Below are positions 1-64,000 of a stretch of DNA of 64,000 nt, one piece after another. Below the pieces are notes generated by a model that saw nothing but the letters and a program-made list of their open reading frames with translations, ran no database searches and was not told the DNA's origin. Positions within the stretch are counted from its first letter, which is position 1; the number at the start of each line of letters is the position of its first letter. A program made the translations under genes and the position numbers. Origin of the DNA: Rhodobiaceae bacterium UBA4490 (GTDB lineage: Bacteria; Pseudomonadota; Alphaproteobacteria; Parvibaculales; Parvibaculaceae); the NCBI GenBank assembly GCA_002389665.1, contig DGNO01000002.1:195624-259623 (forward strand). Reading direction: 5' to 3'.

Positions 1-196
1 GGATTGGTTCTACCCAACTATTTCGAGCCACTTACGCCGAGCAATACGCAAATCCGTTTCGCATTTAAGTCAGAACACACCTCATTTCGTCTCTTCAAAG
101 CTGATGCCGACCAAGACCGTCCCAACAGGACATATGCCTTAACAACACAAAAAACGAAGACTTCCGCCTCATTTTCTGCATGACAGGAACAAATCC
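1..196 (+). other. Probable 3' end of an upstream gene, frame undecided
   Basis: All three plus frames are open from the window edge for some distance. One closes at base 68, one at 142 and one at 183. The frame closing at 68 and the one closing at 183 both read as plausible protein tails, but too little is visible to choose or to name a family. The stretch is more AT-rich than most of the window, like the methyltransferase that follows. The bases AGGA at 184-187 sit at a reasonable distance to serve as ribosome binding site for the ATG at 197. Confidence 0.3.
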
Positions 197-886
197 ATGT
201 CTCATCAGGACATCACCCGCCAAGGCGCCTGGGAAGAATCCTACAAGAACAAACAGAATTTCGTTTTCTATCCAAACGAAGAAATGGTCCGCTTTATCTC
301 GAAATATATTCGCAAGCGAACCGGATTTTCCAGCTTCGAAGATCATCTTCCAAACGCTGCAGGCATGAAACTGCTCGACGTCGGCTGCGGTATTGGACGG
401 CATTTAGTCATGGCGCAGGATTTTGAACTGGATCCTCACGGTTTTGATCTGTCCGCAGAGGCCATTAGAACAGCCCGCGAATGGCTGCGCAGCCGCGGAC
501 TCCAAAATGCCGAAGAAAAGATCGTGCAGTCCGATGCGAGAGCTCTTCCCTGGCGAGATACATATTTCGATGTAGCTGTCAGCCACGGCGTCCTGGACTC
601 TATGCCGTTTGATATTGCCAAATCTGCAATCTCGGAAGTTCAAAGAACACTGAAGCCGGAAAGCCTTTTCTATTGCGACCTTATTGGCGGCGGCAATCAG
701 GAAGAGGTTGTCTCCACATTTCATGAGAAAGACACGATTCAATCCTATTTCGATGAAGAAAAGATAGACGAACTCTTCTCAGATCGTTTCGATATCGTGG
801 AAAAAATTCTCGTCGATCGGCATGACAAAACCGATGACTGCACGTTCTCACGCTGGCATATCATCACCCGGCGGCGTAAAGCCTAA
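197..886 (+). CDS. Class I SAM-dependent methyltransferase
   Basis: A 229-residue soluble protein with a Methyltransf_11/25-type Rossmann domain. The SAM-binding glycine motif LLDVGCGIGRHL lies at about residues 59-70, and an acidic residue follows in GFDLSAEAI. The acceptor substrate cannot be read from the sequence. It lies 14 bases upstream of a polysaccharide deacetylase on the same strand and faces the nonulosonate operon, so a role in modifying a surface glycan or flagellin sugar is a reasonable inference. Codon use is clearly more AT-rich than downstream genes, which hints at recent acquisition. The ATG at 197 has AGGA about 9 bases upstream. Confidence 0.8.
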   Translation: MSHQDITRQGAWEESYKNKQNFVFYPNEEMVRFISKYIRKRTGFSSFEDHLPNAAGMKLLDVGCGIGRHLVMAQDFELDPHGFDLSAEAIRTAREWLRSRGLQNAEEKIVQSDARALPWRDTYFDVAVSHGVLDSMPFDIAKSAISEVQRTLKPESLFYCDLIGGGNQEEVVSTFHEKDTIQSYFDEEKIDELFSDRFDIVEKILVDRHDKTDDCTFSRWHIITRRRKA

Positions 887-900
887 AGGCGAGCCCATCT

Positions 901-1875
901 ATGCTTACTATCGTCATGTATCATTATGTGCGACCGCTGGCACAAAGCGCCTATCCTCGCATAAAAGGGCTTGATACAGCGCTTTTCGATGCGCAGCTTG
1001 ATTATCTGGCGCACTATTATGAGCCAGTGACGATGGAAGACGTGCTTAGGGCGTCAAAGGGGCAAGATACGCTGCCTGAGCGCGGCGTGTTGCTCAGTTT
1101 CGATGACGGGTACCGCGATCATTATGAAGAAGTTTTTCCGCGGCTGGAAAAACGCGGCCTCAAAGGCGCCTTCTATCCGCCGGCCGCGACAGCGCTCGAC
1201 CGGGAAATTCTCGACGTCAACAAAGTGCATTTCATTCTTGCCGCCGCGCCGGACACCGGCGCGCTTCGGCAAACACTCGACGTGTGGATCGGGAAAGAAG
1301 CACAGCGCACCGCCCTTCCCTCTCTCAGTGCGCTTTCGGCGGAATATGAAAAGCCTTTCGGTTATGACGACGCCGAAACCATTTACATCAAACGCCTGTT
1401 ACAACACGCCTTGCCAGAGGGAACTCGCAGCCGTCTGACAGAGCGGCTTTTCGCCGAATTCGTCAGCGCGGATGGAAAAGACTTCGCCGAGAGCCTTTAC
1501 TGTAACGCCGCAGAGCTCACAGAAATGCGCGAGGCTGGCCACCATATCGGTTCTCACGGCGACCGCCATTACTGGCTCTCGCGTCTTGCACCCGAAGACC
1601 AGCGCCGCGACATCGAGAACTCGCTGCGTCTGCTCGACGTTGTTGGGGTATCCCGGCAGGATTTTACCTTCTGCTATCCTTACGGCGATTACAACGAGGC
1701 AACGGAAGCCGTTCTGGAAGAGCTCGGCTGCGCCGCAGCGCTCACAACAAAAGTGGATCTGGCGGAAATCACACCAGAAAACGCACTGCGACTTCCCCGC
1801 CTCGACACGAACCATTTGCCGAAAGAAAGTGGCGCCTCGGCGAATGAATGGACCAAGCGGGTGCTGGGCAAATAA
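901..1875 (+). CDS. Polysaccharide deacetylase (NodB homology domain) family protein
   Basis: A 324-residue protein with a carbohydrate esterase 4 fold and no signal peptide. The first NodB motif is FDDG at residues 67-70. The metal-binding SHxxxH motif is at 218-223, with His219 and His223. An insertion of about 100 residues separates the two motifs. Members remove N- or O-acetyl groups from sugars or have drifted to related amide hydrolysis. Proteins of this cytoplasmic type are common in O-antigen and flagellar glycosylation loci. The gene ends 4 bases before the convergent cytidylyltransferase stop, next to the nonulosonic acid operon, so a sugar-modifying role there is likely but the substrate is unknown. 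Confidence 0.8.
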   Translation: MLTIVMYHYVRPLAQSAYPRIKGLDTALFDAQLDYLAHYYEPVTMEDVLRASKGQDTLPERGVLLSFDDGYRDHYEEVFPRLEKRGLKGAFYPPAATALDREILDVNKVHFILAAAPDTGALRQTLDVWIGKEAQRTALPSLSALSAEYEKPFGYDDAETIYIKRLLQHALPEGTRSRLTERLFAEFVSADGKDFAESLYCNAAELTEMREAGHHIGSHGDRHYWLSRLAPEDQRRDIENSLRLLDVVGVSRQDFTFCYPYGDYNEATEAVLEELGCAAALTTKVDLAEITPENALRLPRLDTNHLPKESGASANEWTKRVLGK

Positions 1876-1879
1876 CCGG

Positions 1880-2575
1880 TCAGGCTCGGCGACGCGCCAT
1901 TAAAAATGCCGCGAATTCGAAATCGAGCGCCGTGTCGATATCGACGGAGCGCTCTTCCGGCATCTCGTAAAGCCGCGTGCCCGGCTGGAAAAGCTTCATA
2001 TCGGCGGTGAGCACTTCCCGGCGCCAGACATAGACAGAGCCGTTCATATCGAAGGTGCGCGGCGCGTCCTGGCGGCGGGCAAGCGGCGGATCGGTGGGCT
2101 TGGAAAGACCGACGGTGCCGTCCGCCCGCTCTTCCACCAAAGAAAAATAGGGCGAGCACTTAGCGGTCGCGCCGGTGATGACATTGGGCGCACCGCTCTC
2201 CTCGAGCAGCGCCACCGCGCCTCGAATATCCGAAGGCTCTCGCAAAGGCGAGGTCGGCTGCAGGTCCACAACCACATCGAACCGGCCCTCACGCTTTTCC
2301 ACGTCCTTCACGCAGTGAAGAATGGCCGGAAGCTTGGGAGCCGTATCGCTCGCAAGTTCTGCGGGGCGCACAATCAGCTCATGGGCGCCAGCCTCTTCGG
2401 CGGCGCGCAAAATTGCCTCATCGTCGCTCGAAACGGCCACCCTCTCGAAAAGCCCGCTGGCTAGCGCCTGGGCGATGGAGTGCGCGATGAGCGGTTTGCC
2501 GCCGATAAGACGGATGTTCTTGCCAGGCACGCCCTTCGAGCCGCCCCGCGCCAGAATGGTGCAGATCCGCCTCAC
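1880..2575 (-). CDS. legF: CMP-nonulosonic acid cytidylyltransferase (NeuA/LegF/PseF family)
   Basis: A 231-residue enzyme of the acylneuraminate cytidylyltransferase family, which activates a nonulosonic acid with CTP to the CMP-sugar. The N-terminal nucleotide-binding signature ARGGSKGVPGKNI sits at residues 9-21, and DLQPTSPLR is the second family motif. It starts at a GTG (2573-2575) that overlaps the stop of the upstream gene as GTGA, a translational-coupling arrangement. It is the last gene of the minus-strand operon that starts at 8323. Family motifs alone do not separate LegF from NeuA or PseF. The symbol follows the PtmE-type neighbour, which is typical of legionaminic acid pathways. 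Confidence 0.88.
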   Translation of the reverse strand: MRRICTILARGGSKGVPGKNIRLIGGKPLIAHSIAQALASGLFERVAVSSDDEAILRAAEEAGAHELIVRPAELASDTAPKLPAILHCVKDVEKREGRFDVVVDLQPTSPLREPSDIRGAVALLEESGAPNVITGATAKCSPYFSLVEERADGTVGLSKPTDPPLARRQDAPRTFDMNGSVYVWRREVLTADMKLFQPGTRLYEMPEERSVDIDTALDFEFAAFLMARRRA

Positions 2576-3651
2576 AGCATCTTGCCTTCCACAGCGCCAT
2601 CCTTGCCGAAGACCGCGCCATATTCTTCCTGGGCTTTGTCGAGATCTTCAAAGCGCCCGATATCGATCCAGTATTCATGGATCGGGAACGCGGCGGCAAG
2701 GCCGCCGTCCCTGATCAGCGCCTCGAAAAGCTCGGGCATGTCGTACATTTTATCTTCCGGCACATACGAAAGGACGGAAGGAGAAAGCGCATAAATCCCG
2801 CCATTGACGAAATAGCTTTGCACCGGCTTTTCCACAATGCCGGTGATGCGGTGTCCGCGTGTGTCGATCACCCCGTAAGGCACTTGCAGACGGTAATCGC
2901 GCACGCCCATCGTGGCATCGGCTTCCTGTTCCTTATGAAAATCGACGAGACGCCGGAAATCGATATCCGTCATGAGATCGGCATTCATGACGAGGAAGGG
3001 TTCCACCGGGCGCTCAGGCAGGAGATGCAGCGCGCCCGCCGTGCCGAGGCGCTTGTTCTCTTCGAGATACGTAATCTCGACGCCCCATTTCGATCCGTCC
3101 TTGAAATAGTCTTCCACTTTCTGCGACTGGTAATTGACAGAGAGAAAGAGCCGTTTGAAGCCTTGTTCAGCAAGACGTTCGATAATACCTTCCAGCACCG
3201 GCTTGCCGCCCACGGGAATAAGCGGCTTCGGCAGGTCCTCGGTCAAAGGCCGCAGCCGTGTGCCGAGCCCGCCTGCCATGACCACCACCCAGTTACCGCT
3301 GTCCTGCTGACGCATGAGCTGATTGAGCGTCTCAAGCCCAACGATGTGCCCGCCATGATCCACCACTGGCACCTGCGCGATGCCGAACTGCTTCATCCAT
3401 TTAAGGACGGTCGCCCGGTCGATCTCCGGCCCGGCGGTGATGGGATTTTCCTTCATTGCCTTGGTGACAGACGCCTCCATCCCCTCCCCGCGCAAAAGCG
3501 CGCGGCGGATATCGCCGTCCGTGATCGTGCCTTTAAGATGCGTTTCCCCATCCACGACAAGCACGATCTGCAAGGCGCTTTGATCGAGTGAGGCAATCGC
3601 CTCACGTATCGTGGCGCTTTCAGGCAATGCAGCTTTTTTCCAATCGGCCAT
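2572..3651 (-). CDS. ptmE: CBS-domain nucleotidyltransferase, PtmE-like (glucosamine-1-phosphate guanylyltransferase)
   Basis: A 359-residue two-part protein. Residues 1-115 form a pair of CBS domains (TITDGDIRR near 42-50). Residues 121-350 are an NTP_transferase domain with the nucleotide motif AGGLGTRLRPLT at 126-137 and the PKPLIPVGGKP motif after it. This CBS plus nucleotidyltransferase layout is that of Campylobacter PtmE, which makes GDP-glucosamine as the entry step of the GDP-linked legionaminic acid route. The CBS pair probably senses a nucleotide. AGGAAAA directly precedes the ATG. It overlaps legF and lies 6 bases after legI. A generic hexose-phosphate nucleotidyltransferase is the alternative. 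Confidence 0.85.
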   Translation of the reverse strand: MADWKKAALPESATIREAIASLDQSALQIVLVVDGETHLKGTITDGDIRRALLRGEGMEASVTKAMKENPITAGPEIDRATVLKWMKQFGIAQVPVVDHGGHIVGLETLNQLMRQQDSGNWVVVMAGGLGTRLRPLTEDLPKPLIPVGGKPVLEGIIERLAEQGFKRLFLSVNYQSQKVEDYFKDGSKWGVEITYLEENKRLGTAGALHLLPERPVEPFLVMNADLMTDIDFRRLVDFHKEQEADATMGVRDYRLQVPYGVIDTRGHRITGIVEKPVQSYFVNGGIYALSPSVLSYVPEDKMYDMPELFEALIRDGGLAAAFPIHEYWIDIGRFEDLDKAQEEYGAVFGKDGAVEGKML

Positions 3652-3657
3652 TTTTCC

Positions 3658-4740
3658 TCACAGCCCAATAAGCTCGTCCGGCGCAAAAGCGCGCGGCGCT
3701 GGCTTGCCGAGTAGCGACCAGAATGCGAGCGGGGACAGCCCCGTGCCCGGCCGCTTCACCGTCAGATTGTCTTCCGTAAAAAGCTCGCCTTCCGCAATGG
3801 GCCGCGCCGCCACAAGGCTTTTGCGCGCCACATCCGCCGTCTCCGCCTCAATGCCGCGCGGTTCTTTAACGCCGTCGCCGAGCGCGGCGCTTACACGGCG
3901 CACGCCGCTGACAAGAGCGCGCAGGTCATCCGGTTCGATAGAGGCTTTATGGTCTGGCCCTGGCAAGGTTTTATCGAGCGTAAAATGCTTCTCGATCATG
4001 GCAGCACCGAGAGCGGCGGCAGCGATGGGGATCTCGATACCGACACTGTGATCGGAAAAGCCCGCCGGCAAACCGAATTCCCGGCGCAACGCCTCCATGG
4101 CTTTCAAATTGATATCACTATCCGGCGTTGGATAAGCGCTGGTGCAATGCAGCAGCGTCACATTGGCCCGTAAGGCGCGCTGGCCTGCCTCGCTCTTGTA
4201 AGCCGCCTGAAACGCGCTTTCGGAAGGCGCGCCGCCTTCCCCATACCCGAAAGCAAGGACGCCGAGCGCTGCTTCGATCTCCTCCAGCCTCGCCATGCCG
4301 GTGGAAAGGATGACGGGGCGGCGGGTGCGCGCAATGGCAAGAAGCAGCGGCGCATTGGTCAACTCGCCCGAACCGACTTTAAGCCGCGTTAGTTTCAGCC
4401 TGTTTGCGAGCAAATCGAGACTCGGAAAATCGAATGGCGTCGACAAAAACTCGATACCGCGTTCCGCGCAGCGAGCGATGAGCGTCCGATGGGCGGCTTC
4501 ATCGAGCTCCAGCGCTTTCAGCATCTCATACTGGCTTTGCGCTTCGCCTGTTTCCCGCTTTTGGTAAGCAGCCTTCGGCGCGGATTTCGTAGCAATCGCA
4601 TCGGCGCTGAAGGTTTGAAACTTTATGACATCGGCACCTGCATCCGCCGCCGCATCGACAAGCTCAAGCGCCCGCTCGAGCGAACCATTATGGTTCACGC
4701 CGGCCTCGGCAATGATCTCGACATGGGGCGGCTTGCTCAT
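3658..4740 (-). CDS. legI: N-acetylneuraminate/legionaminate synthase (NeuB family)
   Basis: A 360-residue enzyme that condenses phosphoenolpyruvate with a 6-carbon amino sugar to form a 9-carbon nonulosonic acid. The NeuB TIM-barrel domain fills about residues 8-270, opening with EIIAEAGVNHNGS and IKFQTF. FSDHSVG is the conserved loop. Residues 295-355 form the C-terminal SAF/antifreeze-like domain (RKSLVAARPIAEGELFTEDNL). It overlaps legG by ATGA, so the two are translationally coupled. Assignment to legionaminate rather than sialate rests on the operon (PtmE, LegC-type aminotransferase). The NeuB family itself is clear. Confidence 0.9.
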   Translation of the reverse strand: MSKPPHVEIIAEAGVNHNGSLERALELVDAAADAGADVIKFQTFSADAIATKSAPKAAYQKRETGEAQSQYEMLKALELDEAAHRTLIARCAERGIEFLSTPFDFPSLDLLANRLKLTRLKVGSGELTNAPLLLAIARTRRPVILSTGMARLEEIEAALGVLAFGYGEGGAPSESAFQAAYKSEAGQRALRANVTLLHCTSAYPTPDSDINLKAMEALRREFGLPAGFSDHSVGIEIPIAAAALGAAMIEKHFTLDKTLPGPDHKASIEPDDLRALVSGVRRVSAALGDGVKEPRGIEAETADVARKSLVAARPIAEGELFTEDNLTVKRPGTGLSPLAFWSLLGKPAPRAFAPDELIGL

Positions 4741-5909
4741 GCCGGCACCTCAAGCTCGTAGAAACGTTTCATCAAAATATTTTCCAGCGGCAGCTCGCGC
4801 AGCTTCTCGTATATCCGCTCTGAGGCACCGCCCCGTCCATATGGCGTTTCGCAGCGCGCCGCCTGCACCTGAATTTCATCCGAGAGCGCATGGCGGATCG
4901 CCGCAACGATTGCCCCGGCTTCCGCGTCACAGTCGATGACACAGGGCGCACGCAGCCGGCCCTGTTGCCGCGGGCCGATATTGACCGTCGGCGTTCCCAC
5001 AGCAGGTGCTTCGATAATACCGCTCGATGAATTGCCGATCACCGCATCCGCCGCGCGCAGCACCGTGCCGTAGCGCCGCCGCCCGAGCGACTGCACACAT
5101 ACGGTACGCGGGGCATGGCGCACGGCATAAACCTCGATCAGCCGGGCGATCTCCTCGCCGGCCGTGTCCGCATTGGTGCCGGTAAAAATAATCCGCGCAT
5201 CTGGAAAAGCATCGAGCGCGCCCAGGAGCTGCGCCGCCGCTTCCCCTGCCTCCCCGGCCAGCGTAACCGGATGATATGTCACGAGAAAAAGCGGGCCGCC
5301 CGCACCCGGCACACCGAGCTCAGCAAGGATATCTTGCGGATCTGCCGTGTCCTCTTCCGTGAGGGGATCAAGGCCTGGCGCGCCGACATTGAAAACACGC
5401 GAAGGGTCTTCACCCATTTGAATGACCCGGCGCCGGTAAGGCTCGGCCGCCACGAAATGATAATGCGCCATCTTGGTGAGAGCGTGGCGGATCGCTTCAT
5501 CGATCTGCCCCTCGCTCGCTTCCCCGCCATGAATATGCGCAATGGGAAGGCGCGCAAGCATGGCCGCTTCCGCTGCCGCCAGAATTTCGTACCGGTCCCC
5601 CAGCACCACAACGATGTCCGGCTTCAACTCAGCAAATGCACGGCCGAAACCGCCGAGCCCGCGGCCCATCGCCTCGGCAAGACCGGCGGCATCGTCGGCG
5701 CCGAGTTCCATATCCACTTTTGCAGCGATGGGAAAACCGTCCGCTTCGATCTCACGCAGGGTCATTCCATGGCGCTCGGACAGATGCGTGCCAGTGGCGA
5801 TGAGCTGCAGCTCAATAGCAGCATCGCGATGCAGCAAGCCGATCAGGCGGTGCAGAATGCCATATTCCGCCCGCGAGCCCGTCACCACCGCAATGCGCCG
5901 CTCATTCAT
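4737..5909 (-). CDS. legG: Hydrolysing UDP/GDP-sugar 2-epimerase (NeuC/LegG family)
   Basis: A 390-residue enzyme that removes the nucleotide from a UDP- or GDP-amino sugar with inversion at C2, giving the free sugar for LegI. Family motifs are VVTGSRAEYG at the N-terminus, GDRYEILAAA with HIHGGEASEGQIDE in the middle, and GNSSSGIIEAP near the C-terminus. I start at the ATG of 5907-5909, which overlaps the aminotransferase stop by ATGA. The frame stays open for another 70 codons upstream, but that stretch lies within the aminotransferase gene and does not resemble the family. The product passes to legI, which it overlaps. Confidence 0.88.
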   Translation of the reverse strand: MNERRIAVVTGSRAEYGILHRLIGLLHRDAAIELQLIATGTHLSERHGMTLREIEADGFPIAAKVDMELGADDAAGLAEAMGRGLGGFGRAFAELKPDIVVVLGDRYEILAAAEAAMLARLPIAHIHGGEASEGQIDEAIRHALTKMAHYHFVAAEPYRRRVIQMGEDPSRVFNVGAPGLDPLTEEDTADPQDILAELGVPGAGGPLFLVTYHPVTLAGEAGEAAAQLLGALDAFPDARIIFTGTNADTAGEEIARLIEVYAVRHAPRTVCVQSLGRRRYGTVLRAADAVIGNSSSGIIEAPAVGTPTVNIGPRQQGRLRAPCVIDCDAEAGAIVAAIRHALSDEIQVQAARCETPYGRGGASERIYEKLRELPLENILMKRFYELEVPA

Positions 5910-7126
5910 ATCGCCTCCCCAAGCTCCACGCTGGAGGGAATGTTGATCAAGCACGCTTCTAGGGCTCGCGCCACCGGTAAATCCATGGAAGGACAGCCTG
6001 CATACATAGGAAGGTCCGGCATAAGCGTCCAAAGCGGCCGGGTCATCAGACCTGCATCGTTCGTTGCATCGAGAACGGCGTTGCGGGCCTCCATATCCGG
6101 GGTATCGAGAAGCAGACAATTGAGCCAGTTATTGGATCGGGCGAAAGAAGGCGGACGGTAAAAGGAAACACCTTTTAGCTCGGAAAATTCCTCATTATAG
6201 CGATCTGCAAGCCAGGCCTTTGCCTGCAAAAAACCATCGAGCTGTTCCAGCTGCGCGCACCCCATTGCGGCATTCAAGTTGGGCAGGCGGTAATTGTAAC
6301 CAGTCTCATCATGATTGAAGGCCCATTTATGAGGAACCTTGGCCGTGGTCGTCAGGTGCTTTGCATGCCGGGCAAGCTCAGCATCATTTGTCAGGATAGC
6401 GCCGCCGCCGCCTGTGGTGATGATCTTGTTACCGTTGAAACTCACCGCTGCCACAAGTCCGAGCGACCCGCAGGGGCGTTCTTTGTAAAAACTGCCAAGC
6501 GACTCGGCGGCATCCTCCACGATCGGCAGGTTCCACTGCGCACCGACCTCGGCCAGCGCCTCCATATCGACGGGATGACCGAATGTGTGCATGGGAACAA
6601 TCGCGGCAAGGCGCCGGCCCGTTAGCCGGTTACGCATACCCTCTCCGGTCACTTCGGCAATATCTTTGAGATATGCGCCCAGTTTTTCAGGGTCGAGCCC
6701 AAGCGTGAGCGTGGAACTGTCGGCAAAGTGCGGCACGGCGCCGAGATAGGAGACGGCATTCGCCGTCGCCACGAAAGTCGCGGCAGGAATGATGACCTCA
6801 TCTGCGGCTTGAACGCCCGCCAGCCGAAGCGAGACCTGCAAAGCAGCGGTGCCGTTTACGACAGCAACAGCATGCGCCACCCCGCACCGCTCAGCCAGCA
6901 TCTCCTCGAACCGGCCCACATAAGATCCGACGGAAGACACCCATCCCGCATCGAGACAATCTTTTACGTAAGTCCATTCAGCGCCGGCTATGCGCGGAGC
7001 ATGCAACGGCACAAAACCGCTTTCGGCGCCTCGCCCTATCGCCGATCGCAACGCGGCAACAACCGCGCCGGCATCGACACCGCGCTTGTTATCAGCCATG
7101 CCGGAAACGTCCACGGTGAGCGCCAT
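5906..7126 (-). CDS. legC: LegC-type DegT/DnrJ/EryC1/StrS sugar aminotransferase
   Basis: A 406-residue PLP-dependent aminotransferase acting on a nucleotide-linked 4-keto-6-deoxy sugar. Typical features are GWVSSVGSYVGRFEE near the N-terminus, the VNGTAALQVSL cofactor-binding segment, VEDAAESLGS, and the Schiff-base lysine in SFNGNKIITTGGGG. It is longer than most family members, as the LegC subgroup is. AAGGAGG stands 4 bases upstream of the ATG at 7126. A second in-frame ATG at 7099 is possible. It overlaps legG at its 3' end. The adjacent SDR (7136-8323) may supply its substrate, although that SDR lacks clear dehydratase residues. Confidence 0.88.
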   Translation of the reverse strand: MALTVDVSGMADNKRGVDAGAVVAALRSAIGRGAESGFVPLHAPRIAGAEWTYVKDCLDAGWVSSVGSYVGRFEEMLAERCGVAHAVAVVNGTAALQVSLRLAGVQAADEVIIPAATFVATANAVSYLGAVPHFADSSTLTLGLDPEKLGAYLKDIAEVTGEGMRNRLTGRRLAAIVPMHTFGHPVDMEALAEVGAQWNLPIVEDAAESLGSFYKERPCGSLGLVAAVSFNGNKIITTGGGGAILTNDAELARHAKHLTTTAKVPHKWAFNHDETGYNYRLPNLNAAMGCAQLEQLDGFLQAKAWLADRYNEEFSELKGVSFYRPPSFARSNNWLNCLLLDTPDMEARNAVLDATNDAGLMTRPLWTLMPDLPMYAGCPSMDLPVARALEACLINIPSSVELGEAI

Positions 7127-7135
7127 TGCGCCTCC

Positions 7136-8323
7136 TTACGCGGCCGCCACTTCCGGCCGCACCTCATAATTGCCGTAATAGCCTTGAATGGCATTCTGGC
7201 GTTGATAGAAACCGGCATGCACTGCGCCGATCAGCTCCGGCACAAATCCGGCGACCGAATGCTGGGGCACGAAATCGAGAACTTCGCGGATCTTGCGGAA
7301 GGAAACCCGGTAATTACGGGGATCCGACCCATGCTCCACGAAATTCACTTTACCGTCGATGTGCTTGAGAATCTCTTCGATGATCATCGCTTTGGTGTAG
7401 TTGTTCTCATCCGAGCCGACATTGAACACCTCGCCGCGCACCTTGGTTTCATCCGCTTCCAGCACACGGATCACGGCACCGGCAATATCGCGCACATGGC
7501 AATAGGGTCGCCATGTATCTTTGTCATAAACGTCGAGAGCTTCGCCGCGCGCCAAGGCTGCGGTAAACTCGTTCACCGTAAGATCGAAACGCATGCGCGG
7601 GCTTAAGCCGAACGCCGTCGAAATGCGCAGGATAGTCGGTATGAAATCAGCTTTATCCGCATGCGTTAGAATGTATTTTTCAAACGCCACTTTTGTTTCC
7701 GCATAAATCGAAAGCGGCTTCAGCTCGGCCTCTTCCGTCGCAGGGTCATCGGAGGTGCGCATGCCGTAGTTCGAGCATGTTGAGGTAAAAACGAACTTAT
7801 GGATGCCGCGGCCTTTCATCGCTTCGAAAAGCGCCTCGCTGCCTCCGCCGTTCACGGACCGGGTCAGCTCCGGATATTTCTTGGAAATCGGATCGCCGAC
7901 CAGCGACGCAAGCAGCACGACGTCCGTCACCCCGTCCAGCGCCCGGTCCAATACGGCCTGGTCACGCATATCCCCGAACACAAAGCTAAATCCGGGCTCG
8001 TCGAACAACCCTTCCATCGACAGCGAATTGGCATAAAGGAAGTTATCCAGAACACGCACGCCATAGCCTTGCTTCAAGAGCTCGCGCACCATCACCGCGC
8101 CGACATATCCTGCACCGCCCACCACAAGCACCTGGCGCGCCCGCAGCGGGCCCCGCTGCGCCTCACGCTCAAGCCGGCTCATCGTATCTTGCAGCGCTTC
8201 AACCGCGCGCGCGGCATCACCCGCTTTCAGCCAATTGGCGCAAGCGGAAAGAGCCGCCCTATAGACGGCTTCGTCGGCAAGAGGATCGGCTGACACAGGC
8301 GGGCGGGAATCGTTCGATGCCAT
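7136..8323 (-). CDS. Extended-SDR NAD-dependent sugar epimerase/dehydratase with N-terminal extension
   Basis: First gene of the nonulosonate operon, 395 residues. A charged extension of about 60 residues precedes the Rossmann motif VLVVGGAGYVG. The catalytic tyrosine-lysine pair is in YAETKVAFEK. The segment before it reads TSTCSNYG. 4,6-dehydratases such as LegB or RmlB carry an acidic residue there (STDEVYG or STSEVYG), so this protein looks more like an epimerase or reductase than the expected LegB. It lies 9 bases upstream of legC and clearly belongs to the operon. The substrate is unknown. It could be a divergent dehydratase, or a later-acting sugar C4/C5 epimerase. Confidence 0.8.
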   Translation of the reverse strand: MASNDSRPPVSADPLADEAVYRAALSACANWLKAGDAARAVEALQDTMSRLEREAQRGPLRARQVLVVGGAGYVGAVMVRELLKQGYGVRVLDNFLYANSLSMEGLFDEPGFSFVFGDMRDQAVLDRALDGVTDVVLLASLVGDPISKKYPELTRSVNGGGSEALFEAMKGRGIHKFVFTSTCSNYGMRTSDDPATEEAELKPLSIYAETKVAFEKYILTHADKADFIPTILRISTAFGLSPRMRFDLTVNEFTAALARGEALDVYDKDTWRPYCHVRDIAGAVIRVLEADETKVRGEVFNVGSDENNYTKAMIIEEILKHIDGKVNFVEHGSDPRNYRVSFRKIREVLDFVPQHSVAGFVPELIGAVHAGFYQRQNAIQGYYGNYEVRPEVAAA

Positions 8324-8487
8324 TCATCTCTCCGTGGCCAGAAGTCTCCGGCGGGATCGCCGGTCTTTGGGAGAAAAGATGCGCTTGTTAATGTTAATAA
8401 GCCGTAAAGTAGCTGAGAAAATCCCCGGATTTCCAGGAAATAGAACCGCTTTTATGGTTTCTGAACCGTAAACGCCAACAAATGGAT

Positions 8488-8509
8488 GTTTGGGCGCATC
8501 CGCCCAAAC
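8488..8509. repeat. Perfect 9-bp inverted repeat upstream of the nonulosonate operon
   Basis: Arms GTTTGGGCG and CGCCCAAAC flank a CATC loop. No T run follows on either strand, so it is probably not an intrinsic terminator. The 329-base gap 8324-8652 also holds the ferredoxin terminator (8610-8645) and AT-rich DNA at 8380-8420 (two TTAA words near 8389 and 8395), where the operon promoter probably lies. I see no gene in the gap. The repeat may be a regulator site or an RNA hairpin. Confidence 0.5.
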
Positions 8510-8609
8510 GGTCTCAGAATTTATCTGTGAGAACTGCTTTTACGTAAACGGACTTGCGAACGGCACACAGGCCAAAGCGCCCCGAACCTGACCGGCAGGG
8601 ACTAAAAAG

Positions 8610-8645
8610 AAAAAGCCGCTCCGAGACGCACGGAAACGGCTTTTT
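8610..8645 (-). terminator. Rho-independent terminator of the ferredoxin gene
   Basis: Complementary arms AAAAAGCCG and CGGCTTTTT, 9 bp each, lie 7 bases past the ferredoxin stop. On the minus strand the hairpin is followed by TTTTTCTTTTT, a good U-run. Confidence 0.8.
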
Positions 8646-8652
8646 CAGAAAA

Positions 8653-9129
<477 letters not shown>

Positions 9130-9259
9130 TTATCACGCCTCTTTGCCCAGCGTCCAGCCACTTTTCCCCGCCCTTTCGGGCCCCGCCCCAGCGCTCTCAT
9201 GGTCATTTCGCCGCAGGCCGGTTAAAACGGGCGCAGCTCAAAACAAAACGGCCCGGCCC

Positions 9260-10387
9260 ATGGCACCTTCCTCCCCCTCTTATGAAAGCGAAGCTGACTG
9301 CGTGGTCATCGGCGCAGGCGTCATCGGCCTTGCCGTCGCCCGCGCGCTTGCCCTCAAGGGCCGGGAGGTGATCGTGCTGGAAAAGGCCGGGCAGATCGGC
9401 ACCGAAACCTCCTCCCACAATTCGGAAGTCATTCATGCCGGGATCTATTATCCCGAAGGCAGCCTGAAGGCGCGCACCTGCGTGGAGGGGAAAGAACGCC
9501 TCTACCGCTATCTTGCCGAGCGGAGCATCGCCCACCGGCGCTGCGGCAAGCTCATCGCCGCGGCGACGAAAGAGCAGGAAGGCGAGCTTGCCGCCATCCG
9601 GCAAAAAGCGGCGGTAAACGGCGTCACCGATCTTGAAAGCCTCACCGCCCGCCAGGCAAAAGCGCTGGAACCGGCGCTTGCCTGCGAGGCGGCGCTCCTT
9701 TCCCCCTCCACGGGCATTCTGGACACCCATGGCTATATGCTGGCCTTGCAGGGGGACCTGGAAGACAGGGGCGGCATGATCGCCTTCGGCGCGCCGCTTT
9801 TGAAAGCGGCCCGGCTCAAGGATGGGTATGGGCTGGAGGTGGGCGGTGCGGCGCCCATGCGCCTTAAAGCCCGCTGCCTCGTCAATGCCGCAGGTTTTAG
9901 CGCGCCGGACCTTGCCCGCAAGATCGAAGGGCTGAATGCCACCCATGTGCCCCCGGCCTATTACGCCAAGGGCAATTATTTCACGCTACCCAGCAAAGCC
10001 CCCTTCTCCCGCCTCATCTATCCGGTGCCGGAGGCGGCAGGGCTCGGCATTCACCTCACCCTCGATATGGGCGGCCAGGCCCGTTTCGGGCCGGATGTGG
10101 AATGGGTGGAAGGCCCGGACTATTCAGTAGATGCGGCGCGGGGGGAGCGCTTTTACGGCGCCATTCGCGCCTATTGGCCGGAGCTGGAGGACGGCGCGCT
10201 GCAGCCGGGCTATGCGGGCATCCGGCCGAAAATCCAGGCGCCGGGCGAGCCGGCACGCGACTTTCTTCTCTCCGGGCCCGCCGATCACGGGCTCGAAGGC
10301 TTGCTCAATCTTTTCGGGATCGAAAGCCCAGGCATCACCGCCTCCCTCGCCCTTGCGGAAGAAGCGGTCTTGCGCCTGGAGCTTTAA
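9260..10387 (+). CDS. FAD-dependent oxidoreductase, L-2-hydroxyglutarate oxidase-like (DAO family)
   Basis: A 375-residue flavoprotein of the DAO superfamily. The FAD-binding dinucleotide motif [17 protein letters not shown] lies near residues 15-31 and is followed by [24 protein letters not shown], a segment characteristic of L-2-hydroxyglutarate dehydrogenase/LhgO-type enzymes. It likely oxidises a 2-hydroxy acid or amine and passes electrons to quinone or oxygen. The exact substrate is inferred only from family resemblance. The ATG at 9260 gives the expected length. A TTG-initiated extension back to 9047 would run into the divergent ferredoxin region and is not family-like. It ends 3 bases before the convergent Hpt gene. 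Confidence 0.87.
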
Positions 10388-10390
10388 GAA

Positions 10391-10786
10391 TTAGCTCGCG
10401 AGCAAAAGATCGATATAAGCCGTCGCCGTATCGAGCTGGGCTTCGATCTCGCCGATCGCCTTGAGCCGGGCGTCCTGCGCGCCTGCGCCAAGGCTCTCCG
10501 CCCCCTCGCAGACCTGGGCCACGGCCCAAGCGCCGACCGCCTTGGCCGAGCCCTTCAGGCTGTGCGCCGCGCGGTGCCAGTCCTGATCGCTCTCCGCGTC
10601 CCGCATCCGGCTCACATAAACCCGTGCCTGCTGGCGAAACAGGCCCAGCAGCTCCGATTCCAGATTACGGTCGCCCATCGTGTAGCGGGAAAGATGAACC
10701 AGATCGACCGGCCGTCCCGCGCCGCCGGAAATTCCGTTCAGGCCTGCCAAGGCCTCAGCCTCACTGGCGATAGACATATCCTTCAT
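10391..10786 (-). CDS. Hpt (histidine phosphotransfer) domain protein
   Basis: A 131-residue protein consisting essentially of one Hpt four-helix domain, with the phosphoacceptor His75 in the motif HSLKGSAKAVGA. Such stand-alone Hpt proteins relay phosphate from hybrid kinases to response regulators. No cognate kinase or receiver is adjacent. The start at 10786 (MKDMS) has GAGGGG upstream. A second ATG lies 3 codons on. A long AT-rich upstream region with repeated TTAA words (10917-11017) suggests dedicated regulation. Confidence 0.85.
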   Translation of the reverse strand: MKDMSIASEAEALAGLNGISGGAGRPVDLVHLSRYTMGDRNLESELLGLFRQQARVYVSRMRDAESDQDWHRAAHSLKGSAKAVGAWAVAQVCEGAESLGAGAQDARLKAIGEIEAQLDTATAYIDLLLAS

Positions 10787-10916
10787 ACTCAAAAGCCCCT
10801 CGAGAAACGCCACTACTGCCCAGGCACAAATCCGAACACGAATGAATAATGTGCCTTCAGCGCACTCTACCGCGCAATTGCCTTCTAAATACTTAGCTCC
10901 AATCGTTTTGGCACAG

Positions 10917-11017
10917 TTTAAAAAACGTTTAATTCTCCTTAAAACTTTAAACAATTAAACCTCGATTTGTTTACGAATGGCCCTGTTTACTGTGCAAAAT
11001 AGTTAATCATTATTAAC
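10917..11017. promoter_or_regulatory. AT-rich promoter region of the Hpt gene with periodic TTAA words
   Basis: Six TTAA tetramers lie here at 10918, 10928, 10938, 10946, 10954 and 11003, with a seventh at 11013. Three pairs are offset by exactly 10 bases (TTAA-N6-TTAA). The last pair lies in the palindrome GTTAATCATTATTAAC at 11002-11017. The spacing is one base short of the CtrA consensus TTAA-N7-TTAA. The 471-base gap 10787-11257 holds this region and the small-RNA candidate at 11035-11150. I see no protein gene in it. Confidence 0.45.
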
Positions 11018-11034
11018 AAACGGTCGTTTTTATC

Positions 11035-11063
11035 TTGCGCCTAAAGTTAAGGCTTGGTAAAAA
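11035..11063 (+). promoter_or_regulatory. Candidate sigma-70-type promoter of a small RNA
   Basis: A -35 box TTGCGC (11035-11040) and a -10 box TAAAAA (11058-11063) are separated by 17 bases, and the -10 is extended by TG at 11055-11056. Transcription would start near 11071, exactly at a GC-rich stem. Confidence 0.45.
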
Positions 11064-11070
11064 TAACAAA

Positions 11071-11150
11071 CGGGGCACCAACAGCCTCGTGAATCGTCAA
11101 GAACCCCTCGTAGTGCCCCCGGCGCCCCCCCACGCCGGGGGCTTTCGTTT
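11071..11150 (+). ncRNA. Candidate small structured RNA of about 80 nt
   Basis: The stretch lies between two minus-strand genes but is oriented plus. GGGGCAC (11072-11078) can pair with GTGCCCC (11113-11119), enclosing a loop with CCCCTC that resembles an anti-Shine-Dalgarno sequence. A stronger GC hairpin (11115-11142) followed by TTTCGTTT ends it. The two stems share bases 11115-11119, so they are mutually exclusive, as in an attenuator. No plus-strand gene follows until 12176, which favours an independent small RNA. It matches no RNA family I know. Confidence 0.4.
11115..11150 (+). terminator. Rho-independent terminator of the small RNA candidate
   Basis: Perfect 10-bp arms GCCCCCGGCG and CGCCGGGGGC surround an 8-base loop and are followed by TTTCGTTT on the plus strand. 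No protein gene ends nearby on that strand, so the hairpin supports an unannotated transcript. Confidence 0.65.
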
Positions 11151-11257
11151 GCGGGGACAAGCAAGAGCGCCGCGCACGCCAAAGCGCACGCGTCACACTT
11201 CCGGTATCGGGTTGTTAGGATGCTTTTCCGGGCGCGTTCCACGCGGCAGGAAAATCG

Positions 11258-11644
11258 TCAGGCTTTCGGTTTTGCCGACCCCAGCACTTTATAGCCTTCC
11301 GCCGTTAGCTTGCAGACAAGCCAGTCTTTCTTGATCGGGTTCTTGAACCAGGGTTCCGCCCAGCCCCGCTCGATGCAGGAGCGGATGGTGCGGATGTCGA
11401 TCTCCTGCCCCTCATCGTCGAACAAAGGCAGCTTGCCGCCCGGCTGTTTCAGCCCGCGAATGAGATAGCGGGTCTGCGCCCAGGTGGGTTTGTGGGAAAA
11501 GCGTGCTTCGTGAGCCTGTGGGCCATGCCCCGTCCCGGCAGCAGAGGCAGAGTTCCCGCCGCCGTCCGCAAAATCGCTCCCGGAACGGACGGCCTCCTCT
11601 GCCGCTCCCGGAATGGCCCCAAAGCGCTGCCGCTCACCTGCCAT
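11258..11644 (-). CDS. Hypothetical protein, 128 residues
   Basis: I do not recognise the family. The start at 11644 (MAGERQRFG) has GGGAGG 6 bases upstream. The first 45 residues are low-complexity (Gly, Ala, Ser) and probably disordered. Residues 48-125 look like a compact mixed helical domain beginning FSHKPTWAQTRYLIRGLKQ, rich in Trp and basic residues, with a TAEGYKVL ending that resembles winged-helix C-termini. A small DNA-binding protein is possible. No signal peptide or membrane segment is seen. It lies 115 bases before the NTF2-like gene's 3' end on the same strand. Confidence 0.7.
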   Translation of the reverse strand: MAGERQRFGAIPGAAEEAVRSGSDFADGGGNSASAAGTGHGPQAHEARFSHKPTWAQTRYLIRGLKQPGGKLPLFDDEGQEIDIRTIRSCIERGWAEPWFKNPIKKDWLVCKLTAEGYKVLGSAKPKA

Positions 11645-11759
11645 CTCAGCCTCCCAAGGCTTGTTGGGAAACCATCTTGAAACCTCGGGCAGCCGGACGC
11701 AAGAGCAACCGCGCCCGGCTAAAAGACGCGGAACCCCGCTCATTCCAGCGCCTACCTTC

Positions 11760-12092
11760 TCAGGGTGAAATGCGCAGCGACTGAATTTGCCCACCCTTCA
11801 GCCCGAAATCGAACGTCAGCATGATCGGCGTACCGGGAAAATCACCCGCTACCTCCGCCCGCACGCGGCAATCACTGTCTTCGGCATCAACGACGGCCCG
11901 AGGCAGCGGCACCGCCTTGGCGGCGATCGCCGCGCTGAGAATCCATGCCCTGATTTCTTCACGCCCGCGATGCGTGCGGTTCTCGTCGAAAACCTCCGCA
12001 TCCGGCGCGAAGGGCGCAAGAATGGCGTCCGCATCCAGCCGGGCGCTGGCTTCCATATAATCGGCAACGGGTTTGGGGAGCGTAATCGTCAT
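11760..12092 (-). CDS. NTF2-like (SnoaL-type) small protein
   Basis: A 110-residue protein of the nuclear transport factor 2 fold, an alpha-beta cone often serving as a small isomerase, hydratase or binding protein. The N-terminus MTITLPKPVADYMEASARLDADAILAPFAPDAEVFDE is typical of SnoaL-like domains. AAGGAAGG precedes the ATG at 12092. It is divergent from the HxlR regulator at 12176 with an 83-base shared promoter region, so that regulator probably controls it. The ligand is unknown. Confidence 0.82.
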   Translation of the reverse strand: MTITLPKPVADYMEASARLDADAILAPFAPDAEVFDENRTHRGREEIRAWILSAAIAAKAVPLPRAVVDAEDSDCRVRAEVAGDFPGTPIMLTFDFGLKGGQIQSLRISP

Positions 12093-12175
12093 GACATGCC
12101 TTCCTTTTCTCAGGTGCGTTCTCAAGCGCGGCGTGAAAGATTGCCGGGGCTCATACATGCCGCTAGGCTTGGAAC

Positions 12176-12589
12176 ATGACAAGAACGCACGAAAAGGTAA
12201 CTGACAGACCTCCAGGTAAGCGCCCCGATTACACGGCGGAGCTTGCAGCGAGAGGCATCGAAAATGTGCTGCAGGTCATCGGCGGTAGATGGAAACTCGT
12301 CATCCTCTTCCAGCTCTTCGGCGGCAAGACCCTGCGCTTTTCCGAACTCGAACGCGCCATCCCCGGCATCTCGCAAAAAATGCTCATCCAGCAATTGCGC
12401 CAGCTGGAAAAGGACGAAGTCGTCACCCGCACCGTCCATCCCGAAATCCCGCCCCGCGTGGAATACCATCTCACCGATTGGGGCCAATCCCTCTGCCCTG
12501 CTTTGGACAGTCTTTTGATGTGGGCAGAAGCCGCCTCCGGCGAAAAACGCAAAGCACTGTTGAACTTAGATGAGGCGGACAGTGAATGA
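12176..12589 (+). CDS. HxlR/MarR-like winged-helix transcriptional regulator
   Basis: A 137-residue HxlR family protein. The conserved core IGGRWKLVILFQLFGGKTLRFSELERAIPGIS lies at about residues 35-66, followed by the recognition helix QKMLIQQLRQLEKDEVV and the wing. The cysteine usual just before the core is replaced (GIENVLQVIGG), so a redox-sensing mechanism using that cysteine is unlikely. It is divergent from the NTF2-like gene (11760-12092), its likely target along with itself. Confidence 0.88.
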   Translation: MTRTHEKVTDRPPGKRPDYTAELAARGIENVLQVIGGRWKLVILFQLFGGKTLRFSELERAIPGISQKMLIQQLRQLEKDEVVTRTVHPEIPPRVEYHLTDWGQSLCPALDSLLMWAEAASGEKRKALLNLDEADSE

Positions 12590-12758
12590 ATTTTCCGGCA
12601 GCACCCGGACGCACGAACGATTACGGTGTCACGCCCATCTTTCTAAACGGAAAATCTCTAAGCGCTGACACTCATCCACCATATCAGCTTCCCAGCCATC
12701 CCCTCGAGGTGTGTTGGGAGATTTGTGCAGGCCCTTAAGGGCAACGAGGCAAGCACCC

Positions 12759-15700
12759 TCAAAATTTCAGCGTCAGCCGGGCGGTGAGGCCGTGGTCCTC
12801 AACCTCGTCCGAAAGCTGGCCCCGATAGGCGACGCTAAGCCCTGCATCCACTGAAATCGCGCCGCTAAGGCCCGCTTCCATAACAAGGCTGTCTTCGGCA
12901 ATCGGCGCGCCGTCGATGGCAAAGCCGGTGCCGCCGGCAAAGGCGTTGATGCTTGAGGCGTTTCTGTCGCCGAACGCATGCTGCCAGCCCGCCATGAGGC
13001 CGAGCGTCAGCTCTTTACCCTCTGCCGTGAAAGGCTTGTCGGCGCGAAGGCCGAGCGTCGAATAGACCGTCTCGGTCGTCGCGCTTTGAACGCTGAGCGC
13101 GGCGGCCCCGCCCGTCTCGCTAAAACCATCCGTATCGAGAGTGAGATAGGCAAGGCTAGCAAAAGACTCAAGCTCGGCCATTGCCGTATTCACCCGGTAG
13201 CCCGCTTCCCCATAGGCCTGGAAGAGCCGGGTATCGTAATCGGCGGTCAGGTGATCGGTGAGCCCGCCGCCGCTGACCGCCCGCGCGCTTTCAATATCAT
13301 GGAAGGAATAGGAAAGCCCCGTGCGCAGCCCGAGCGCGCCAAGCTGCGTGCCTGCGTAAGCGCCGAGGTGATAATCATTGCTTTCGGCGGAAGAGGCGCG
13401 GGCATCGGCATCCATATCCGTCTGTCCGGCGCCTGCCATCAGCCCGAGCCGCCAGCCTTCGAAAACCCCTTCGCCGATTTGCGCATCCGCGCCGAACAGC
13501 ACGCCGCGCGCGCGCCGGTCGGTTTCCGCCGCATTGCCATCGCTATCAGTGCCGCCCCAGGCGCCATAACCGCTCGCCCAGAAGACCGTGCCTTCATAAG
13601 TTTCCGGCACGGGCATGGGCCCGCCCTCGCCATTATAGGCAACGGCGATGGGCGCTTCCGCCCCTGCCGAGCCAAAGGCTGCGCGTGTGCGCGCGCCGAG
13701 GGCCTGGCGCAGATGCCGCCCGCTTTCCATCAGCGCGCCGCTCATCGAGGCATGGACTTCGCCGGAAAGGAGATCGAGATTTTGCTGCAGGCCCGAGGCA
13801 GTGCCGCTCAAGGCAAGCGCGCTCCACACCGCGCCGCTGCCAAGGCTCTCCGCGCCGTTCGCCGTGCTCGCCTGGTTCGCGCTATCGGCCAAGCTGGCAA
13901 AGCTTGTGTCATTGCGCACAAGGGCGAGCGTCACATCATTGCCGTCCCCGCCCGCATAGCCGACGGCAGGGGTGAGAAAGAGAAGATTGCTCGTCACATT
14001 AGCGAAGGTGCCCGTCACCGCGCCCGCGCTCTGCTTGTCGATAATCGTGTAAGGGCCGCTCAGCGGCCCCCAGCTCGCAAAAGCGGCGGGAGATGCCGTC
14101 ACTTCCAGGCTCGCGCCGGAAATATCGACCGTGCCCTGCACGATCACCTTGTCCGCCGCACTGGGCGAGGCTTCGATGGCAAGAATGCCGCTATTTACGT
14201 AATTGCCGCTGACGGTCTGCGTGCCGATGGAATTGCCCGGCGCATGGCGCGCGCCTGACGCCAGCGTTACGTCCCCGCCTATCGTGCCCGTGCCGCCCAG
14301 CGCCGCGCCCGAAGCCACATTCACATCGCCGCCCAGGGAACCGAGACCGCCGACACCGACGACAAGCGTGCCCGCCGTGACATTGGCCGTGCCGGTATAA
14401 GCAGAGCCATTGCCGACGATGCTGAGCGTGCCCGTGCCCGTCTTGGAAAAATTGCCGGTGCCGGTGATGGCGCCGGTGAGCGCGGCATTGTTACCATCGG
14501 TGTTGATGGTACCGCCGCCCGCACCGAAATTCACGGGCGCGCCGATCTGAAGGTTCGTGCCGTCGATGAGCAACGTACCGCCGGTGAAATTCGCCGCGCC
14601 GCCCGCACAGGCAAGCGCCGCCGCGCTTTTGGCGACGAAGGTGCCGCCGCTTCCCAGCAAACCGCTGCCGCCGCTGCAAATGCTCAGCGCCACAGGTGAA
14701 TCCCCGACCGCCGTGGTGCCGTTTGCCGTCAAAAGCCCCGTGACGGGATCGATGGTGAAGGCATTCACACGGTCACTCGCCCCTTGCGAGGACACATAGA
14801 GAAAGGACCCGTCCGGTGAAACGGCCACGCCATTCGCCTGCGGACCCGCCGCCGTGACTGCAACCGTTGTGTCGGTCGCCGCGTTGACGATGCTGACATT
14901 CCCCGTCGTCCGGTTCGCGACATAGACGAAGCGCCCGTCCGGGCTGACGGCAACGCTGTCCGGCCCGCGGCCGAGCGTGCCGCCGAAATCGAGGCCGATG
15001 GTCGCCGACACGGTGTTGGTGCCTGCATCGATGATCGAGAGCGTGCTGTCGGTGAAATTGGTGACATAGAGCCGGGACCCGTCCGGCGAGACGGCGATAC
15101 CGAGCGGCTGATCGCCGACCGTAATATTGGTGAGGACATTGTTGGTCGTAGTGTCGATCACGACGACCCGGTCCAGAGATTGGTCGACGGCATAGACACG
15201 GCTGCCATCCGGCGAAACACTGATCTGCCGCAGCCCGCTGCCCCCGCCCGTGTCGATATTCGTGACGGCGCTAAGCGCGCCCGTTGCCGCATCGACAGTG
15301 AAAACATCGACGCTGCCGCTGCCATTGGAGACATAGGCCCGCGTGCCATTTGTGTTGAACGTCACACTGCTCGGCTGCGCGGCCGTCGCAACCGAACTGA
15401 CGACCGTATTGGTCGCCGTATCGATCACATAAACCCGGTTGGTATTACGTGCCGGCGCATAGACATAAGCCTGGTCGCCGCGCACCTTAACGGTGAGCAA
15501 GGCAGTGCCTACGCCATTTACGGTCGCCACAAAGCTGGTCGTACCGTCCGCCGCTAATTCCAACCCGGAAACGGTGTCATCGTTGAAATTGGGCACATAA
15601 AGGAAGAGCCCCTCTTGCGCCTCAGCCGCGCCTGCGCAAAGACCTGCAGCCAGGATCAGCGTGGCGGCGCTTGCCTGCCGCCGCAAAGCGCGGCGGTGCC

Positions 15701-15779
15701 GCGATGCATGAAACAACTTGCCGTGAAAAGACGCCGCGCCGCTATCCCCAGCAGAACGTCCGGTGCCTTGCTCTGCCAT
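12759..15779 (-). CDS. Autotransporter with a YVTN beta-propeller passenger
   Basis: A 1006-residue type V secreted protein. A long signal peptide ends near residue 54 (GAAEAQ). Residues 55-370 carry repeated YVTN/lactonase-type propeller blades, each with a VSPDGSRLYV-like strand (for example ISVSPDGSRVYAVDQ, VAVSPDGRFVYVANR). Residues 375-560 are Gly/Thr-rich beta-helix with passenger-associated repeats (FSKTGTGTLSIVG). A helical linker follows at about 630-690, and the C-terminal beta-barrel (about 735-1006) ends in phenylalanine (LTLKF) as the Bam signal requires. It is probably surface-displayed. The propeller may bind a ligand or partner. No neighbour reveals the function. Confidence 0.9.
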   Translation of the reverse strand: MAEQGTGRSAGDSGAASFHGKLFHASRHRRALRRQASAATLILAAGLCAGAAEAQEGLFLYVPNFNDDTVSGLELAADGTTSFVATVNGVGTALLTVKVRGDQAYVYAPARNTNRVYVIDTATNTVVSSVATAAQPSSVTFNTNGTRAYVSNGSGSVDVFTVDAATGALSAVTNIDTGGGSGLRQISVSPDGSRVYAVDQSLDRVVVIDTTTNNVLTNITVGDQPLGIAVSPDGSRLYVTNFTDSTLSIIDAGTNTVSATIGLDFGGTLGRGPDSVAVSPDGRFVYVANRTTGNVSIVNAATDTTVAVTAAGPQANGVAVSPDGSFLYVSSQGASDRVNAFTIDPVTGLLTANGTTAVGDSPVALSICSGGSGLLGSGGTFVAKSAAALACAGGAANFTGGTLLIDGTNLQIGAPVNFGAGGGTINTDGNNAALTGAITGTGNFSKTGTGTLSIVGNGSAYTGTANVTAGTLVVGVGGLGSLGGDVNVASGAALGGTGTIGGDVTLASGARHAPGNSIGTQTVSGNYVNSGILAIEASPSAADKVIVQGTVDISGASLEVTASPAAFASWGPLSGPYTIIDKQSAGAVTGTFANVTSNLLFLTPAVGYAGGDGNDVTLALVRNDTSFASLADSANQASTANGAESLGSGAVWSALALSGTASGLQQNLDLLSGEVHASMSGALMESGRHLRQALGARTRAAFGSAGAEAPIAVAYNGEGGPMPVPETYEGTVFWASGYGAWGGTDSDGNAAETDRRARGVLFGADAQIGEGVFEGWRLGLMAGAGQTDMDADARASSAESNDYHLGAYAGTQLGALGLRTGLSYSFHDIESARAVSGGGLTDHLTADYDTRLFQAYGEAGYRVNTAMAELESFASLAYLTLDTDGFSETGGAAALSVQSATTETVYSTLGLRADKPFTAEGKELTLGLMAGWQHAFGDRNASSINAFAGGTGFAIDGAPIAEDSLVMEAGLSGAISVDAGLSVAYRGQLSDEVEDHGLTARLTLKF

Positions 15780-15964
15780 CTCATCCCCCTGACGCAGTGC
15801 AAAATGTATTTTTTCTTATGTGCGGTTGTAAGGGGTTTTCCCCGCAAGGGGAAGAAACGAGTACCCTTTTTTGAAGAGATCGCGGCGCTCACTGCGGCAT
15901 TGACGCCCCCCGCGCCATGGGCGAGTCTAAAAGCCAATCTGTCCGGAATTCTGGGAAAGCCCTC

Positions 15965-18250
15965 ATGATCAAGCCGACATCCGCCTCCAAGCCTGCCGGA
16001 AATGCCCCGGCGCCGGCGCCTGCCCCTGCCGCGGCCGCCGCGAATGAGGACTCGCCCGAGGCCGGTCAGCTTTACCGCCTGATCAACAAGCGCCCCAGCC
16101 GCTCGATTCCTTATGTTGCAGCCCTGCTCAGTCTCTTTGCCGCCGGTGCGGTCCTCGCCTATATGACCGGCCGGTTCACCGGGCCCGCCGCCCTGCCTTC
16201 GACATTGGCGGAGGCAGCGCCGCTTCTGGCCGCCGTGCTCGCCCCCGTCATCATTATCTGGCTTTTTGCCTGGCTCATCTGGCGCGGGCAGGAAATGCGG
16301 CTCATGGCTGAAGCGCTGGCCCGCACCGCTCTGCGCATCACCGAACCGGACGAAACCGCCCGTGAGCGCGCCAAGTCGCTCGCCGCCTCCGTGCGCCACG
16401 AACTTCTCACTTTGCAAAACGGCATGGATGCGCTCCTCGCCAATGCCTCCCATCTCAGCCAGGAACTTGCCGAAAATATCGACACGGTGGACCGCAGCGC
16501 GACGCGCACGGAAATGCGCACCGCCGATCTCGTGCGCGCCGTGGAAGAAGGCCGCGCCAGCCTCGACGCCATTTCAAAAGCGCTCGGGAGCGAAGCCGAT
16601 ACGGTACGCAAAGCGCTGCGCGAGCAAAATGACGATGTGCGCGCACTCACCGGCAGCGCCGAAGAGGTTTTGAAAGACGCCGCCGAAAAGCTGCGCCTGC
16701 AGACAGAAACCCTTGCCCGCGTGAGCGAGGCGGCGGCAACGGGCGCGGACAGCACCGCCACCATGCTCGACAAACAATCCTCACGTCTGGAAGTCGTGGC
16801 CGAAAGCGCGCTTGGCAAGGCAGACACGCTTGCCCAGCGTTATGAAAAACAGCGTGAGACGATGCGCGAGACAGTGGAGGGCATCGAAAAAGAACGCGAG
16901 GCGCTGGACGCCGCCTTTACCCGCCAGCGCGAGACGATCGAAACCACGACAGAGGCGCTGCGCGCCCGCACGAAGGAGATCAACGAAAGCGTTTCCAAAT
17001 TCGCCTCCGAGCTCGACCATGCGCTGGAAGCGGCGGACAAACGCGCCAAGGCGCTGGGCACCACCTTCAAGCAGGAAGCCGGCGGCATGAGCGGCGCCGT
17101 GGAAGACGCGGCGAAATCGATTACCGAGGCCGCCGAAACCGCCTCGCATAAAATCGGCCAGGCGGCTGGCGCCATCCGCGCTTCCTCCCATGATCTCGAA
17201 ACGGGCCTCCAGGGCACGACCGGCACGATCAGCAGCGCCTATAAAGCGCTGCGCGAGGAAGTGGACGCCCTCTCCCAGAAAGTAGAAAGCAACACCGCCG
17301 CGCTGAAGGAAACGCTGGAAACTGAACTTGCGGCGCTGACGGGCCGCTTCGGCGAGGAAACGGCGGGTCTGGAGAAAGCCGCCAAGGACACGATGACGGG
17401 CATCCACGATCACATCGAGGAAAAGTCGAAAGACGCCCGCGAGACGCTGCACGATGCCGCCGTCGATATGGAAAAGCTGTCGGAGCAGCTGAACTCGGCC
17501 ATGTTCCGCCTCGGCGGGGCGGCAAAAGATGCAGGCCGCTCGCTTCATGAAGCAACGGACGATCTGCAAAAGCGCATCGACGAGTTGCCTGCCGAGGCAA
17601 CCGAAGGCGCCAAAGCGCTGCGCGAGGTGATCGAAGAACAAATCGAGGTGCTGGCCTCCATCGCCGATATCGTGGTGCGCAATGCCCGCGTCTTCGACCG
17701 CACCGCCGCCGTTGCGCCCCGCTCCCCTGCCGCCCCGATGCCGCCCTATCGGGGCGAGCCTCTGCCGCCTGCGCCGGCGGGCATGCAGGCCGACAGCCGC
17801 TGGAGCCTCTCGGATCTTTTAAGCGCGGCGCGCAAATCCGAAACGAAAGAAAGTGAGAGCGCGCGGGGCCCGCAAAAAGGCGGCGATCTGAGCCGCGCCT
17901 CTTTGCATATCATCGAGACGCTGCAATCGCTCGCCATCGATCTCGACCGGGCGCTGGAACAAAGCCCGCCGCCCGAGCTTTGGCGGCGTTATCATGGCGG
18001 GGAGCGGAACATCTTCACCCGCAGGCTCTACAATCTGCAGGGCCGCAATCTGCACGACAAGATTGCCGAGCGCTATGAAAGCGACCGCGAATTCCGCCAG
18101 CATGTGGACAAGTTCATCGGGCTTTTCGAAGAACTGCTTTCCGCATCCGCCGACAACGACCGGGAAAACATTCTGCTCGACACCTACCTCACCTCCGATA
18201 CCGGCAAGGTCTATCTCATGCTTGCTCAGGCAAGCGGCCATTTGAGCTGA
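15965..18250 (+). CDS. Large membrane-anchored coiled-coil protein (TipN-like architecture)
   Basis: A 761-residue protein. After a Pro/Ala-rich N-terminus, two membrane helices lie near residues 50-75 and 85-110. A heptad-rich coiled coil of about 460 residues follows, full of Glu, Lys and Ala. After a Pro-rich linker comes a compact C-terminal domain of about 115 residues (SLHIIETLQSLAIDLDRALEQ to the end). The two-TM plus coiled-coil layout resembles the Caulobacter polarity factor TipN, but that is an architectural comparison only. I chose the ATG at 15965, with GGGAAAG upstream, over the one at 15917, which has no ribosome binding site. Confidence 0.82.
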   Translation: MIKPTSASKPAGNAPAPAPAPAAAAANEDSPEAGQLYRLINKRPSRSIPYVAALLSLFAAGAVLAYMTGRFTGPAALPSTLAEAAPLLAAVLAPVIIIWLFAWLIWRGQEMRLMAEALARTALRITEPDETARERAKSLAASVRHELLTLQNGMDALLANASHLSQELAENIDTVDRSATRTEMRTADLVRAVEEGRASLDAISKALGSEADTVRKALREQNDDVRALTGSAEEVLKDAAEKLRLQTETLARVSEAAATGADSTATMLDKQSSRLEVVAESALGKADTLAQRYEKQRETMRETVEGIEKEREALDAAFTRQRETIETTTEALRARTKEINESVSKFASELDHALEAADKRAKALGTTFKQEAGGMSGAVEDAAKSITEAAETASHKIGQAAGAIRASSHDLETGLQGTTGTISSAYKALREEVDALSQKVESNTAALKETLETELAALTGRFGEETAGLEKAAKDTMTGIHDHIEEKSKDARETLHDAAVDMEKLSEQLNSAMFRLGGAAKDAGRSLHEATDDLQKRIDELPAEATEGAKALREVIEEQIEVLASIADIVVRNARVFDRTAAVAPRSPAAPMPPYRGEPLPPAPAGMQADSRWSLSDLLSAARKSETKESESARGPQKGGDLSRASLHIIETLQSLAIDLDRALEQSPPPELWRRYHGGERNIFTRRLYNLQGRNLHDKIAERYESDREFRQHVDKFIGLFEELLSASADNDRENILLDTYLTSDTGKVYLMLAQASGHLS

Positions 18251-18265
18251 GGAATCTTATGGGCG

Positions 18266-18928
18266 TCAGCGCCTCTCCGCCTTCTCTTCTTCATGGGCAT
18301 CCACGGCATCATGGGTCCATTGCGCAAGCTCGCCCATAATGCCGGTCAGCCCATTGTCGAATTCGAGCACCAGTGCCTCGACCCGTGTTTCATTCGTCGG
18401 GCGCACCGCCTCGAAGGAACGCGAAGCAACGATCCGGTCATTGGGATAATCGATCAGCCGGGCGTTCAGAACGATATGAACGTTCTTACCCGCACCGCTT
18501 TCATTCTCGACACCGAAAGCGCGCAGCTCCAGGCGCAGCTCGTAATCCGGTTTCAGCCCGGCGCCCTTGCGCCCGACGGCAAGGAACTTGCCCGTATTGT
18601 CGAGCGAGGCCACGGTGAGCGCCTGAACCATACGCGGCGCCCGGTCCGTCCAGCGGGCATCGGCGAAATAGCTCACTTCATTGGGGGTGGGCAGATAAAC
18701 GATCCGGTTCGTGTCATAAGCGGCCGGTGAAAAAGGCTCGGCCACGACGATCTGCGCCCGTGTCGGCTCTTCCTGCGGCATGGCGGGTTTTGCCGCCGTC
18801 AACACGAAGATGCTGGGCGGCTCGCTATCGGCAGCCGAAAGAACTGCGCAGCCCCCGAGCGCCAGGAACAACAGACCCGCCGCGCAAAGCTCCCCTATCC
18901 GGCCAAGCCTACCCGTTATCTGTTTCAT
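18266..18928 (-). CDS. Mla/PqiC-type auxiliary outer-membrane lipoprotein
   Basis: A 220-residue lipoprotein of the ABC-type transport auxiliary family (PqiC/YmbA-like). The signal peptide ends in the lipobox LALGGC, with Cys27 as the lipidated residue. The mature part contains NRIVYLPTPNEVSYFADARWTDRAP, a conserved segment of this family. It is thought to sit at the periplasmic face of the outer membrane as partner of an MCE protein. It is the last gene of the Mla operon, and its start overlaps the mlaD stop as TAATG. Confidence 0.9.
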   Translation of the reverse strand: MKQITGRLGRIGELCAAGLLFLALGGCAVLSAADSEPPSIFVLTAAKPAMPQEEPTRAQIVVAEPFSPAAYDTNRIVYLPTPNEVSYFADARWTDRAPRMVQALTVASLDNTGKFLAVGRKGAGLKPDYELRLELRAFGVENESGAGKNVHIVLNARLIDYPNDRIVASRSFEAVRPTNETRVEALVLEFDNGLTGIMGELAQWTHDAVDAHEEEKAERR

Positions 18929-19851
18929 TATTCTGCCCCTTGATATTCCGGCACGTCATTGCCGAGGAGAAAGGCCCCCGGATTGTCTTCGGCCCGCGCC
19001 ACAACCCTGTCGAGATTGCGCACCAGCTCGCGCATCTCTGCGATCAGGAGCGGCATCTCGCCAAGCCCCTCGCGCGCAAACCGGTCGATGGAGGCGCGGT
19101 TGCCTTCCACGATGCTTTCAAACTGCTGGCCGAGCTGGCGGTAGGAATTGGCCGTGGCGCGCGCATCGGCCACGAAACGCTTCACATCTTTTTGCAAGAT
19201 CTCGTCGGCCCCTGCTGTAATGCTTTCCACATTGCCGGAGATTTTGTTCACGTTTTCCAGCGTTTCCTCCAATGCATCGGAGCTCGCGGCCAGTTTTTCC
19301 GAAACCGTGTTGAGATTGGTCATGATCCCGGTGACGTTCTGATCGTTCCGCTGCACAAGCACCCGCAGATCGTGGATAAGTTGATTGGCGTTATCGACCG
19401 CTTCGGGCGCGCTGGTGAACAATTGCTGGATGGTGGATTTTTCCGCTTTGATGACGGGATAGTCCTGATCGCTGCCCGCTTCCAGCGGCGGCGAGCCGGC
19501 CGAGCCGCCTGAAAGTTCGATAAGCGCGACGCCCGTCAGGCCGAAAAGCTCAAGCCGTGCTTCCGTATCTTCTTTCACGGGCGTGCGCGCATCGAGCTCG
19601 ACAAGCGCCACCACTTTGCTCGGATCGTTGCGGGCAAGGCGCAGATCCACGACCTGGCCGACCTGAATACCGTTATATTGAACGGTGCCCGATTTCGTAA
19701 GGCCAGAGACCGAGCCTTCGAAAACGATCTCGTAATATTCATAGGTACGGTCGAGCTGAAAGCGGCCGATCCAGAGCGCAAAGAGAAAGATCGCGGCGAT
19801 ACCGGCAAGCGCAAAAGCGCCGATCAGCACGTTGTTCGATTTGATCTCCAT
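18928..19851 (-). CDS. mlaD: MlaD family MCE-domain substrate-binding protein
   Basis: A 306-residue inner-membrane-anchored protein. One N-terminal transmembrane helix (VLIGAFALAGIAAIFLFALWI) is followed by a single MCE domain (about residues 35-115, with KSGTVQYNGIQVGQV), then a long helical region of about 180 residues with heptad character. It shuttles phospholipid or hydrophobic solutes between the membranes. The ATG at 19851 (MEIKSNNV) is the family-typical start with AGAGG upstream. A start 10 codons earlier is less likely. It is followed by the lipoprotein gene and preceded by mlaF. Confidence 0.92.
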   Translation of the reverse strand: MEIKSNNVLIGAFALAGIAAIFLFALWIGRFQLDRTYEYYEIVFEGSVSGLTKSGTVQYNGIQVGQVVDLRLARNDPSKVVALVELDARTPVKEDTEARLELFGLTGVALIELSGGSAGSPPLEAGSDQDYPVIKAEKSTIQQLFTSAPEAVDNANQLIHDLRVLVQRNDQNVTGIMTNLNTVSEKLAASSDALEETLENVNKISGNVESITAGADEILQKDVKRFVADARATANSYRQLGQQFESIVEGNRASIDRFAREGLGEMPLLIAEMRELVRNLDRVVARAEDNPGAFLLGNDVPEYQGAE

Positions 19852-19913
19852 CAGATGAAGCCTCTTTCTTGGCAGTGACATCCCCGTGTCATATCCGCTT
19901 CCCCTACCCGGCC

Positions 19914-20690
19914 TTATGCCTGCCCCTGCGCCTTACGCGCGGAGCGCCCGCGCGGGCCTTTGAAATATTCGGTAATCCAGGGATGGTCGCTCGCCATCAT
20001 ATCCTCGATCGTGCCGGTGAGGATAACACGTTTATCCGCCAGCACCGCGATCCGGTCGCAGGTCGCGTAAAGCGTATCAAGGTCATGGGTGACGAGGAAA
20101 ACGGTAAGCCCCAGCGCCTGCTGCAACTCTTTCAAAAGCCGGTCGAAAGCCGCCGCGCCGATGGGATCGAGCCCCGCCGTCGGCTCATCGAGGAAAAGAA
20201 TTTCCGGATCAAGCGCCAACGCGCGGGCAAGCCCCGCTCTTTTGCGCATGCCGCCTGAAAGCTCGGAAGGGTATTTCGACGCCGCATCGATGGGCAGGCC
20301 GACAAGGCGCACTTTCAGCGCCGCCAATTCGTCCATCATCTCTTCGGGCATATGCAAATGCTCGCGGTAAGCGACCTGAACGTTTTCAGCCACGGTGAGA
20401 GCGGAGAAAAGCGCACCGTCCTGAAAGAGAATGCCCCAGCGCTGCTCTAGCGCCTGACGTGCTTCCTCGTTCAGTTCGGAAGGCTCCTCCCCCAGCACGT
20501 TGATATGCCCCGCTGCCGGGCGGTTAAGCCCGACAATCGTACGCAGAAGAACCGACTTGCCGGTCCCCGAGCCGCCGACAATACCGAGAACTTCTCCTTT
20601 GCGGACTTTAAGATCGAGATTTTCATGCACGACATGATCGCCGAACTGCGTGCGCAGTCCCCTCACATCGATAACGGCCTCATCCTGCAT
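19914..20690 (-). CDS. mlaF: Mla-type ABC transporter ATP-binding protein
   Basis: A 258-residue ABC ATPase. Walker A is GGSGTGKS, the signature is LSGGMRKRAGLARALA, Walker B is ILFLDEPTAGLDP, and the H-loop is VTHD. The MRKR variant of the signature is characteristic of the Mla/Ttg2A group. It energises the permease encoded just upstream (3 bases apart) in phospholipid or organic-solute transport. Confidence 0.94.
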   Translation of the reverse strand: MQDEAVIDVRGLRTQFGDHVVHENLDLKVRKGEVLGIVGGSGTGKSVLLRTIVGLNRPAAGHINVLGEEPSELNEEARQALEQRWGILFQDGALFSALTVAENVQVAYREHLHMPEEMMDELAALKVRLVGLPIDAASKYPSELSGGMRKRAGLARALALDPEILFLDEPTAGLDPIGAAAFDRLLKELQQALGLTVFLVTHDLDTLYATCDRIAVLADKRVILTGTIEDMMASDHPWITEYFKGPRGRSARKAQGQA

Positions 20691-20693
20691 GCG

Positions 20694-21833
20694 TTAAATC
20701 CCGACTGCCGTGAAGAACATGGCGAAAAGCGCATCAAGGATGATGACCATGAAAATGGATTTCACCACCGATTGCGTGGTCTGCTGGCCGACCGATTCCG
20801 CGCTGCCCGTCACCTTCATACCGCAGTGACAACCAATAAGCGCAATCGTGATGGCCATGAAGGGCGCTTTGAGCAGCCCGACCCCAAACGTCCAGAAGCC
20901 CGCTGCCTCCTGAAGGCGCACGAGGAAGACGCCGGGCGTCGTATCGAGCAGCATCCAGACCGTCACCGCCCCGCCGAGAAGCCCCATAATATCGGCAATA
21001 AAGGTGAGAAGCGGCAAGGTCAGCACCAGGGCGAGCACACGCGGCACGATCAGCATTTCGACAGGGTCGAGCCCCAGCGTGCGCATGGCGTCGATCTCCT
21101 CGCGCATCTTCATCGAGCCGATTTCCGCGGCAAATGCGCTGCCGGAGCGGCCCGCAACGATGATGGCGGTGAGCAGGATGCCGACTTCCCGCAAAAAGAT
21201 GATGGCAACAAGATTGACCGTATAAACGTCCGCGCCGAAACGCTTGAGCTGCTCCGCCCCTTGCTGGGCGATGACCGCGCCGATGAGAAAGGTGATGAGG
21301 CATACGATTGGCAGCGCGTCGAAGCCCGCCTTTTCCATATGATGGATGAGAGGCACCAGACGTAAGCGCCGGGGCGATTTCACCGCCCGCCATAGCGCCT
21401 GCAGAAACACGCCGAAATACCCGACAAGCCCGCGCACTTCCTCGCCCGTCGCCAGCATCGCATCGCCGATCCGTGCAGTAATTTGCACGGCAAGAGGGCG
21501 CATATCATGCAGCGTGTCGGGGCAAGCGCCGCGATTGGCCTGAACGGTGGCAAAAAGCGTCTGAAACTCGCTGCGCAACCCTTCAAAGCGAGGGGTCAGG
21601 CCTTGCGACGAGAATCGCGCCGCCGTGCGGTCGATAAGCCAGGCACCGGCCGTATCAAGCCGCGTCACATTCTTGAGATCGAAAACCACCTCCGCCCCGC
21701 GTGCCCGGGCAGCGGAAAGCTCTTCCAGCGCGGTATCGAGCGCGGCAGCCTGCCGTACGGTCCAGTCACCGGACGCCAGAAACATGAAACCGGAACCGGT
21801 TTCCTCCGTTCTGAAGTTAGGCGTCTGGCTCAT
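20694..21833 (-). CDS. mlaE: STAS-MlaE fusion ABC permease
   Basis: A 379-residue permease. Residues 1-100 form a STAS domain (VVFDLKNVTRLDTAGAWLIDR), the role played by separate MlaB in Escherichia coli. Residues 130-379 are the MlaE/DUF140 membrane domain with five or six helices, and GRSGSAFAAEIGSMKMREEIDA is its conserved cytoplasmic loop. GAGGGG precedes the ATG. It is the first gene of the mlaE-mlaF-mlaD-lipoprotein operon. Such fusions are common in alphaproteobacteria. Confidence 0.93.
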   Translation of the reverse strand: MSQTPNFRTEETGSGFMFLASGDWTVRQAAALDTALEELSAARARGAEVVFDLKNVTRLDTAGAWLIDRTAARFSSQGLTPRFEGLRSEFQTLFATVQANRGACPDTLHDMRPLAVQITARIGDAMLATGEEVRGLVGYFGVFLQALWRAVKSPRRLRLVPLIHHMEKAGFDALPIVCLITFLIGAVIAQQGAEQLKRFGADVYTVNLVAIIFLREVGILLTAIIVAGRSGSAFAAEIGSMKMREEIDAMRTLGLDPVEMLIVPRVLALVLTLPLLTFIADIMGLLGGAVTVWMLLDTTPGVFLVRLQEAAGFWTFGVGLLKAPFMAITIALIGCHCGMKVTGSAESVGQQTTQSVVKSIFMVIILDALFAMFFTAVGI

Positions 21834-22021
21834 ATCCCCTCAATACGCTAAGTTGCCCGCACAACCGTAGTTTTAACTTCAAATCCGGCCCGCGTCACCG
21901 GGCCGCATGAATTTGAACCCTACCCGTTCTAACTTCGTTGTATAAAGTCTCATCCTGATGCGGAGAATGGCGCGGTAGAACGCCCCGGGACCATAACTTT
22001 AGAGTGCAGAGGACCAAAACG

Positions 22022-22420
22022 ATGAATTTCATGAAGATCGCCATGATTGCCGGCGCGGCACTCGCCTTCAGCCAGGCAGCCTCGGCCGACGACGCGGACA
22101 TTGAAAAAGGCGCGAAAGTTTTCAAGAAGTGCCAGGCGTGCCACACGCTTGAAGAAGGCGCTGCGGACAAGATCGGTCCGAATCTTTACGGCATTTTCTC
22201 CCGCGGTGTGGCTGCCAAGGAAGGTTTTCGCTATTCCGACGCAATGATGGAAAAAGCGGGTGAAATTGGCTCCTGGGACGAAGAGAATCTGGCAACCTAT
22301 CTTGAAAAGCCGCGCGATTATGTGCCCGGCACCAACATGGCGTTTATCGGGTTGCGCAAGGAAAGCGACCGCACCAACCTGATCGCATACCTTAAACAGG
22401 AAACGGGCGCCGCTGAATAA
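22022..22420 (+). CDS. Small class I cytochrome c (cytochrome c2-like)
   Basis: A 132-residue periplasmic electron carrier. The signal peptide ends after ASA at residue 22. Heme attachment is CQACH at 37-41 and the probable distal ligand is Met106 in GTNMAF. Size and motifs (GPNLYGIFSR, FRYSDAM) match cytochrome c2/c550, which links the bc1 complex to oxidases. I use the ATG at 22022 with AGAGGA upstream. The ATG at 22004 would lengthen the signal sequence without a binding site. A clear terminator follows. Confidence 0.94.
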   Translation: MNFMKIAMIAGAALAFSQAASADDADIEKGAKVFKKCQACHTLEEGAADKIGPNLYGIFSRGVAAKEGFRYSDAMMEKAGEIGSWDEENLATYLEKPRDYVPGTNMAFIGLRKESDRTNLIAYLKQETGAAE

Positions 22421-22441
22421 GCGGACACCGCTTACGTTTTT

Positions 22442-22477
22442 AAACCGGTCCGGGTTTTCATATCCGGGCCGGTTTTT
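22442..22477 (+). terminator. Rho-independent terminator of the cytochrome c gene
   Basis: Arms AAACCGGTCCGG and CCGGGCCGGTTT pair over 12 bp, with one G-T pair. The right arm runs directly into TTTTT on the plus strand. The T-run touches the stop codon of the convergent TRAP permease gene (22477). Confidence 0.85.
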
Positions 22478-25065
22478 CATATCCGCTTCCGGCGCAGCTG
22501 ACCCCGCGCGATAAGAAGGGTCAGGAGGAAAGCAGGCAGGTAAAGCCAATAAGGATCGATCCTTTCCTGCGCTACTTCCGCGCCGAGCACTTGCCAGTCG
22601 AAACCGACGCCGAGCTTTTCGGCAGGCGAGGCAAAGCGCACGAGATCGACAAAGGTCTTGCCCTCTTCCTGCCTGAGATCGATACCCGCAGCGCCAAGGC
22701 GCTCACCGGCGCTGCCCGGTGCCCCGAGCGGCAAGCGGATCGTACGGCGAACAAGATCGCCCTCGAAAGTTTCCCCCTCAAAGACAAGCGCCACGCTTTC
22801 TCCCGCCGGCGCGCCCTCGATAAGCGGTACCGCTTCTTCATAAGAGATGCGCTCAAACGGCGGCACGACTTGATCGACCCAATAGGCCGGGCGCAGCAGC
22901 GTGAAAGCGATAAGGAGCAGCACCGCCCCTTCCCAGATTTTCAGCCGCGTGAAGAAATAGCCCTGCGAGACGGCGGCAAACAGAAGGACACCGAGCGTGG
23001 CTCCGAGCGCCGTCAGTGCAAAATCGAGCGGCCCTTCGATACCGATCAGCAAAAGCTTCGTATTGAAGATAAAGAAGAAGGGAAGGATGACGGTGCGCAG
23101 CGAATAGCGGAAGGCCGTAATCCCCGTCTTTATGGGATCACCGCCCGATATCGCCGCCGCTGCAAAAGAGGCAAGACCGACGGGCGGCGTTACATCCGCC
23201 ATGATGCCGAAATAGAAAACAAAGAGATGGACCGCAATGAGCGGCACCACAAGCCCGGCATCCGCGCCAAGCTCCACCACCACACCCGCAAGAAGCGCCG
23301 ACACGACGATGTAATTTGCCGTAGTCGGCAGGCCGAGCCCGAGAATGAGGCTGAGCACCGCGACATAGACCAGCATCAAAATGAGATTACCGCCGGAGAG
23401 AAATTCGACAAGCTCGGCAAGCCGAAGCCCCACGCCCGTCAGCGACACGGCACCGACAATGATGCCGGCCGCAGCCGTTGCCACAGCAATCACGATCATG
23501 TTGCGCGCGCCGGATTCAAGCCCGTCCCAAATCGTGCGCGCGCCTTCTTTCAAGTCGCCAAGGCGAAAGCCCCGCCCGGCAAAAAGCGAGATGAGCACAT
23601 GCTGGGTCGCGAGAATGACCATGAGCCCCACCACCGCCCAGAAGGCGGAAAGACCGGGCGAAAGCCGCTCGACGACGAGGCACCAGACAAGAACGGCAAT
23701 GGGCAAAAGGAAATGCAGCCCCTGGCGCACCGTCTCCGAAAACCGGGGAAGGAAAGGCGCCTCGCCCTCAAAAAGATCCGTATCGCCCACGCCCTGGCTG
23801 TCTTCGTCCCGCGCGGCGGTATAGACGGCGCCGATATAAAGCGCGAAGAGCACGCCCATCAGTACCCAGAAGGCACCGGCGCCCAGTCCCTGAATAAGCT
23901 CGACAGTGAAATAGGCAAGACCGAGAAAAACCGTGATGCCGGCCAGCATCAAACCGGCGCGCACAAGACGCATGGGCAGAGCCGGAAGCGGGTCCGGCCT
24001 CTCCAGGAGCGGCATATCCGCCTTCACCGCTTCCAGATGAACGATATAGACGAGCGCGATATAGGAAATGACAGCGGGCAGGAAGGCATGGGTGATGACA
24101 TCGACATAGGAAATGCCGACATACTCCACCATCAAAAACGCCGCCGCGCCCATGACGGGCGGCATGATCTGCCCGTTGACGGAGGATGCAACTTCCACCG
24201 CCCCGGCCTGCTCTTTCGAAAAGCCGACCTTGCGCATGAGCGGAATGGTGAAGGTCCCCGTCGTCACCGTATTGGCGATGGAAGAACCTGAGACAAGCCC
24301 CGTCATGCCGGAGGCAAGCACCGCCGCTTTTGCCGGCCCCCCGCGCATATGCCCGACAAGGGAAAAGGCAAGGCGGATAAAATAATCCCCTGCACCGCCC
24401 GTCTCAAGCAGCGCGCCGAAAAGCACGAAGAGGAAGATCACACTGGTCGAAACACCGATGGCGATGCCGAAGACGCCTTCCGTCCCCAGCCAGAGATGGC
24501 TCATGGCGCGGGAAAAAGACGCGCCTTTCCAGGCGATAATGTCCGGCGCGTAATTGCCGAAGAAAATATAGGCAAGGAAAAGAAGCGCGACGATGACGAT
24601 GGGAGGCCCGAGCGCGCGGCGGGCAGCTTCCAAAAGCAGCAAAAGCCCGAGCCCGGACACCGCAAGGTCGAGATCGCTCGGCAGGCCCGGCCGCAAAGCA
24701 AGCCCGTCCCGGAAAATAAAAAGATAGGCCGCAGTAAAAGCGCCGAGCGCGCCCAGCCCCCAATCGGCAAGGGGAATGGCCTTGGCGTGTTTCTTGAGCG
24801 CGGGAAAGCAGAGAAAGGCCAGCAACAGCCCGAAAGCCAGATGGATGGAGCGGGCATCCGTATCGTTCAGCACCGGAATGACGGAGGCGGCAATAAAAGG
24901 CAGCGGCGAGGCATACCAAAGCTGAAAGAGCGACCAGAGCACGGCCAGCACGGCCACCGCCTTGCCGGGCACGCCGCCCGCCGCCCGCTCCCCCTCAAGC
25001 TCCCACAAAAGCTCTTCATCCGGGCGGGTATGGACCTTGCCTGCCGGGCTGCGCGGCTCGCTCAT
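22477..25065 (-). CDS. TRAP transporter fused permease (TAXI type, DctQM fusion)
   Basis: An 862-residue inner-membrane protein fusing the small and large TRAP permease parts. Residues 1-45 are soluble, followed by about 18 hydrophobic segments. The central DctM-like part carries GLVSGSSIANTVTTGTFTIPLMRKVGF and GLPTTANYIVVSALL, both typical of the 4TM/12TM fused permeases. Residues from about 760 form a soluble C-terminal domain, then one last helix. It works with the TAXI binding protein 39 bases upstream to import an organic acid with a sodium gradient. The substrate is unknown. Confidence 0.93.
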   Translation of the reverse strand: MSEPRSPAGKVHTRPDEELLWELEGERAAGGVPGKAVAVLAVLWSLFQLWYASPLPFIAASVIPVLNDTDARSIHLAFGLLLAFLCFPALKKHAKAIPLADWGLGALGAFTAAYLFIFRDGLALRPGLPSDLDLAVSGLGLLLLLEAARRALGPPIVIVALLFLAYIFFGNYAPDIIAWKGASFSRAMSHLWLGTEGVFGIAIGVSTSVIFLFVLFGALLETGGAGDYFIRLAFSLVGHMRGGPAKAAVLASGMTGLVSGSSIANTVTTGTFTIPLMRKVGFSKEQAGAVEVASSVNGQIMPPVMGAAAFLMVEYVGISYVDVITHAFLPAVISYIALVYIVHLEAVKADMPLLERPDPLPALPMRLVRAGLMLAGITVFLGLAYFTVELIQGLGAGAFWVLMGVLFALYIGAVYTAARDEDSQGVGDTDLFEGEAPFLPRFSETVRQGLHFLLPIAVLVWCLVVERLSPGLSAFWAVVGLMVILATQHVLISLFAGRGFRLGDLKEGARTIWDGLESGARNMIVIAVATAAAGIIVGAVSLTGVGLRLAELVEFLSGGNLILMLVYVAVLSLILGLGLPTTANYIVVSALLAGVVVELGADAGLVVPLIAVHLFVFYFGIMADVTPPVGLASFAAAAISGGDPIKTGITAFRYSLRTVILPFFFIFNTKLLLIGIEGPLDFALTALGATLGVLLFAAVSQGYFFTRLKIWEGAVLLLIAFTLLRPAYWVDQVVPPFERISYEEAVPLIEGAPAGESVALVFEGETFEGDLVRRTIRLPLGAPGSAGERLGAAGIDLRQEEGKTFVDLVRFASPAEKLGVGFDWQVLGAEVAQERIDPYWLYLPAFLLTLLIARGQLRRKRI

Positions 25066-25104
25066 TCTTCTTTTCTCCGCAAACCCCGTCAGAAGGGTAA
25101 AGGC

Positions 25105-26076
25105 TTACTCGATGAGGCCCGCTTCCTTGAAGTAGCGCGCCGCCCCTTCATGCAAGGGCGCGGTGAGCGCGTGTTTCGCCATGCCTTCTTTCGTCAAAGC
25201 CTGGAAAGCCGGATGCAGCTTGCGGAAATCATCGAAATTCTCAAAGACCGAAGAGGTCAGATAATAAACGACATCCGCTTCCACATCCGCCGTCGAAACA
25301 AGCGTGGCAGCAACGCCGAAGGTCTGCACATCCTCCGGATTGCCCTGGTAAAGGCCGCCCGGAATAGTGGCGGGCGCATAGAAGCTGTTTTCTTCGATCA
25401 GCTTTTCGACTTTCGGCCCGTTCACGTTGATCAGCCGCGTCTCGCAAGTCGTCGTCGCTTCCTGGATCGAACCGCTCGGATGACCGACGGCAAAGACGAT
25501 CGCATCCACTTTGTTGTCGCAGAGCGCCATGGACTGTTCGGTGGAAACCAGCTCGGAGGCGAGCAGGAAGTCGCTCAGTTCCCAGCCATAGGCTTTCATC
25601 AGCACTTCCATCGTGGCCCGCTGGCCGGAGCCGGGATTGCCGATATTGACGCGCTTGCCCTTCAAATCCTCAAAAGAGGAAATGCCTGCATCGGCGCGCG
25701 CCAGCACGGTGAAAGGCTCAGGATGCAGCGAGAAAACCGAGCGCAGGTTTTCCATCGGCCCGGCATCAGTGAACTGCGAGGTGCCTTTATAGGCATGGTA
25801 CTGCCAGTCCGACTGGGCAACGCCGAGCTGCAGTTCGCCCTGACGCAGCGCATTCAGGTTGAAGATCGAACCGCCGGTGCTTTCCACCGAGCAGCGGATA
25901 TTGTGCTCCTCGCGGGTCTTGCGGGTCAGCGCGCAAATGGCGCCGCCGGCCGGATAGTAAACGCCGGTCACCCCGCCCGTGCCGATGGTCACGTACTGGC
26001 GCTCCTGGGCGCCCGCGCCTGCCGCGCCGGCCACCAAAGCGATAATTCCCATAAATAGAGCTGCCAGACGCGCCAT
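25105..26076 (-). CDS. TAXI family TRAP solute-binding protein
   Basis: A 323-residue periplasmic protein. The signal peptide ends near residue 23 (AGAGAQ). The mature protein opens with YVTIGTGGVTGVYYPAGG, the hallmark of the TAXI family, and has STGGSIFNLNALRQGELQLGVAQSD. It captures a carboxylate or amino acid for the fused permease. AGGGAG is 6 bases before the ATG. It is first in the two-gene transporter operon, divergent from the CHASE2 gene. Confidence 0.93.
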   Translation of the reverse strand: MARLAALFMGIIALVAGAAGAGAQERQYVTIGTGGVTGVYYPAGGAICALTRKTREEHNIRCSVESTGGSIFNLNALRQGELQLGVAQSDWQYHAYKGTSQFTDAGPMENLRSVFSLHPEPFTVLARADAGISSFEDLKGKRVNIGNPGSGQRATMEVLMKAYGWELSDFLLASELVSTEQSMALCDNKVDAIVFAVGHPSGSIQEATTTCETRLINVNGPKVEKLIEENSFYAPATIPGGLYQGNPEDVQTFGVAATLVSTADVEADVVYYLTSSVFENFDDFRKLHPAFQALTKEGMAKHALTAPLHEGAARYFKEAGLIE

Positions 26077-26293
26077 TTAACACTCCCTAGATGTGTTTTG
26101 TTCCGTTTCACCCCTATTGATGGCAGCAGGCTTGCCATATGGCAACCGCGCCTCAGGCTCCACGGGGCTCATTTTACCGCCGATTTTTGGAACAAATGCT
26201 GCAAGTCAGCCCTTAAGTCATGGTCCCGTGTTCCAGATCGGGACAATGGATATGGTGCAACCCGGGCCAAAAGCCCAGACCTGAGTCAAGATT

Positions 26294-28537
26294 ATGCAGC
26301 CCTCGGCCTTGTTCAGACGCCTAGCCTGGTCCCTTCCGGTCCTCATTGTGGCCGGATCGCTGGCCCTGTCCATTTATGACCCATTGGGGCTGCGCACCCG
26401 CATGGCCGAGATCTCCTTCGACCTTATGCAGCGCTTCGAGCCACGGCCTGCCGGTCATCCAGAAGCCATTTATATCGACATCGACGCGCAGACCGCCGAG
26501 CGCGTGGGTACCTGGCCCTGGCCGCGCCCGCGCCTTGCCAAGCTCCTGGACGCCGTGCATGGCGCGGGGGCCAGCGTCATCATTTTGGACGAAACCCTGG
26601 AAAGCCCGGACCCGACCTCGCCGGAACAGGCGCTCGCGCAATGGCCGCCCTTTCCCGCCGATGCCGACGTCATGGCGGTGACGCAGGCGCTGCGCGCCCT
26701 GCCCGATCACGACATGGCGCTGGCTGCGAGCCTGCGCCGCGCCCCGACCGTACTTTCCATCACGCCCGGCAAGGGCGAGGCCCGTAAGCCGCGCAACACC
26801 GGCTGGACACTGACGGCAACGGGCGGCGATCCTTACGCCCATCTTCCCGCCTTCACCGAATGGACCGGCAATCTGAGCGCGCTCGACCGGGCGGCGGCCA
26901 GCATCGGCGTGCATCTGCCCTCGCAGGCACGCACGGATATGGTCCGCCATTTGCCGCTCTTCGCCAATCTGCGCGGCGATCTCATGCCTGCGACCGCGCT
27001 TGAAGCGCTGCGCCTGAAAGAAGGGGCAAACGCTTATGAGATGCGCCTGCGCACCGCGCCGACGAAATACGACATCACCAATCTGGGCGGCATTGCGTCC
27101 ATCACCATTGCCGGCAAAACCATCCCGACGCTGCAGGACGGTTCTTTCCCGCTTTATTTCCGCATGGAGCGCGAGGGCGCGTCCGTGCCCGCCTGGCGCT
27201 TTCTGGAAGACGGGGCGGATGCGGCGGACCTGAGCGGGCGCATCGCAGTCATCGGCGTTTCGAAAAACGGCATCGACAAGTTCCACACCACGCCCATCGG
27301 CCCGCTGCCCTCCGGCGCGATCATCACCGAGGCGCTCGACCAGATCATCACAGGCACCATGCTGACCCGGCCGGAATGGGGCCAGGGCGCCGAGATGCTG
27401 CTGATCGGCGGCGGCAGCCTGCTCATTTTGCTGATCGTGCTCGGCTCGCGCCGCTACCCCTGGCCCATTCTGTTCACGCTGCTTCTGACGGGCGGCGCGG
27501 CCTATGGCACCTGGTATGCCTTCACCGAGAAAATGTGGCTCCTGCATCCGGTGCAGCCCATCGCGACGCTGCTGGCCGTCTATCTCGTCTCGGCCATGCT
27601 GAACCGGCTGCGGATCGATGCGGAAACCCGCTTCATCGAAAACCAGTTCACGCACCGGTTGCCGAAGTCGAAACTGAACAAGCTGATCGCTCAGCCGCGC
27701 CGCATTCCCCACAAAGGCACGGGCGTGGAGGTGACCTCCATGACGGGGGGCCTGCGCGGTTTCAACATCATCGCCGACCGGTATCTCGCGGACCCGGAAG
27801 CCTATGCGGATATTCTCAACCGCTTCTTCACACCGGCGACGAAACTCGTGCATGACAGGGGCGGCATGATCGAACGCTATATGGGCGAGACCATGCACGC
27901 GGTCTGGAATACGCCCTTCCCCACCAACGATCACGTGGCGCGCGCCTGCGACGCAGCATTGCGCATGACCGAACAGCTCGACGCGCTCAACGACTTCCTT
28001 TTGGAAGATGCGAGCCGGCTCAACATGTCCTATGTGCCGCTGTCGGTTTCCATCGGCATCGATTCGGGTGAGGCGATTGCCGGCAATCTCGGCGCGGACC
28101 ACAATTTCGATTACGGCGTTTCAGGCGAGCCGGTGACCTTTGCCAATTATCTGCAGCGCCATGCCCGCCACTATGGCCCCGCCATCATCGTGGGCGAAGG
28201 GGCTCAGCGCATTCTCGGCGATCGTTATGCACTGCTCGAGGTCGATCTTATCGCCACGCCGCGTCACCCCAACGGCTCGCGCGCCTTTGCGCTGCTGGGC
28301 GATTCCATCGTCCGCGCCAGCCCGAAATTCCGCGCGCTGCAGGAAGCCCATCAGGCGCTTTTCGAAGCCTACCGCCATCAGCGTTGGGCCGAGGCCCGGG
28401 CTGTCATTGCCCAGGCGCGCAAGCTCAACGGGGCCATCGAAACGCTTTACGATCTTTACGAGCAGCGCATCGCGCATTTCGAAGCGAACCCGCCCGGCCT
28501 TGCCTGGAACGGGGTGTGGTACGCGGGCCGTATTTAA
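26294..28537 (+). CDS. CHASE2 sensor protein with a degenerate class III nucleotide cyclase domain
   Basis: A 747-residue membrane receptor. One TM helix near residues 9-27 is followed by a periplasmic CHASE2 domain (about 30-350), three TM helices (about 370-430) and a cyclase homology domain (about 475-650). Key catalytic positions are altered. The first metal Asp is Gly486 (TGGLRGFN where FSDIRGFT is usual). The second is Glu532 (RYMGET). The base-recognition Asp is Glu612. The transition-state Asn and Arg are Thr615 and Tyr619 (GEPVTFANYLQ). Cyclase activity is therefore doubtful. It may act as a ligand-binding or partner-binding sensor. It is divergent from the TAXI gene. Confidence 0.85.
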   Translation: MQPSALFRRLAWSLPVLIVAGSLALSIYDPLGLRTRMAEISFDLMQRFEPRPAGHPEAIYIDIDAQTAERVGTWPWPRPRLAKLLDAVHGAGASVIILDETLESPDPTSPEQALAQWPPFPADADVMAVTQALRALPDHDMALAASLRRAPTVLSITPGKGEARKPRNTGWTLTATGGDPYAHLPAFTEWTGNLSALDRAAASIGVHLPSQARTDMVRHLPLFANLRGDLMPATALEALRLKEGANAYEMRLRTAPTKYDITNLGGIASITIAGKTIPTLQDGSFPLYFRMEREGASVPAWRFLEDGADAADLSGRIAVIGVSKNGIDKFHTTPIGPLPSGAIITEALDQIITGTMLTRPEWGQGAEMLLIGGGSLLILLIVLGSRRYPWPILFTLLLTGGAAYGTWYAFTEKMWLLHPVQPIATLLAVYLVSAMLNRLRIDAETRFIENQFTHRLPKSKLNKLIAQPRRIPHKGTGVEVTSMTGGLRGFNIIADRYLADPEAYADILNRFFTPATKLVHDRGGMIERYMGETMHAVWNTPFPTNDHVARACDAALRMTEQLDALNDFLLEDASRLNMSYVPLSVSIGIDSGEAIAGNLGADHNFDYGVSGEPVTFANYLQRHARHYGPAIIVGEGAQRILGDRYALLEVDLIATPRHPNGSRAFALLGDSIVRASPKFRALQEAHQALFEAYRHQRWAEARAVIAQARKLNGAIETLYDLYEQRIAHFEANPPGLAWNGVWYAGRI

Positions 28538-28552
28538 TCCCTCGCCCATTTA

Positions 28553-28597
28553 CCGGGCCTTTGCGCAATCACCCTTGGCGGGCGCGCAAAGGCCCGG
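28553..28597. repeat. 14-bp perfect inverted repeat just upstream of the epimerase start
   Basis: Arms CCGGGCCTTTGCGC (28553-28566) and GCGCAAAGGCCCGG (28584-28597) are exactly complementary, with a 17-base loop. No T-run follows on the plus strand. The right arm ends 12 bases before the ATG at 28610, in the place where a ribosome binding site would be expected. It may be a terminator-like end of the cyclase-homolog transcript or a translational control stem. Confidence 0.7.
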
Positions 28598-28609
28598 CAT
28601 GATGCGCCC

Positions 28610-29590
28610 ATGCGCAACCTGACCGTCACCATCGAAGCCTGGCCCATCAAAGGACGCTTTGCGATTTCCCGCGGGGCCAAGACCGAGGCGGAGGTGATCG
28701 TCGTTACGCTGGAAGACGGTCCTCATCAGGGGCGCGGCGAATGCGTGCCTTATGGCCGCTACGGCGAAACGCTGGAAAGCGTTGCCGCGCAGATCGATTC
28801 CATTGCCGATGAATTTCAGGAAAAACCGAGCCGGGAAAAGCTGATGCGGCTCCTGCCCGCGGGCGCGGCGCGCAATGCGCTGGACTGCGCGCTTTGGGAC
28901 CTGGAAGCGAAATGGGCTGGCATGCCCGTTTGGCAATTGGCAGGCTTGCCGAAACCCGAACCGCTCACCACCGCCTTCACACTCAGTCTCGATACGCCCG
29001 GCGCCATGCATGAGGCGGCAAAGAGCGCGGCAAGCCGCCCGCTCCTCAAAATCAAACTTGGCGGGGACGGCGATCTTGAACGGCTTGCCGCCGTGCGCGA
29101 AGGCGCGCCGAAGGCCGATCTCATCGTCGATGCGAATGAAGGCTGGGCGCCGGACAATCTGGAGCGTCTTTTAAGCGAGATCGCCCCCTACCGCGTGGCG
29201 CTGATCGAACAGCCCCTGCCCGCCGGTGACGATGCCTGTCTTGCCTCGGTAAAAAGCCCCATCCCGCTCTGCGCCGATGAAAGCTGCCACACCTCGGCGG
29301 ACCTCGTACGTCTTGCGAGCCTCTACGATGCCGTCAACATCAAGCTCGACAAGACGGGCGGCTTCACCGAAGCGCTGCACACGATCGAAAAAGCGCGCGG
29401 CCTCGGTATGGAGATCATGATCGGCTGTATGGTGGGAACATCGCTGGCGATGGCGCCGGCCGCCCTGCTTGCCGCCGGCGCCGCCTTTGTCGATCTGGAT
29501 GGCCCGCTGCTCTTGGCGAAGGACCGGGAGCCCGGCCTTCGCTATGAAGGCTCGGTGCTTTTCCCGCCCGAAAGGGCACTTTGGGGATAG
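28610..29590 (+). CDS. Enolase-superfamily epimerase/racemase (DgcA or L-Ala-D/L-Glu epimerase type)
   Basis: A 326-residue enzyme of the muconate lactonizing subgroup. Catalytic landmarks are KIKLGG (the lysine pair), the metal ligands in VDANEGW, EQPLP and CADES, and the second acid/base lysine in NIKLDKTGG. The short specificity loop fits dipeptide epimerases and the related N-acetyl-D-glutamate racemase DgcA. It would interconvert the stereocentre of an acyl-amino acid or dipeptide, for example in murein peptide recycling. The two activities cannot be separated by eye. No clear Shine-Dalgarno is visible because a strong hairpin occupies that position. Confidence 0.82.
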   Translation: MRNLTVTIEAWPIKGRFAISRGAKTEAEVIVVTLEDGPHQGRGECVPYGRYGETLESVAAQIDSIADEFQEKPSREKLMRLLPAGAARNALDCALWDLEAKWAGMPVWQLAGLPKPEPLTTAFTLSLDTPGAMHEAAKSAASRPLLKIKLGGDGDLERLAAVREGAPKADLIVDANEGWAPDNLERLLSEIAPYRVALIEQPLPAGDDACLASVKSPIPLCADESCHTSADLVRLASLYDAVNIKLDKTGGFTEALHTIEKARGLGMEIMIGCMVGTSLAMAPAALLAAGAAFVDLDGPLLLAKDREPGLRYEGSVLFPPERALWG

Positions 29591-29608
29591 GCCCAAAGCG
29601 CCATTCCA

Positions 29609-30616
29609 TCAGATATCGATCACGATCTTGCCGAAATGGCTGGCGCCCTGCATCAGCTTCAGCGCTGGCACGATCTCTTCCAGCGGATAGGTCTTGTCGA
29701 TCACCGGCTTGATGTCGTTCTGCTCCACCGCGCGCACCATTTCCTCGAAATGCTGGCGGCTGCCCACCGTGATGCCGGAGATTTTGGCGTTCTGACCGAA
29801 CATCGCCGCGACATTCATATCCTTTACGAGACCGGAGAGAATACCGATCACGGCAATATGCCCGCCGGTGCGGATCGCCATGATGGATTGCGGGAAAGTT
29901 TCCGCCCCGCCTACTTCCACGACATGATCGACGCCGCGCCCGCCGGTCAGCTTGCGCGCTTCGCTCGCCCAGTCCGGCGTTTTTTTGTAGTTGATGAACT
30001 GATCGGCGCCGAGCGCCTTGGCCCGGTCCAGTTTTTCATCCGAGGAGGATGTGATGATGACATGAGCGCCGGCGGCCTTGGCAAATTGCAGCGCGAAAAT
30101 CGACACACCGCCGGTGCCTTGCACAAGCACCGTGTCGCCTGCTTTCAAATTGCCTTCCACGAAAAGCGCCCGCCAGGCGGTGAGCCCGGCACAGGGAAGA
30201 CAGGCCGCTTCCGCCGGCGTCAGGTTCTTCGGCGCTTTGGAAACGCCATCGGCGGAGACACAAACATAATCTTCCGCGCAGCCATCGATCGGCCCGCCGA
30301 ACGAGGTGGCAAGCGCGGCGGGTGTCGGCGGACCCGAAAGCCAGCCCTGGAAGAAAGACGGGCAAACAAGATCGCCCTTTGCCACGCGGCGCACCCCGTC
30401 GCCAAGCTCCACCACTTCGCCGCAGCCATCCGACAGCGGGACGAGCGGCAAAGGGTAATCCCCGCCGAAACCGGAAGTAATGGCGAGGTCGCGGTAATTC
30501 AGCGAGGCGGCCTTGAGCTTGACCAGGATTTGCCCCGGCCCAGGCTTCGGCACATCCCGCTCTTCAAGTTTCAGATTGTCCAGCCCATAGCTTCTGGAAA
30601 TCACGGCGGCGCGCAT
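29609..30616 (-). CDS. Medium-chain NAD(P)-dependent alcohol dehydrogenase/quinone oxidoreductase
   Basis: A 335-residue MDR superfamily enzyme. The N-terminal GroES-like domain includes SLNYRDLAITSGFGGDYPLPLVPLSDGCGEV. The cofactor domain has VLVQGTGGVSIFALQFAKAAGA. The usual zinc-ligand cysteines are not evident, which places it nearer the quinone-reductase branch. I start at the ATG at 30616 (MRAAVISRSYGL), with GGGAGG 6 bases upstream, rather than at the GTG two codons earlier. The substrate is unknown. Confidence 0.88.
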   Translation of the reverse strand: MRAAVISRSYGLDNLKLEERDVPKPGPGQILVKLKAASLNYRDLAITSGFGGDYPLPLVPLSDGCGEVVELGDGVRRVAKGDLVCPSFFQGWLSGPPTPAALATSFGGPIDGCAEDYVCVSADGVSKAPKNLTPAEAACLPCAGLTAWRALFVEGNLKAGDTVLVQGTGGVSIFALQFAKAAGAHVIITSSSDEKLDRAKALGADQFINYKKTPDWASEARKLTGGRGVDHVVEVGGAETFPQSIMAIRTGGHIAVIGILSGLVKDMNVAAMFGQNAKISGITVGSRQHFEEMVRAVEQNDIKPVIDKTYPLEEIVPALKLMQGASHFGKIVIDI

Positions 30617-30763
30617 GATCACCCTCCCTCATTGCGTCTTATTGAATATGGATAAGACCAATGTGACCGGGACGACGCGGATTTCAAGCCAAGCTTTGCC
30701 CTGCCGTAGCGTCAACGCGGCGTGTTTTTTAAGCAGGAAAATACGGAGCCCACAAAGACCGAA

Positions 30764-31621
30764 TTAAAAAGGTCTATCGCCCTTGATCTGGGTGCGGTGC
30801 ATGACGCGACGGCTAGAGGCATCGAAACTGTCGCGCCGGTGGATGGTGCAGCGATTATCCCAGATCAGAAGATCGCCGAGCGCCCATTGATGGGTCCAGG
30901 CGAATTTTTTCTGTTCGCAATGCGCCCAAAGCCGGTCGAGCATTGCATCGCTTTCGGACGCGCTCAGCCCTTCCACATAGGCATTGCGGCGGCGGCCGAG
31001 ATAAAGCGTCTTACCGCCGGTTTCAGGATGCGTGCGCACCATGGGATGCATCTCGCCCGGCATCTGGCGGATATCCGTGACGCTTTCAAACCCGGCGCGC
31101 GTTTCCCCGACACTGGTCGTGCTGGCATCGTGAAAGCAGCGGTGTCCGTCGGCAAAGGCGCGCAGATCCTCCGGCAGCTCTTCATAGGCTTTGTACATAT
31201 TGGCAAAGCTCGTATCGCCGCCCGTGGGCGGGATTTCGAGCGAGTAAAGCACGCTCGCCTTGGGCGGCGCGGCCACATAAGACATATCCGTGTGCCAGTC
31301 GGCTTCCTTGTCGCCGAGCGCGCCAATGGGCCGGCCGTTTTCCTTCACATTGGAGATGATCCAGATTTCGGGACGTGAAAGCGCCTGGCTGCCCGCCATA
31401 TCCGTCGCGCTGGCCGGCGCCATATCGAGCTCGCCGAAATGTTCGGAAAAACGCACGAGATCGTCGTCGCTGATTTTCTGCCCGCGGAAAAGCAATACCT
31501 GATGGTCGAGCCAGGCCTGCTGCACGGCTTCCATGTCGCTCCCGCTCAGCGGGGCGGAAATATCTATTCCCGAAACGACAGCGCCCAGCGCGGCGCCCGT
31601 CGGCACAACCTCGATTGCCAT
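30764..31621 (-). CDS. TauD/TfdA family Fe(II)/2-oxoglutarate dioxygenase
   Basis: A 285-residue enzyme. The iron triad reads as HTD in DWHTDMSYVAAPP with the distal histidine in DNRCTIHRRD, whose following arginines bind 2-oxoglutarate. Family members hydroxylate and cleave taurine, alkyl sulfates, phenoxyacids or similar. Residues 1-30 (VVPTGAALGAVVSGIDIS) match the TauD N-terminus. The gene lies alone between divergent or differently oriented neighbours, so the substrate is not indicated. Confidence 0.9.
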   Translation of the reverse strand: MAIEVVPTGAALGAVVSGIDISAPLSGSDMEAVQQAWLDHQVLLFRGQKISDDDLVRFSEHFGELDMAPASATDMAGSQALSRPEIWIISNVKENGRPIGALGDKEADWHTDMSYVAAPPKASVLYSLEIPPTGGDTSFANMYKAYEELPEDLRAFADGHRCFHDASTTSVGETRAGFESVTDIRQMPGEMHPMVRTHPETGGKTLYLGRRRNAYVEGLSASESDAMLDRLWAHCEQKKFAWTHQWALGDLLIWDNRCTIHRRDSFDASSRRVMHRTQIKGDRPF

Positions 31622-31762
31622 TCCTGCTTACTCCTTTAGGCTGGGGCCATCATAATCATCCGGCAGGCAATTTCCAGATAGGCCGGGGAGCGGCAAAGAG
31701 CCACCCCAAAACCGCCGGCACACCCGAATTTGAAGACACAAAGCCTGAGGACGAAACGGCAG

Positions 31763-32521
31763 ATGAGCGAAGGGAAGATGGACAAAGCCGCCTATAAGTC
31801 CCGGCTCAAGGAACTGCAGAAACGCCTCAATCTTCTGCAGCACGCCATGGCGCGCCAGGGCTTAAACGGGATTGTGGTGCTGGAAGGCTGGGACGCGGCG
31901 GGCAAAGGCGGCGTCATCCGCCGCATCGCCTGGGCACTCGATCCGCGTCATTTGAAAGTCTGGTCCATCGGTGCGCCCTCGCCTGCTGAAAAGCGCCAGC
32001 ACTGGCTGAAACGCTTCTGGCAGCGCCTGCCCGATGAGGGGGAGATCGCCGTCTTCGACCGCTCCTGGTACGGGCGCGTGCTGGTGGAACCCATCGAGGG
32101 CTTTGCAAGCCGGGAGGAAGCGGCCCGCGCTTACCGGGAGATCAACGAGTTCGAGAACATGCTCACCGATGAAGGGCTGCGCATGGTCAAACTCTTTCTC
32201 GATATCACCCCGCAGACCCAGTACCGGCGCTTTGAAAAAAGGTTCCGTTCGCGGCAGAAGCGCTGGAAAATGACCCGCGAGGATTTACGCAACCGGGCTC
32301 GCTGGCGTGAGTATGAAGAAGCCTATGAGCGGATGATTGCCGAAACCTCGACACCTGCCGCCCCCTGGGTGCGGATCGATGCGAATGAAAAACGCGCCGC
32401 CCGCCTCGCCTGCCTTGAAGAAATTCTCAAAGTGCTGGGCGCCGGGATCGACGTGACGCCGCCGCCGGCCGACCCTGAGGTCAAAGCTTTCTTCGATGAT
32501 AGGAAGAACACAAAGCCTTAA
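31763..32521 (+). CDS. ppk2: Polyphosphate kinase 2 family protein
   Basis: About 252 residues of the PPK2 fold. Walker A lies in VVLEGWDAAGKGGVIRR and the lid/Walker B region in FDRSWYGRVLVEP. Such enzymes use polyphosphate to phosphorylate nucleoside mono- or diphosphates, or AMP in class III. The start is uncertain: candidate ATGs lie at 31730, 31763 and 31778. I prefer 31763 for its fit to family length. GAGG stands about 12 bases upstream. Its end overlaps the convergent MFS gene by 4 bases. Confidence 0.9.
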   Translation: MSEGKMDKAAYKSRLKELQKRLNLLQHAMARQGLNGIVVLEGWDAAGKGGVIRRIAWALDPRHLKVWSIGAPSPAEKRQHWLKRFWQRLPDEGEIAVFDRSWYGRVLVEPIEGFASREEAARAYREINEFENMLTDEGLRMVKLFLDITPQTQYRRFEKRFRSRQKRWKMTREDLRNRARWREYEEAYERMIAETSTPAAPWVRIDANEKRAARLACLEEILKVLGAGIDVTPPPADPEVKAFFDDRKNTKP

Positions 32522-33681
32522 GCCGCCTCGACAAGAAGCCCCCCCTGCCAGCGCCGCCAGGTGATAAGCGCCGCTCCCGCTCCCATGAGGGCGACACCGG
32601 CCATGACATAAAAGCCGGTGCTCTGCGCTGCTTCATAAAGCGGCCCCGACAGTGCCATGAAGCCTGCCATCATGATGCCGCCGGAAACCGCCGCATAAAG
32701 GCTCTGCGCCGTTGCTGCAAGCTCAGGGGCAACGGCCCGTGCAATGAAATGCATGGCGCCAAGATGCGCCGCGCCGAAGCTGAGCCCGTGCAGGGCCTGC
32801 GCAAAACAAAGAACGGCAAGACCGGGCTCCTGCGCGGTAATAAGCCAGCGCAAGACGCCGGCCCCCGCCGCAAGAATGACAAGCCCCACGGGCCCGAAGA
32901 CCCGCGCAAGCCATGCGGAGGCCATGAAAAGCGAGATTTCCGCAACCACGCCAAGCGCCCAGAGAAACCCAATCAGCGTTTCGCTGAGCCCGAGCCGCTG
33001 CCAGTTGAGCGAGCCGAAAGCATAAAGAAAAGCATGGCTCGACTGAGTAAGTCCTGCGGCAAGCACGAAGCCGAGAAAGACCGGATGGCGCAGCACTTTA
33101 AGCGCATTCGCCCAGGAAAGCGGCGGCGCGGTACTGTCCTTGCGCCCCTCGGCGGGCAGCAGAAAGCCGATGGAGAAGGTGAGTGCAATGCCGAATAGCA
33201 TCGCCGCCAGAATGTGGTTCTCCCGGCCCGGCAAAAGCCACCAGCCCATCGCATAGCTTGCCACGATGAAGCTGACCGAGCCCCAGAGCCGCACCCGCCC
33301 GTAATCCATCCCCTCCTCGCGCACGGCGCGCATGGCAAGGCTCTCGGTCATGGGAATGATGGAAGGATAAAGCGTCATCAGCACAAGACTGATGAGAAAG
33401 ATGGGCAGAAACCCGTCCGCCAGAAAATAAAGCGCGGCGGCGCAAAAAGAAACCGCCGCCAAAGCCAGTATCATGCCGCGCCGGTTCTCCGCCCTGTCCG
33501 CCAGAAAGGCGAGCGCGGGTCCTGCCAGAATGCGCAGCAGCATGGCGCCGGAGAGCACGATGGAGATTTGCGCGGGCGTCAGCGCCTGCGCGCCCAGCCA
33601 TACCGGAAAGAACGGCAGATGGACGCCGGGAAAAATAAAAACGGCGGCATAGAAAAGGCCAAGGCGCGCGGCGAGCGGCAA
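32518..33681 (-). CDS. MFS transporter, 3-phenylpropionate/HcaT-like
   Basis: A 387-residue carrier with twelve predicted membrane helices. The segment FLADRAENRRG after helix 2 is the major facilitator loop, and GMDYGRVRLWGSVSF is typical of the MFS_1-like/HcaT group that moves aromatic acids or small sugars. Translation starts at a TTG (33679-33681), because AGGGAGA stands about 7 bases before it and no ATG or GTG occurs near the N-terminus. Substrate unknown. Confidence 0.88.
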   Translation of the reverse strand: MPLAARLGLFYAAVFIFPGVHLPFFPVWLGAQALTPAQISIVLSGAMLLRILAGPALAFLADRAENRRGMILALAAVSFCAAALYFLADGFLPIFLISLVLMTLYPSIIPMTESLAMRAVREEGMDYGRVRLWGSVSFIVASYAMGWWLLPGRENHILAAMLFGIALTFSIGFLLPAEGRKDSTAPPLSWANALKVLRHPVFLGFVLAAGLTQSSHAFLYAFGSLNWQRLGLSETLIGFLWALGVVAEISLFMASAWLARVFGPVGLVILAAGAGVLRWLITAQEPGLAVLCFAQALHGLSFGAAHLGAMHFIARAVAPELAATAQSLYAAVSGGIMMAGFMALSGPLYEAAQSTGFYVMAGVALMGAGAALITWRRWQGGLLVEAA

Positions 33682-33741
33682 AAAAATCTCCCTGTCCGCA
33701 TAAGAGCATGACAGGGAGACTACAGAGGCGCTTTGAAATGT

Positions 33742-34191
33742 CTATCCGATAGAAGGATAAGGCAGTTTGCGCTTTTCCGCGGCCTGGCGCAGGAACCCCC
33801 AGATGCGCGCGCCAAGCTTGCGCGCGGGCTGGCTGTCCAGTTCTTCGAGTGCCGCTTGCAACTCGATCAGAAGCGTTTTGAGCCGGTCGTTTTCTGCATC
33901 GAGATCGGAGATGAGCAACGAGGCTTCCCGCCCCCCCGCTGCCGCGCCAAGACGCTTTTGCAGATCGCCAGGCAGGCCAAGCCCGCCCGTCTCTTCGAAA
34001 ATGGCGCGCATCTCGGCATTTTCTTCGGCGCGCAGCTGCGCCCCGCGCTCGAACTCCGCCGCCGACATGAACATCATGAGACCGATGACGGAGGTGTTGC
34101 CCACCGCATATTCGGCGGTGAGGTTCGGCGCGACTTCCAGAAGAAGCTTGCCGAAGGAATGTTGGAGAACCAGAGGAACATCGGGTTTCAT
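33742..34191 (-). CDS. Conserved protein, DUF6285-like, in a phosphotransferase operon
   Basis: A 149-residue soluble protein, probably all helical. It starts MKPDVPLVLQHSFGKLLLEVAPNLTAEYAVGNTSVIGLMM, and its charged middle has many Glu and Leu residues. I recall this family (DUF6285) lying beside acyl-CoA or phosphotransferase genes, but no activity is established. Its ATG overlaps the stop of the phosphotransferase gene as ATGA, so the two are translationally coupled and probably work together. Confidence 0.78.
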   Translation of the reverse strand: MKPDVPLVLQHSFGKLLLEVAPNLTAEYAVGNTSVIGLMMFMSAAEFERGAQLRAEENAEMRAIFEETGGLGLPGDLQKRLGAAAGGREASLLISDLDAENDRLKTLLIELQAALEELDSQPARKLGARIWGFLRQAAEKRKLPYPSIG

Positions 34192-35228
34192 GCGGCTTCC
34201 TCCTCGGCAATTTCCTGCATGCGTTTCGACAGGAGCCGGTTATGCACATCCGTGCAATACCAGCTCGACAACGCCATGACGGGATCGGTGTTGTTACCCG
34301 CCTGATATTCCTTACCGGCGGAAATCCAGATCGCAAGGCCTTTGACCATGGCGAAGATTTCCCACCAAGCAAAGGCTTTGGGATCAATCGTGAGACCGCT
34401 TGCCTCTTCCCAAAGCTTCAAAGCCTCGGCGCGCGGCAAAAGCCCGCCCGGCTTTTCTTCATTCTCGAATGCCCATAGCGGGTCGCAGGCCCAGGCAAGA
34501 TCCTCCAGAGGATCGCCCAGATGGCACATTTCCCAATCGAGGATCGATTTGATCTCGCCTGCATCGTTGAAGAGGAAATTGCCGGTGCGGTAATCCCCAT
34601 GCACGACGCGCAATTCCTTCGGCGGTGGCGGCGGATTGCGCCGCAGCCAGCGGATCGCGCCTTTGGCGATGGGCTGGGCGATCAGCGTGTCCTTATCAAT
34701 CTCCCCTTCCCAATAATCAAGCTCGCGCTTCCAGCATTCCTCCGGCGCAGGCTTTTCCATGCTTTCCCCAAGGCCGATGGCGCCCGGGTCCTGCGCGGCT
34801 ATCTTGCCGAGAATGGTGAAGAATTGCGGGCCGATCTTCGGCGCAAGCTCGCCGTAAGGATCGGGCGAGAATGGACTTGCCGCCTGGCAGCCTTCGATCT
34901 GCTCCATCACGAAGAAAGACCGCTCGAGCCATTTCTCATCCGTTTCCAGGAAAAGCGGCTCGGGCACCGGCACGCCGGTCGGGTGAAAGGCGCGGTAGGC
35001 ATTGAACTCGAGATCGCGCTCGGTCTCGATCAGGCTTGCCACAGGATCGCGGCGCAGGATGAGCGGGCGCGACACCTCTTTCCCCCCCTCCTGCCAGCGC
35101 GCGGTCAGGCGGTAGGTTTCCCGGCTCGCCCCGCCATGAATACGCGAGATGCCTTCCACCGCGAGGGCGCTTGCCTGCGGCATTTTGTGGGAAAGATAAG
35201 CGGCGAATTTTTCTGCGATTTCTTCCAT
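34188..35228 (-). CDS. Aminoglycoside phosphotransferase-like (APH) kinase
   Basis: A 346-residue protein-kinase-like phosphotransferase. The catalytic loop is VVHGDYRTGNFLF and the metal-binding motif is ILDWEMCHLGDP. Related enzymes of this length, including ACAD10/11-like forms, act on hydroxy-acyl or small alcohol substrates in catabolism rather than on antibiotics. AAGGAGAAGG precedes the ATG at 35228. The reading frame continues 18 codons further upstream into the spacer, which I discount. It is flanked in one operon by the DUF6285-like gene and the 368-residue gene at 35239. Confidence 0.9.
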   Translation of the reverse strand: MEEIAEKFAAYLSHKMPQASALAVEGISRIHGGASRETYRLTARWQEGGKEVSRPLILRRDPVASLIETERDLEFNAYRAFHPTGVPVPEPLFLETDEKWLERSFFVMEQIEGCQAASPFSPDPYGELAPKIGPQFFTILGKIAAQDPGAIGLGESMEKPAPEECWKRELDYWEGEIDKDTLIAQPIAKGAIRWLRRNPPPPPKELRVVHGDYRTGNFLFNDAGEIKSILDWEMCHLGDPLEDLAWACDPLWAFENEEKPGGLLPRAEALKLWEEASGLTIDPKAFAWWEIFAMVKGLAIWISAGKEYQAGNNTDPVMALSSWYCTDVHNRLLSKRMQEIAEEEAA

Positions 35229-35238
35229 CACCTTCTCC

Positions 35239-36345
35239 TTATGGCGCCATGTCGAGAAGGTCTTTGAAACCGGAGGGCGCATGCGGGCCGATGATGAGCT
35301 GCTCGAGAATGCCCGCCCCCTTCTGCACCGGCTTGTCGCCGTCCTTCATTTCCGCTTCCACAAAGGCCTGAATGTGCAGATAAGGCGGCACGCAGGTGTC
35401 GATATCGGCGGTCTTGAAGCAATCGTAATCCACTACAAGCTCGCCCTTATAGCCGCCATGGTTCCAGTCCGGATTCCCGTAGCCGAGTCCGGTCATGTAG
35501 AAATTCCATTTCGGCGTAAGCTTAATGTCGATCCGGCTGCCGTCATGACGCTGGAAATGCAGCTCCGCGGCTTTTGCGTGGCGCGAGCCGGACTGGAAAG
35601 AAATGTCGGACCAGCAGCGGTCCATTTTTTCTTCCTCGCCCGCGCCCGTGGGGCAGAGAACGGCAGCCGTGTTCCACGCATCGCCCTTGGCATCGGCATT
35701 GATGTGGTAAAGCGTGATGGCGTTTTCGAAATTGAGCGGCGACCAGATCCAGTAAAATTGCGGCTGAGGCGGCGGCGCCACGGGTTGCGGATCGGAGGCG
35801 CCGACCGGGCGGATGCCCCAGGAGCGGTCGCGCGTGCCGACGAACTGATCCTTCTTCACTTCGATGCGCCGGCCCTTAACCTCGATCCAGCCCTCGTAAG
35901 AACCGTTCTGGGTCATGCGTGTATAATCCATGAAAATGCGCGGGCCCTGCCGGTAGGTGAAGCGCGGCTCTTCCAGCGCGCGGGCGCGGCCGCGGAACGT
36001 GATATCGGCTTTGAAATCATGCTCGGCGCTATCGACCGTGATGCGCAGCGCCTGAAGCGGCTCGATGACCTCCACCGCAATGGGGCCGACTTTCGTATCC
36101 AGCCGCTCCATGTGAAGCACGCGGGAGGCATGGATATTGTGCTGCACGCCATCCACGACGACGGCGAAATTCGCATCCATGACGTTGAGATGCGGATAGA
36201 CACCGAGACCGCAGCCGAAGAAAACGCTGCCATCCCAGTTGTAACCGTTGAAGAAATAGCGGTCGTAAAAATTCCGGTCCGTTCCCGAATAAGCGATTGG
36301 TTCGGGGGTTTGGTGGATCGGATACTCATCCCCTTTCGTGAGCAT
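35239..36345 (-). CDS. Conserved hypothetical protein, DUF7064/DUF7065-like beta protein
   Basis: A 368-residue protein rich in beta strands and aromatic residues (YFFNGYNWDGSVFFGCGLGVYPHLN, FYWIWSPLNFENAITLYHIN). The look is that of a lipocalin-like or CrtC-type hydratase fold, but I cannot place it firmly. No signal peptide. GGGAGG is 6 bases before the ATG at 36345. It is first in the operon with the APH-type kinase (10 bases apart). I recall similar pairs in lipid or steroid catabolism loci of proteobacteria and actinobacteria. Function unknown. Confidence 0.72.
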   Translation of the reverse strand: MLTKGDEYPIHQTPEPIAYSGTDRNFYDRYFFNGYNWDGSVFFGCGLGVYPHLNVMDANFAVVVDGVQHNIHASRVLHMERLDTKVGPIAVEVIEPLQALRITVDSAEHDFKADITFRGRARALEEPRFTYRQGPRIFMDYTRMTQNGSYEGWIEVKGRRIEVKKDQFVGTRDRSWGIRPVGASDPQPVAPPPQPQFYWIWSPLNFENAITLYHINADAKGDAWNTAAVLCPTGAGEEEKMDRCWSDISFQSGSRHAKAAELHFQRHDGSRIDIKLTPKWNFYMTGLGYGNPDWNHGGYKGELVVDYDCFKTADIDTCVPPYLHIQAFVEAEMKDGDKPVQKGAGILEQLIIGPHAPSGFKDLLDMAP

Positions 36346-36611
36346 CAAGGCCTCCCTGTTCTCCGGTTTCGTTGCCCGGTTTGCTTTTGATTGCAGGCAG
36401 CATGGCGCGCGGCTGCCCATGGGTCAACTTGACTGGGCGGCTCGGAAAATGACGTCGCGTAACGGTCGAGCCAAGCACGAACGCGCGCTCCCCGTCCCGG
36501 TGCGTGCCATTCTGCTACCCATTTCCGGCGACGCTTTTCATGAGTCTTTGCGCGTCTCCCGGGGGCAGGCTAAGAAGAAGCAATGGCAAAACGAAAGACA
36601 GGAGGCGGCCC

Positions 36612-36989
36612 ATGAAACTCTGGCTCATTCTCGGCGCAGTAAACGGCTTCCTCTCCGTGGCACTCGGCGCCTTCGCCGCGCATGGACTGGCCGGCAAAGT
36701 GGGCGAGAAGGAACTTGCCGCTTTTGAAACCGGCGCGCGCTATCACATGTATCACGCGCTGGCATTGCTGGCCGTTGCCTGGCTGGCCCAGCACGCTTCC
36801 GCCTCGCTGACCTACGCGGCGGGCTGGGCTTTCCTTGCGGGCATGATTCTTTTTTCCGGCTCGCTTTATTATCTCGGCATCACCGGCAGCCGCGCGCTTG
36901 TGCTCGTCACGCCTGTGGGCGGGCTCGCCTTCCTCGCAGGCTGGGCGCTGCTTGCCGCAGCGGCAGCGGGGCTGAAAGCGCATCCATAA
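36612..36989 (+). CDS. DUF423 family membrane protein
   Basis: A 125-residue inner-membrane protein with four hydrophobic helices. The start MKLWLILGAVNGFLSVALGAFAAHGL, the segment FETGARYHMYHALALL and the closing GGLAFLAGWALLA are characteristic of DUF423 (YgdD-like). AGGAGG lies 6 bases before the ATG. The function of the family is not known. Confidence 0.93.
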   Translation: MKLWLILGAVNGFLSVALGAFAAHGLAGKVGEKELAAFETGARYHMYHALALLAVAWLAQHASASLTYAAGWAFLAGMILFSGSLYYLGITGSRALVLVTPVGGLAFLAGWALLAAAAAGLKAHP

Positions 36990-37117
36990 GGAAAGCCCGC
37001 GCAAGAGGCTGGACTTACGGCACATGCCTTGCCAGAATTTACTAGACTGCGGTCCAGTCATGGGGCCCAGTCGCGCAATTGCGCGGCTGGAGGAAGGCTG
37101 AAAGGCCGGGAGGAAAG

Positions 37118-38608
37118 ATGAGCCGCATTATCGTTCTGGGCGCCGGAATCGGCGGGCTTTCGGCTGCCATTGCGCTGGCAGGCGAAGGACATGAGGTCAC
37201 GGTGATCGACCGCGACCCGCCGCCGCCCGAGCTTTCCGCCAATGCCGCCTTTGACGAATGGCAGCGCCGGGGCGTCGGCCAGCTGCGCCACAGCCATGCC
37301 TTTCTCGCCCGGCTCTATCAGCTCATCCGCGAAAACCACCCCGCCCTGCTTGCCGATCTTCTGGAGGCCGGCTGCCGCGAGCTGAAATTCGCCGATACCG
37401 TGCCCATGCCGCTCGTCCCCTCTTACGTGCCGGCAAAGGGCGATGAGCATCTGACCATTCTTTCAAGCCGCCGCACGACGCTTGAACTCATCATGCGCCG
37501 CTATGCCGCCCGCCAGCCCGATGTCACCTTCCGCACCGATGAGGTGGTGGAAGGTCTGATCGCGGAAAAGAATGCGGACGGTCAGGCCGTCATCCATGGC
37601 GTCACGTTACGCTCGGGCGAAAAAGTAACGGGCGATCTGGTTGTCGATGCGATGGGGCGGCTCAATCCGGGCGCCGGCTGGCTGAAAGAACTCGGGGTTC
37701 ACATCCGCGAGGAAGATGCACCTGCCGGCATCGTCTATTTCACCCGCCACTACCACATCAAAAACGGCATGAGCGAGCCGGAACGCACCGCCGCCCCCGG
37801 CGCCGCCGATCTCGGCTTCCTCAAATTCGGTGTCTTTCCGGGGGATAATGGCTGCTTCTCCATCACCCTTGCGGTACCCGAGGTCGAGCGCACGCTCTCA
37901 AAAGCCATTCTGGATACGGAGGTCTTCGACAAAGTCTGCCGCTCCATCCCCGGCCTTGCCCCCTGGCTCGAAGAAGAGCGCACCGAGCCGCGCTCGAAAG
38001 TCTTCCTGATGGGCAATCTCTTCAGCCGCTGGCGGCATATGACCGAGGCGGGCAAACCCCATGTGCTGAATTATTTTCCGCTTGGCGATTGCCACATCCG
38101 CACCAACCCGCTTTACGGACGCGGCTGTTCTTTCGCTGCCATTCAGGCGCATATCCTGCGCGATGTGCTGCGGGCCGAAGACGATCCGATAAAACGCGCG
38201 ATCGCCTATCATGCAGCGACACGCGAAGAGATCCGCCCCTATTACGACAATATGGTCAAACAGGACCTCGGGGCGATCAAACGCGCGCGCAATGAACTCA
38301 CGCCGGGCTATAAGCCAAGCTTTAAGGCGCGGCTCATCAAACGCTTCACCGAAGACGGCATCAATATCGCCATCCGCTCCGATATCCAGCTTTACCGCGC
38401 CTTCATGCAAGGCTTTCACATGCTTGCCCATCCCACCGCCTGGCTGCTGGAAAACAAAAAGAATCTCGCCAAGGTCTTGTGGGTCTGGGCGCGCGGGCGC
38501 AGATGGAACCGTAAATACTACCCGCCCCGCACAGGGCCGGAGCGCACAACGCTTTTCAACATGCTCGGCCTTCCAAAAGACGCCGATCTGATTACGGATC
38601 AAGCCTGA
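37118..38608 (+). CDS. FAD-dependent monooxygenase/reductase-like flavoprotein
   Basis: A 496-residue flavoprotein with the FAD motif IIVLGAGIGGLSAAIALAGEGHEVTVIDRD at residues 4-34. The second FAD motif is in the YFPLGDCHIRTNPLYGRGCSFA stretch near 340-360. Overall layout recalls geranylgeranyl-reductase or halogenase-like flavoproteins. GGAGGAAAG precedes the ATG. It starts a plus-strand run with an epoxide hydrolase, an NTF2-like protein, a small membrane protein and an ABA4-like protein, which suggests oxidation of a lipid or isoprenoid, an inference only. Confidence 0.82.
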   Translation: MSRIIVLGAGIGGLSAAIALAGEGHEVTVIDRDPPPPELSANAAFDEWQRRGVGQLRHSHAFLARLYQLIRENHPALLADLLEAGCRELKFADTVPMPLVPSYVPAKGDEHLTILSSRRTTLELIMRRYAARQPDVTFRTDEVVEGLIAEKNADGQAVIHGVTLRSGEKVTGDLVVDAMGRLNPGAGWLKELGVHIREEDAPAGIVYFTRHYHIKNGMSEPERTAAPGAADLGFLKFGVFPGDNGCFSITLAVPEVERTLSKAILDTEVFDKVCRSIPGLAPWLEEERTEPRSKVFLMGNLFSRWRHMTEAGKPHVLNYFPLGDCHIRTNPLYGRGCSFAAIQAHILRDVLRAEDDPIKRAIAYHAATREEIRPYYDNMVKQDLGAIKRARNELTPGYKPSFKARLIKRFTEDGINIAIRSDIQLYRAFMQGFHMLAHPTAWLLENKKNLAKVLWVWARGRRWNRKYYPPRTGPERTTLFNMLGLPKDADLITDQA

Positions 38609-38633
38609 TCCCAACAAAACACAGGACGCAGCC

Positions 38634-39617
38634 ATGACCCAGGCACCCGCCATGCCCGATCCCATTTTCGTTGAAACGAACGGCATCAACATGGCCGTCT
38701 ATGAAGCCGGGCCGAAAGACGGCGTGCCGGTCGTACTTTGCCATGGCTGGCCGGAGCTTGCCTATTCCTGGCGCCATCAGATCCCGGCGCTTGCGGCGGC
38801 AGGCTTCCGCGTCATCGCGCCCGATCAGCGCGGCTACGGGCTGACAGGAGGGCCGAAGGGCGAGGAAAACGTCCCCCTTTACGACATCGAACATCTGACG
38901 GGCGATCTTGCCGGTATGCTCGATGCGCTTGGCATCAATAAAGCGGTCTTTTGCGGCCATGACTGGGGCGGCATTGTCATCTGGCAAATGGCGCTTCTGC
39001 AGAAAGAGCGCGTTGCAGGCGTCATCGGCGTCAACACACCCTTCATCCCCCGCCTTAACTCCGATCCCATCGAGGCGATGCGCGCGGTCTATGGCGAGAA
39101 AATGTATATCGTTTTCTTCCAGCGCTTCGGCGAGGCGGAAAAACTGCTGGGCAAGGACACCGCCCGCTCCTTGCGCTTTTTCTATCGCAAAAGCGGCGTG
39201 ACCGCCGAAGAGTGGGAAAAAATGCCCGCCGAGGAAAAAAATCTCTCCTTCCTCGATGCGCTGGAAACACCGGAGGAAGAATGGCGCGGCAGCCCGCTTC
39301 TGAGCGATGAAGAATATACGGTCTATACCAAAGCCTTCGAGCAATCGGGCTGGGAAGGCGGCATCAACTGGTACCGCAATTTCTCGCGCAACTGGCGTCT
39401 GAGCGAAGGCGTGGAGCAGAAAGTCACCGCGCCGGGCCTGATGATTTCCGCCGCGGACGACGTGGTGCTGCCGCCCGCCATGACCGAGGGCATGGAAAAA
39501 TATGTGCCGGACCTCGAAAAGCACATCATTCCGGCCTGCGGTCACTGGACACAGAGCGAAAAGCCGGATGAACTGAACACACTCATGATCGATTGGCTCA
39601 AACGCCGCTTTGGCTGA
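38634..39617 (+). CDS. Alpha/beta-fold epoxide hydrolase
   Basis: A 327-residue enzyme. The oxyanion-hole motif is HGWPELAYSWRHQ, the nucleophile aspartate lies in CGHDWGG, and the catalytic histidine is in CGHWTQSEKP near the C-terminus. An aspartate nucleophile with HGWP fits epoxide hydrolases, which open epoxides to diols. It begins 25 bases after the flavoprotein gene, so the flavoprotein might supply the epoxide. Confidence 0.9.
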   Translation: MTQAPAMPDPIFVETNGINMAVYEAGPKDGVPVVLCHGWPELAYSWRHQIPALAAAGFRVIAPDQRGYGLTGGPKGEENVPLYDIEHLTGDLAGMLDALGINKAVFCGHDWGGIVIWQMALLQKERVAGVIGVNTPFIPRLNSDPIEAMRAVYGEKMYIVFFQRFGEAEKLLGKDTARSLRFFYRKSGVTAEEWEKMPAEEKNLSFLDALETPEEEWRGSPLLSDEEYTVYTKAFEQSGWEGGINWYRNFSRNWRLSEGVEQKVTAPGLMISAADDVVLPPAMTEGMEKYVPDLEKHIIPACGHWTQSEKPDELNTLMIDWLKRRFG

Positions 39618-39664
39618 TCCCGTTTCGGCAGGGCGGCGCTTCGGGTTTTCCTGCCGGGGCTTCC

Positions 39665-40075
39665 ATGTCGGATACGGACGCGCTGCTTTTTGCCAATGAA
39701 ATGTTCTACCGGGCCTTCGCGGACCGGGACATCACCGTCATGTCCGAAATCTGGGCCGAAGACGCGCCCTGCACCTGCCTCCACCCCGGCTGGCACCCGC
39801 TGGAAGGGCGCGAGGAAATCCTGCAAAGCTGGCACAATATCTTCAACGGCCCCGAGCCGCCGCGCATCGATTGCGTGGCCCCTGTGGCCCGCATCATCGG
39901 CGAAAGCGGGATTGTGATTTGCTATGAGAAAATCGGCATGGACTACTTGGTCGCGACGAATCTCTTCGTCCGGCGGGGGCATGTGTGGATGCTGATCCAT
40001 CATCAATCGGGGCCTGTGACCAGCCCTCCGGAAAAAGAAACGGAAGAACGCCGCAAACCGGACGCCATCAATTAG
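39665..40075 (+). CDS. NTF2-like (SnoaL-type) protein
   Basis: A 136-residue protein of the DUF4440/SnoaL_3 type (MSDTDALLFANEMFYRAFADRDITVMSEIWAED, then HPGWHPLEGREEILQSWHNIF). Its fold suits binding or isomerising a small hydrophobic ligand. It is 47 bases downstream of the epoxide hydrolase. The start at 39665 fits the family. The same frame is open 24 codons earlier inside the hydrolase gene, which I discount. Confidence 0.85.
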   Translation: MSDTDALLFANEMFYRAFADRDITVMSEIWAEDAPCTCLHPGWHPLEGREEILQSWHNIFNGPEPPRIDCVAPVARIIGESGIVICYEKIGMDYLVATNLFVRRGHVWMLIHHQSGPVTSPPEKETEERRKPDAIN

Positions 40076-40132
40076 CGTGGCAATAAGAAGCGCTATGTCC
40101 GGGCGGCCCATATGTGAGGGAGGGACACGGCC

Positions 40133-40522
40133 ATGGACGGCATGACGCTCAACGATTTCATTCTTCAAGAACCCATCTGGCTGCGCAGCTGGCTTTTCTG
40201 GCTGATGTTCATCAACACCGCTTCTGTCATCTTCGCGTTCACGCGCACGGAGGCGCATTGGGTACTCACCGCCTGGCTCGCCAATCTGCTCTTCATGCCC
40301 ATGCTCTTTGCCGAGTTCGGCTATACGCGCATTCTCGGCCTCAGCCATATCGTGTTCTGGACGCCGCTTCTCGTCTATCTGTGGCGCCGGCGCGCCGAGA
40401 TCGAGCTGCGCAGCGTCTCGGGCGCTTATCTTTGGGCGCTTTTCGCCTCCAACGGCTTGTCGCTCGTCATCGATTATATCGACCTTGCCCGCTATATGGC
40501 TGGGGACGGCACGCTGACATAA
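40133..40522 (+). CDS. Small four-helix membrane protein of unknown function
   Basis: A 129-residue protein, MDGMTLNDFILQEP followed by four hydrophobic segments (about 18-36, 41-57, 63-82 and 98-120), with a central IVFWTPLLVYLWRRRAE stretch. I do not recognise the family. GGGAGGGACACGGCC precedes the ATG. It lies between an NTF2-like gene and the ABA4-like gene, both on the plus strand. Confidence 0.75.
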   Translation: MDGMTLNDFILQEPIWLRSWLFWLMFINTASVIFAFTRTEAHWVLTAWLANLLFMPMLFAEFGYTRILGLSHIVFWTPLLVYLWRRRAEIELRSVSGAYLWALFASNGLSLVIDYIDLARYMAGDGTLT

Positions 40523-40653
40523 CGCACACGCCCACCTGTCTTACACTCTTTGCTTGAGTTGCCTTAGCCGCCTGCTAGGCTTCCTGCCACTGCGCAGGGG
40601 CCGGCGGCAGGGCATGCTGCCGCTCCCCTGCCCGTTTGAAGGGGGAGAACGTC

Positions 40654-41115
40654 ATGACGCCTGATGCCATTTTTCTGATCGCCACATATGGCCTTGTGCC
40701 TTTCTGGCTACTGCTTGTGGTGCTGCCGCGCTGGAGCGGGACGCAGTTTCTTGTGCACTCGGCGCTACTGCCGCTGATCTTCGGCTGTCTTTATACCTAC
40801 TATCTGGCCGTTGCCTCTTTCGGCGGCGGACAGCCGGAAGGCGCGAGCTTCGGCACGCTGGCGGGCGTCATGATCTTCTTCCAGATGCCGGAAGCGGCGC
40901 TTGCCGGCTGGCTGCATTATCTCCTGTTCGATCTTTTCATCGGTGCCTGGGAGGCGCGCGATGCGCAGCGGCGCGGCATGTCCCATTGGCTGGTCATCCC
41001 CTGCCTCGTCTTCACCTGGCTTGCCGGGCCGCTTGGCCTTCTGCTTTACATCGTCCTGCGCGCGGTATCGGGCAAAGGCGGCTGGCGGCTTCAGCCAGCC
41101 GATGCCCCTGCGTAA
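40654..41115 (+). CDS. ABA4-like (DUF4281) membrane protein
   Basis: A 153-residue protein with four membrane helices (starting MTPDAIFLIATYGLVPFWLLLVVLP, with GWLHYLLFDLFIGAWEARD and FTWLAGPLGLLLYIVLR). This is the family of plant ABA4, which is needed for neoxanthin formation. Bacterial members have no settled role. The ATG at 40654 follows GGGGGAGAACGTC. Earlier genes in the run include a flavoprotein and an epoxide hydrolase. Confidence 0.88.
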   Translation: MTPDAIFLIATYGLVPFWLLLVVLPRWSGTQFLVHSALLPLIFGCLYTYYLAVASFGGGQPEGASFGTLAGVMIFFQMPEAALAGWLHYLLFDLFIGAWEARDAQRRGMSHWLVIPCLVFTWLAGPLGLLLYIVLRAVSGKGGWRLQPADAPA

Positions 41116-41440
41116 AGGACGGGCGTTTCCAAGCCGCCGCCTAGGCGAAAGCCTCACTGTGGTTTATGAATAGCAGGCGCCATTCCGGGGCGTGCGGTCC
41201 CTCTGCCATGGCGGACTGACAAAGCTGTTACCAAGCCTTGAGGGGACCCGGCCTCTTGGGTATGATCCGCGCGCCGAAGCGGCACTCAGACTGCCGAAAG
41301 TTGGGGCGGGGCTTCGGCCTCATCCGAAAAGCATTGTTTTACCCCGGCGGGGTCCCAGACATCAGCCTCGCCGGCCAGCCCGATATGGGCACGCCCACGA
41401 ACGGCCTTGGAGCCGGCTAAGAGTTTGAAAGGAGAGGCGC
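41116..41440. other. Intergenic stretch, 325 bases
   Basis: No gene with family resemblance, hairpin with T-run or clear promoter pair stands out. A 60-codon frame at 41238-41420 lacks a ribosome binding site and protein-like composition. The last 13 bases carry AAGGAGAGG, the binding site of the glycosyltransferase at 41441. The promoter of the 41441-44569 operon is probably here. Confidence 0.6.
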
Positions 41441-42799
41441 ATGTCGCAGGCCCTGGACCGGCAAGAGGCGTTTGAAACGCCCGCGCCGCCGCAGAGCGGA
41501 AACGCGCCGTCCGATGCGACGATCGCCGCGCTATCGGGCAACCGCCCGCTGCGCATTCTTCTGCCCAGTTACCGCTCCAACCCGACGACCGGCGGCCAGG
41601 GCGTTTACATGCGCCATATCTCCAAGGCACTTGTCGATCTCGGCCATACGGTGGATGTGATTTCCGGCCCGCCCTACCCCGATCTCGACCCGCGCGTCGG
41701 GCTCATCAAGCTGCCCTCGCTCGATCTTTATGCCAATCCCCACCCCATTCGCGCCTTCCGGCCCTGGATGCTGACCTCCCCCATCGATCTTTTCGAATGG
41801 TGGAGCCACAATTGGGGCGGCTTCTCCGAGCCTTATACGTTCGGCGAGCGCATGGCGCGCTACATGCAAGGCCGCATCCACGAATATGACGTGATGCATG
41901 ACAACCAGACGCTCTGCTGGGGCATGCTGAAAGTGCGCGACATGGGCCTGCCCGTCGTCGGCACGATCCACCACCCGATCACCATGGACAAGCGCATCGA
42001 CATCAAGCACATGCCGGGCCCGTTCATGAAATTCCTGAAATGGCGCTGGTATTCCTTCCTGCGCATGCAGATCAAGGTGGCCCGCCAGCTCGATCCCGTC
42101 ATCGTCGTTTCCGAAAGCACGAAACGCGACGTAACGCGCGATTTCAAACTCGATCCGCAAAAGATGCGCCTCGTGCTGCACGGCATCGACCATGAAACCT
42201 TCCGTCCGCGCCCGGATGTAAAGCGTCTGCCGAACCGGCTGATCGCCTGCGCCAGCGCCGATGTGCCGCTGAAGGGCCTTATCTATCTTATCCGCGCTTA
42301 TGCGGAGCTGCTAAAAACGCGCCCCGATCTCGAGCTTTATGTGATCGGCAAATTGCGCGAAGGCCCGACCGCCACGGAGCTGCGCAAACTCGGCATCATC
42401 GATAAGGTGAAGTTCATCACCAACCTCACCGACGACGACATTACCGAGCAATATGCCAAGGCGACCATTGCCGTCTCTCCTTCCGTTTATGAAGGTTTCG
42501 GTTTTCCGGCGGGCGAGGCCATGGCATGCGGCGCCCCGGTCATTGCAACGACGGGCGGCTCCCTGCCGGAAGTCGTGGGAGAAGCGGGCGTGATCGTGCC
42601 CCATTCCAACCCGCCGGCACTGGCCGAGGCGATTGCGGGCCTACTCGACAATCCGCAAAAGCGCGACGAGCTCGGCAGGCTTGCCCGCGAGCGCATCCTG
42701 CGTGAATTCAAATGGGAACGGACCGGCCGCCAGGTGGTCGAAGTATATAAAGAGGCAATGGCCAATGCGAACGGTGGACTTCAATACGCTGGGTCTTAA
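41441..42799 (+). CDS. GT4 glycosyltransferase, ManT-like
   Basis: A 452-residue GT-B enzyme of glycosyltransferase family 4. The N-terminal donor-binding loop is PTTGGQGVYMRH, and the C-terminal EX7E motif lies in VYEGFGFPAGEAMACG. The N-domain reads LLPSYRSNP and SGPPYPDLDPRVGLIKLPSLDLY. I recall the same wording in actinobacterial GT4 enzymes annotated beside methylmannose polysaccharide genes, where ManT adds alpha-1,4-mannose. AAGGAGAGG precedes the ATG. It overlaps the next gene by 35 bases, so it is the first gene of the cluster. Confidence 0.88.
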   Translation: MSQALDRQEAFETPAPPQSGNAPSDATIAALSGNRPLRILLPSYRSNPTTGGQGVYMRHISKALVDLGHTVDVISGPPYPDLDPRVGLIKLPSLDLYANPHPIRAFRPWMLTSPIDLFEWWSHNWGGFSEPYTFGERMARYMQGRIHEYDVMHDNQTLCWGMLKVRDMGLPVVGTIHHPITMDKRIDIKHMPGPFMKFLKWRWYSFLRMQIKVARQLDPVIVVSESTKRDVTRDFKLDPQKMRLVLHGIDHETFRPRPDVKRLPNRLIACASADVPLKGLIYLIRAYAELLKTRPDLELYVIGKLREGPTATELRKLGIIDKVKFITNLTDDDITEQYAKATIAVSPSVYEGFGFPAGEAMACGAPVIATTGGSLPEVVGEAGVIVPHSNPPALAEAIAGLLDNPQKRDELGRLARERILREFKWERTGRQVVEVYKEAMANANGGLQYAGS

Positions 42800-43487
42800 A
42801 GACGGGCTGCGTGTGCTCGATCTGGGATGCGGCGAAGGACGCCATGTGCATGCCATGTATCACCACGCCGTCTGTCATGTCGTCGGCGTCGATCTTGCCT
42901 TTGACGATGTAAAGAAGACCCGCGAAGGCTTCAGCGCCTGCCCGGACATGGACCCGGAAACGAAGCGTGTCTATTCGCTGTGCGTCGGCAACGCGCTCAC
43001 CCTGCCCTTCGCCGATAACAGCTTCGACAAGATCGTCTGTTCCGAAGTGCTGGAGCACATTCCCAATCACCGCCAGGCACTGAAAGAAATCACGCGCATT
43101 CTGAAGCCGGGCGGCACGCTCGCCGTTTCCGTGCCGCGCTATTGGCCTGAATGGATTTGCTGGGCGCTCTCTGAGGAATATCACAACGAGCCGGGCGGCC
43201 ATGTGCGCATCTTCCGCACCGGCCAGCTCAAAAAAGACGTAAGCGAGAACGGTCTTTCCTTTTTCCACCGCCACTGGGCGCATGGACTGCATTCACCTTA
43301 CTGGTGGCTGCGCTGCGCCGTCGGTGTGAAGAACACGAAGTCGAAACTCGTCGCCGCCTATCACCGCTTCCTCGTCTGGGACCTCGTCAAGCAGCCCTGG
43401 CTGACCCGCACGCTCGAAGCCTTGGCCGCGCCCTTGATGGGCAAGAGCGTCGTTCTCTATTTCACAAAGGAGAACCGCGCCGCATGA
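42765..43487 (+). CDS. Class I SAM methyltransferase, MeT3-like
   Basis: A 240-residue methyltransferase with SAM motif VLDLGCGEGRHVHAM and the KPGGTLAVSVPR strand. The start at 42765 (MRTVDFNTLGLKDG) lies within the end of the GT4 gene, an overlap of 35 bases. Its position beside a ManT-like transferase and a six-hairpin protein points to an O-methyltransferase acting on a polymannose or polyglucose chain, the slot MeT3 fills in mycobacteria. The acceptor is inferred, not seen. Confidence 0.86.
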   Translation: MRTVDFNTLGLKDGLRVLDLGCGEGRHVHAMYHHAVCHVVGVDLAFDDVKKTREGFSACPDMDPETKRVYSLCVGNALTLPFADNSFDKIVCSEVLEHIPNHRQALKEITRILKPGGTLAVSVPRYWPEWICWALSEEYHNEPGGHVRIFRTGQLKKDVSENGLSFFHRHWAHGLHSPYWWLRCAVGVKNTKSKLVAAYHRFLVWDLVKQPWLTRTLEALAAPLMGKSVVLYFTKENRAA

Positions 43488-44569
43488 CCTATCTGAGCTT
43501 CGGCGACCGGCTGCCCGAGGGTTTTTTCGACGGGTCGGTCCGCCGCATTCTCGAACTTCAGCGCGATAATGGCGCGATCCCCTGGTATGACGGCGGGGTG
43601 ATCGACCCGTGGAACCACACCGAAGCGGCGATGGGTCTGGCAACGCTGGGCGAGACGGAGGCCGCGCGCCGCGCTTTCCGTTATCTGATGGAGACCCAGC
43701 TCCAGGACGGCTCCTGGCACGGCGAGCTTGGCAGCGCGGTGCCGATGGATGAAGAAGAACAGCGCTTTACCGGCGATGAGGAAGATGTGCCCGACCCCAT
43801 CAGGGACACGAATTTCGCCGCCTATATCGCAACCGGCGCCTGGCATCATTATCTGCTCGACGGCGACCTTGCTCATCTCAAAACGCTTTGGCCCCATGTC
43901 GAAGCCGCCATCGACTGGGTGGTCGCCCATCAAAGCCCCCATGGCGACATTCGCTGGGCAGCGGACGAGCCGCGCACGCCCGAAGACGATGCGCTGATCA
44001 CCGGCTGCTCGTCGATCTATAAGAGCCTTGAATGCGCCATCTTCATTGCCCAGCGCCTTGGCGAGCCGAGCCGGCACTGGGCCGAAGCGCGCATGAAGCT
44101 CGGTGAGGCCTTACGCGAAAAACCTCACCGCTTCGACCGCACCTGGGAACCGAAAGACCGCTTTTCCATGGACTGGTATTACCCGGTGCTGGCCGGTGTC
44201 TTTACCGGCCAGGCGGCACGCGACCGGCTCGCCTCGAAGTGGGATATTTTCGTTGCCGAAGGCAAAGGCTGCCGCTGCGTGCTCGACCAGCCCTGGGTGA
44301 CGGTCGCCGAATCCGCCGAGCTTTGCCTGGCGCTGCTGGTTTCCGGTGAGCGCAAAAAAGCCGAAACGCTTCTTTCCTGGATCCATCAATGGCGCGCCGA
44401 TTGCGGGGCCTATTGGATGGGCTATCAGTTCGAAAATGCCGTTGCCTGGCCGGATGAAAAACCGGCCTGGACGGCGGCCGCCGTCATTCTGGCCACCGAT
44501 GCCGTGATCGGCATGACGCCCGCCGCACCGCTTTTCTCAGGCCGCCACCTGGCCGAGGCGGCGGAGTAA
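43484..44569 (+). CDS. Six-hairpin/prenyltransferase-fold protein, MmpH-like hydrolase candidate
   Basis: A 361-residue soluble protein with alpha-toroid repeats (LELQRDNGAIPWYDGGVIDPWNHTEAAMGL, RYLMETQLQDGSWHGE). Such proteins are often labelled prenyltransferase from fold alone, but no DDxxD-binding partner chemistry is evident. Acidic pairs near DWYYP and the DGG segment could be hydrolase residues. In mycobacteria the same slot is held by MmpH, an endo-mannosidase that trims methylmannose polysaccharide. Its ATG overlaps the methyltransferase stop as ATGA. Confidence 0.72.
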   Translation: MTYLSFGDRLPEGFFDGSVRRILELQRDNGAIPWYDGGVIDPWNHTEAAMGLATLGETEAARRAFRYLMETQLQDGSWHGELGSAVPMDEEEQRFTGDEEDVPDPIRDTNFAAYIATGAWHHYLLDGDLAHLKTLWPHVEAAIDWVVAHQSPHGDIRWAADEPRTPEDDALITGCSSIYKSLECAIFIAQRLGEPSRHWAEARMKLGEALREKPHRFDRTWEPKDRFSMDWYYPVLAGVFTGQAARDRLASKWDIFVAEGKGCRCVLDQPWVTVAESAELCLALLVSGERKKAETLLSWIHQWRADCGAYWMGYQFENAVAWPDEKPAWTAAAVILATDAVIGMTPAAPLFSGRHLAEAAE

Positions 44570-45169
44570 GCGCAGCGATTTCACCGCAGCAATTTCCTCG
44601 AAGAAGTTCGACGCCAGCGCCAGCTTGTAAATCTCATATGGCGGGCGCCCGCCATCTTCCGGGTTCGGAAAAACGTCGTGAATGGCGAGAATGCCGCCCG
44701 GTTTCACGAACGGCGCCCAGAGCCGGTAATCGTTCAGCGCATGTTCCATCGCATGTCCGCCATCGATGAAAACCATGGCAAGCGGCGTCGCCCAGCCGCG
44801 CGCCGCGACCGTTGACGGCGCGACCAGCGGCACGACGGTATCTTCAAGCCCTGCCCGGCGCAGCGTTTGGCGGAAGAGCGGCAGCGTATTGAGCAGCCCC
44901 GTCTCGGAATCGTAAAGCTCGCTGTCGTGATGCTCCCAGCCGACCTGATTTTCTTCCGATCCGCGATGGTGATCGAGCGCGAAAAGCACCGAGCCCACCT
45001 TCTGGCAGGCGGCGCCGAAATAGATCGTCGACTTGCCGCAATAAGAGCCGATCTCCAGGCAAGGCCCGAGCGCGCCAGCCTCCAGCGCCGCGCCGTAAAG
45101 CGCTTCGCCTTCTTTCGGGTCGAGAAACCCTTTCACGCTTTCTGGATCGATGGGCAGAGAAATACTCAT
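44537..45169 (-). CDS. Class I SAM methyltransferase (Methyltransf_24 type), MeT1-like
   Basis: A 210-residue enzyme. SAM motif LEIGSYCGKSTIYFG, the acidic binding site in FALDHHRGSEENQ, and the catalytic-metal region VFIDGGHAMEHALNDYRLW with LAIHDVFPNPEDGG match metal-dependent O-methyltransferases of the CmcI/MeT1 type. MeT1 methylates the reducing-end mannose in mycobacterial methylmannose polysaccharide. The gene is convergent and overlaps the six-hairpin gene by 33 bases at its 3' end. The substrate is inferred from context. Confidence 0.84.
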   Translation of the reverse strand: MSISLPIDPESVKGFLDPKEGEALYGAALEAGALGPCLEIGSYCGKSTIYFGAACQKVGSVLFALDHHRGSEENQVGWEHHDSELYDSETGLLNTLPLFRQTLRRAGLEDTVVPLVAPSTVAARGWATPLAMVFIDGGHAMEHALNDYRLWAPFVKPGGILAIHDVFPNPEDGGRPPYEIYKLALASNFFEEIAAVKSLRLLRRLGQVAA

Positions 45170-45207
45170 AGAAGTGCTTTCGAAGTTCTTTGCGGGGTTT
45201 TTAATAC

Positions 45208-45236
45208 GTCATCCCGCGAACAAGTCGCGGGGTGAC
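45208..45236. repeat. GC-rich intergenic inverted repeat (GTCATCCC type)
   Basis: Arms GTCATCCCGCGA and TCGCGGGGTGAC pair over 12 bp with one G-T pair, around a short loop. It belongs with the two copies at 60908 and 60975, which share the GTCACCCCG-like ends. This resembles the small dispersed hairpins found between genes in alphaproteobacteria. Confidence 0.65.
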
Positions 45237-45255
45237 GGTGACATTTTATGCCCCC

Positions 45256-46101
45256 TCACCGGTCCGCAACAAGGCGGGCGCGCTGCTCGCCGAGCCCGTC
45301 GATACTCATGACGATCTCGTCTCCTGCTTTGAGAAACTGCGGCGGCTTCATGCCCGCGCCCACCCCGTCCGGCGTACCTGACGCGATGATGTCGCCGGGC
45401 AAAAGGCTCATGAATTGGCTGAGATAGGAAACGAGCTTGGCGACCGAATGCAGCATATCGCTTGAGCGGCCGTTCTGGCGCACTTCGCCGTTCACCAGCG
45501 TGCGCAGCGTCAGGTTCTGCGGATCGGCAATCTCATCCGCAGTCACGAACCAGGGGCCGATGGGGCAGAACGTGTCGCAGCTCTTGCCCTTGGTGAACTG
45601 GCCTGCCCGGTTCTTCTGAAAATCGCGCTCGGAAACATCATTCAGAATGACATAGCCCGCGACATGAGAAAGCGCCTCTTCTTCGCTCACATATTTTGCT
45701 GGCGCGCCGATCACCACACCAAGCTCGACTTCCCAATCGGTCTTCGTGGCGGTGCGCGGAATGACGATGTCGTCATAAGGCCCGTTGATGGCGCTGACGG
45801 CTTTCTGGAAAAGCAGCGGCTCGCTCGGCACGTCGGCGCCGGTCTCGCTCGCATGCATTTTGTAATTGAGGCCGATGCAGAGAATTTTGCCGATCCCCGC
45901 CACCGGCGCGCCAAGGCGCTGGCCTTCCGGGGCGAGCGGCAATTTCGCCGGATTGATCTTGGCCAGTTTCGCAAGCCCCGCAGGCTCGAGCACGCAGCCG
46001 GCAATGTCGTCCACATGGCCGGAAAGGTCGCGGATACGTCCTTCTTCATCCAGAATACCGGGCGTCTCATCGCCGCGTTTTCCGTAGCGCACCAGTTTCA
46101 T
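45256..46101 (-). CDS. Fumarylacetoacetate hydrolase family protein
   Basis: A 281-residue FAH-fold enzyme. Typical parts are ILCIGLNYKMHASETG, the metal-ligand Glu run in EVELGVVIG, GYVILNDVSERDFQK and PGDIIASGTPDGVG. The family cleaves or hydrates 2-oxo acids with a metal. The exact substrate (acylpyruvate, 2-keto-3-deoxy acid or aromatic meta-cleavage product) is unresolved. No pathway partners lie next to it. Confidence 0.9.
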   Translation of the reverse strand: MKLVRYGKRGDETPGILDEEGRIRDLSGHVDDIAGCVLEPAGLAKLAKINPAKLPLAPEGQRLGAPVAGIGKILCIGLNYKMHASETGADVPSEPLLFQKAVSAINGPYDDIVIPRTATKTDWEVELGVVIGAPAKYVSEEEALSHVAGYVILNDVSERDFQKNRAGQFTKGKSCDTFCPIGPWFVTADEIADPQNLTLRTLVNGEVRQNGRSSDMLHSVAKLVSYLSQFMSLLPGDIIASGTPDGVGAGMKPPQFLKAGDEIVMSIDGLGEQRARLVADR

Positions 46102-46254
46102 CCGACGCCCTTTCTTAACCGTTTTTTACCAAGAAGACCGTAGCAAAAGCCGACTTTCCGGTTTTGCCCGCCCCTTTCTCCCGTTTCATCAACCAAAAGG
46201 CAAGAAAATCAAAGTTTACTATGAAAAAGCTTACATGGTTTGAGAGGATCCGCC

Positions 46255-47172
46255 ATGTCTGAACCGGCAGCCGCCCAGAAGGCGCAAAGGTCAGAAGATG
46301 CAGAGTTCGAGGCGATCGAACAAGCCGTGCTGGACACCCCGCGCGGACGCTGGTTTCTGAAAGAATATGCACGGCGCAACCGCCATGCCGATACGCGCGA
46401 ACTTGCCAGCGCCATCGAGAAGCTGGGCCGCGCGGCGCTCGTCTCCGCAGAGCAGACCCATCTCGACGTGATGCGCCGCGAGCTGCAGGAAATGAGCGCC
46501 TCGATCCAGCAGACGCGCTCTGAGATTGCCGCCATCAAACCGGCGGATGAGGCCTCCGAAAACCGCATCATGGCGGCAACCGAAGAACTGGACGCCATCG
46601 TCACCGCGACCGAGCGCGCCACATCCGATATTCTGGGCGCTGCCGAACGGCTGCAGGAGATCGGCGAGAAGCTGCGCGCACAAGGCGTCGATGAAGAGCT
46701 GTGCGAGGAGATCGATACCCACGCCACCAATATTTTCATGGCCTGCTCGTTCCAGGACATTACCGGCCAGCGCACGACGAAGGTCGTCAACGTGCTGCGC
46801 TATCTCGAGCAGCGCGTGAATGCGATGATCCAGATCTGGGGCGTCTCCAACAAAGACGGCCTGCAGGCACCGGAAATCCGGGATATGGACCAACGCCCCG
46901 ACGCGCATCTACTCAACGGCCCGCAAGCCGAAGGCCAGGGCGTGGACCAGGCTATGATCGATGCCATGCTGGATGGCGATGCCGCCACGCTGGAAGAAAA
47001 GATCGACAAAGTGGCCGCTGCCATGGAAGCGGCAGCATCCGAGACGCCAGCTCAGGTTCAGGCCCCAGCCCCCGCTGCAGCGGAAAAGGCGCCTGCGCCT
47101 GCAGAGGCCAAACTGCCGGCCGAGGAAGATGCGCCGATCGATCAGGACGATATCGACGCGCTCTTCGACTAA
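46255..47172 (+). CDS. cheZ: CheZ-type protein phosphatase
   Basis: A 305-residue chemotaxis phosphatase that dephosphorylates CheY-P. The catalytic motif CSFQDITGQRTTKVVN at about 164-179 corresponds to the FQDLTGQ helix of CheZ, whose glutamine performs catalysis. A long helical hairpin fills residues 60-160. A Pro/Ala-rich linker of about 50 residues leads to a C-terminal peptide DQDDIDALFD, the CheY-binding tail position. That tail strongly resembles the SQDEIDALL motif of FliM and FliN N-termini. The ATG at 46255 has GAGAGGA upstream. No other chemotaxis genes are adjacent. Confidence 0.87.
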   Translation: MSEPAAAQKAQRSEDAEFEAIEQAVLDTPRGRWFLKEYARRNRHADTRELASAIEKLGRAALVSAEQTHLDVMRRELQEMSASIQQTRSEIAAIKPADEASENRIMAATEELDAIVTATERATSDILGAAERLQEIGEKLRAQGVDEELCEEIDTHATNIFMACSFQDITGQRTTKVVNVLRYLEQRVNAMIQIWGVSNKDGLQAPEIRDMDQRPDAHLLNGPQAEGQGVDQAMIDAMLDGDAATLEEKIDKVAAAMEAAASETPAQVQAPAPAAAEKAPAPAEAKLPAEEDAPIDQDDIDALFD

Positions 47173-47281
47173 CGGCTTTTCACAGCCCGCCCACAACCCG
47201 GACGACAGCCTTTCGGCTGGCTCTCCCGCCTGCTATCAAAGGGCATTGCAATGCTCATAAGCAGAAAACAGGGAGAGCCTC

Positions 47282-48061
47282 ATGTCCGACACCCTTCTCG
47301 TGGAAAAAGAAGGCGGTATCGCCACCGTCACGCTGAACCGCCCCAATGCCATGAACGCGCTGTCACGCGAGCTGCGCGCCGCGCTTGCAACGACCTTCGA
47401 TGAACTAGAAGCGGATCCTGAAACCCGCGTCGTCATCCTGACCGGCGCCGGTGACCGTGCCTTTACCGCCGGTCTCGACCTGAAGGAACTCGGCTCCGGC
47501 GGCGGCAATTTCTCCACCCAGGCCACCATTACCGATAAGGACCCGGTTACGTCCATCGGCAAGTTTTCCGGCCCGGTCATCGGCGCCATCAACGGCGTGG
47601 CTATTACCGGCGGCTTTGAAATCGCCCTGGCCTGCGACGTGCTCATCGCCTCGGAAAATGCCCGCTTCGCCGACACCCATGCCCGCGTCGGCATTTTGCC
47701 AGGCTGGGGCCTCTCGCAGAAACTCTCCCGCCTGATCGGCATTTACCGCGCCAAAGAGCTTTCGCTCACCGGCAATTTCATCGGCGCCGAGCAGGCCGCC
47801 GAATGGGGCCTCGTCAACCGCGTCGTGCCGCATGGCGAACTTCTGCCCACTTGCCGACAGCTCGCCACTGACATGCTCTCGGTCGTGCCCGAATGTCTGC
47901 CCGCCTATAAAGCGCTGATCGATGAAGGTTTCGGTCAGAGCTTCGGCGAGGGGCTGAAAACCGAAGCGCGGGTTTCCGGGGAAGCGAATACGAAAGTGTC
48001 CTCCTCCGCCATCGAGGAGCGGCGCGAAGGCATCCGCCAGCGCGGCAAGTCCCAGGCTTAA
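47282..48061 (+). CDS. Enoyl-CoA hydratase/isomerase (crotonase) family protein
   Basis: A 259-residue crotonase. The oxyanion-hole segments are FTAGLDLKELG and NGVAITGGFEIALACDV. The first hydratase glutamate is present (FEIALACD). The segment where the second would lie reads DTHARVGILPGWG, with His in place of Glu, so the reaction may not be simple hydration of enoyl-CoA. GGAGAG is upstream. A UUCG-loop terminator follows. Confidence 0.9.
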   Translation: MSDTLLVEKEGGIATVTLNRPNAMNALSRELRAALATTFDELEADPETRVVILTGAGDRAFTAGLDLKELGSGGGNFSTQATITDKDPVTSIGKFSGPVIGAINGVAITGGFEIALACDVLIASENARFADTHARVGILPGWGLSQKLSRLIGIYRAKELSLTGNFIGAEQAAEWGLVNRVVPHGELLPTCRQLATDMLSVVPECLPAYKALIDEGFGQSFGEGLKTEARVSGEANTKVSSSAIEERREGIRQRGKSQA

Positions 48062-48111
48062 GCCCCTCCCGGCAGAAAGCCTTACGCAGCGTCACCCTGC
48101 CTTGAGGCAGC

Positions 48112-48144
48112 ACGGGCCGTCCTTCGGGACGGCCCGTTTCGTTT
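48112..48144 (+). terminator. Rho-independent terminator after the crotonase gene
   Basis: Perfect 11-bp arms ACGGGCCGTCC and GGACGGCCCGT close on a TTCG tetraloop and are followed by TTCGTTT. It lies about 50 bases after the stop at 48061. Confidence 0.85.
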
Positions 48145-48216
48145 CGGCCCTCTTTCCTCTAAACTCTCCTTAAAAGAGAGCAGCCGGTCACCGGCGCCAA
48201 TTGGAGGAGAGGTTTC

Positions 48217-49962
48217 ATGTACGATCTGGTTATCCGCGGCGGCACCGTCTATGACGGCACCGGCAGCGCGCCTTTCAAAGCAGACATTGCCGTTAAAGAC
48301 GGCCTTATCGCCGAAATCGGCGAAGTTGCGGCCAAGGGCAAAGAAGAGATCGATGCCGCAGGCCAGATCGTCACCCCCGGCTTTGTCGATGTGCATACCC
48401 ATTATGACGGCCAAGTCACCTGGGACCCCTATCTGCAGCCTTCCACCTTTCACGGCGTCACCACGGCGGTGATGGGTAATTGCGGCGTCGGCTTCGCCCC
48501 CTGCCGCCCGGACCGGCATGACTGGCTGATTGGCCTGATGGAAGGGGTGGAAGACATTCCGGGTACGGCACTTGTCGAAGGCATCAAATGGAACTGGGAA
48601 AGCTTCCCGGAATATATGAATGCGGTCGAAGCCTCTCCGCTTGCTCTCGATGTCGGACTGCAGGTGCCGCATGGGGCCCTGCGCGCCTATGTGATGGGTG
48701 AGCGCGGCGCACGGCTCGAACCGGCAACGGCTGAAGATACGGCTGAAATGGCCCGCCTCGTTAAGGAAGCGCTGGAAGCGGGCGCCCTCGGCTTTTCCAC
48801 CTCACGCACCGAAAAGCACCGCGACAAACACGGCGAGCACACGCCCACCTATAAGGCCGAGCAAGACGAGTTGCACGGCATCGCCAAGGCCATGGGCGAG
48901 AGCGGCAAAGGCGTACTGCAACTCATCGCCGACTTCCGCGATGTGGACCAGGAATTCGCCATGCTGCGGGGCATGGTGGAAATCTCCGGCCGGCCCATGT
49001 CCATGACAATTGAGCAGGATGACCGCTACCCCGACACCTGGAAAAACGTGCTGCGCAATATCGAAGAGGCCGCGGAAGCCGGCCTGCCCGTCAAAGGCCA
49101 GGTGCCGCCGCGCCCGACCGGCGTGCTGCTCGGCCTTTCCTCCTCGCTCAACCCCTTTCTGATGCACCAGACCTTCCGCGAGATTTGGCACGCCCCGCTT
49201 GAAAAGCAGGTGGAGGCGCTGCGTGATCCCGCCTTCCGCGCCCGGCTTCTGGCTGAAGAGCCGGACTATCCGGCAGGTGAAATCGTCACCATGCTCTGCA
49301 CCGCCTATCACAAGATGTATGAGCTCGGTGACCCACCGAACTACGAGCCCTCGCCCGAAGACAGTGTCGGCGCCATGGCGGAGCGGGACGGCAAACCGCC
49401 GCGCGAAGTGCTGCTCGATCTCATGCTGAAGCGGGACGGCCATGCGCTGCTTTACTTCCCGCTGATGAACTATACCGGCGGCAGCCTCGACGATGTTTAT
49501 AAGATGATGACCCATAAACACACCGCCTTCGGCCTTGGCGACGGCGGCGCGCATGTGGGCATTCTGTGCGATGCAAGCTTCCCCACCACCATTCTCACCC
49601 ATTGGGGCCGGGACCGCACACGCGGGCCGAAACTGCCGCTCGAATGGCTGATCAACCGGCAGACACAGGCCAATGCCGAACTGGTGGGACTGCTCGACCG
49701 GGGCGTCCTGGCGCCGGGCATGAAAGCGGACATCAATGTCATCGATTTCGATGGGCTAAAGCTGCGCGCACCGGAGATCGTTTACGACCTGCCCGCCGGC
49801 GGCAAGCGGCTCATTCAGAAGGCGGAAGGTTATACCGCCACGATCATCTCCGGCACGCTCGCCTTTAAAAACGGCGAGCCGACCGGCGCGCTGGTGGGCA
49901 AGCTGCTGCGCGGCGCAAAGCCCCGCCCGCAAGGTGCCCGGATCGGCGCGGCTGCCGACTAA
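48217..49962 (+). CDS. D-aminoacylase-type amidohydrolase
   Basis: A 581-residue metal-dependent hydrolase of the N-acyl-D-amino-acid deacylase group. The metal motif HTH is at residues 60-62 ([15 protein letters not shown]). DGGAHVG near 450 holds the conserved aspartate. The N- and C-terminal parts form the small beta-sandwich ([12 protein letters not shown] and [15 protein letters not shown]). It likely removes the acyl group from N-acyl-D-amino acids or a relative. GGAGGAGAGG precedes the ATG. Its own terminators flank it. Confidence 0.88.
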
Positions 49963-49987
49963 CCTACAGCTTTCATTCCTATCGCGA

Positions 49988-50018
49988 GTGGCGGCTTCTT
50001 CGGAAGCCGCCATTCTTT
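49988..50018 (+). terminator. Rho-independent terminator after the amidohydrolase gene
   Basis: Arms GTGGCGGCTTC and GAAGCCGCCAT pair over 11 bp (one G-T at the base) with a TTCG loop, then TCTTTTG. It lies 25 bases after the stop. Confidence 0.85.
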
Positions 50019-50075
50019 TGCGTAACGCGACAAATGCGCAGATTGCGAGCCCATGGCTACACCGGAAAACGGATT

Positions 50076-50091
50076 TTAACCTTTGGTAAAC
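50076..50091 (+). promoter_or_regulatory. CtrA-like site upstream of the histidine kinase gene
   Basis: TTAA at 50076-50079, then 7 bases, then TAAAC at 50087-50091, close to the alphaproteobacterial CtrA consensus TTAA-N7-TTAAC with one mismatch. It lies 121 bases before the kinase ATG. The resemblance is suggestive only. Confidence 0.3.
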
Positions 50092-50211
50092 TATCGCAAA
50101 TCACAGTTTCACCTGAGGCAAAGCGTAACCGAAATTTCAACGAGGGCTTAAAGCGGGGCATCGAAACTTTCCGGCAAGCGGCACCATTGGGGGTGCCCTT
50201 GGGAGATCGTC

Positions 50212-51471
50212 ATGCTTTCGTCAGTATGGAATTGGCTGACCGCTGAACAAGGGTATACCCCGCACGGGTTTTGCCTCGTCTGGGACCCTGCGCTTGTCTG
50301 GATTCACGTCGTCTCCGACGCGCTGATTGCCCTTGCTTATTTCTCCATTCCCGCCGTCCTGTTCATCGCCGCGCGCCGCCGCCCGGACATGAACCCCCAC
50401 GGCGTGCTTTATCTTTTCAGCGCCTTCATCATCGCTTGCGGCGTCACCCACCTTTTCGGTATCGCGACGATGTGGAGCGCGCTTTATGCGGCCGAAGGAG
50501 TAGGCAAAGTCATTACGGCCACGATTTCCGTTATTACGGCGGTTCTGCTCTGGCCGCTGCTCCCACCGCTCCTCAACTCCCCTTCCCGGGTAGAATTGAA
50601 GAAAGCCCATTCTGACCTTGAAGCGCTGAACGAGAATCTGGAGCGCATGGTCGCGGACCGGACCGCCGCACTGCAGGAAACCTCGCAAAAGCTAGAAGCA
50701 GCCCTCGCCCAAGCCAAGCAAAGTGCGCAGGAGCGCACCTTGTTCTTCGCGACGATGAACCATGAGCTGCGCACCCCGCTCAATGCCATTGTCGGCTTTA
50801 CCGACATGCTGGAGACCATGTGGGACAAGCTGCCCGAAGACCGGCGCCGCGATTATCTCAGCGACATACGCACGGCGGGCCTGCGCCTCAACGGGCTCGT
50901 GACCGAAATTCTGGAAATCGAGCGGTTGAAGGAAAGCCCGCGCGCGGCCAAAGAAGGCGTGCGCTTTTCTCTGGCGGAAGCCGCCGGCAATGCCGTCAAA
51001 ATGCTGGAAGGCCCGATAGGCGCAAGTCAGGCCCGCATCACGCTCGACATTCCGGGCGACATCGAGCTCAGCGGCTTCCCGCAGGATTTCGAGCGGATTT
51101 TGACGAACTGCCTCTCCAACTCGATCAAATATTGCGACCGGCAGCCGGAAATCGAAGTGACCGCGCGCATAACCCCGGACAATCGCGCCCGGATCATCGT
51201 CGCGGATAATGGTATCGGCATTCCCACAAAAAGTTTGCGGGAGATTTTCGAACCCTTCCGCCGCTTCCACGAGCAGAGCCACCCGGATATCCCGGGTACG
51301 GGGCTTGGCCTGCCGCTGATCCGCGAGCTGACCAGCCAGTTCGGCGGCGCGGTGAGCTATCAAAGTACGGAAGGCAAAGGCACGACGGCCATCTTCACTT
51401 TCCCGCTCTGCGAGGTCCGCGAGCCGGCCCCCGCCGCCGGGGCAACCGTTTCACCGGCCCTTCCGGCTTAA
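50212..51471 (+). CDS. Histidine kinase with an ethylene-receptor-type membrane domain
   Basis: A 419-residue sensor kinase. Three membrane helices (about 32-55, 66-86 and 96-120) carry the ethylene-receptor pattern: Asp36, Tyr43, Ile46 and Pro47 in SDALIALAYFSIP, and Cys76 and His80 in FIIACGVTHL, which match Asp25, Tyr32, Ile35, Pro36 and the copper ligands Cys65 and His69 of ETR1. A short coiled coil (about 125-172) leads to the H-box with His184 (MNHELRTPL). The N box and DNGIGI/GTGLGL motifs complete the ATPase. No GAF domain separates them. GGGAG precedes the ATG. The partner regulator is not adjacent. Confidence 0.9.
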   Translation: MLSSVWNWLTAEQGYTPHGFCLVWDPALVWIHVVSDALIALAYFSIPAVLFIAARRRPDMNPHGVLYLFSAFIIACGVTHLFGIATMWSALYAAEGVGKVITATISVITAVLLWPLLPPLLNSPSRVELKKAHSDLEALNENLERMVADRTAALQETSQKLEAALAQAKQSAQERTLFFATMNHELRTPLNAIVGFTDMLETMWDKLPEDRRRDYLSDIRTAGLRLNGLVTEILEIERLKESPRAAKEGVRFSLAEAAGNAVKMLEGPIGASQARITLDIPGDIELSGFPQDFERILTNCLSNSIKYCDRQPEIEVTARITPDNRARIIVADNGIGIPTKSLREIFEPFRRFHEQSHPDIPGTGLGLPLIRELTSQFGGAVSYQSTEGKGTTAIFTFPLCEVREPAPAAGATVSPALPA

Positions 51472-51566
51472 CTCCCGCCCGACCAGACCAAGCCCGCATA
51501 TGACTGCTGGACAGCGCCCGGCCCCTTTGCTATATCGCGTGCCTCTCCGCCGCTTAAGCGGCATGG

Positions 51567-51642
<76 letters not shown>

Positions 51643-51675
51643 CTTCCCTCCCCAAAGACAAAAGCCGGACCGGCC

Positions 51676-52830
51676 TTACCAGAAGGCGCTGGGATTGCGG
51701 GTAATTTCCATATTCCGGTGAATATAAACGCTCATCAGAAGGCCGAAGCCGAACATCAGCGTCAGCATGGCCGTGCCCCCGTAGGAGACAAGCGGCAGCG
51801 GCACGCCCACCACCGGCAAGAGCCCCATGACCATCGCCACATTGATGCAGATATAAAGGAAGAAGTTGATCGTCACACCCATGGCGATGAGCCGGCCGAA
51901 CTGGTTGCGGGTCTGCAGCGAGACGCTGATCCCAAAGAACAGCACCATCATGTAAAGCCCGAGCAGTGCGATACCCCCGGCAAGGCCGAGCTCCTCGGCC
52001 AGCATCGTGAAAATAAAGTCAGTATGTTTTTCGGGCAGGAAGTTGAGATGCGCCTGTGTGCCTTCCATGAAGCCCTTGCCGAAGAGCCCGCCCGAGCCGA
52101 GCGCAATCTTTGACTGGAGAATGTGATAGCCCGCCCCTAGAGGATCGCTCTCCGGATCGAGAAAAGTGAAGACGCGCCGCTTCTGATAATCATGCAGCAT
52201 GTTCCAGGCGATAGGGAGCGCGGCAAGCGCGCCCACCCCGGCAATGATGAAATAGCGCCAGGCAAGTCCTGCCAGGAACAAGAGCGCAACGCCGACCGCG
52301 CCGAGCAGCACCGCCGTGCCAAGGTCCGGCTGCTTCAGGACAAGCGCTACCGGCGCGCCAAGCAGAACGGCCGGCACGAAAAGATTGCGGATGCGCGACA
52401 CTTCTTCATGGGTCAGCCCGTGAAAATACCGCGCCAGCGCCAGGATCAGCGTGATCTTCATGAGCTCCGACGGCTGGAGCTGAATAATCCCGAGATTGAT
52501 CCAGCGCTGCGCGCCCATGCCCCTAAAGCCGATGAACTCCACCGCAACAAGAAGCAAGAGTGCGCCGGCATAGGCCGGATAAGCAAGGTTCATCCAAAGC
52601 CGGATATCGACAAAGGCGGCCACGAACAAAATCACCAGGCCAATGCCGAAACGCACCATCTGCCGCGAGGCCCAAGGATCGAAACTGCCATCCGCCACCG
52701 AATAGAGCATGGCGAAGCCGAGGCTCGAAATCGCAAAAAGCAGCAGCAGAAAACCCCAGTTAAACTCCAGGAACTTGTCCTTCAGGCTGAGATCGCGCCC
52801 GCCGCCGGATGAGAAAAATGCATCGACCAT
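51676..52830 (-). CDS. rodA: Rod shape-determining protein RodA (SEDS glycosyltransferase)
   Basis: A 384-residue inner-membrane peptidoglycan polymerase of the SEDS family with about ten helices. Typical motifs are GFRGMGAQRWINLG, QPSELMKITLILALARYF and KQPDLGTAVLL. It polymerises glycan strands with PBP2 in the elongasome. The ATG at 52830 follows GGGAGGG and comes 1 base after the PBP2 stop. An earlier start inside mrdA is less likely. It is last in the mreBCD-mrdA-rodA operon. Confidence 0.95.
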   Translation of the reverse strand: MVDAFFSSGGGRDLSLKDKFLEFNWGFLLLLFAISSLGFAMLYSVADGSFDPWASRQMVRFGIGLVILFVAAFVDIRLWMNLAYPAYAGALLLLVAVEFIGFRGMGAQRWINLGIIQLQPSELMKITLILALARYFHGLTHEEVSRIRNLFVPAVLLGAPVALVLKQPDLGTAVLLGAVGVALLFLAGLAWRYFIIAGVGALAALPIAWNMLHDYQKRRVFTFLDPESDPLGAGYHILQSKIALGSGGLFGKGFMEGTQAHLNFLPEKHTDFIFTMLAEELGLAGGIALLGLYMMVLFFGISVSLQTRNQFGRLIAMGVTINFFLYICINVAMVMGLLPVVGVPLPLVSYGGTAMLTLMFGFGLLMSVYIHRNMEITRNPSAFW

Positions 52831-52831
52831 C

Positions 52832-54706
52832 TCAGCCCTCCCGCCATTCGTTGGACCGGCGCATCGCAATCTCTCGCTGCGGGTGGCGTTCCAGAACTTT
52901 TTTCATGACATCGCGCGCAATGGGCGCAGCCGTGCCCGAGCCCGACGAGCCGTGCTCGACGACAACGGAAATCGCATAACGCGGCGCATCGACCGGCGCA
53001 AAGGCAATGAAAAGCGCGTGGTCGCGCTGGCGCCATTCCAGATCTTCATTCTTCAGCACGCCGGTTTCGCGTTCGGCGCGGGAAATGCGGCGCACCTGCG
53101 CCGTGCCGGTTTTGCCCGCAAGCTCCATGCCCTCTTCGGCGATGCGCGAGCGATAGGCCGTCCCGCCCGGTACGTTGGAAACCGAATCCATCGCTTTGCG
53201 CACCAGGGCGAGACCCGGCTGGGAAAAGCCGAGTTCGGGATAAGGCCCGTGCTGGTCAAGCTTGCCGCCTACCTGGCGCACGATGCGCGGGGTCACGGCC
53301 TTGCCGCCATTGGCAAGACGCGCCGTCATCACCGCAAGCTGCAGGGGCGTCGTCAGGAGAAAGCCCTGCCCGATGCCGGCGATCAGCGTTTCGCCCTGAT
53401 GCCAGGGCTCGCCGCGCGTTGCCCGTTTCCAGCCCTGGCTCGGCACAAAGCCTTTCTTTTCACCCGGCACTTCAAAGCCCAGCGTATCGCCAAGACCGAA
53501 ACGGCGCGCCATCGCCTCGATCCGGTCGATACCGATGCGCTTGGCAACTTCGTAAAAGTAAACGTCGCAGGAATGCATGATCGCGTCATGCATATCCATG
53601 GCGCCGTGGCCGTGTTTCTTCCAGCAATGGAAATCGTGGCTGCCGAGCGAATATTTACCCGAGCAGAAAACCTTCTGATTGGGATCGATCATCCCGCTTT
53701 CATAAGCGGCCAGCGCGACGACCGGTTTGAAAGTGGAGCCCGGCGGATATTGCCCGGCGATCGACTTGTTCAAAAGCGGGTTGTAGGGATCGTTCAGCAG
53801 CGCATCCCATTTCTTCTGCGAGATGCCGACATTGAAATCATTGGGATCGAAACCGGGTGCGGAGACGATGGCAATCACATCGCCGTTGTAAATATCCATG
53901 ACGACGACACTGGCGGATTCCCCGCGCAGCCGCTCCGTGGCCAGTTTCTGCACTTCCATATCAAGCGTCAGCGAGACCTGCGCGCCCGGCACACCGGGAT
54001 CTTTCGCCAGCTCGCGGATCACTCGGCCATAGGCGTTGACTTCCACATGGCTTGCCCCAGCCCGCCCGCGCAGCTCCTGATCGAGCTCGCGCTCGATACC
54101 GCTCTTGCCGATGCGGAAACCGGGAAGTTTGAGCAGCGGGTCGTCCTTGCCTTCAAGATCCTTTTCCGAGACGGCAGCCACATATCCCACCACATGAGCA
54201 AGATCGGGCCCGTAAGGATAATGGCGCGTATCGCCCACATCCGGCACGATACCCGGCAGGTCGGGCTCGTGAATATTCACTTCCGCAAAAGTTTCCCAAT
54301 CCAGGTTCTCCGCCACAAGAATGGGGAGGAACGAGGGAGAGGTGCGCGCGTCCTTGATGATGCGCGCGCGCTGACGGTCCGGCAGCGGCACGATGCGGGA
54401 GAGTTTATCCAGTGTCGCTTCGATATGCGGCGTCTGCTCGGGCACCAGCATGACGCGGAAGTTCTGCCGGTTGGAGACCAGCACATCGCCGAAGCGGTCG
54501 ACGATCTCCCCGCGCAAGGGAGCAAGCAGGCGTTTGTTGATGCGGTTTTCCTCGGCCAGCATCGTGTACTCGCCGGACTTGATGATCTGCAGGTAATACA
54601 TGCGGCTCGCCAGCGCGGTGAAGGCGGCAAATTGCAGCCCGCCGATCAGCGCGGCGCGGCGGGAAAACGTCTTGTAGCGGACGTTATCCTTGCCATCCAT
54701 CAGCAT
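52832..54706 (-). CDS. mrdA: Penicillin-binding protein 2
   Basis: A 624-residue class B transpeptidase of the elongasome. One N-terminal membrane helix (ALIGGLQFAAFTALASRMYYL) precedes the dimerisation domain and the transpeptidase domain. The active serine is Ser324 in GSTFKPV, and the KTG box is GKTGTAQ. It crosslinks peptidoglycan made by RodA. A second ATG two codons downstream is an alternative start. It lies 28 bases after mreD. Confidence 0.96.
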   Translation of the reverse strand: MLMDGKDNVRYKTFSRRAALIGGLQFAAFTALASRMYYLQIIKSGEYTMLAEENRINKRLLAPLRGEIVDRFGDVLVSNRQNFRVMLVPEQTPHIEATLDKLSRIVPLPDRQRARIIKDARTSPSFLPILVAENLDWETFAEVNIHEPDLPGIVPDVGDTRHYPYGPDLAHVVGYVAAVSEKDLEGKDDPLLKLPGFRIGKSGIERELDQELRGRAGASHVEVNAYGRVIRELAKDPGVPGAQVSLTLDMEVQKLATERLRGESASVVVMDIYNGDVIAIVSAPGFDPNDFNVGISQKKWDALLNDPYNPLLNKSIAGQYPPGSTFKPVVALAAYESGMIDPNQKVFCSGKYSLGSHDFHCWKKHGHGAMDMHDAIMHSCDVYFYEVAKRIGIDRIEAMARRFGLGDTLGFEVPGEKKGFVPSQGWKRATRGEPWHQGETLIAGIGQGFLLTTPLQLAVMTARLANGGKAVTPRIVRQVGGKLDQHGPYPELGFSQPGLALVRKAMDSVSNVPGGTAYRSRIAEEGMELAGKTGTAQVRRISRAERETGVLKNEDLEWRQRDHALFIAFAPVDAPRYAISVVVEHGSSGSGTAAPIARDVMKKVLERHPQREIAMRRSNEWREG

Positions 54707-54734
54707 GAAACCCGGACCCTCCTGAACTCAACTA

Positions 54735-55268
54735 TCAAATCGACGGCGCCAATATGCGCTCGACGCGTGCAAAAAGTGTAGCAAAGATCGGAAACAGCGC
54801 CACCGTGACGATTAACTGTAACAATACCGGCCCCGGCGGCAGCACCCGCGCATAATAGAGCGAGGCGACACCCCAGGCGATGGCCCCGGCCAGAAGCGCG
54901 GTCAGCGCGAACCCGGTCCAAAGCACCAGGGGCACGCGCCCGGCAAAGACCAGACGCTGCGTCTGCACCACTCCGTAAATCACCACATAAGTAAATGCCC
55001 AAAGCCCGATAGGCCCGGCGCTCAGCAAATCCTGCAGCAGCCCTACCGCAAACACCGCGTAAGGGGGAAAAGTTTCAGGCTGATGCGCCGCCCAATAATA
55101 AACCGCCATCAAGGCAAAGGCCGGCGCCACCTCGATGCCGACGATCGAGCCGATGGGCACGAAAGTCAGAAAAACGCAAAAGAGCCCCACCAGGAACGGT
55201 AAGGTTAAGAGCGCCAGCTTGCCGGCCCGCGCGGCGGGCGTCGGGCCGATTGTCTCTTTCGGCTTCAT
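54735..55268 (-). CDS. mreD: Rod shape-determining protein MreD
   Basis: A 177-residue membrane protein with about five hydrophobic helices, LALLTLPFLVGLFCVFLTFVPIG leading. Sequence is weakly conserved, as in the family, with GLLQDLLSAGPIGLWAF as the recognisable region. It joins MreC to RodA/PBP2. Its ATG overlaps the mreC stop as ATGA. Confidence 0.92.
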   Translation of the reverse strand: MKPKETIGPTPAARAGKLALLTLPFLVGLFCVFLTFVPIGSIVGIEVAPAFALMAVYYWAAHQPETFPPYAVFAVGLLQDLLSAGPIGLWAFTYVVIYGVVQTQRLVFAGRVPLVLWTGFALTALLAGAIAWGVASLYYARVLPPGPVLLQLIVTVALFPIFATLFARVERILAPSI

Positions 55269-56245
55269 TGGCCCGCCCCCCCGGCACCGGCGAGCGAGCC
55301 GCGCACCGCAGGACCGCCAAACGCGCCGTTTTGGCCGGCAGCGGAAGGCCGGCCCTCTTCCCCTTCTTCACCGGGCACCGGCGCAGTCAGTTTCGAAGGC
55401 GGGTTCTGTTCCGGCACGTCCATCGGGAAGCGGTATTGCAGCACACGGACCATATCGAGCCGGTTACGGTTCGAGAATGTCTGGACGCGCAAATCGCCGT
55501 TTTCGGTCTGGATAACCGTGCCGACCGGCAGGCCCGGCGGCATCAGCCCGCCATGGCCAGAGGTCACCACATGATCGCCCGGTACGACGCCGGAGCCGGC
55601 GGGCAGAAATTCCAGTTTCGGCCAGACCGTGTTGTCGCCGGAAAGCACCGCGCGCTGGCGCGTCGGCTCGATGGTGACGGGCACCCGGCTGTTAAGGTCG
55701 GTGAGCAAAAGGATACGGCTTGCCCGCTCGCCTGAGGAAACGATACGCCCGATCAAGCCTTCGGAATCGACCACCGCCTGGCCGCTTTCCACCCCGTGCT
55801 CATGGCCGAGATTGACGATAAAGGTTTCAACGAACGGCCCGCCCGTATCGCCGATGACGCGGCCCGTCACATAGTTGATGGAAGGGTCGAGCTGCACATT
55901 GAGCAGCGCTTCATAGCGGGCAAGACGCGCCTGCAGCTTCAGCGCCTTTTCCTTCCAGGTCAGAAGTTCGGCATTTTCCTGGCGCAGGCGTTCGTTTTCA
56001 TCGAAGACGTAAGCGAACTCGTCCGTGCGCTCGACAAGGCGGCGCCCGGCGGCCACGGGGCGCGAGCCCAGCTCCAGCACCGGCGCAGCAAGGTCGGTGA
56101 CGACCTGGCGGGCCTGATCGAAAACATAGGTTTCCGCCCGCCCCAGCAGCAAAAGCGCCACGGCGAGCGTCACCATGAAAATCAAAGAGACGCGGTTGGA
56201 AACCCCGAGGATCGGCGGTGCTGGCCGGCTAAATGAATCCTGCAC
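55265..56245 (-). CDS. mreC: Rod shape-determining protein MreC
   Basis: A 326-residue bitopic protein. One N-terminal helix (VSLIFMVTLAVALLLLG), a coiled coil (about 70-110), then the two beta-barrel domains (NYVTGRVIGDTGGPFVETFIVNLG, VVTSGHGGLMPPGLPVGTV). The last 50 residues are a Pro/Gly-rich tail. It scaffolds PBP2. It starts at a GTG (56243-56245), with GGGGGA about 9 bases upstream. Confidence 0.93.
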   Translation of the reverse strand: MQDSFSRPAPPILGVSNRVSLIFMVTLAVALLLLGRAETYVFDQARQVVTDLAAPVLELGSRPVAAGRRLVERTDEFAYVFDENERLRQENAELLTWKEKALKLQARLARYEALLNVQLDPSINYVTGRVIGDTGGPFVETFIVNLGHEHGVESGQAVVDSEGLIGRIVSSGERASRILLLTDLNSRVPVTIEPTRQRAVLSGDNTVWPKLEFLPAGSGVVPGDHVVTSGHGGLMPPGLPVGTVIQTENGDLRVQTFSNRNRLDMVRVLQYRFPMDVPEQNPPSKLTAPVPGEEGEEGRPSAAGQNGAFGGPAVRGSLAGAGGAGQ

Positions 56246-56337
56246 GGATCACCATCCCCCATGCTTATCAGGAAACAACGGCTGGCCTTCCCCGGGTCAG
56301 GGCCCGAGCGAGGGCCCGCATGAGGATCAGTTCCCCG

Positions 56338-57492
<1,155 letters not shown>

Positions 57493-57611
57493 CTAAAAAA
57501 GACGGCATAAAAAGGGCCGTTCGCGGATTTTATCTTCCGCAGCGAAAAAGAATCCGGTCTTTCGTCTTTCCGCTCATCACGTTCACGCGAAGCACGTACG
57601 TTAAACCGCGA

Positions 57612-58595
57612 TCAGGACGCCGCCTGCTGTCCTGCCGCCCGCGTCTGCACACTGCCGAGCGGAATCTCCGTCACCTGGCCGCGCCCTTCAAGCTCGCCCC
57701 GCTTGGCTTTCAGCTCACCGACGAGGAAGTCCATCACCGTGCGCACATGGCCGAGCTGGGCAAGATCGTTGCGCGTCAAAAGCCAAAGTTCCAGCGCGCC
57801 GACAATCTCTGGCCCGAAAACCCGTTCAAGGCCCGGGTCTCTGTCACCCAGAATGCAGGGAAGCGCGGCAAGCCCGCAGCCTGCCCGCGCCGCTTCCGCC
57901 CGCGCCGCCGCGCTGGAGGAGCGAAACAGCGTATTGGCGGGCTTTTCCGCCCGCGACAGCCACCAAACGGGCCCAAGCGGGGTTTCGGAGCGGGGAAAAC
58001 CGATCACGTCATGACCCGCCAGATCGCCCATTTTACCGGGCCGCCCGCGCTCGGCGAGATATTCCGCGCTCGCATAAAGGCCGAAAGCGAGATCGCCCAC
58101 CTTGCGCATCAGCATGTCGCCCTGGGTGGGCCGCGCGGCGCGGATGGCGACATCCACATCTTTCAGCGGATTGGCGATGCGCGGGGCGGCGGAAGCGCCG
58201 GACAGCATCGGATCGGTCAGAAGCTCGATATCGAGTCCGTCATGCTGATCGCGGAAGGCCCGCAGCGCCGGGGCGATGACGGAGGCTGCAATCACCTCAC
58301 CCGAGGCCAGGCGCACCGTGCCCTGCGTGCCTGCGGAAGCCGAGGCCGTGAAATCGCGCTGCAGGGAGGAAAGCCGCCGGTCCACCGGATCGAGCGCCTC
58401 CATCAGCTTTTCCCCTTCCGGGGTCAGCCGATAGCCGGTGCGCTCACGCTCGAAAAGCCGCGCGCCCAGATCCTCTTCCAGCGAGGAAACACGCCGCAAG
58501 ACCGTGGTCGTGTTGACGTTAAGCTGCTGCGCCGCGCCCGACAGGCTGCCAGCGCCCGCCACCGCCAGAAAAAACCGCAAATCGTCCCAATTCAT
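57612..58595 (-). CDS. LysR family transcriptional regulator
   Basis: A 327-residue regulator. The helix-turn-helix lies at residues 1-60 (MNWDDLRFFLAVAGAGSLSGAAQQLNVNTTTVLRRVSSLEE), followed by a periplasmic-binding-like effector domain. The target is not clear: the neighbour upstream is an mscS gene on the same strand, 95 bases away. Confidence 0.93.
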   Translation of the reverse strand: MNWDDLRFFLAVAGAGSLSGAAQQLNVNTTTVLRRVSSLEEDLGARLFERERTGYRLTPEGEKLMEALDPVDRRLSSLQRDFTASASAGTQGTVRLASGEVIAASVIAPALRAFRDQHDGLDIELLTDPMLSGASAAPRIANPLKDVDVAIRAARPTQGDMLMRKVGDLAFGLYASAEYLAERGRPGKMGDLAGHDVIGFPRSETPLGPVWWLSRAEKPANTLFRSSSAAARAEAARAGCGLAALPCILGDRDPGLERVFGPEIVGALELWLLTRNDLAQLGHVRTVMDFLVGELKAKRGELEGRGQVTEIPLGSVQTRAAGQQAAS

Positions 58596-58690
58596 TGCCC
58601 GGCCCTCATTGATCGTGCCGCGGCAAGCCTAGCGCGCGGGCCGGGCCTCTTCACTCGATTTTTGCAAAAAAGGTTATGCGTTTATGCAAA

Positions 58691-59590
58691 TCAGACGGAA
58701 TCGGGGTTTTTGGCAAGGTTTTCCGCCGCTTTCGCCTCCGTTTTAAGGCGCCTGAGCAGGGAAAACCCTTCTCGCAGCAGTGTCTGCTCCACCTCTGCGG
58801 CAGCCGAAACAGGCAGGAAGACCCCAAGTTCCAGCACCGCCTGGCCGGCCGCCGTCAGATGCAGATTGAGCTCCGGCTCGACGGAGAAGACGGTGGAATC
58901 GGTCCGCTTGGCCAAACGCTTGGCATGGGCCTCGGCCTGCGCGCGGTAGGGCGTGACGGCCTTGGCCGCGATCTCGCGCAGGCCCTTTTCCGCCGCTGCC
59001 GGGTCCACCTCATCGGCCAGCGGAAACTCGACGCTGTGGCGGATGAAATCCCCGACAAAACTGTAGCGCTTGACCGGCGAGGTCAGAAAAACGCTGTTAG
59101 GCAGCGTCACGATGCGGCCCGTATAGCGCCCGATCTGCGAGCCTTGGCCCACTTCCAAAAGTGTGGTGGTGAGAAGATGCCGCTCCAAGACCTCGCCCCG
59201 GTGCTCGCCGATGCGCACCACCTCGCCGGGCTCTGCCGCCTCGCCGCTGCCCCGGATCACCGCGCCTGCGAAACACATGAGGAGTTCTTTCGTCGCAATC
59301 GCAATGGCGGCGGCCACGGCGGCAAGCGACAGCGCGAAGGTGCGCAGTTCCGGCGCCCAGATGATGACGATGCCGATGACGCCGATCACCAGAAGGCCGA
59401 GGCGGAGCTGGTCCTGAATGCGGCGCTTCATCTGCCGCGGCAGGCGCTGGCGGCGGCGCAAGAAATGCCCGGCAATAGCGCGGATCGCCAAAAGCGCGCC
59501 GATCAGGATCAGCGTATTGAGAAGCTGCGGGCCCCCTTCGGTGAAGAACCGCCAAAGCCCCTCGCCTATCCCTGCGATCTCCCGTTCCAT
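58691..59590 (-). CDS. MscS-like mechanosensitive channel family protein
   Basis: A 299-residue membrane protein. Two or three N-terminal helices lead to the pore-lining helix (LSLAAVAAAIAIATKELLMCFAGAVI), then the beta domain (GEVVRIGEHRGEVLERHLLTTTLLE) with PNSVF, the family's conserved loop. It opens under membrane tension. It lies 2 bases after purT on the same strand. Confidence 0.9.
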   Translation of the reverse strand: MEREIAGIGEGLWRFFTEGGPQLLNTLILIGALLAIRAIAGHFLRRRQRLPRQMKRRIQDQLRLGLLVIGVIGIVIIWAPELRTFALSLAAVAAAIAIATKELLMCFAGAVIRGSGEAAEPGEVVRIGEHRGEVLERHLLTTTLLEVGQGSQIGRYTGRIVTLPNSVFLTSPVKRYSFVGDFIRHSVEFPLADEVDPAAAEKGLREIAAKAVTPYRAQAEAHAKRLAKRTDSTVFSVEPELNLHLTAAGQAVLELGVFLPVSAAAEVEQTLLREGFSLLRRLKTEAKAAENLAKNPDSV

Positions 59591-59592
59591 GC

Positions 59593-60798
59593 TTACTTCG
59601 CCCCTTTCACCGGACGTACCTTGCCTGCGGCAAGAACGGCGCGGGCGCGCGCTTCGTTCACATCGCTCCCGCGCGCCAGCGCTACGCCCATGCGGCGGCG
59701 CTCAAAGGCTTCGGGCTTGCCGAAGAGCCGGATATCGGCGCCGGCTACGCCAAGCGCCTCCTCGACGCCTTCAAAGGCAATGCCCTTTTCTTCCAGGCGG
59801 CCGTAAATCACCGCGCTGGCGCCCGGCTCGCGCAAAGACGCATCGACCGGCAGACCCAGAATGGCGCGGGCATGCAGCGCAAACTCGCTTTGATATTGCG
59901 TCGCCAGCGTCACGAGCCCCGTATCATGGGGGCGCGGGCTCACTTCGGAAAACCAGACGTCTTCGCCTTTGACGAAAAGCTCGACACCGAAAATCCCCCG
60001 CCCGCCGAGATTGGCGGTGACTTTGCGCGCGATCTCCCGCGCTCGCTCGCGCGCCTTTGCCGGCATCGCCTGGGGCTGCCAGCTTTCCACATAATCGCCC
60101 TTCTCCTGGCGGTGGCCCACCGCGTCGCAGAAAAAAGTCTCCACCTCGCCCGAGGTGCCCAGCGCACGCACGGTGAGCTGCGTGATTTCATAATCGAAAT
60201 CGACAAGCCCCTCGACGATGACGCGCGGCCGCGCCACGCGCCCGCCCGCCATGGCATAGTCCCAGGCGGCCTCGAGGTCCTCTTCCCGCGTCACAAAGGA
60301 TTGCCCCTTGCCGGAAGAGGACATGACGGGTTTGACGAAACAGGGGCAGCCGATGCCGCCCTTCACCGCCGCTTTCAGCTCTTCAGCGCTCGAAGCGAAC
60401 GCATAGGCCGAGGTCGGCAGGCCGAGCTCTTCGGCGGCGAGCTTGCGGATGCCTTCCCGGTTCATGGTGAGCTGCGCGGCCCGCGCCGTCGGAATGACCT
60501 CGGCAAGGCCTTCCGCTTCGATCTCCGCCAGCATGTCCGTCGCAATCGCCTCGATCTCCGGCACGATGAGATGCGGGCGCTCTTTTTCCACCAGCGCGCG
60601 GATCGCCGCCCCATCCGTCATGTCGATGACATGGGCCCGGTGCGCCACCTGATGCGCCGGGGCATTTTCATAGCGGTCGACGGCAATCACCTCGGCGCCG
60701 AGACGCTGCAATTCGATCGCCACTTCTTTGCCAAGCTCGCCCGAACCGAGCAGCATGATCTTCGTCGCCGACGGGCTGAGCGGTGTTCCGATACGCAT
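59593..60798 (-). CDS. purT: Formate-dependent phosphoribosylglycinamide formyltransferase
   Basis: A 401-residue ATP-grasp enzyme using formate and ATP to formylate GAR in purine synthesis. Motifs are [20 protein letters not shown] at the N-terminus, [13 protein letters not shown] for the ATP-grasp loop, and [15 protein letters not shown] near the C-terminus. The ATG at 60798 has GGAGG upstream and is preferred to one 11 codons earlier. Confidence 0.96.
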
Positions 60799-60907
60799 AA
60801 GGCCTCCTTCTGTTGCCCCTCTTTTACCCAAGGGAAAAGAAAGGGGCCAGCAGGCCGTTGCCGTCTGCGGCCTTTTCCTGCCTCAACCGTCGCATGAGCA
60901 TGCCGCA

Positions 60908-60934
60908 TGGACCCCGGGACAAGCCCGGGGTGAC
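60908..60934. repeat. GC-rich intergenic inverted repeat, copy 1 of a pair
   Basis: TGGACCCCGGG and CCCGGGGTGAC arms surround a short ACAAG-type loop. It is inverted relative to the copy at 60975-61004, so the two could also pair with each other over a 40-base spacer. Confidence 0.7.
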
Positions 60935-60974
60935 AGCCCGGGAAAGAAGCACGGCCTTGCCACATCCTCCGCCC

Positions 60975-61004
60975 GTCACCCCGGCCCCCGAGCCGGGGTC
61001 CACA
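60975..61004. repeat. GC-rich intergenic inverted repeat, copy 2 of a pair
   Basis: Starts GTCACCCCGG and ends CCGGGGTCCACA, the reverse complement of the ends of copy 1. Both lie between purT and the ArsR operon, in a 281-base gap. Confidence 0.7.
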
Positions 61005-61022
61005 CAGCCTCCCGGCCAACCC

Positions 61023-61067
61023 TTGACTCGCGCGTCAAAACCAATATATAAACACCTATTCATATAT
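61023..61067 (+). promoter_or_regulatory. Promoter and ArsR-type operator of the metal operon
   Basis: TTGACT at 61023-61028 and TATAAA at 61047-61052 form a plausible -35/-10 pair with 18-base spacing. An AT-rich imperfect dyad overlaps it, with ATATATAAA at 61044 and TTCATATAT at 61059-61067, matching the form of ArsR/SmtB operators. TTGAC and GTCAA also form an inverted repeat at 61023-61038. Confidence 0.55.
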
Positions 61068-61079
61068 CGAGAGGTCGAG

Positions 61080-61391
61080 ATGTTGAAACCCCTCACCCAA
61101 TTGGCCGATGACCACACCGCCGTCCTTGCGGATATGTTCAAGCTGCTGGGCGATCCCTCGCGGCTGAAAATCGTCATCGCGCTTTTGGACGGGCCGCTTT
61201 CCGTCGGCAGCATTGCCGAACGGCTGAGCCTCTCCCCCTCTCTCGTCAGCCACCATCTGCGTCTCCTGCGCGCCGCCCGTATCGCGAGCCACGAGCGCCG
61301 GGGAAGGCAGATGCTCTATAGCGTGCACGATCATCACATCCGCTGCGTGATCGAGGACATGGTCGAGCATGTAACGGAAGGCGCGGATTGA
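61080..61391 (+). CDS. ArsR/SmtB family metalloregulator
   Basis: A 103-residue winged-helix repressor. The family core is FKLLGDPSRLKIVIALLDGPLSVGSIAERLSLSPSLVSHHLRLLR (about residues 19-63). The C-terminal helix has HDHHIRCVIEDMVEH, a typical alpha-5 metal site, with His residues that suit Zn or Co. It precedes a CDF exporter and probably represses the operon, releasing DNA on metal binding. AGAGG is 5 bases before the ATG. Its TGA overlaps the next ATG. Confidence 0.9.
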   Translation: MLKPLTQLADDHTAVLADMFKLLGDPSRLKIVIALLDGPLSVGSIAERLSLSPSLVSHHLRLLRAARIASHERRGRQMLYSVHDHHIRCVIEDMVEHVTEGAD

Positions 61392-62383
61392 TGGCAGCCG
61401 GCCTCGACCATACCCATAGTCACGGGCACGATCATCATCACGGCCATGACCATGCCCATAGCCATGGGGGGCACAGCCACGCCCCGCAGGTCAGCCATGA
61501 GAATGAGCGGCGGGTCTTCTGGGCCATGCTGCTGACCGGCGGCTTTATGGTTGCAGAGATCGTGGGCGGTCTTCTCTCCGGCTCCCTCGCGCTCATCGCC
61601 GATGCAGGCCATATGGCAACCGACGCCGCCTCGCTGCTGCTTGCCTGGTTCGCCTTCCGCCTCTCCCGCCGCCCGGCGGACGGCGCGCGCTCCTACGGCT
61701 TTTACCGGGCCGAAATTCTGGCCGCCTTCGTCAACGGCCTCGCCATGATCGCGCTTGTCATCTGGATCGCTTATGAGGCCGTCACCCGCTTCTTCCAGCC
61801 CGTGGAGGTTCTGGGCGGCCTGATGCTCGCCGTTGCCGCCGCAGGCCTCCTCGTCAATATCGCCGCCTTCGCCCTTCTTCATGGCGGGGCGGGCGACAAT
61901 CTCAACATTAAGGGCGCCGCCGTGCATGTTATGGGCGATTTGCTAGGCTCGGTCGCCGCTATTGCCGCTGCCGGCATCATTCTTTGGACCGGCTGGATGC
62001 CGATCGACCCGCTGCTCTCGCTTCTCGTTGCTCTGCTCGTGCTGCGCAGCGCCTGGTTCATCACCAAGCAGTCCGCGCATATTCTGATGGAAGGCACACC
62101 GAACGATCTGGACCTCACCGAAATGCGCAAGGACCTTTGCGGTCATGTTGAAGGCGTGGAAGACGTGCACCACCTTCATGCCTGGTCCCTGACGCAGGAA
62201 CGGCCCGTGGTCACCCTCCATGCCCGCATCAGCGAGGCGGCGGATGGCGACAAGGTTCTGCGCGACATCAACACGCGTCTTGCCGAGGTTTTTTCCGTGA
62301 GCCACGCAACGGTGCAGATCGAGCGGAAAAGCTGCGAGGGAGAGTGCGCCCCGCCCGCTGAAGCTGCGAAAGCTGTAAACTAA
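61391..62383 (+). CDS. Cation diffusion facilitator (Zn/Co exporter, CzcD type)
   Basis: A 330-residue inner-membrane antiporter. The N-terminus has a His-rich stretch (HTHSHGHDHHHGHDH). Six helices follow. Metal site residues are HxxxD in ADAGHMATDA (helix 2) and HxxxD in VHVMGDLLGS (helix 5). A cytoplasmic C-terminal domain begins near 225. It exports Zn(II) or Co(II) in exchange for protons. The ATG at 61391 overlaps the arsR stop, so translation is coupled. Confidence 0.92.
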   Translation: MAAGLDHTHSHGHDHHHGHDHAHSHGGHSHAPQVSHENERRVFWAMLLTGGFMVAEIVGGLLSGSLALIADAGHMATDAASLLLAWFAFRLSRRPADGARSYGFYRAEILAAFVNGLAMIALVIWIAYEAVTRFFQPVEVLGGLMLAVAAAGLLVNIAAFALLHGGAGDNLNIKGAAVHVMGDLLGSVAAIAAAGIILWTGWMPIDPLLSLLVALLVLRSAWFITKQSAHILMEGTPNDLDLTEMRKDLCGHVEGVEDVHHLHAWSLTQERPVVTLHARISEAADGDKVLRDINTRLAEVFSVSHATVQIERKSCEGECAPPAEAAKAVN

Positions 62384-62395
62384 AGGAGCACCCCC

Positions 62396-63037
62396 ATGTC
62401 CGCCGGATGCGATGATTGCTGCGGCGCGCCCGCCTCAGGTGAAATCGACAAACCCTTCCGCCGGGCCTTGTGGATCGCGCTTGTGCTGAACGGCGCCATG
62501 TTCGCGGTTGAGCTTTATAGCTCCTTCCTCGGGCGCTCCGTTGCGCTGCAGGCGGACGCGATGGACTTCCTCGCCGACGCCGCGAACTATTCCATCTCGC
62601 TTTTCGTACTCGGCATGAGCCTGCGCGCCAAGGCCATGGCCGCCTTCATCAAGGCGGGCACGATGGGCCTCTTCGGCATTTGGGTCCTGGGCATGGCGCT
62701 TTACCGCGTGCTGGAAGGCGGTGCGCCCGAACCGTTCATCATGGGGCCTGTCGCGCTCCTTGCCCTTGCCGTCAATGTCGGCGTCGCGCTGCTGCTCTTC
62801 GCGCACCGTGAAGGCGATGCCAACCGGCAATCCATTTGGCTCTGCTCCCGCAATGACGCCATTGCCAATCTCGCCGTCTTCGCCGCCGCCGGCCTTGTCT
62901 GGACGACGGGTCAGGGCTGGCCCGACATTCTGGTTGCCGTGCTGATCGCCGCCCTCGGCCTTTCTTCCGCCTGGCGCGTCATCCGCCAAGCAAAAGGAGA
63001 ATGGCAGGCAGAAACCCCGCTGCCCTCCACACATTAG
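62396..63037 (+). CDS. Short cation diffusion facilitator-like transporter without C-terminal domain
   Basis: A 213-residue protein of the CDF fold reduced to the membrane part. A Cys-rich start (MSAGCDDCCGAP) may bind metal. Helix 2 has DFLAD where the usual site is HxxxD, like YiiP's DxxxD. In helix 5, CSRND replaces the His with Cys. There is no cytoplasmic domain after helix 6. It follows the full-length CDF by 12 bases and shares its regulation. Whether it exports metal alone or with its neighbour is unknown. Confidence 0.82.
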   Translation: MSAGCDDCCGAPASGEIDKPFRRALWIALVLNGAMFAVELYSSFLGRSVALQADAMDFLADAANYSISLFVLGMSLRAKAMAAFIKAGTMGLFGIWVLGMALYRVLEGGAPEPFIMGPVALLALAVNVGVALLLFAHREGDANRQSIWLCSRNDAIANLAVFAAAGLVWTTGQGWPDILVAVLIAALGLSSAWRVIRQAKGEWQAETPLPSTH

Positions 63038-63052
63038 GCCTGGATCCCAAAA

Positions 63053-63067
63053 GTTGTCATTGACAAC
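63053..63067. promoter_or_regulatory. TetR operator, copy 1
   Basis: GTTGTCATTGACAAC is a perfect 7-1-7 palindrome. Its right half contains TTGACA (63060-63065), usable as a -35 box with CTAAAT at 63084-63089 as -10 (18-base spacing). Repressor bound here would block the promoter. Confidence 0.75.
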
Positions 63068-63089
63068 ATAGGGTGCGCTCTGCCTAAAT

Positions 63090-63104
63090 GTTGTCACTGA
63101 CAAC
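63090..63104. promoter_or_regulatory. TetR operator, copy 2
   Basis: GTTGTCACTGACAAC is a perfect 7-1-7 palindrome, identical to copy 1 apart from the middle base. The centres are 37 bases apart. It lies 19 bases before the tetR ATG, over the likely start of transcription. Confidence 0.75.
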
Positions 63105-63123
63105 TTCGAAAGCGGGCCACCCC

Positions 63124-63738
63124 ATGACCTATCACCACGGCAATCTGCGCATCGCTCTGCTCGACCGGGCGGCGGAGGTCATTGCCGAAAGCGGCATCGA
63201 GGCGCTGAGCCTGCGCGCCCTGGCGCGCGATATCGGCGTTTCGCATGCCGCCCCCTCCCGCCATTTCAAAGACAAGGCCGACCTGCTTGCCGCCCTTGCC
63301 GCCGAAGGGCAGCGCCGCATGATCGACGCTTTGAACGAGGCCGCCGAAGCGGCGGGCGATGATCCCGTTGCCCGTTACAACGCCCTTGGCCGGGAATGCA
63401 TCCGCTTCTCGCTGATGAACCGCGCCTATGCCCTCGCCTTCGAGAACCCCGAAGTGCAGCGCCATTCCGACAAGGCACTTCTGGAAGCGCGCGCCGCTTA
63501 CAACCGCACCGTCCGGCAGGCGGCGGAAGCAGCCCAGCAGGCAGGCTGGCATCCGGGTGTCGATGTCGACGTGCTGCAGCTTTTCAGCACCGCTGCCGCA
63601 ACGGGCGCCGCCTCCATGCTGATCCATGACGAACAATATCAAGGCATGCCACTTGAAGAGGCCGAACGCCTTGCCGCGCAAATCATCAACCTTGTTATCC
63701 CCCCCTCCTCCAATGCGCTCAGGAGCAACCGCAAATGA
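63124..63738 (+). CDS. TetR family transcriptional regulator
   Basis: A 204-residue repressor. The DNA-binding part is MTYHHGNLRIALLDRAAEVIAESGIEALSLRALARDIGVSHAAPSRHF (residues 1-48), with a TetR_C_33-type ligand domain behind it. The two matching palindromes just upstream are its probable operators, giving autoregulation. The ATG at 63124 starts the YHHGNLR form typical of this group. Its stop overlaps the next ATG as ATGA. Confidence 0.92.
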   Translation: MTYHHGNLRIALLDRAAEVIAESGIEALSLRALARDIGVSHAAPSRHFKDKADLLAALAAEGQRRMIDALNEAAEAAGDDPVARYNALGRECIRFSLMNRAYALAFENPEVQRHSDKALLEARAAYNRTVRQAAEAAQQAGWHPGVDVDVLQLFSTAAATGAASMLIHDEQYQGMPLEEAERLAAQIINLVIPPSSNALRSNRK

Positions 63739-63926
63739 CATTGATCAAAATCTTGTTTGCCTGGGGGCCGATTCTTTTCGGCCTCGGCTTTCTCGCTCCC
63801 CTTACCGTGCAGGCCATGGAAGCGGCAGCGCTCACCCCGCCTTTCGGGCTGACGCCGCTTCACATCGGCCTTGCTCTCGGCCTCACCTGGGGCCTCATCG
63901 CAAAATTTACGGGGCGATGGATATGA
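63735..63926 (+). CDS. Small membrane protein, 63 residues
   Basis: Two hydrophobic segments (about residues 5-25 and 43-58) with a Pro/Thr-rich link (EAAALTPPFGLTPLH). I do not recognise the family. It overlaps tetR by 4 bases and its own stop overlaps the next start, so it is the second gene of the TetR operon. AGGAGCAA lies before the ATG. Confidence 0.75.
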   Translation: MTLIKILFAWGPILFGLGFLAPLTVQAMEAAALTPPFGLTPLHIGLALGLTWGLIAKFTGRWI

Positions 63927-64000
63927 ATATGCAAGAACCGCTCAATGCAGGCGCGCCGCAGGCAGCCCCGTTAAAGACCGCCGACGAAAAAGCCCTGATG
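63923..64000 (+). CDS. Third gene of the TetR operon, cut by the window end
   Basis: Starts MNMQEPLNAGAPQAAPLKTA and is open to the window edge, 26 codons. Its ATG overlaps the stop of the 63-residue gene as ATGA. An in-frame ATG two codons earlier is an alternative. Too little is visible to name a family. A cytoplasmic start with a disordered lead is likely. Confidence 0.55.
   Translation, partial: MNMQEPLNAGAPQAAPLKTADEKALM

Follow-up and report, generated by a model that had tools for sequence, protein, structure and literature searches.

The closest described counterpart of the locus analysed here is the gene set for 3-O-methylmannose polysaccharide (MMP), a product of 11-14 α-(1→4)-linked 3-O-methylmannose units with a 1-O-methyl cap. 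The descriptions of MMP that we found in the literature were confined to actinobacteria, and no report of a methylmannose polysaccharide product in a proteobacterium was found. MGLP, the other intracellular polymethylated polysaccharide of mycobacteria, is also a proposed acyl-chain binder; it is glucose-based, and its gene set is different from that of MMP. According to PMC9883506, the MMP cluster of nontuberculous mycobacteria consists of ManT, pMeT3, MmpH, and MeT1 (MHAS_04402-04405). This order follows the locus tags given there for MHAS and MAV; the MSMEG tags as printed in the same text (MmpH, 6481; MeT1, 6482) differ from it. The function of pMeT3 is treated there as putative only, and the accessible part of PMC9883506 names no initiating enzyme for MMP. 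The role of the polymer in mycobacteria has been seen as the regulation of fatty-acid metabolism via FAS-I (PMC2674218).

The window (the whole stretch of 64,000 nucleotides that was analysed), from a Tepidicaulis genome (Parvibaculaceae), contains relatives of all four MMP genes in the same order, in an alphaproteobacterium (Table 1). An earlier note on this DNA had described a tight four-gene unit with overlaps at 41441-45169, and the coordinates, strands, and three overlaps were all as claimed: manT and meT3 share 35 bp (42765-42799), meT3 and mmpH share 4 bp (ATGA; 43484-43487), and mmpH and meT1 share 33 bp in convergent orientation (44537-44569), as read from the sequence. Scans for promoters (2 vs 1.1 in shuffles) and terminators (6 vs 4.8) gave counts hardly above the shuffled ones.

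Table 1. Positions and predicted products of the four genes of the cluster
Gene	Position	Strand	Predicted product
manT	41441-42799	+	GT4, 452 aa; counterpart of MMP α-(1→4)-mannosyltransferase ManT
meT3	42765-43487 (ATG 42765)	+	Class I SAM methyltransferase, 240 aa; predicted 3-O-methyltransferase, pMeT3 slot
mmpH	43484-44569	+	(α/α)6-toroid glycoside hydrolase, 361 aa; counterpart of MMP endo-α-(1→4)-mannosidase
meT1	44537-45169	- (convergent)	Methyltransf_24-type, 210 aa; counterpart of MMP 1-O-methyltransferase MeT1

The assignment of ManT, MmpH, and MeT1 to the families of the mycobacterial cluster, also made in that note, was borne out by their best solved relatives, which were those enzymes themselves. 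Window ManT (Glycos_transf_1, 4.5e-31; Glyco_transf_4, 1.6e-22) matched 7qsg (ManT) with an E value of 2.2e-103, the next structure being at 1.9e-23; in the reverse direction, a piece of Mycolicibacterium hassiacum ManT searched against the genome that holds the window hit window manT with 344.8 bits, and the runner-up with 38.2. G15, K240, E313, and E321 were conserved in the alignment, the last three being needed for catalysis; D293, the proposed guanine contact, was kept by the window protein and was Asp in 42 of 74 aligned sequences. The best solved relative of window MeT1 (Methyltransf_24, 4.8e-24) was 6g7d, which we take to be MeT1 (E value, 6.8e-62; 0.19 at best for the remaining solved relatives), and a piece of 6g7d found window meT1 as its sole match in the genome; 44537-45169 therefore likely encodes a MeT1-type 1-O-methyltransferase. 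The protein in the pMeT3 slot (Methyltransf_11, 2.7e-23) was 47% identical over 236 columns to the protein of the same slot in Nonomuraea, which served as the reference in place of mycobacterial pMeT3. No mycobacterial name appeared among the best 120 matches to this Nonomuraea protein, those with names being from Nonomuraea and related genera.

For MmpH, the best solved relative was the mycobacterial enzyme (E value, 2e-82). An identity as squalene-hopene cyclase or prenyltransferase was rejected, the match to 7qsj lying about 245 bits above those to the cyclases. Named database relatives of MmpH often carry the label "prenyltransferase". We regarded as MmpH-type an (α/α)6 hydrolase with the base E262 and an acid at D47 or D50. 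The window protein is of this type: it keeps the catalytic residues D47 and E262, and Asp50 is replaced by Asn. The same replacement occurred in 107 of 109 non-mycobacterial sequences, and the catalytic and most substrate-pocket residues were nearly invariant across alphaproteobacterial, gamma-titled, and Nonomuraea sequences. An Asp50-to-Ala variant of M. hassiacum MmpH loses most of its activity. Since position 50 is so widely Asn, the alignment favours Asp47 over Asp50 as the catalytic acid.

The module is not confined to this genome. The mmpH gene was present in 38 of 40 Parvibaculaceae genomes, including all 27 of good quality, and was free of internal stops among the matches listed; in broader samples it was detected in 34 of 385 Alphaproteobacteria and in 5 of 398 Pseudomonadota genomes (own genome counted), and it occurs in Halieaceae too. 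Gene order was compared at 81 loci, namely the best 80 of 565 MmpH relatives, a set biased towards close relatives, and a locus of Nonomuraea gerenzanensis; 17 with short flanks were left out, and at 63 of the 64 testable loci neither the order nor the orientation of the four genes differed, so that the neighbourhood is not due to chance. A gene-order search across the family drew on the 40 genomes already counted in the family survey and gives no independent support. The flanking genes varied from clade to clade. A fifth module gene was sought among 22 chosen loci and rejected: the four genes were the sole families found in all, any further set common to more than 9 loci consisted, by coordinates, of antisense shadows of the four, and genuine neighbour genes were common to at most 9. 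The Nonomuraea locus has the same order with meT1 convergent, identities of 45, 47, 42, and 50% to window ManT, MeT3, MmpH, and MeT1, respectively, and Asn at MmpH position 50, whereas it differs in a DUF1702 gene between mmpH and meT1 and in its host, a member of Actinomycetota. Recent transfer from mycobacteria was rejected, because the alphaproteobacterial MmpH sequences formed one side of a supported branch (98/97) and were not nested within the actinobacterial ones; the tree is unrooted, with several long-branched sequences, and the gamma-titled sequences require two changes on it. A scan of viral contigs with Nonomuraea MmpH gave no match, and the single record matched in a plasmid collection was from Nonomuraea. 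Within the reach of sequence evidence, the proposal of genes for a related O-methylated glycan outside actinobacteria was supported.

We consider it probable that the window module makes a short cytoplasmic chain of α-(1→4)-linked 3-O-methylmannose, which would bind long acyl chains. The model draws on sequence homology, the order of the genes, conserved catalytic residues, the GDP-mannose synthesis gene, and mmpH in 38 of 40 family genomes, and it is from these that we infer, as likely, the substrate, linkage, methylation positions, and acyl binding of the product. GDP-mannose would be supplied by a GMP/PMI of the own genome (TIGR01479, 675.4 bits vs a cut-off of 372.95), which also has a PGM/PMM gene assigned at family level. 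By homology, the MeT3-like enzyme would methylate O-3 on newly added units, and MeT1 would cap O-1 at the reducing end. MmpH would cut mature chains internally to yield primers, so that new chains would start from fragments of old ones in a self-recycling manner, as proposed for mycobacteria; the lack of a fifth gene, such as an initiator, common to the 22 diverse loci is in line with self-priming. The FAS-I marker had no match in the own genome, and an acyl-binding role would therefore need FAS-II (dissociated) chains or fatty-acid uptake. Common to the mycobacterial cluster and the window are the three families ManT, MmpH, and MeT1, the presence of a methyltransferase at the pMeT3 position, the consecutive order (by MHAS tags), the catalytic residues, and the MmpH fold. 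The window differs in its host, an alphaproteobacterium that is Gram-negative and has no match to the FAS-I marker, and its product is predicted from genes. Against the model, the window proteins are 45-51% identical to the characterised enzymes over the pieces compared, so that the substrate could differ, and MmpH position 50 and, among relatives, ManT D293 are altered.

This degree of identity would allow a shift in specificity, and the module might then make a related intracellular O-methylated glycan other than MMP, with another sugar, linkage, or methylation, or acylated like the acetylated MMP of Streptomyces griseus. The Asn at MmpH position 50 and the variable ManT D293 would fit, as would a gene of the hexapeptide-transferase family, which includes acyltransferases, beside meT1 in a Pseudomonadales locus (L074). 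We nevertheless regard this as unlikely, because the four enzymes stay together, the catalytic and most pocket residues of MmpH hardly vary, and no fifth family is common to the 22 loci. It is scarcely credible that the cluster was acquired from actinobacteria and now decays or lies silent, making no product: its patchy occurrence in Pseudomonadota (the 5 of 398 above) and the splitting of manT into two frames at L074 point that way, but mmpH is nearly universal in the family and uninterrupted among the matches listed, active-site residues are retained, and the alphaproteobacterial sequences do not nest among actinobacterial ones.

The main rival to the model is a role at the envelope: the module may put methylated mannose into LPS core or O-antigen, either building the glycan or decorating it, and MmpH would then trim or edit this glycan. 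In Halieaceae (L066), it lies between a block of glnE, class-IV aminotransferase, and hydrolase genes and a Kdo transferase gene, and pseudomonads keep LPS core genes at the matching place. Elsewhere, a glycosyl transferase family 4 (PF00953) gene lies about 2.7 kb from the module (SO-S41, L053), an MFS/sugar transporter adjoins meT1 with ABC genes near (L043), and MatE and ABC-permease genes (L064) or an ABC gene (L049) are close by; the other scanned genes, covering part of each flank in L043, L049, L053, L057, L064, and L074, belong to unrelated families. Nonomuraea, an actinomycete and LPS-free, has the same module. A precedent comes from Oligotropha carboxidovorans, an alphaproteobacterium. 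Its O-antigen is a 3-O-methylmannose homopolymer, but an α-(1→2)-linked LPS O-chain (cited in PMC9883506). A Pfam scan of 11 neighbours of the module in the window (35.2-51.5 kb; two without a Pfam match, and the gene at 47282-48061 outside the scan) showed neither a polymerase or flippase nor an ABC exporter or ligase. An envelope role is therefore improbable.

Returning to an MMP-like product, the polymer is likely made by many bacteria beyond actinobacteria, to judge from the gene distribution. Whether MMP is a speciality of actinobacteria bound to FAS-I or an ancient acyl-chain carrier of bacteria, propagated from its own fragments, the chances seem about equal; in the latter case it would be standard in Parvibaculaceae, present in PS1/OCS116 and Halieaceae, and serve acyl-CoA or lipid handling without FAS-I. 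If the polymer is made in this Gram-negative genome without a FAS-I marker, FAS-I cannot be the whole basis of its function. The broad alignment is also informative for two questions raised by the mycobacterial work, the MmpH acid (Asp47 vs Asp50) and a possible fifth or initiator gene, and, if Parvibaculaceae do make the polymer, MMP function would be open to study outside Mycobacterium.

The four genes manT, meT3, mmpH, and meT1, which the earlier note had proposed as a module resembling that for the 3-O-methylmannose polysaccharide (MMP) of mycobacteria, were located at exactly the coordinates claimed, and successive genes overlapped by 35, 4, and 33 bp. Among the NCBIfam matches listed, none was over the cut-off for manT, meT3, mmpH, or meT1.

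Positions of the module genes and selected neighbors in the window
Gene or product	Position	Strand	Assignment
FAD oxidoreductase	37115-38608		5' of the module
alpha/beta hydrolase	38634-39617		5' of the module
ABA4-like membrane protein	40636-41115	+	PF14108, 7.7e-38; 5' of the module
manT	41441-42799	+	GT4 domains (Pfam)
meT3	42765-43487	+	Methyltransf_11/23/25-type methyltransferase (Pfam)
mmpH	43484-44569	+	Toroid protein; weak Pfam matches only (MGH1-like_GH, 4.5e-05, under the cut-off)
meT1	44537-45169	-	Methyltransf_24 (Pfam)
CheZ-like protein	46240-47172	+	PF04344, 7e-10
Histidine kinase (alphaproteobacterial)	50212-51471	+	Ethylene-receptor-like N-terminal domain (ETR1_N, 6.7e-34)

Gene order was assessed at 81 loci: the best 80 of at least 565 MmpH relatives from a scan of GTDB contigs (L001-L080), and one from the actinobacterium Nonomuraea gerenzanensis (L086). 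The manT-meT3-mmpH order with convergent meT1 was retained in 63 of the 64 loci with sufficient flank. The sole tested exception (L017, 8001-13168) lacked meT1 next to mmpH, with none present within 4 kb. In Nonomuraea, a DUF1702 gene (L086, 7136-8143) separates mmpH from meT1. The four genes also occurred together in four phylum-sample genomes outside Parvibaculaceae (L082-L085) and in 26 of 27 genome-search loci (exception, L099). Among 22 chosen diverse loci, no fifth family was common to all, and the flanking genes scanned varied from clade to clade; the most recurrent real neighbor was the CheZ-like protein (9/22). Many alphaproteobacterial loci carried relatives of the ABA4-like, FAD oxidoreductase, and hydrolase genes 5' of the module; such relatives were not found adjoining it in Halieaceae or Nonomuraea.

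With the window genome counted, mmpH was detected in 38/40 Parvibaculaceae genomes (27/27 of good quality), 34/385 sampled class-wide (12 family codes), and 5/398 sampled phylum-wide. The closest titled record among the matches listed was Tepidicaulis marinus MA2, a Parvibaculaceae alphaproteobacterium (MmpH, 99%); titles among the best 80 of at least 565 relatives included Parvibaculum, PS1 clade, OCS116, IMCC14465, SO-S41, Halieaceae, and Pseudomonadales. In an unrooted MmpH tree with long branches (45 rows), the actinobacterial rows formed one side of a 100/100 branch, and 27 alpha-labelled rows were split from actinobacterial and gamma-titled rows (support 98/97). Pairwise distances of the four proteins correlated at 0.75 to 0.90 (31 loci and the window), as expected if the genes were inherited jointly, while genes of the same genome correlate somewhat anyway.

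Residues of MmpH and ManT were numbered according to PMC9883506, and M. hassiacum pieces matched the expected letters at 10/10 and 6/6 named residues, respectively. In MmpH (109 rows: 108 loci, one of them Nonomuraea, and the window; 97 distinct sequences), D47, W49, M215, Y219, E262, and E265 were invariant, and T163, N101, and F102 were kept in 102, 107, and 88 rows, respectively. Position 50 was Asn in 107 rows and Asp in two (L082 and L085); it was Asp in 20/20 rows sampled from 120 matches listed as close relatives of the M. hassiacum enzyme. According to PMC9883506, most activity is lost in both D47A and D50A, and the acid is left undecided. Since Asn occurs naturally at position 50, the alignment favors D47 as the probable catalytic acid. 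In ManT (74 rows: the window and 73 loci passing a length filter, of 102 with a match), G15 and K240 were invariant, E313 and E321 were kept in 73 rows, D293 was Asp in 42, and the L291 position was variable but hydrophobic. The only row without E313/E321 was a Pseudomonadales locus (L074, 5739-7258), whose manT is split across two reading frames in an otherwise complete cluster. MeT1 had 23 invariant columns across 106 rows. Drift in the specificity of these enzymes was considered unlikely.

An envelope glycan role is conceivable because in Halieaceae (L066, 1226-10982, and similar loci) the module is flanked on one side by a glnE/class-IV aminotransferase/hydrolase block and on the other by a Kdo transferase gene, transport or glycosyltransferase genes are near it in L043, L049, L053, and L064, and Oligotropha carboxidovorans has an alpha-(1->2)-3-O-methylmannose O-antigen (cited in the introduction of PMC9883506); we regarded this role as improbable. 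No secretion or export gene linked to the module was found among the window neighbors scanned.

In mycobacteria, according to PMC9883506, MmpH cleaves MMP to tetra-/penta- and hepta-/octamannosides, ManT elongates these products with GDP-mannose, and free reducing ends receive their cap from MeT1; the 3-O-methyltransferase is presumed to be pMeT3. The organism has a GMP/PMI gene and, at the family level of assignment, PGM/PMM genes. The FAS-I marker PF08354 was absent from its genome, and positive in one of 14 control genomes (Corynebacterium glutamicum); the FAS-I hypothesis for MMP and in vitro acyl-CoA binding come from PMC2674218. A literature search, with most subscription papers outside its scope, found no published link between MMP genes and Proteobacteria, and texts pairing "methylmannose" and "Proteobacteria" used the terms, in the portions available, for other matters. 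The search in PMC9883506 was confined to actinobacteria, and "proteobacteria" is absent from its main text. We rated the module as a probable MMP-type system, of a known kind but with an unexpected distribution, the product of which in this organism would be an MMP-like chain in the cytoplasm.
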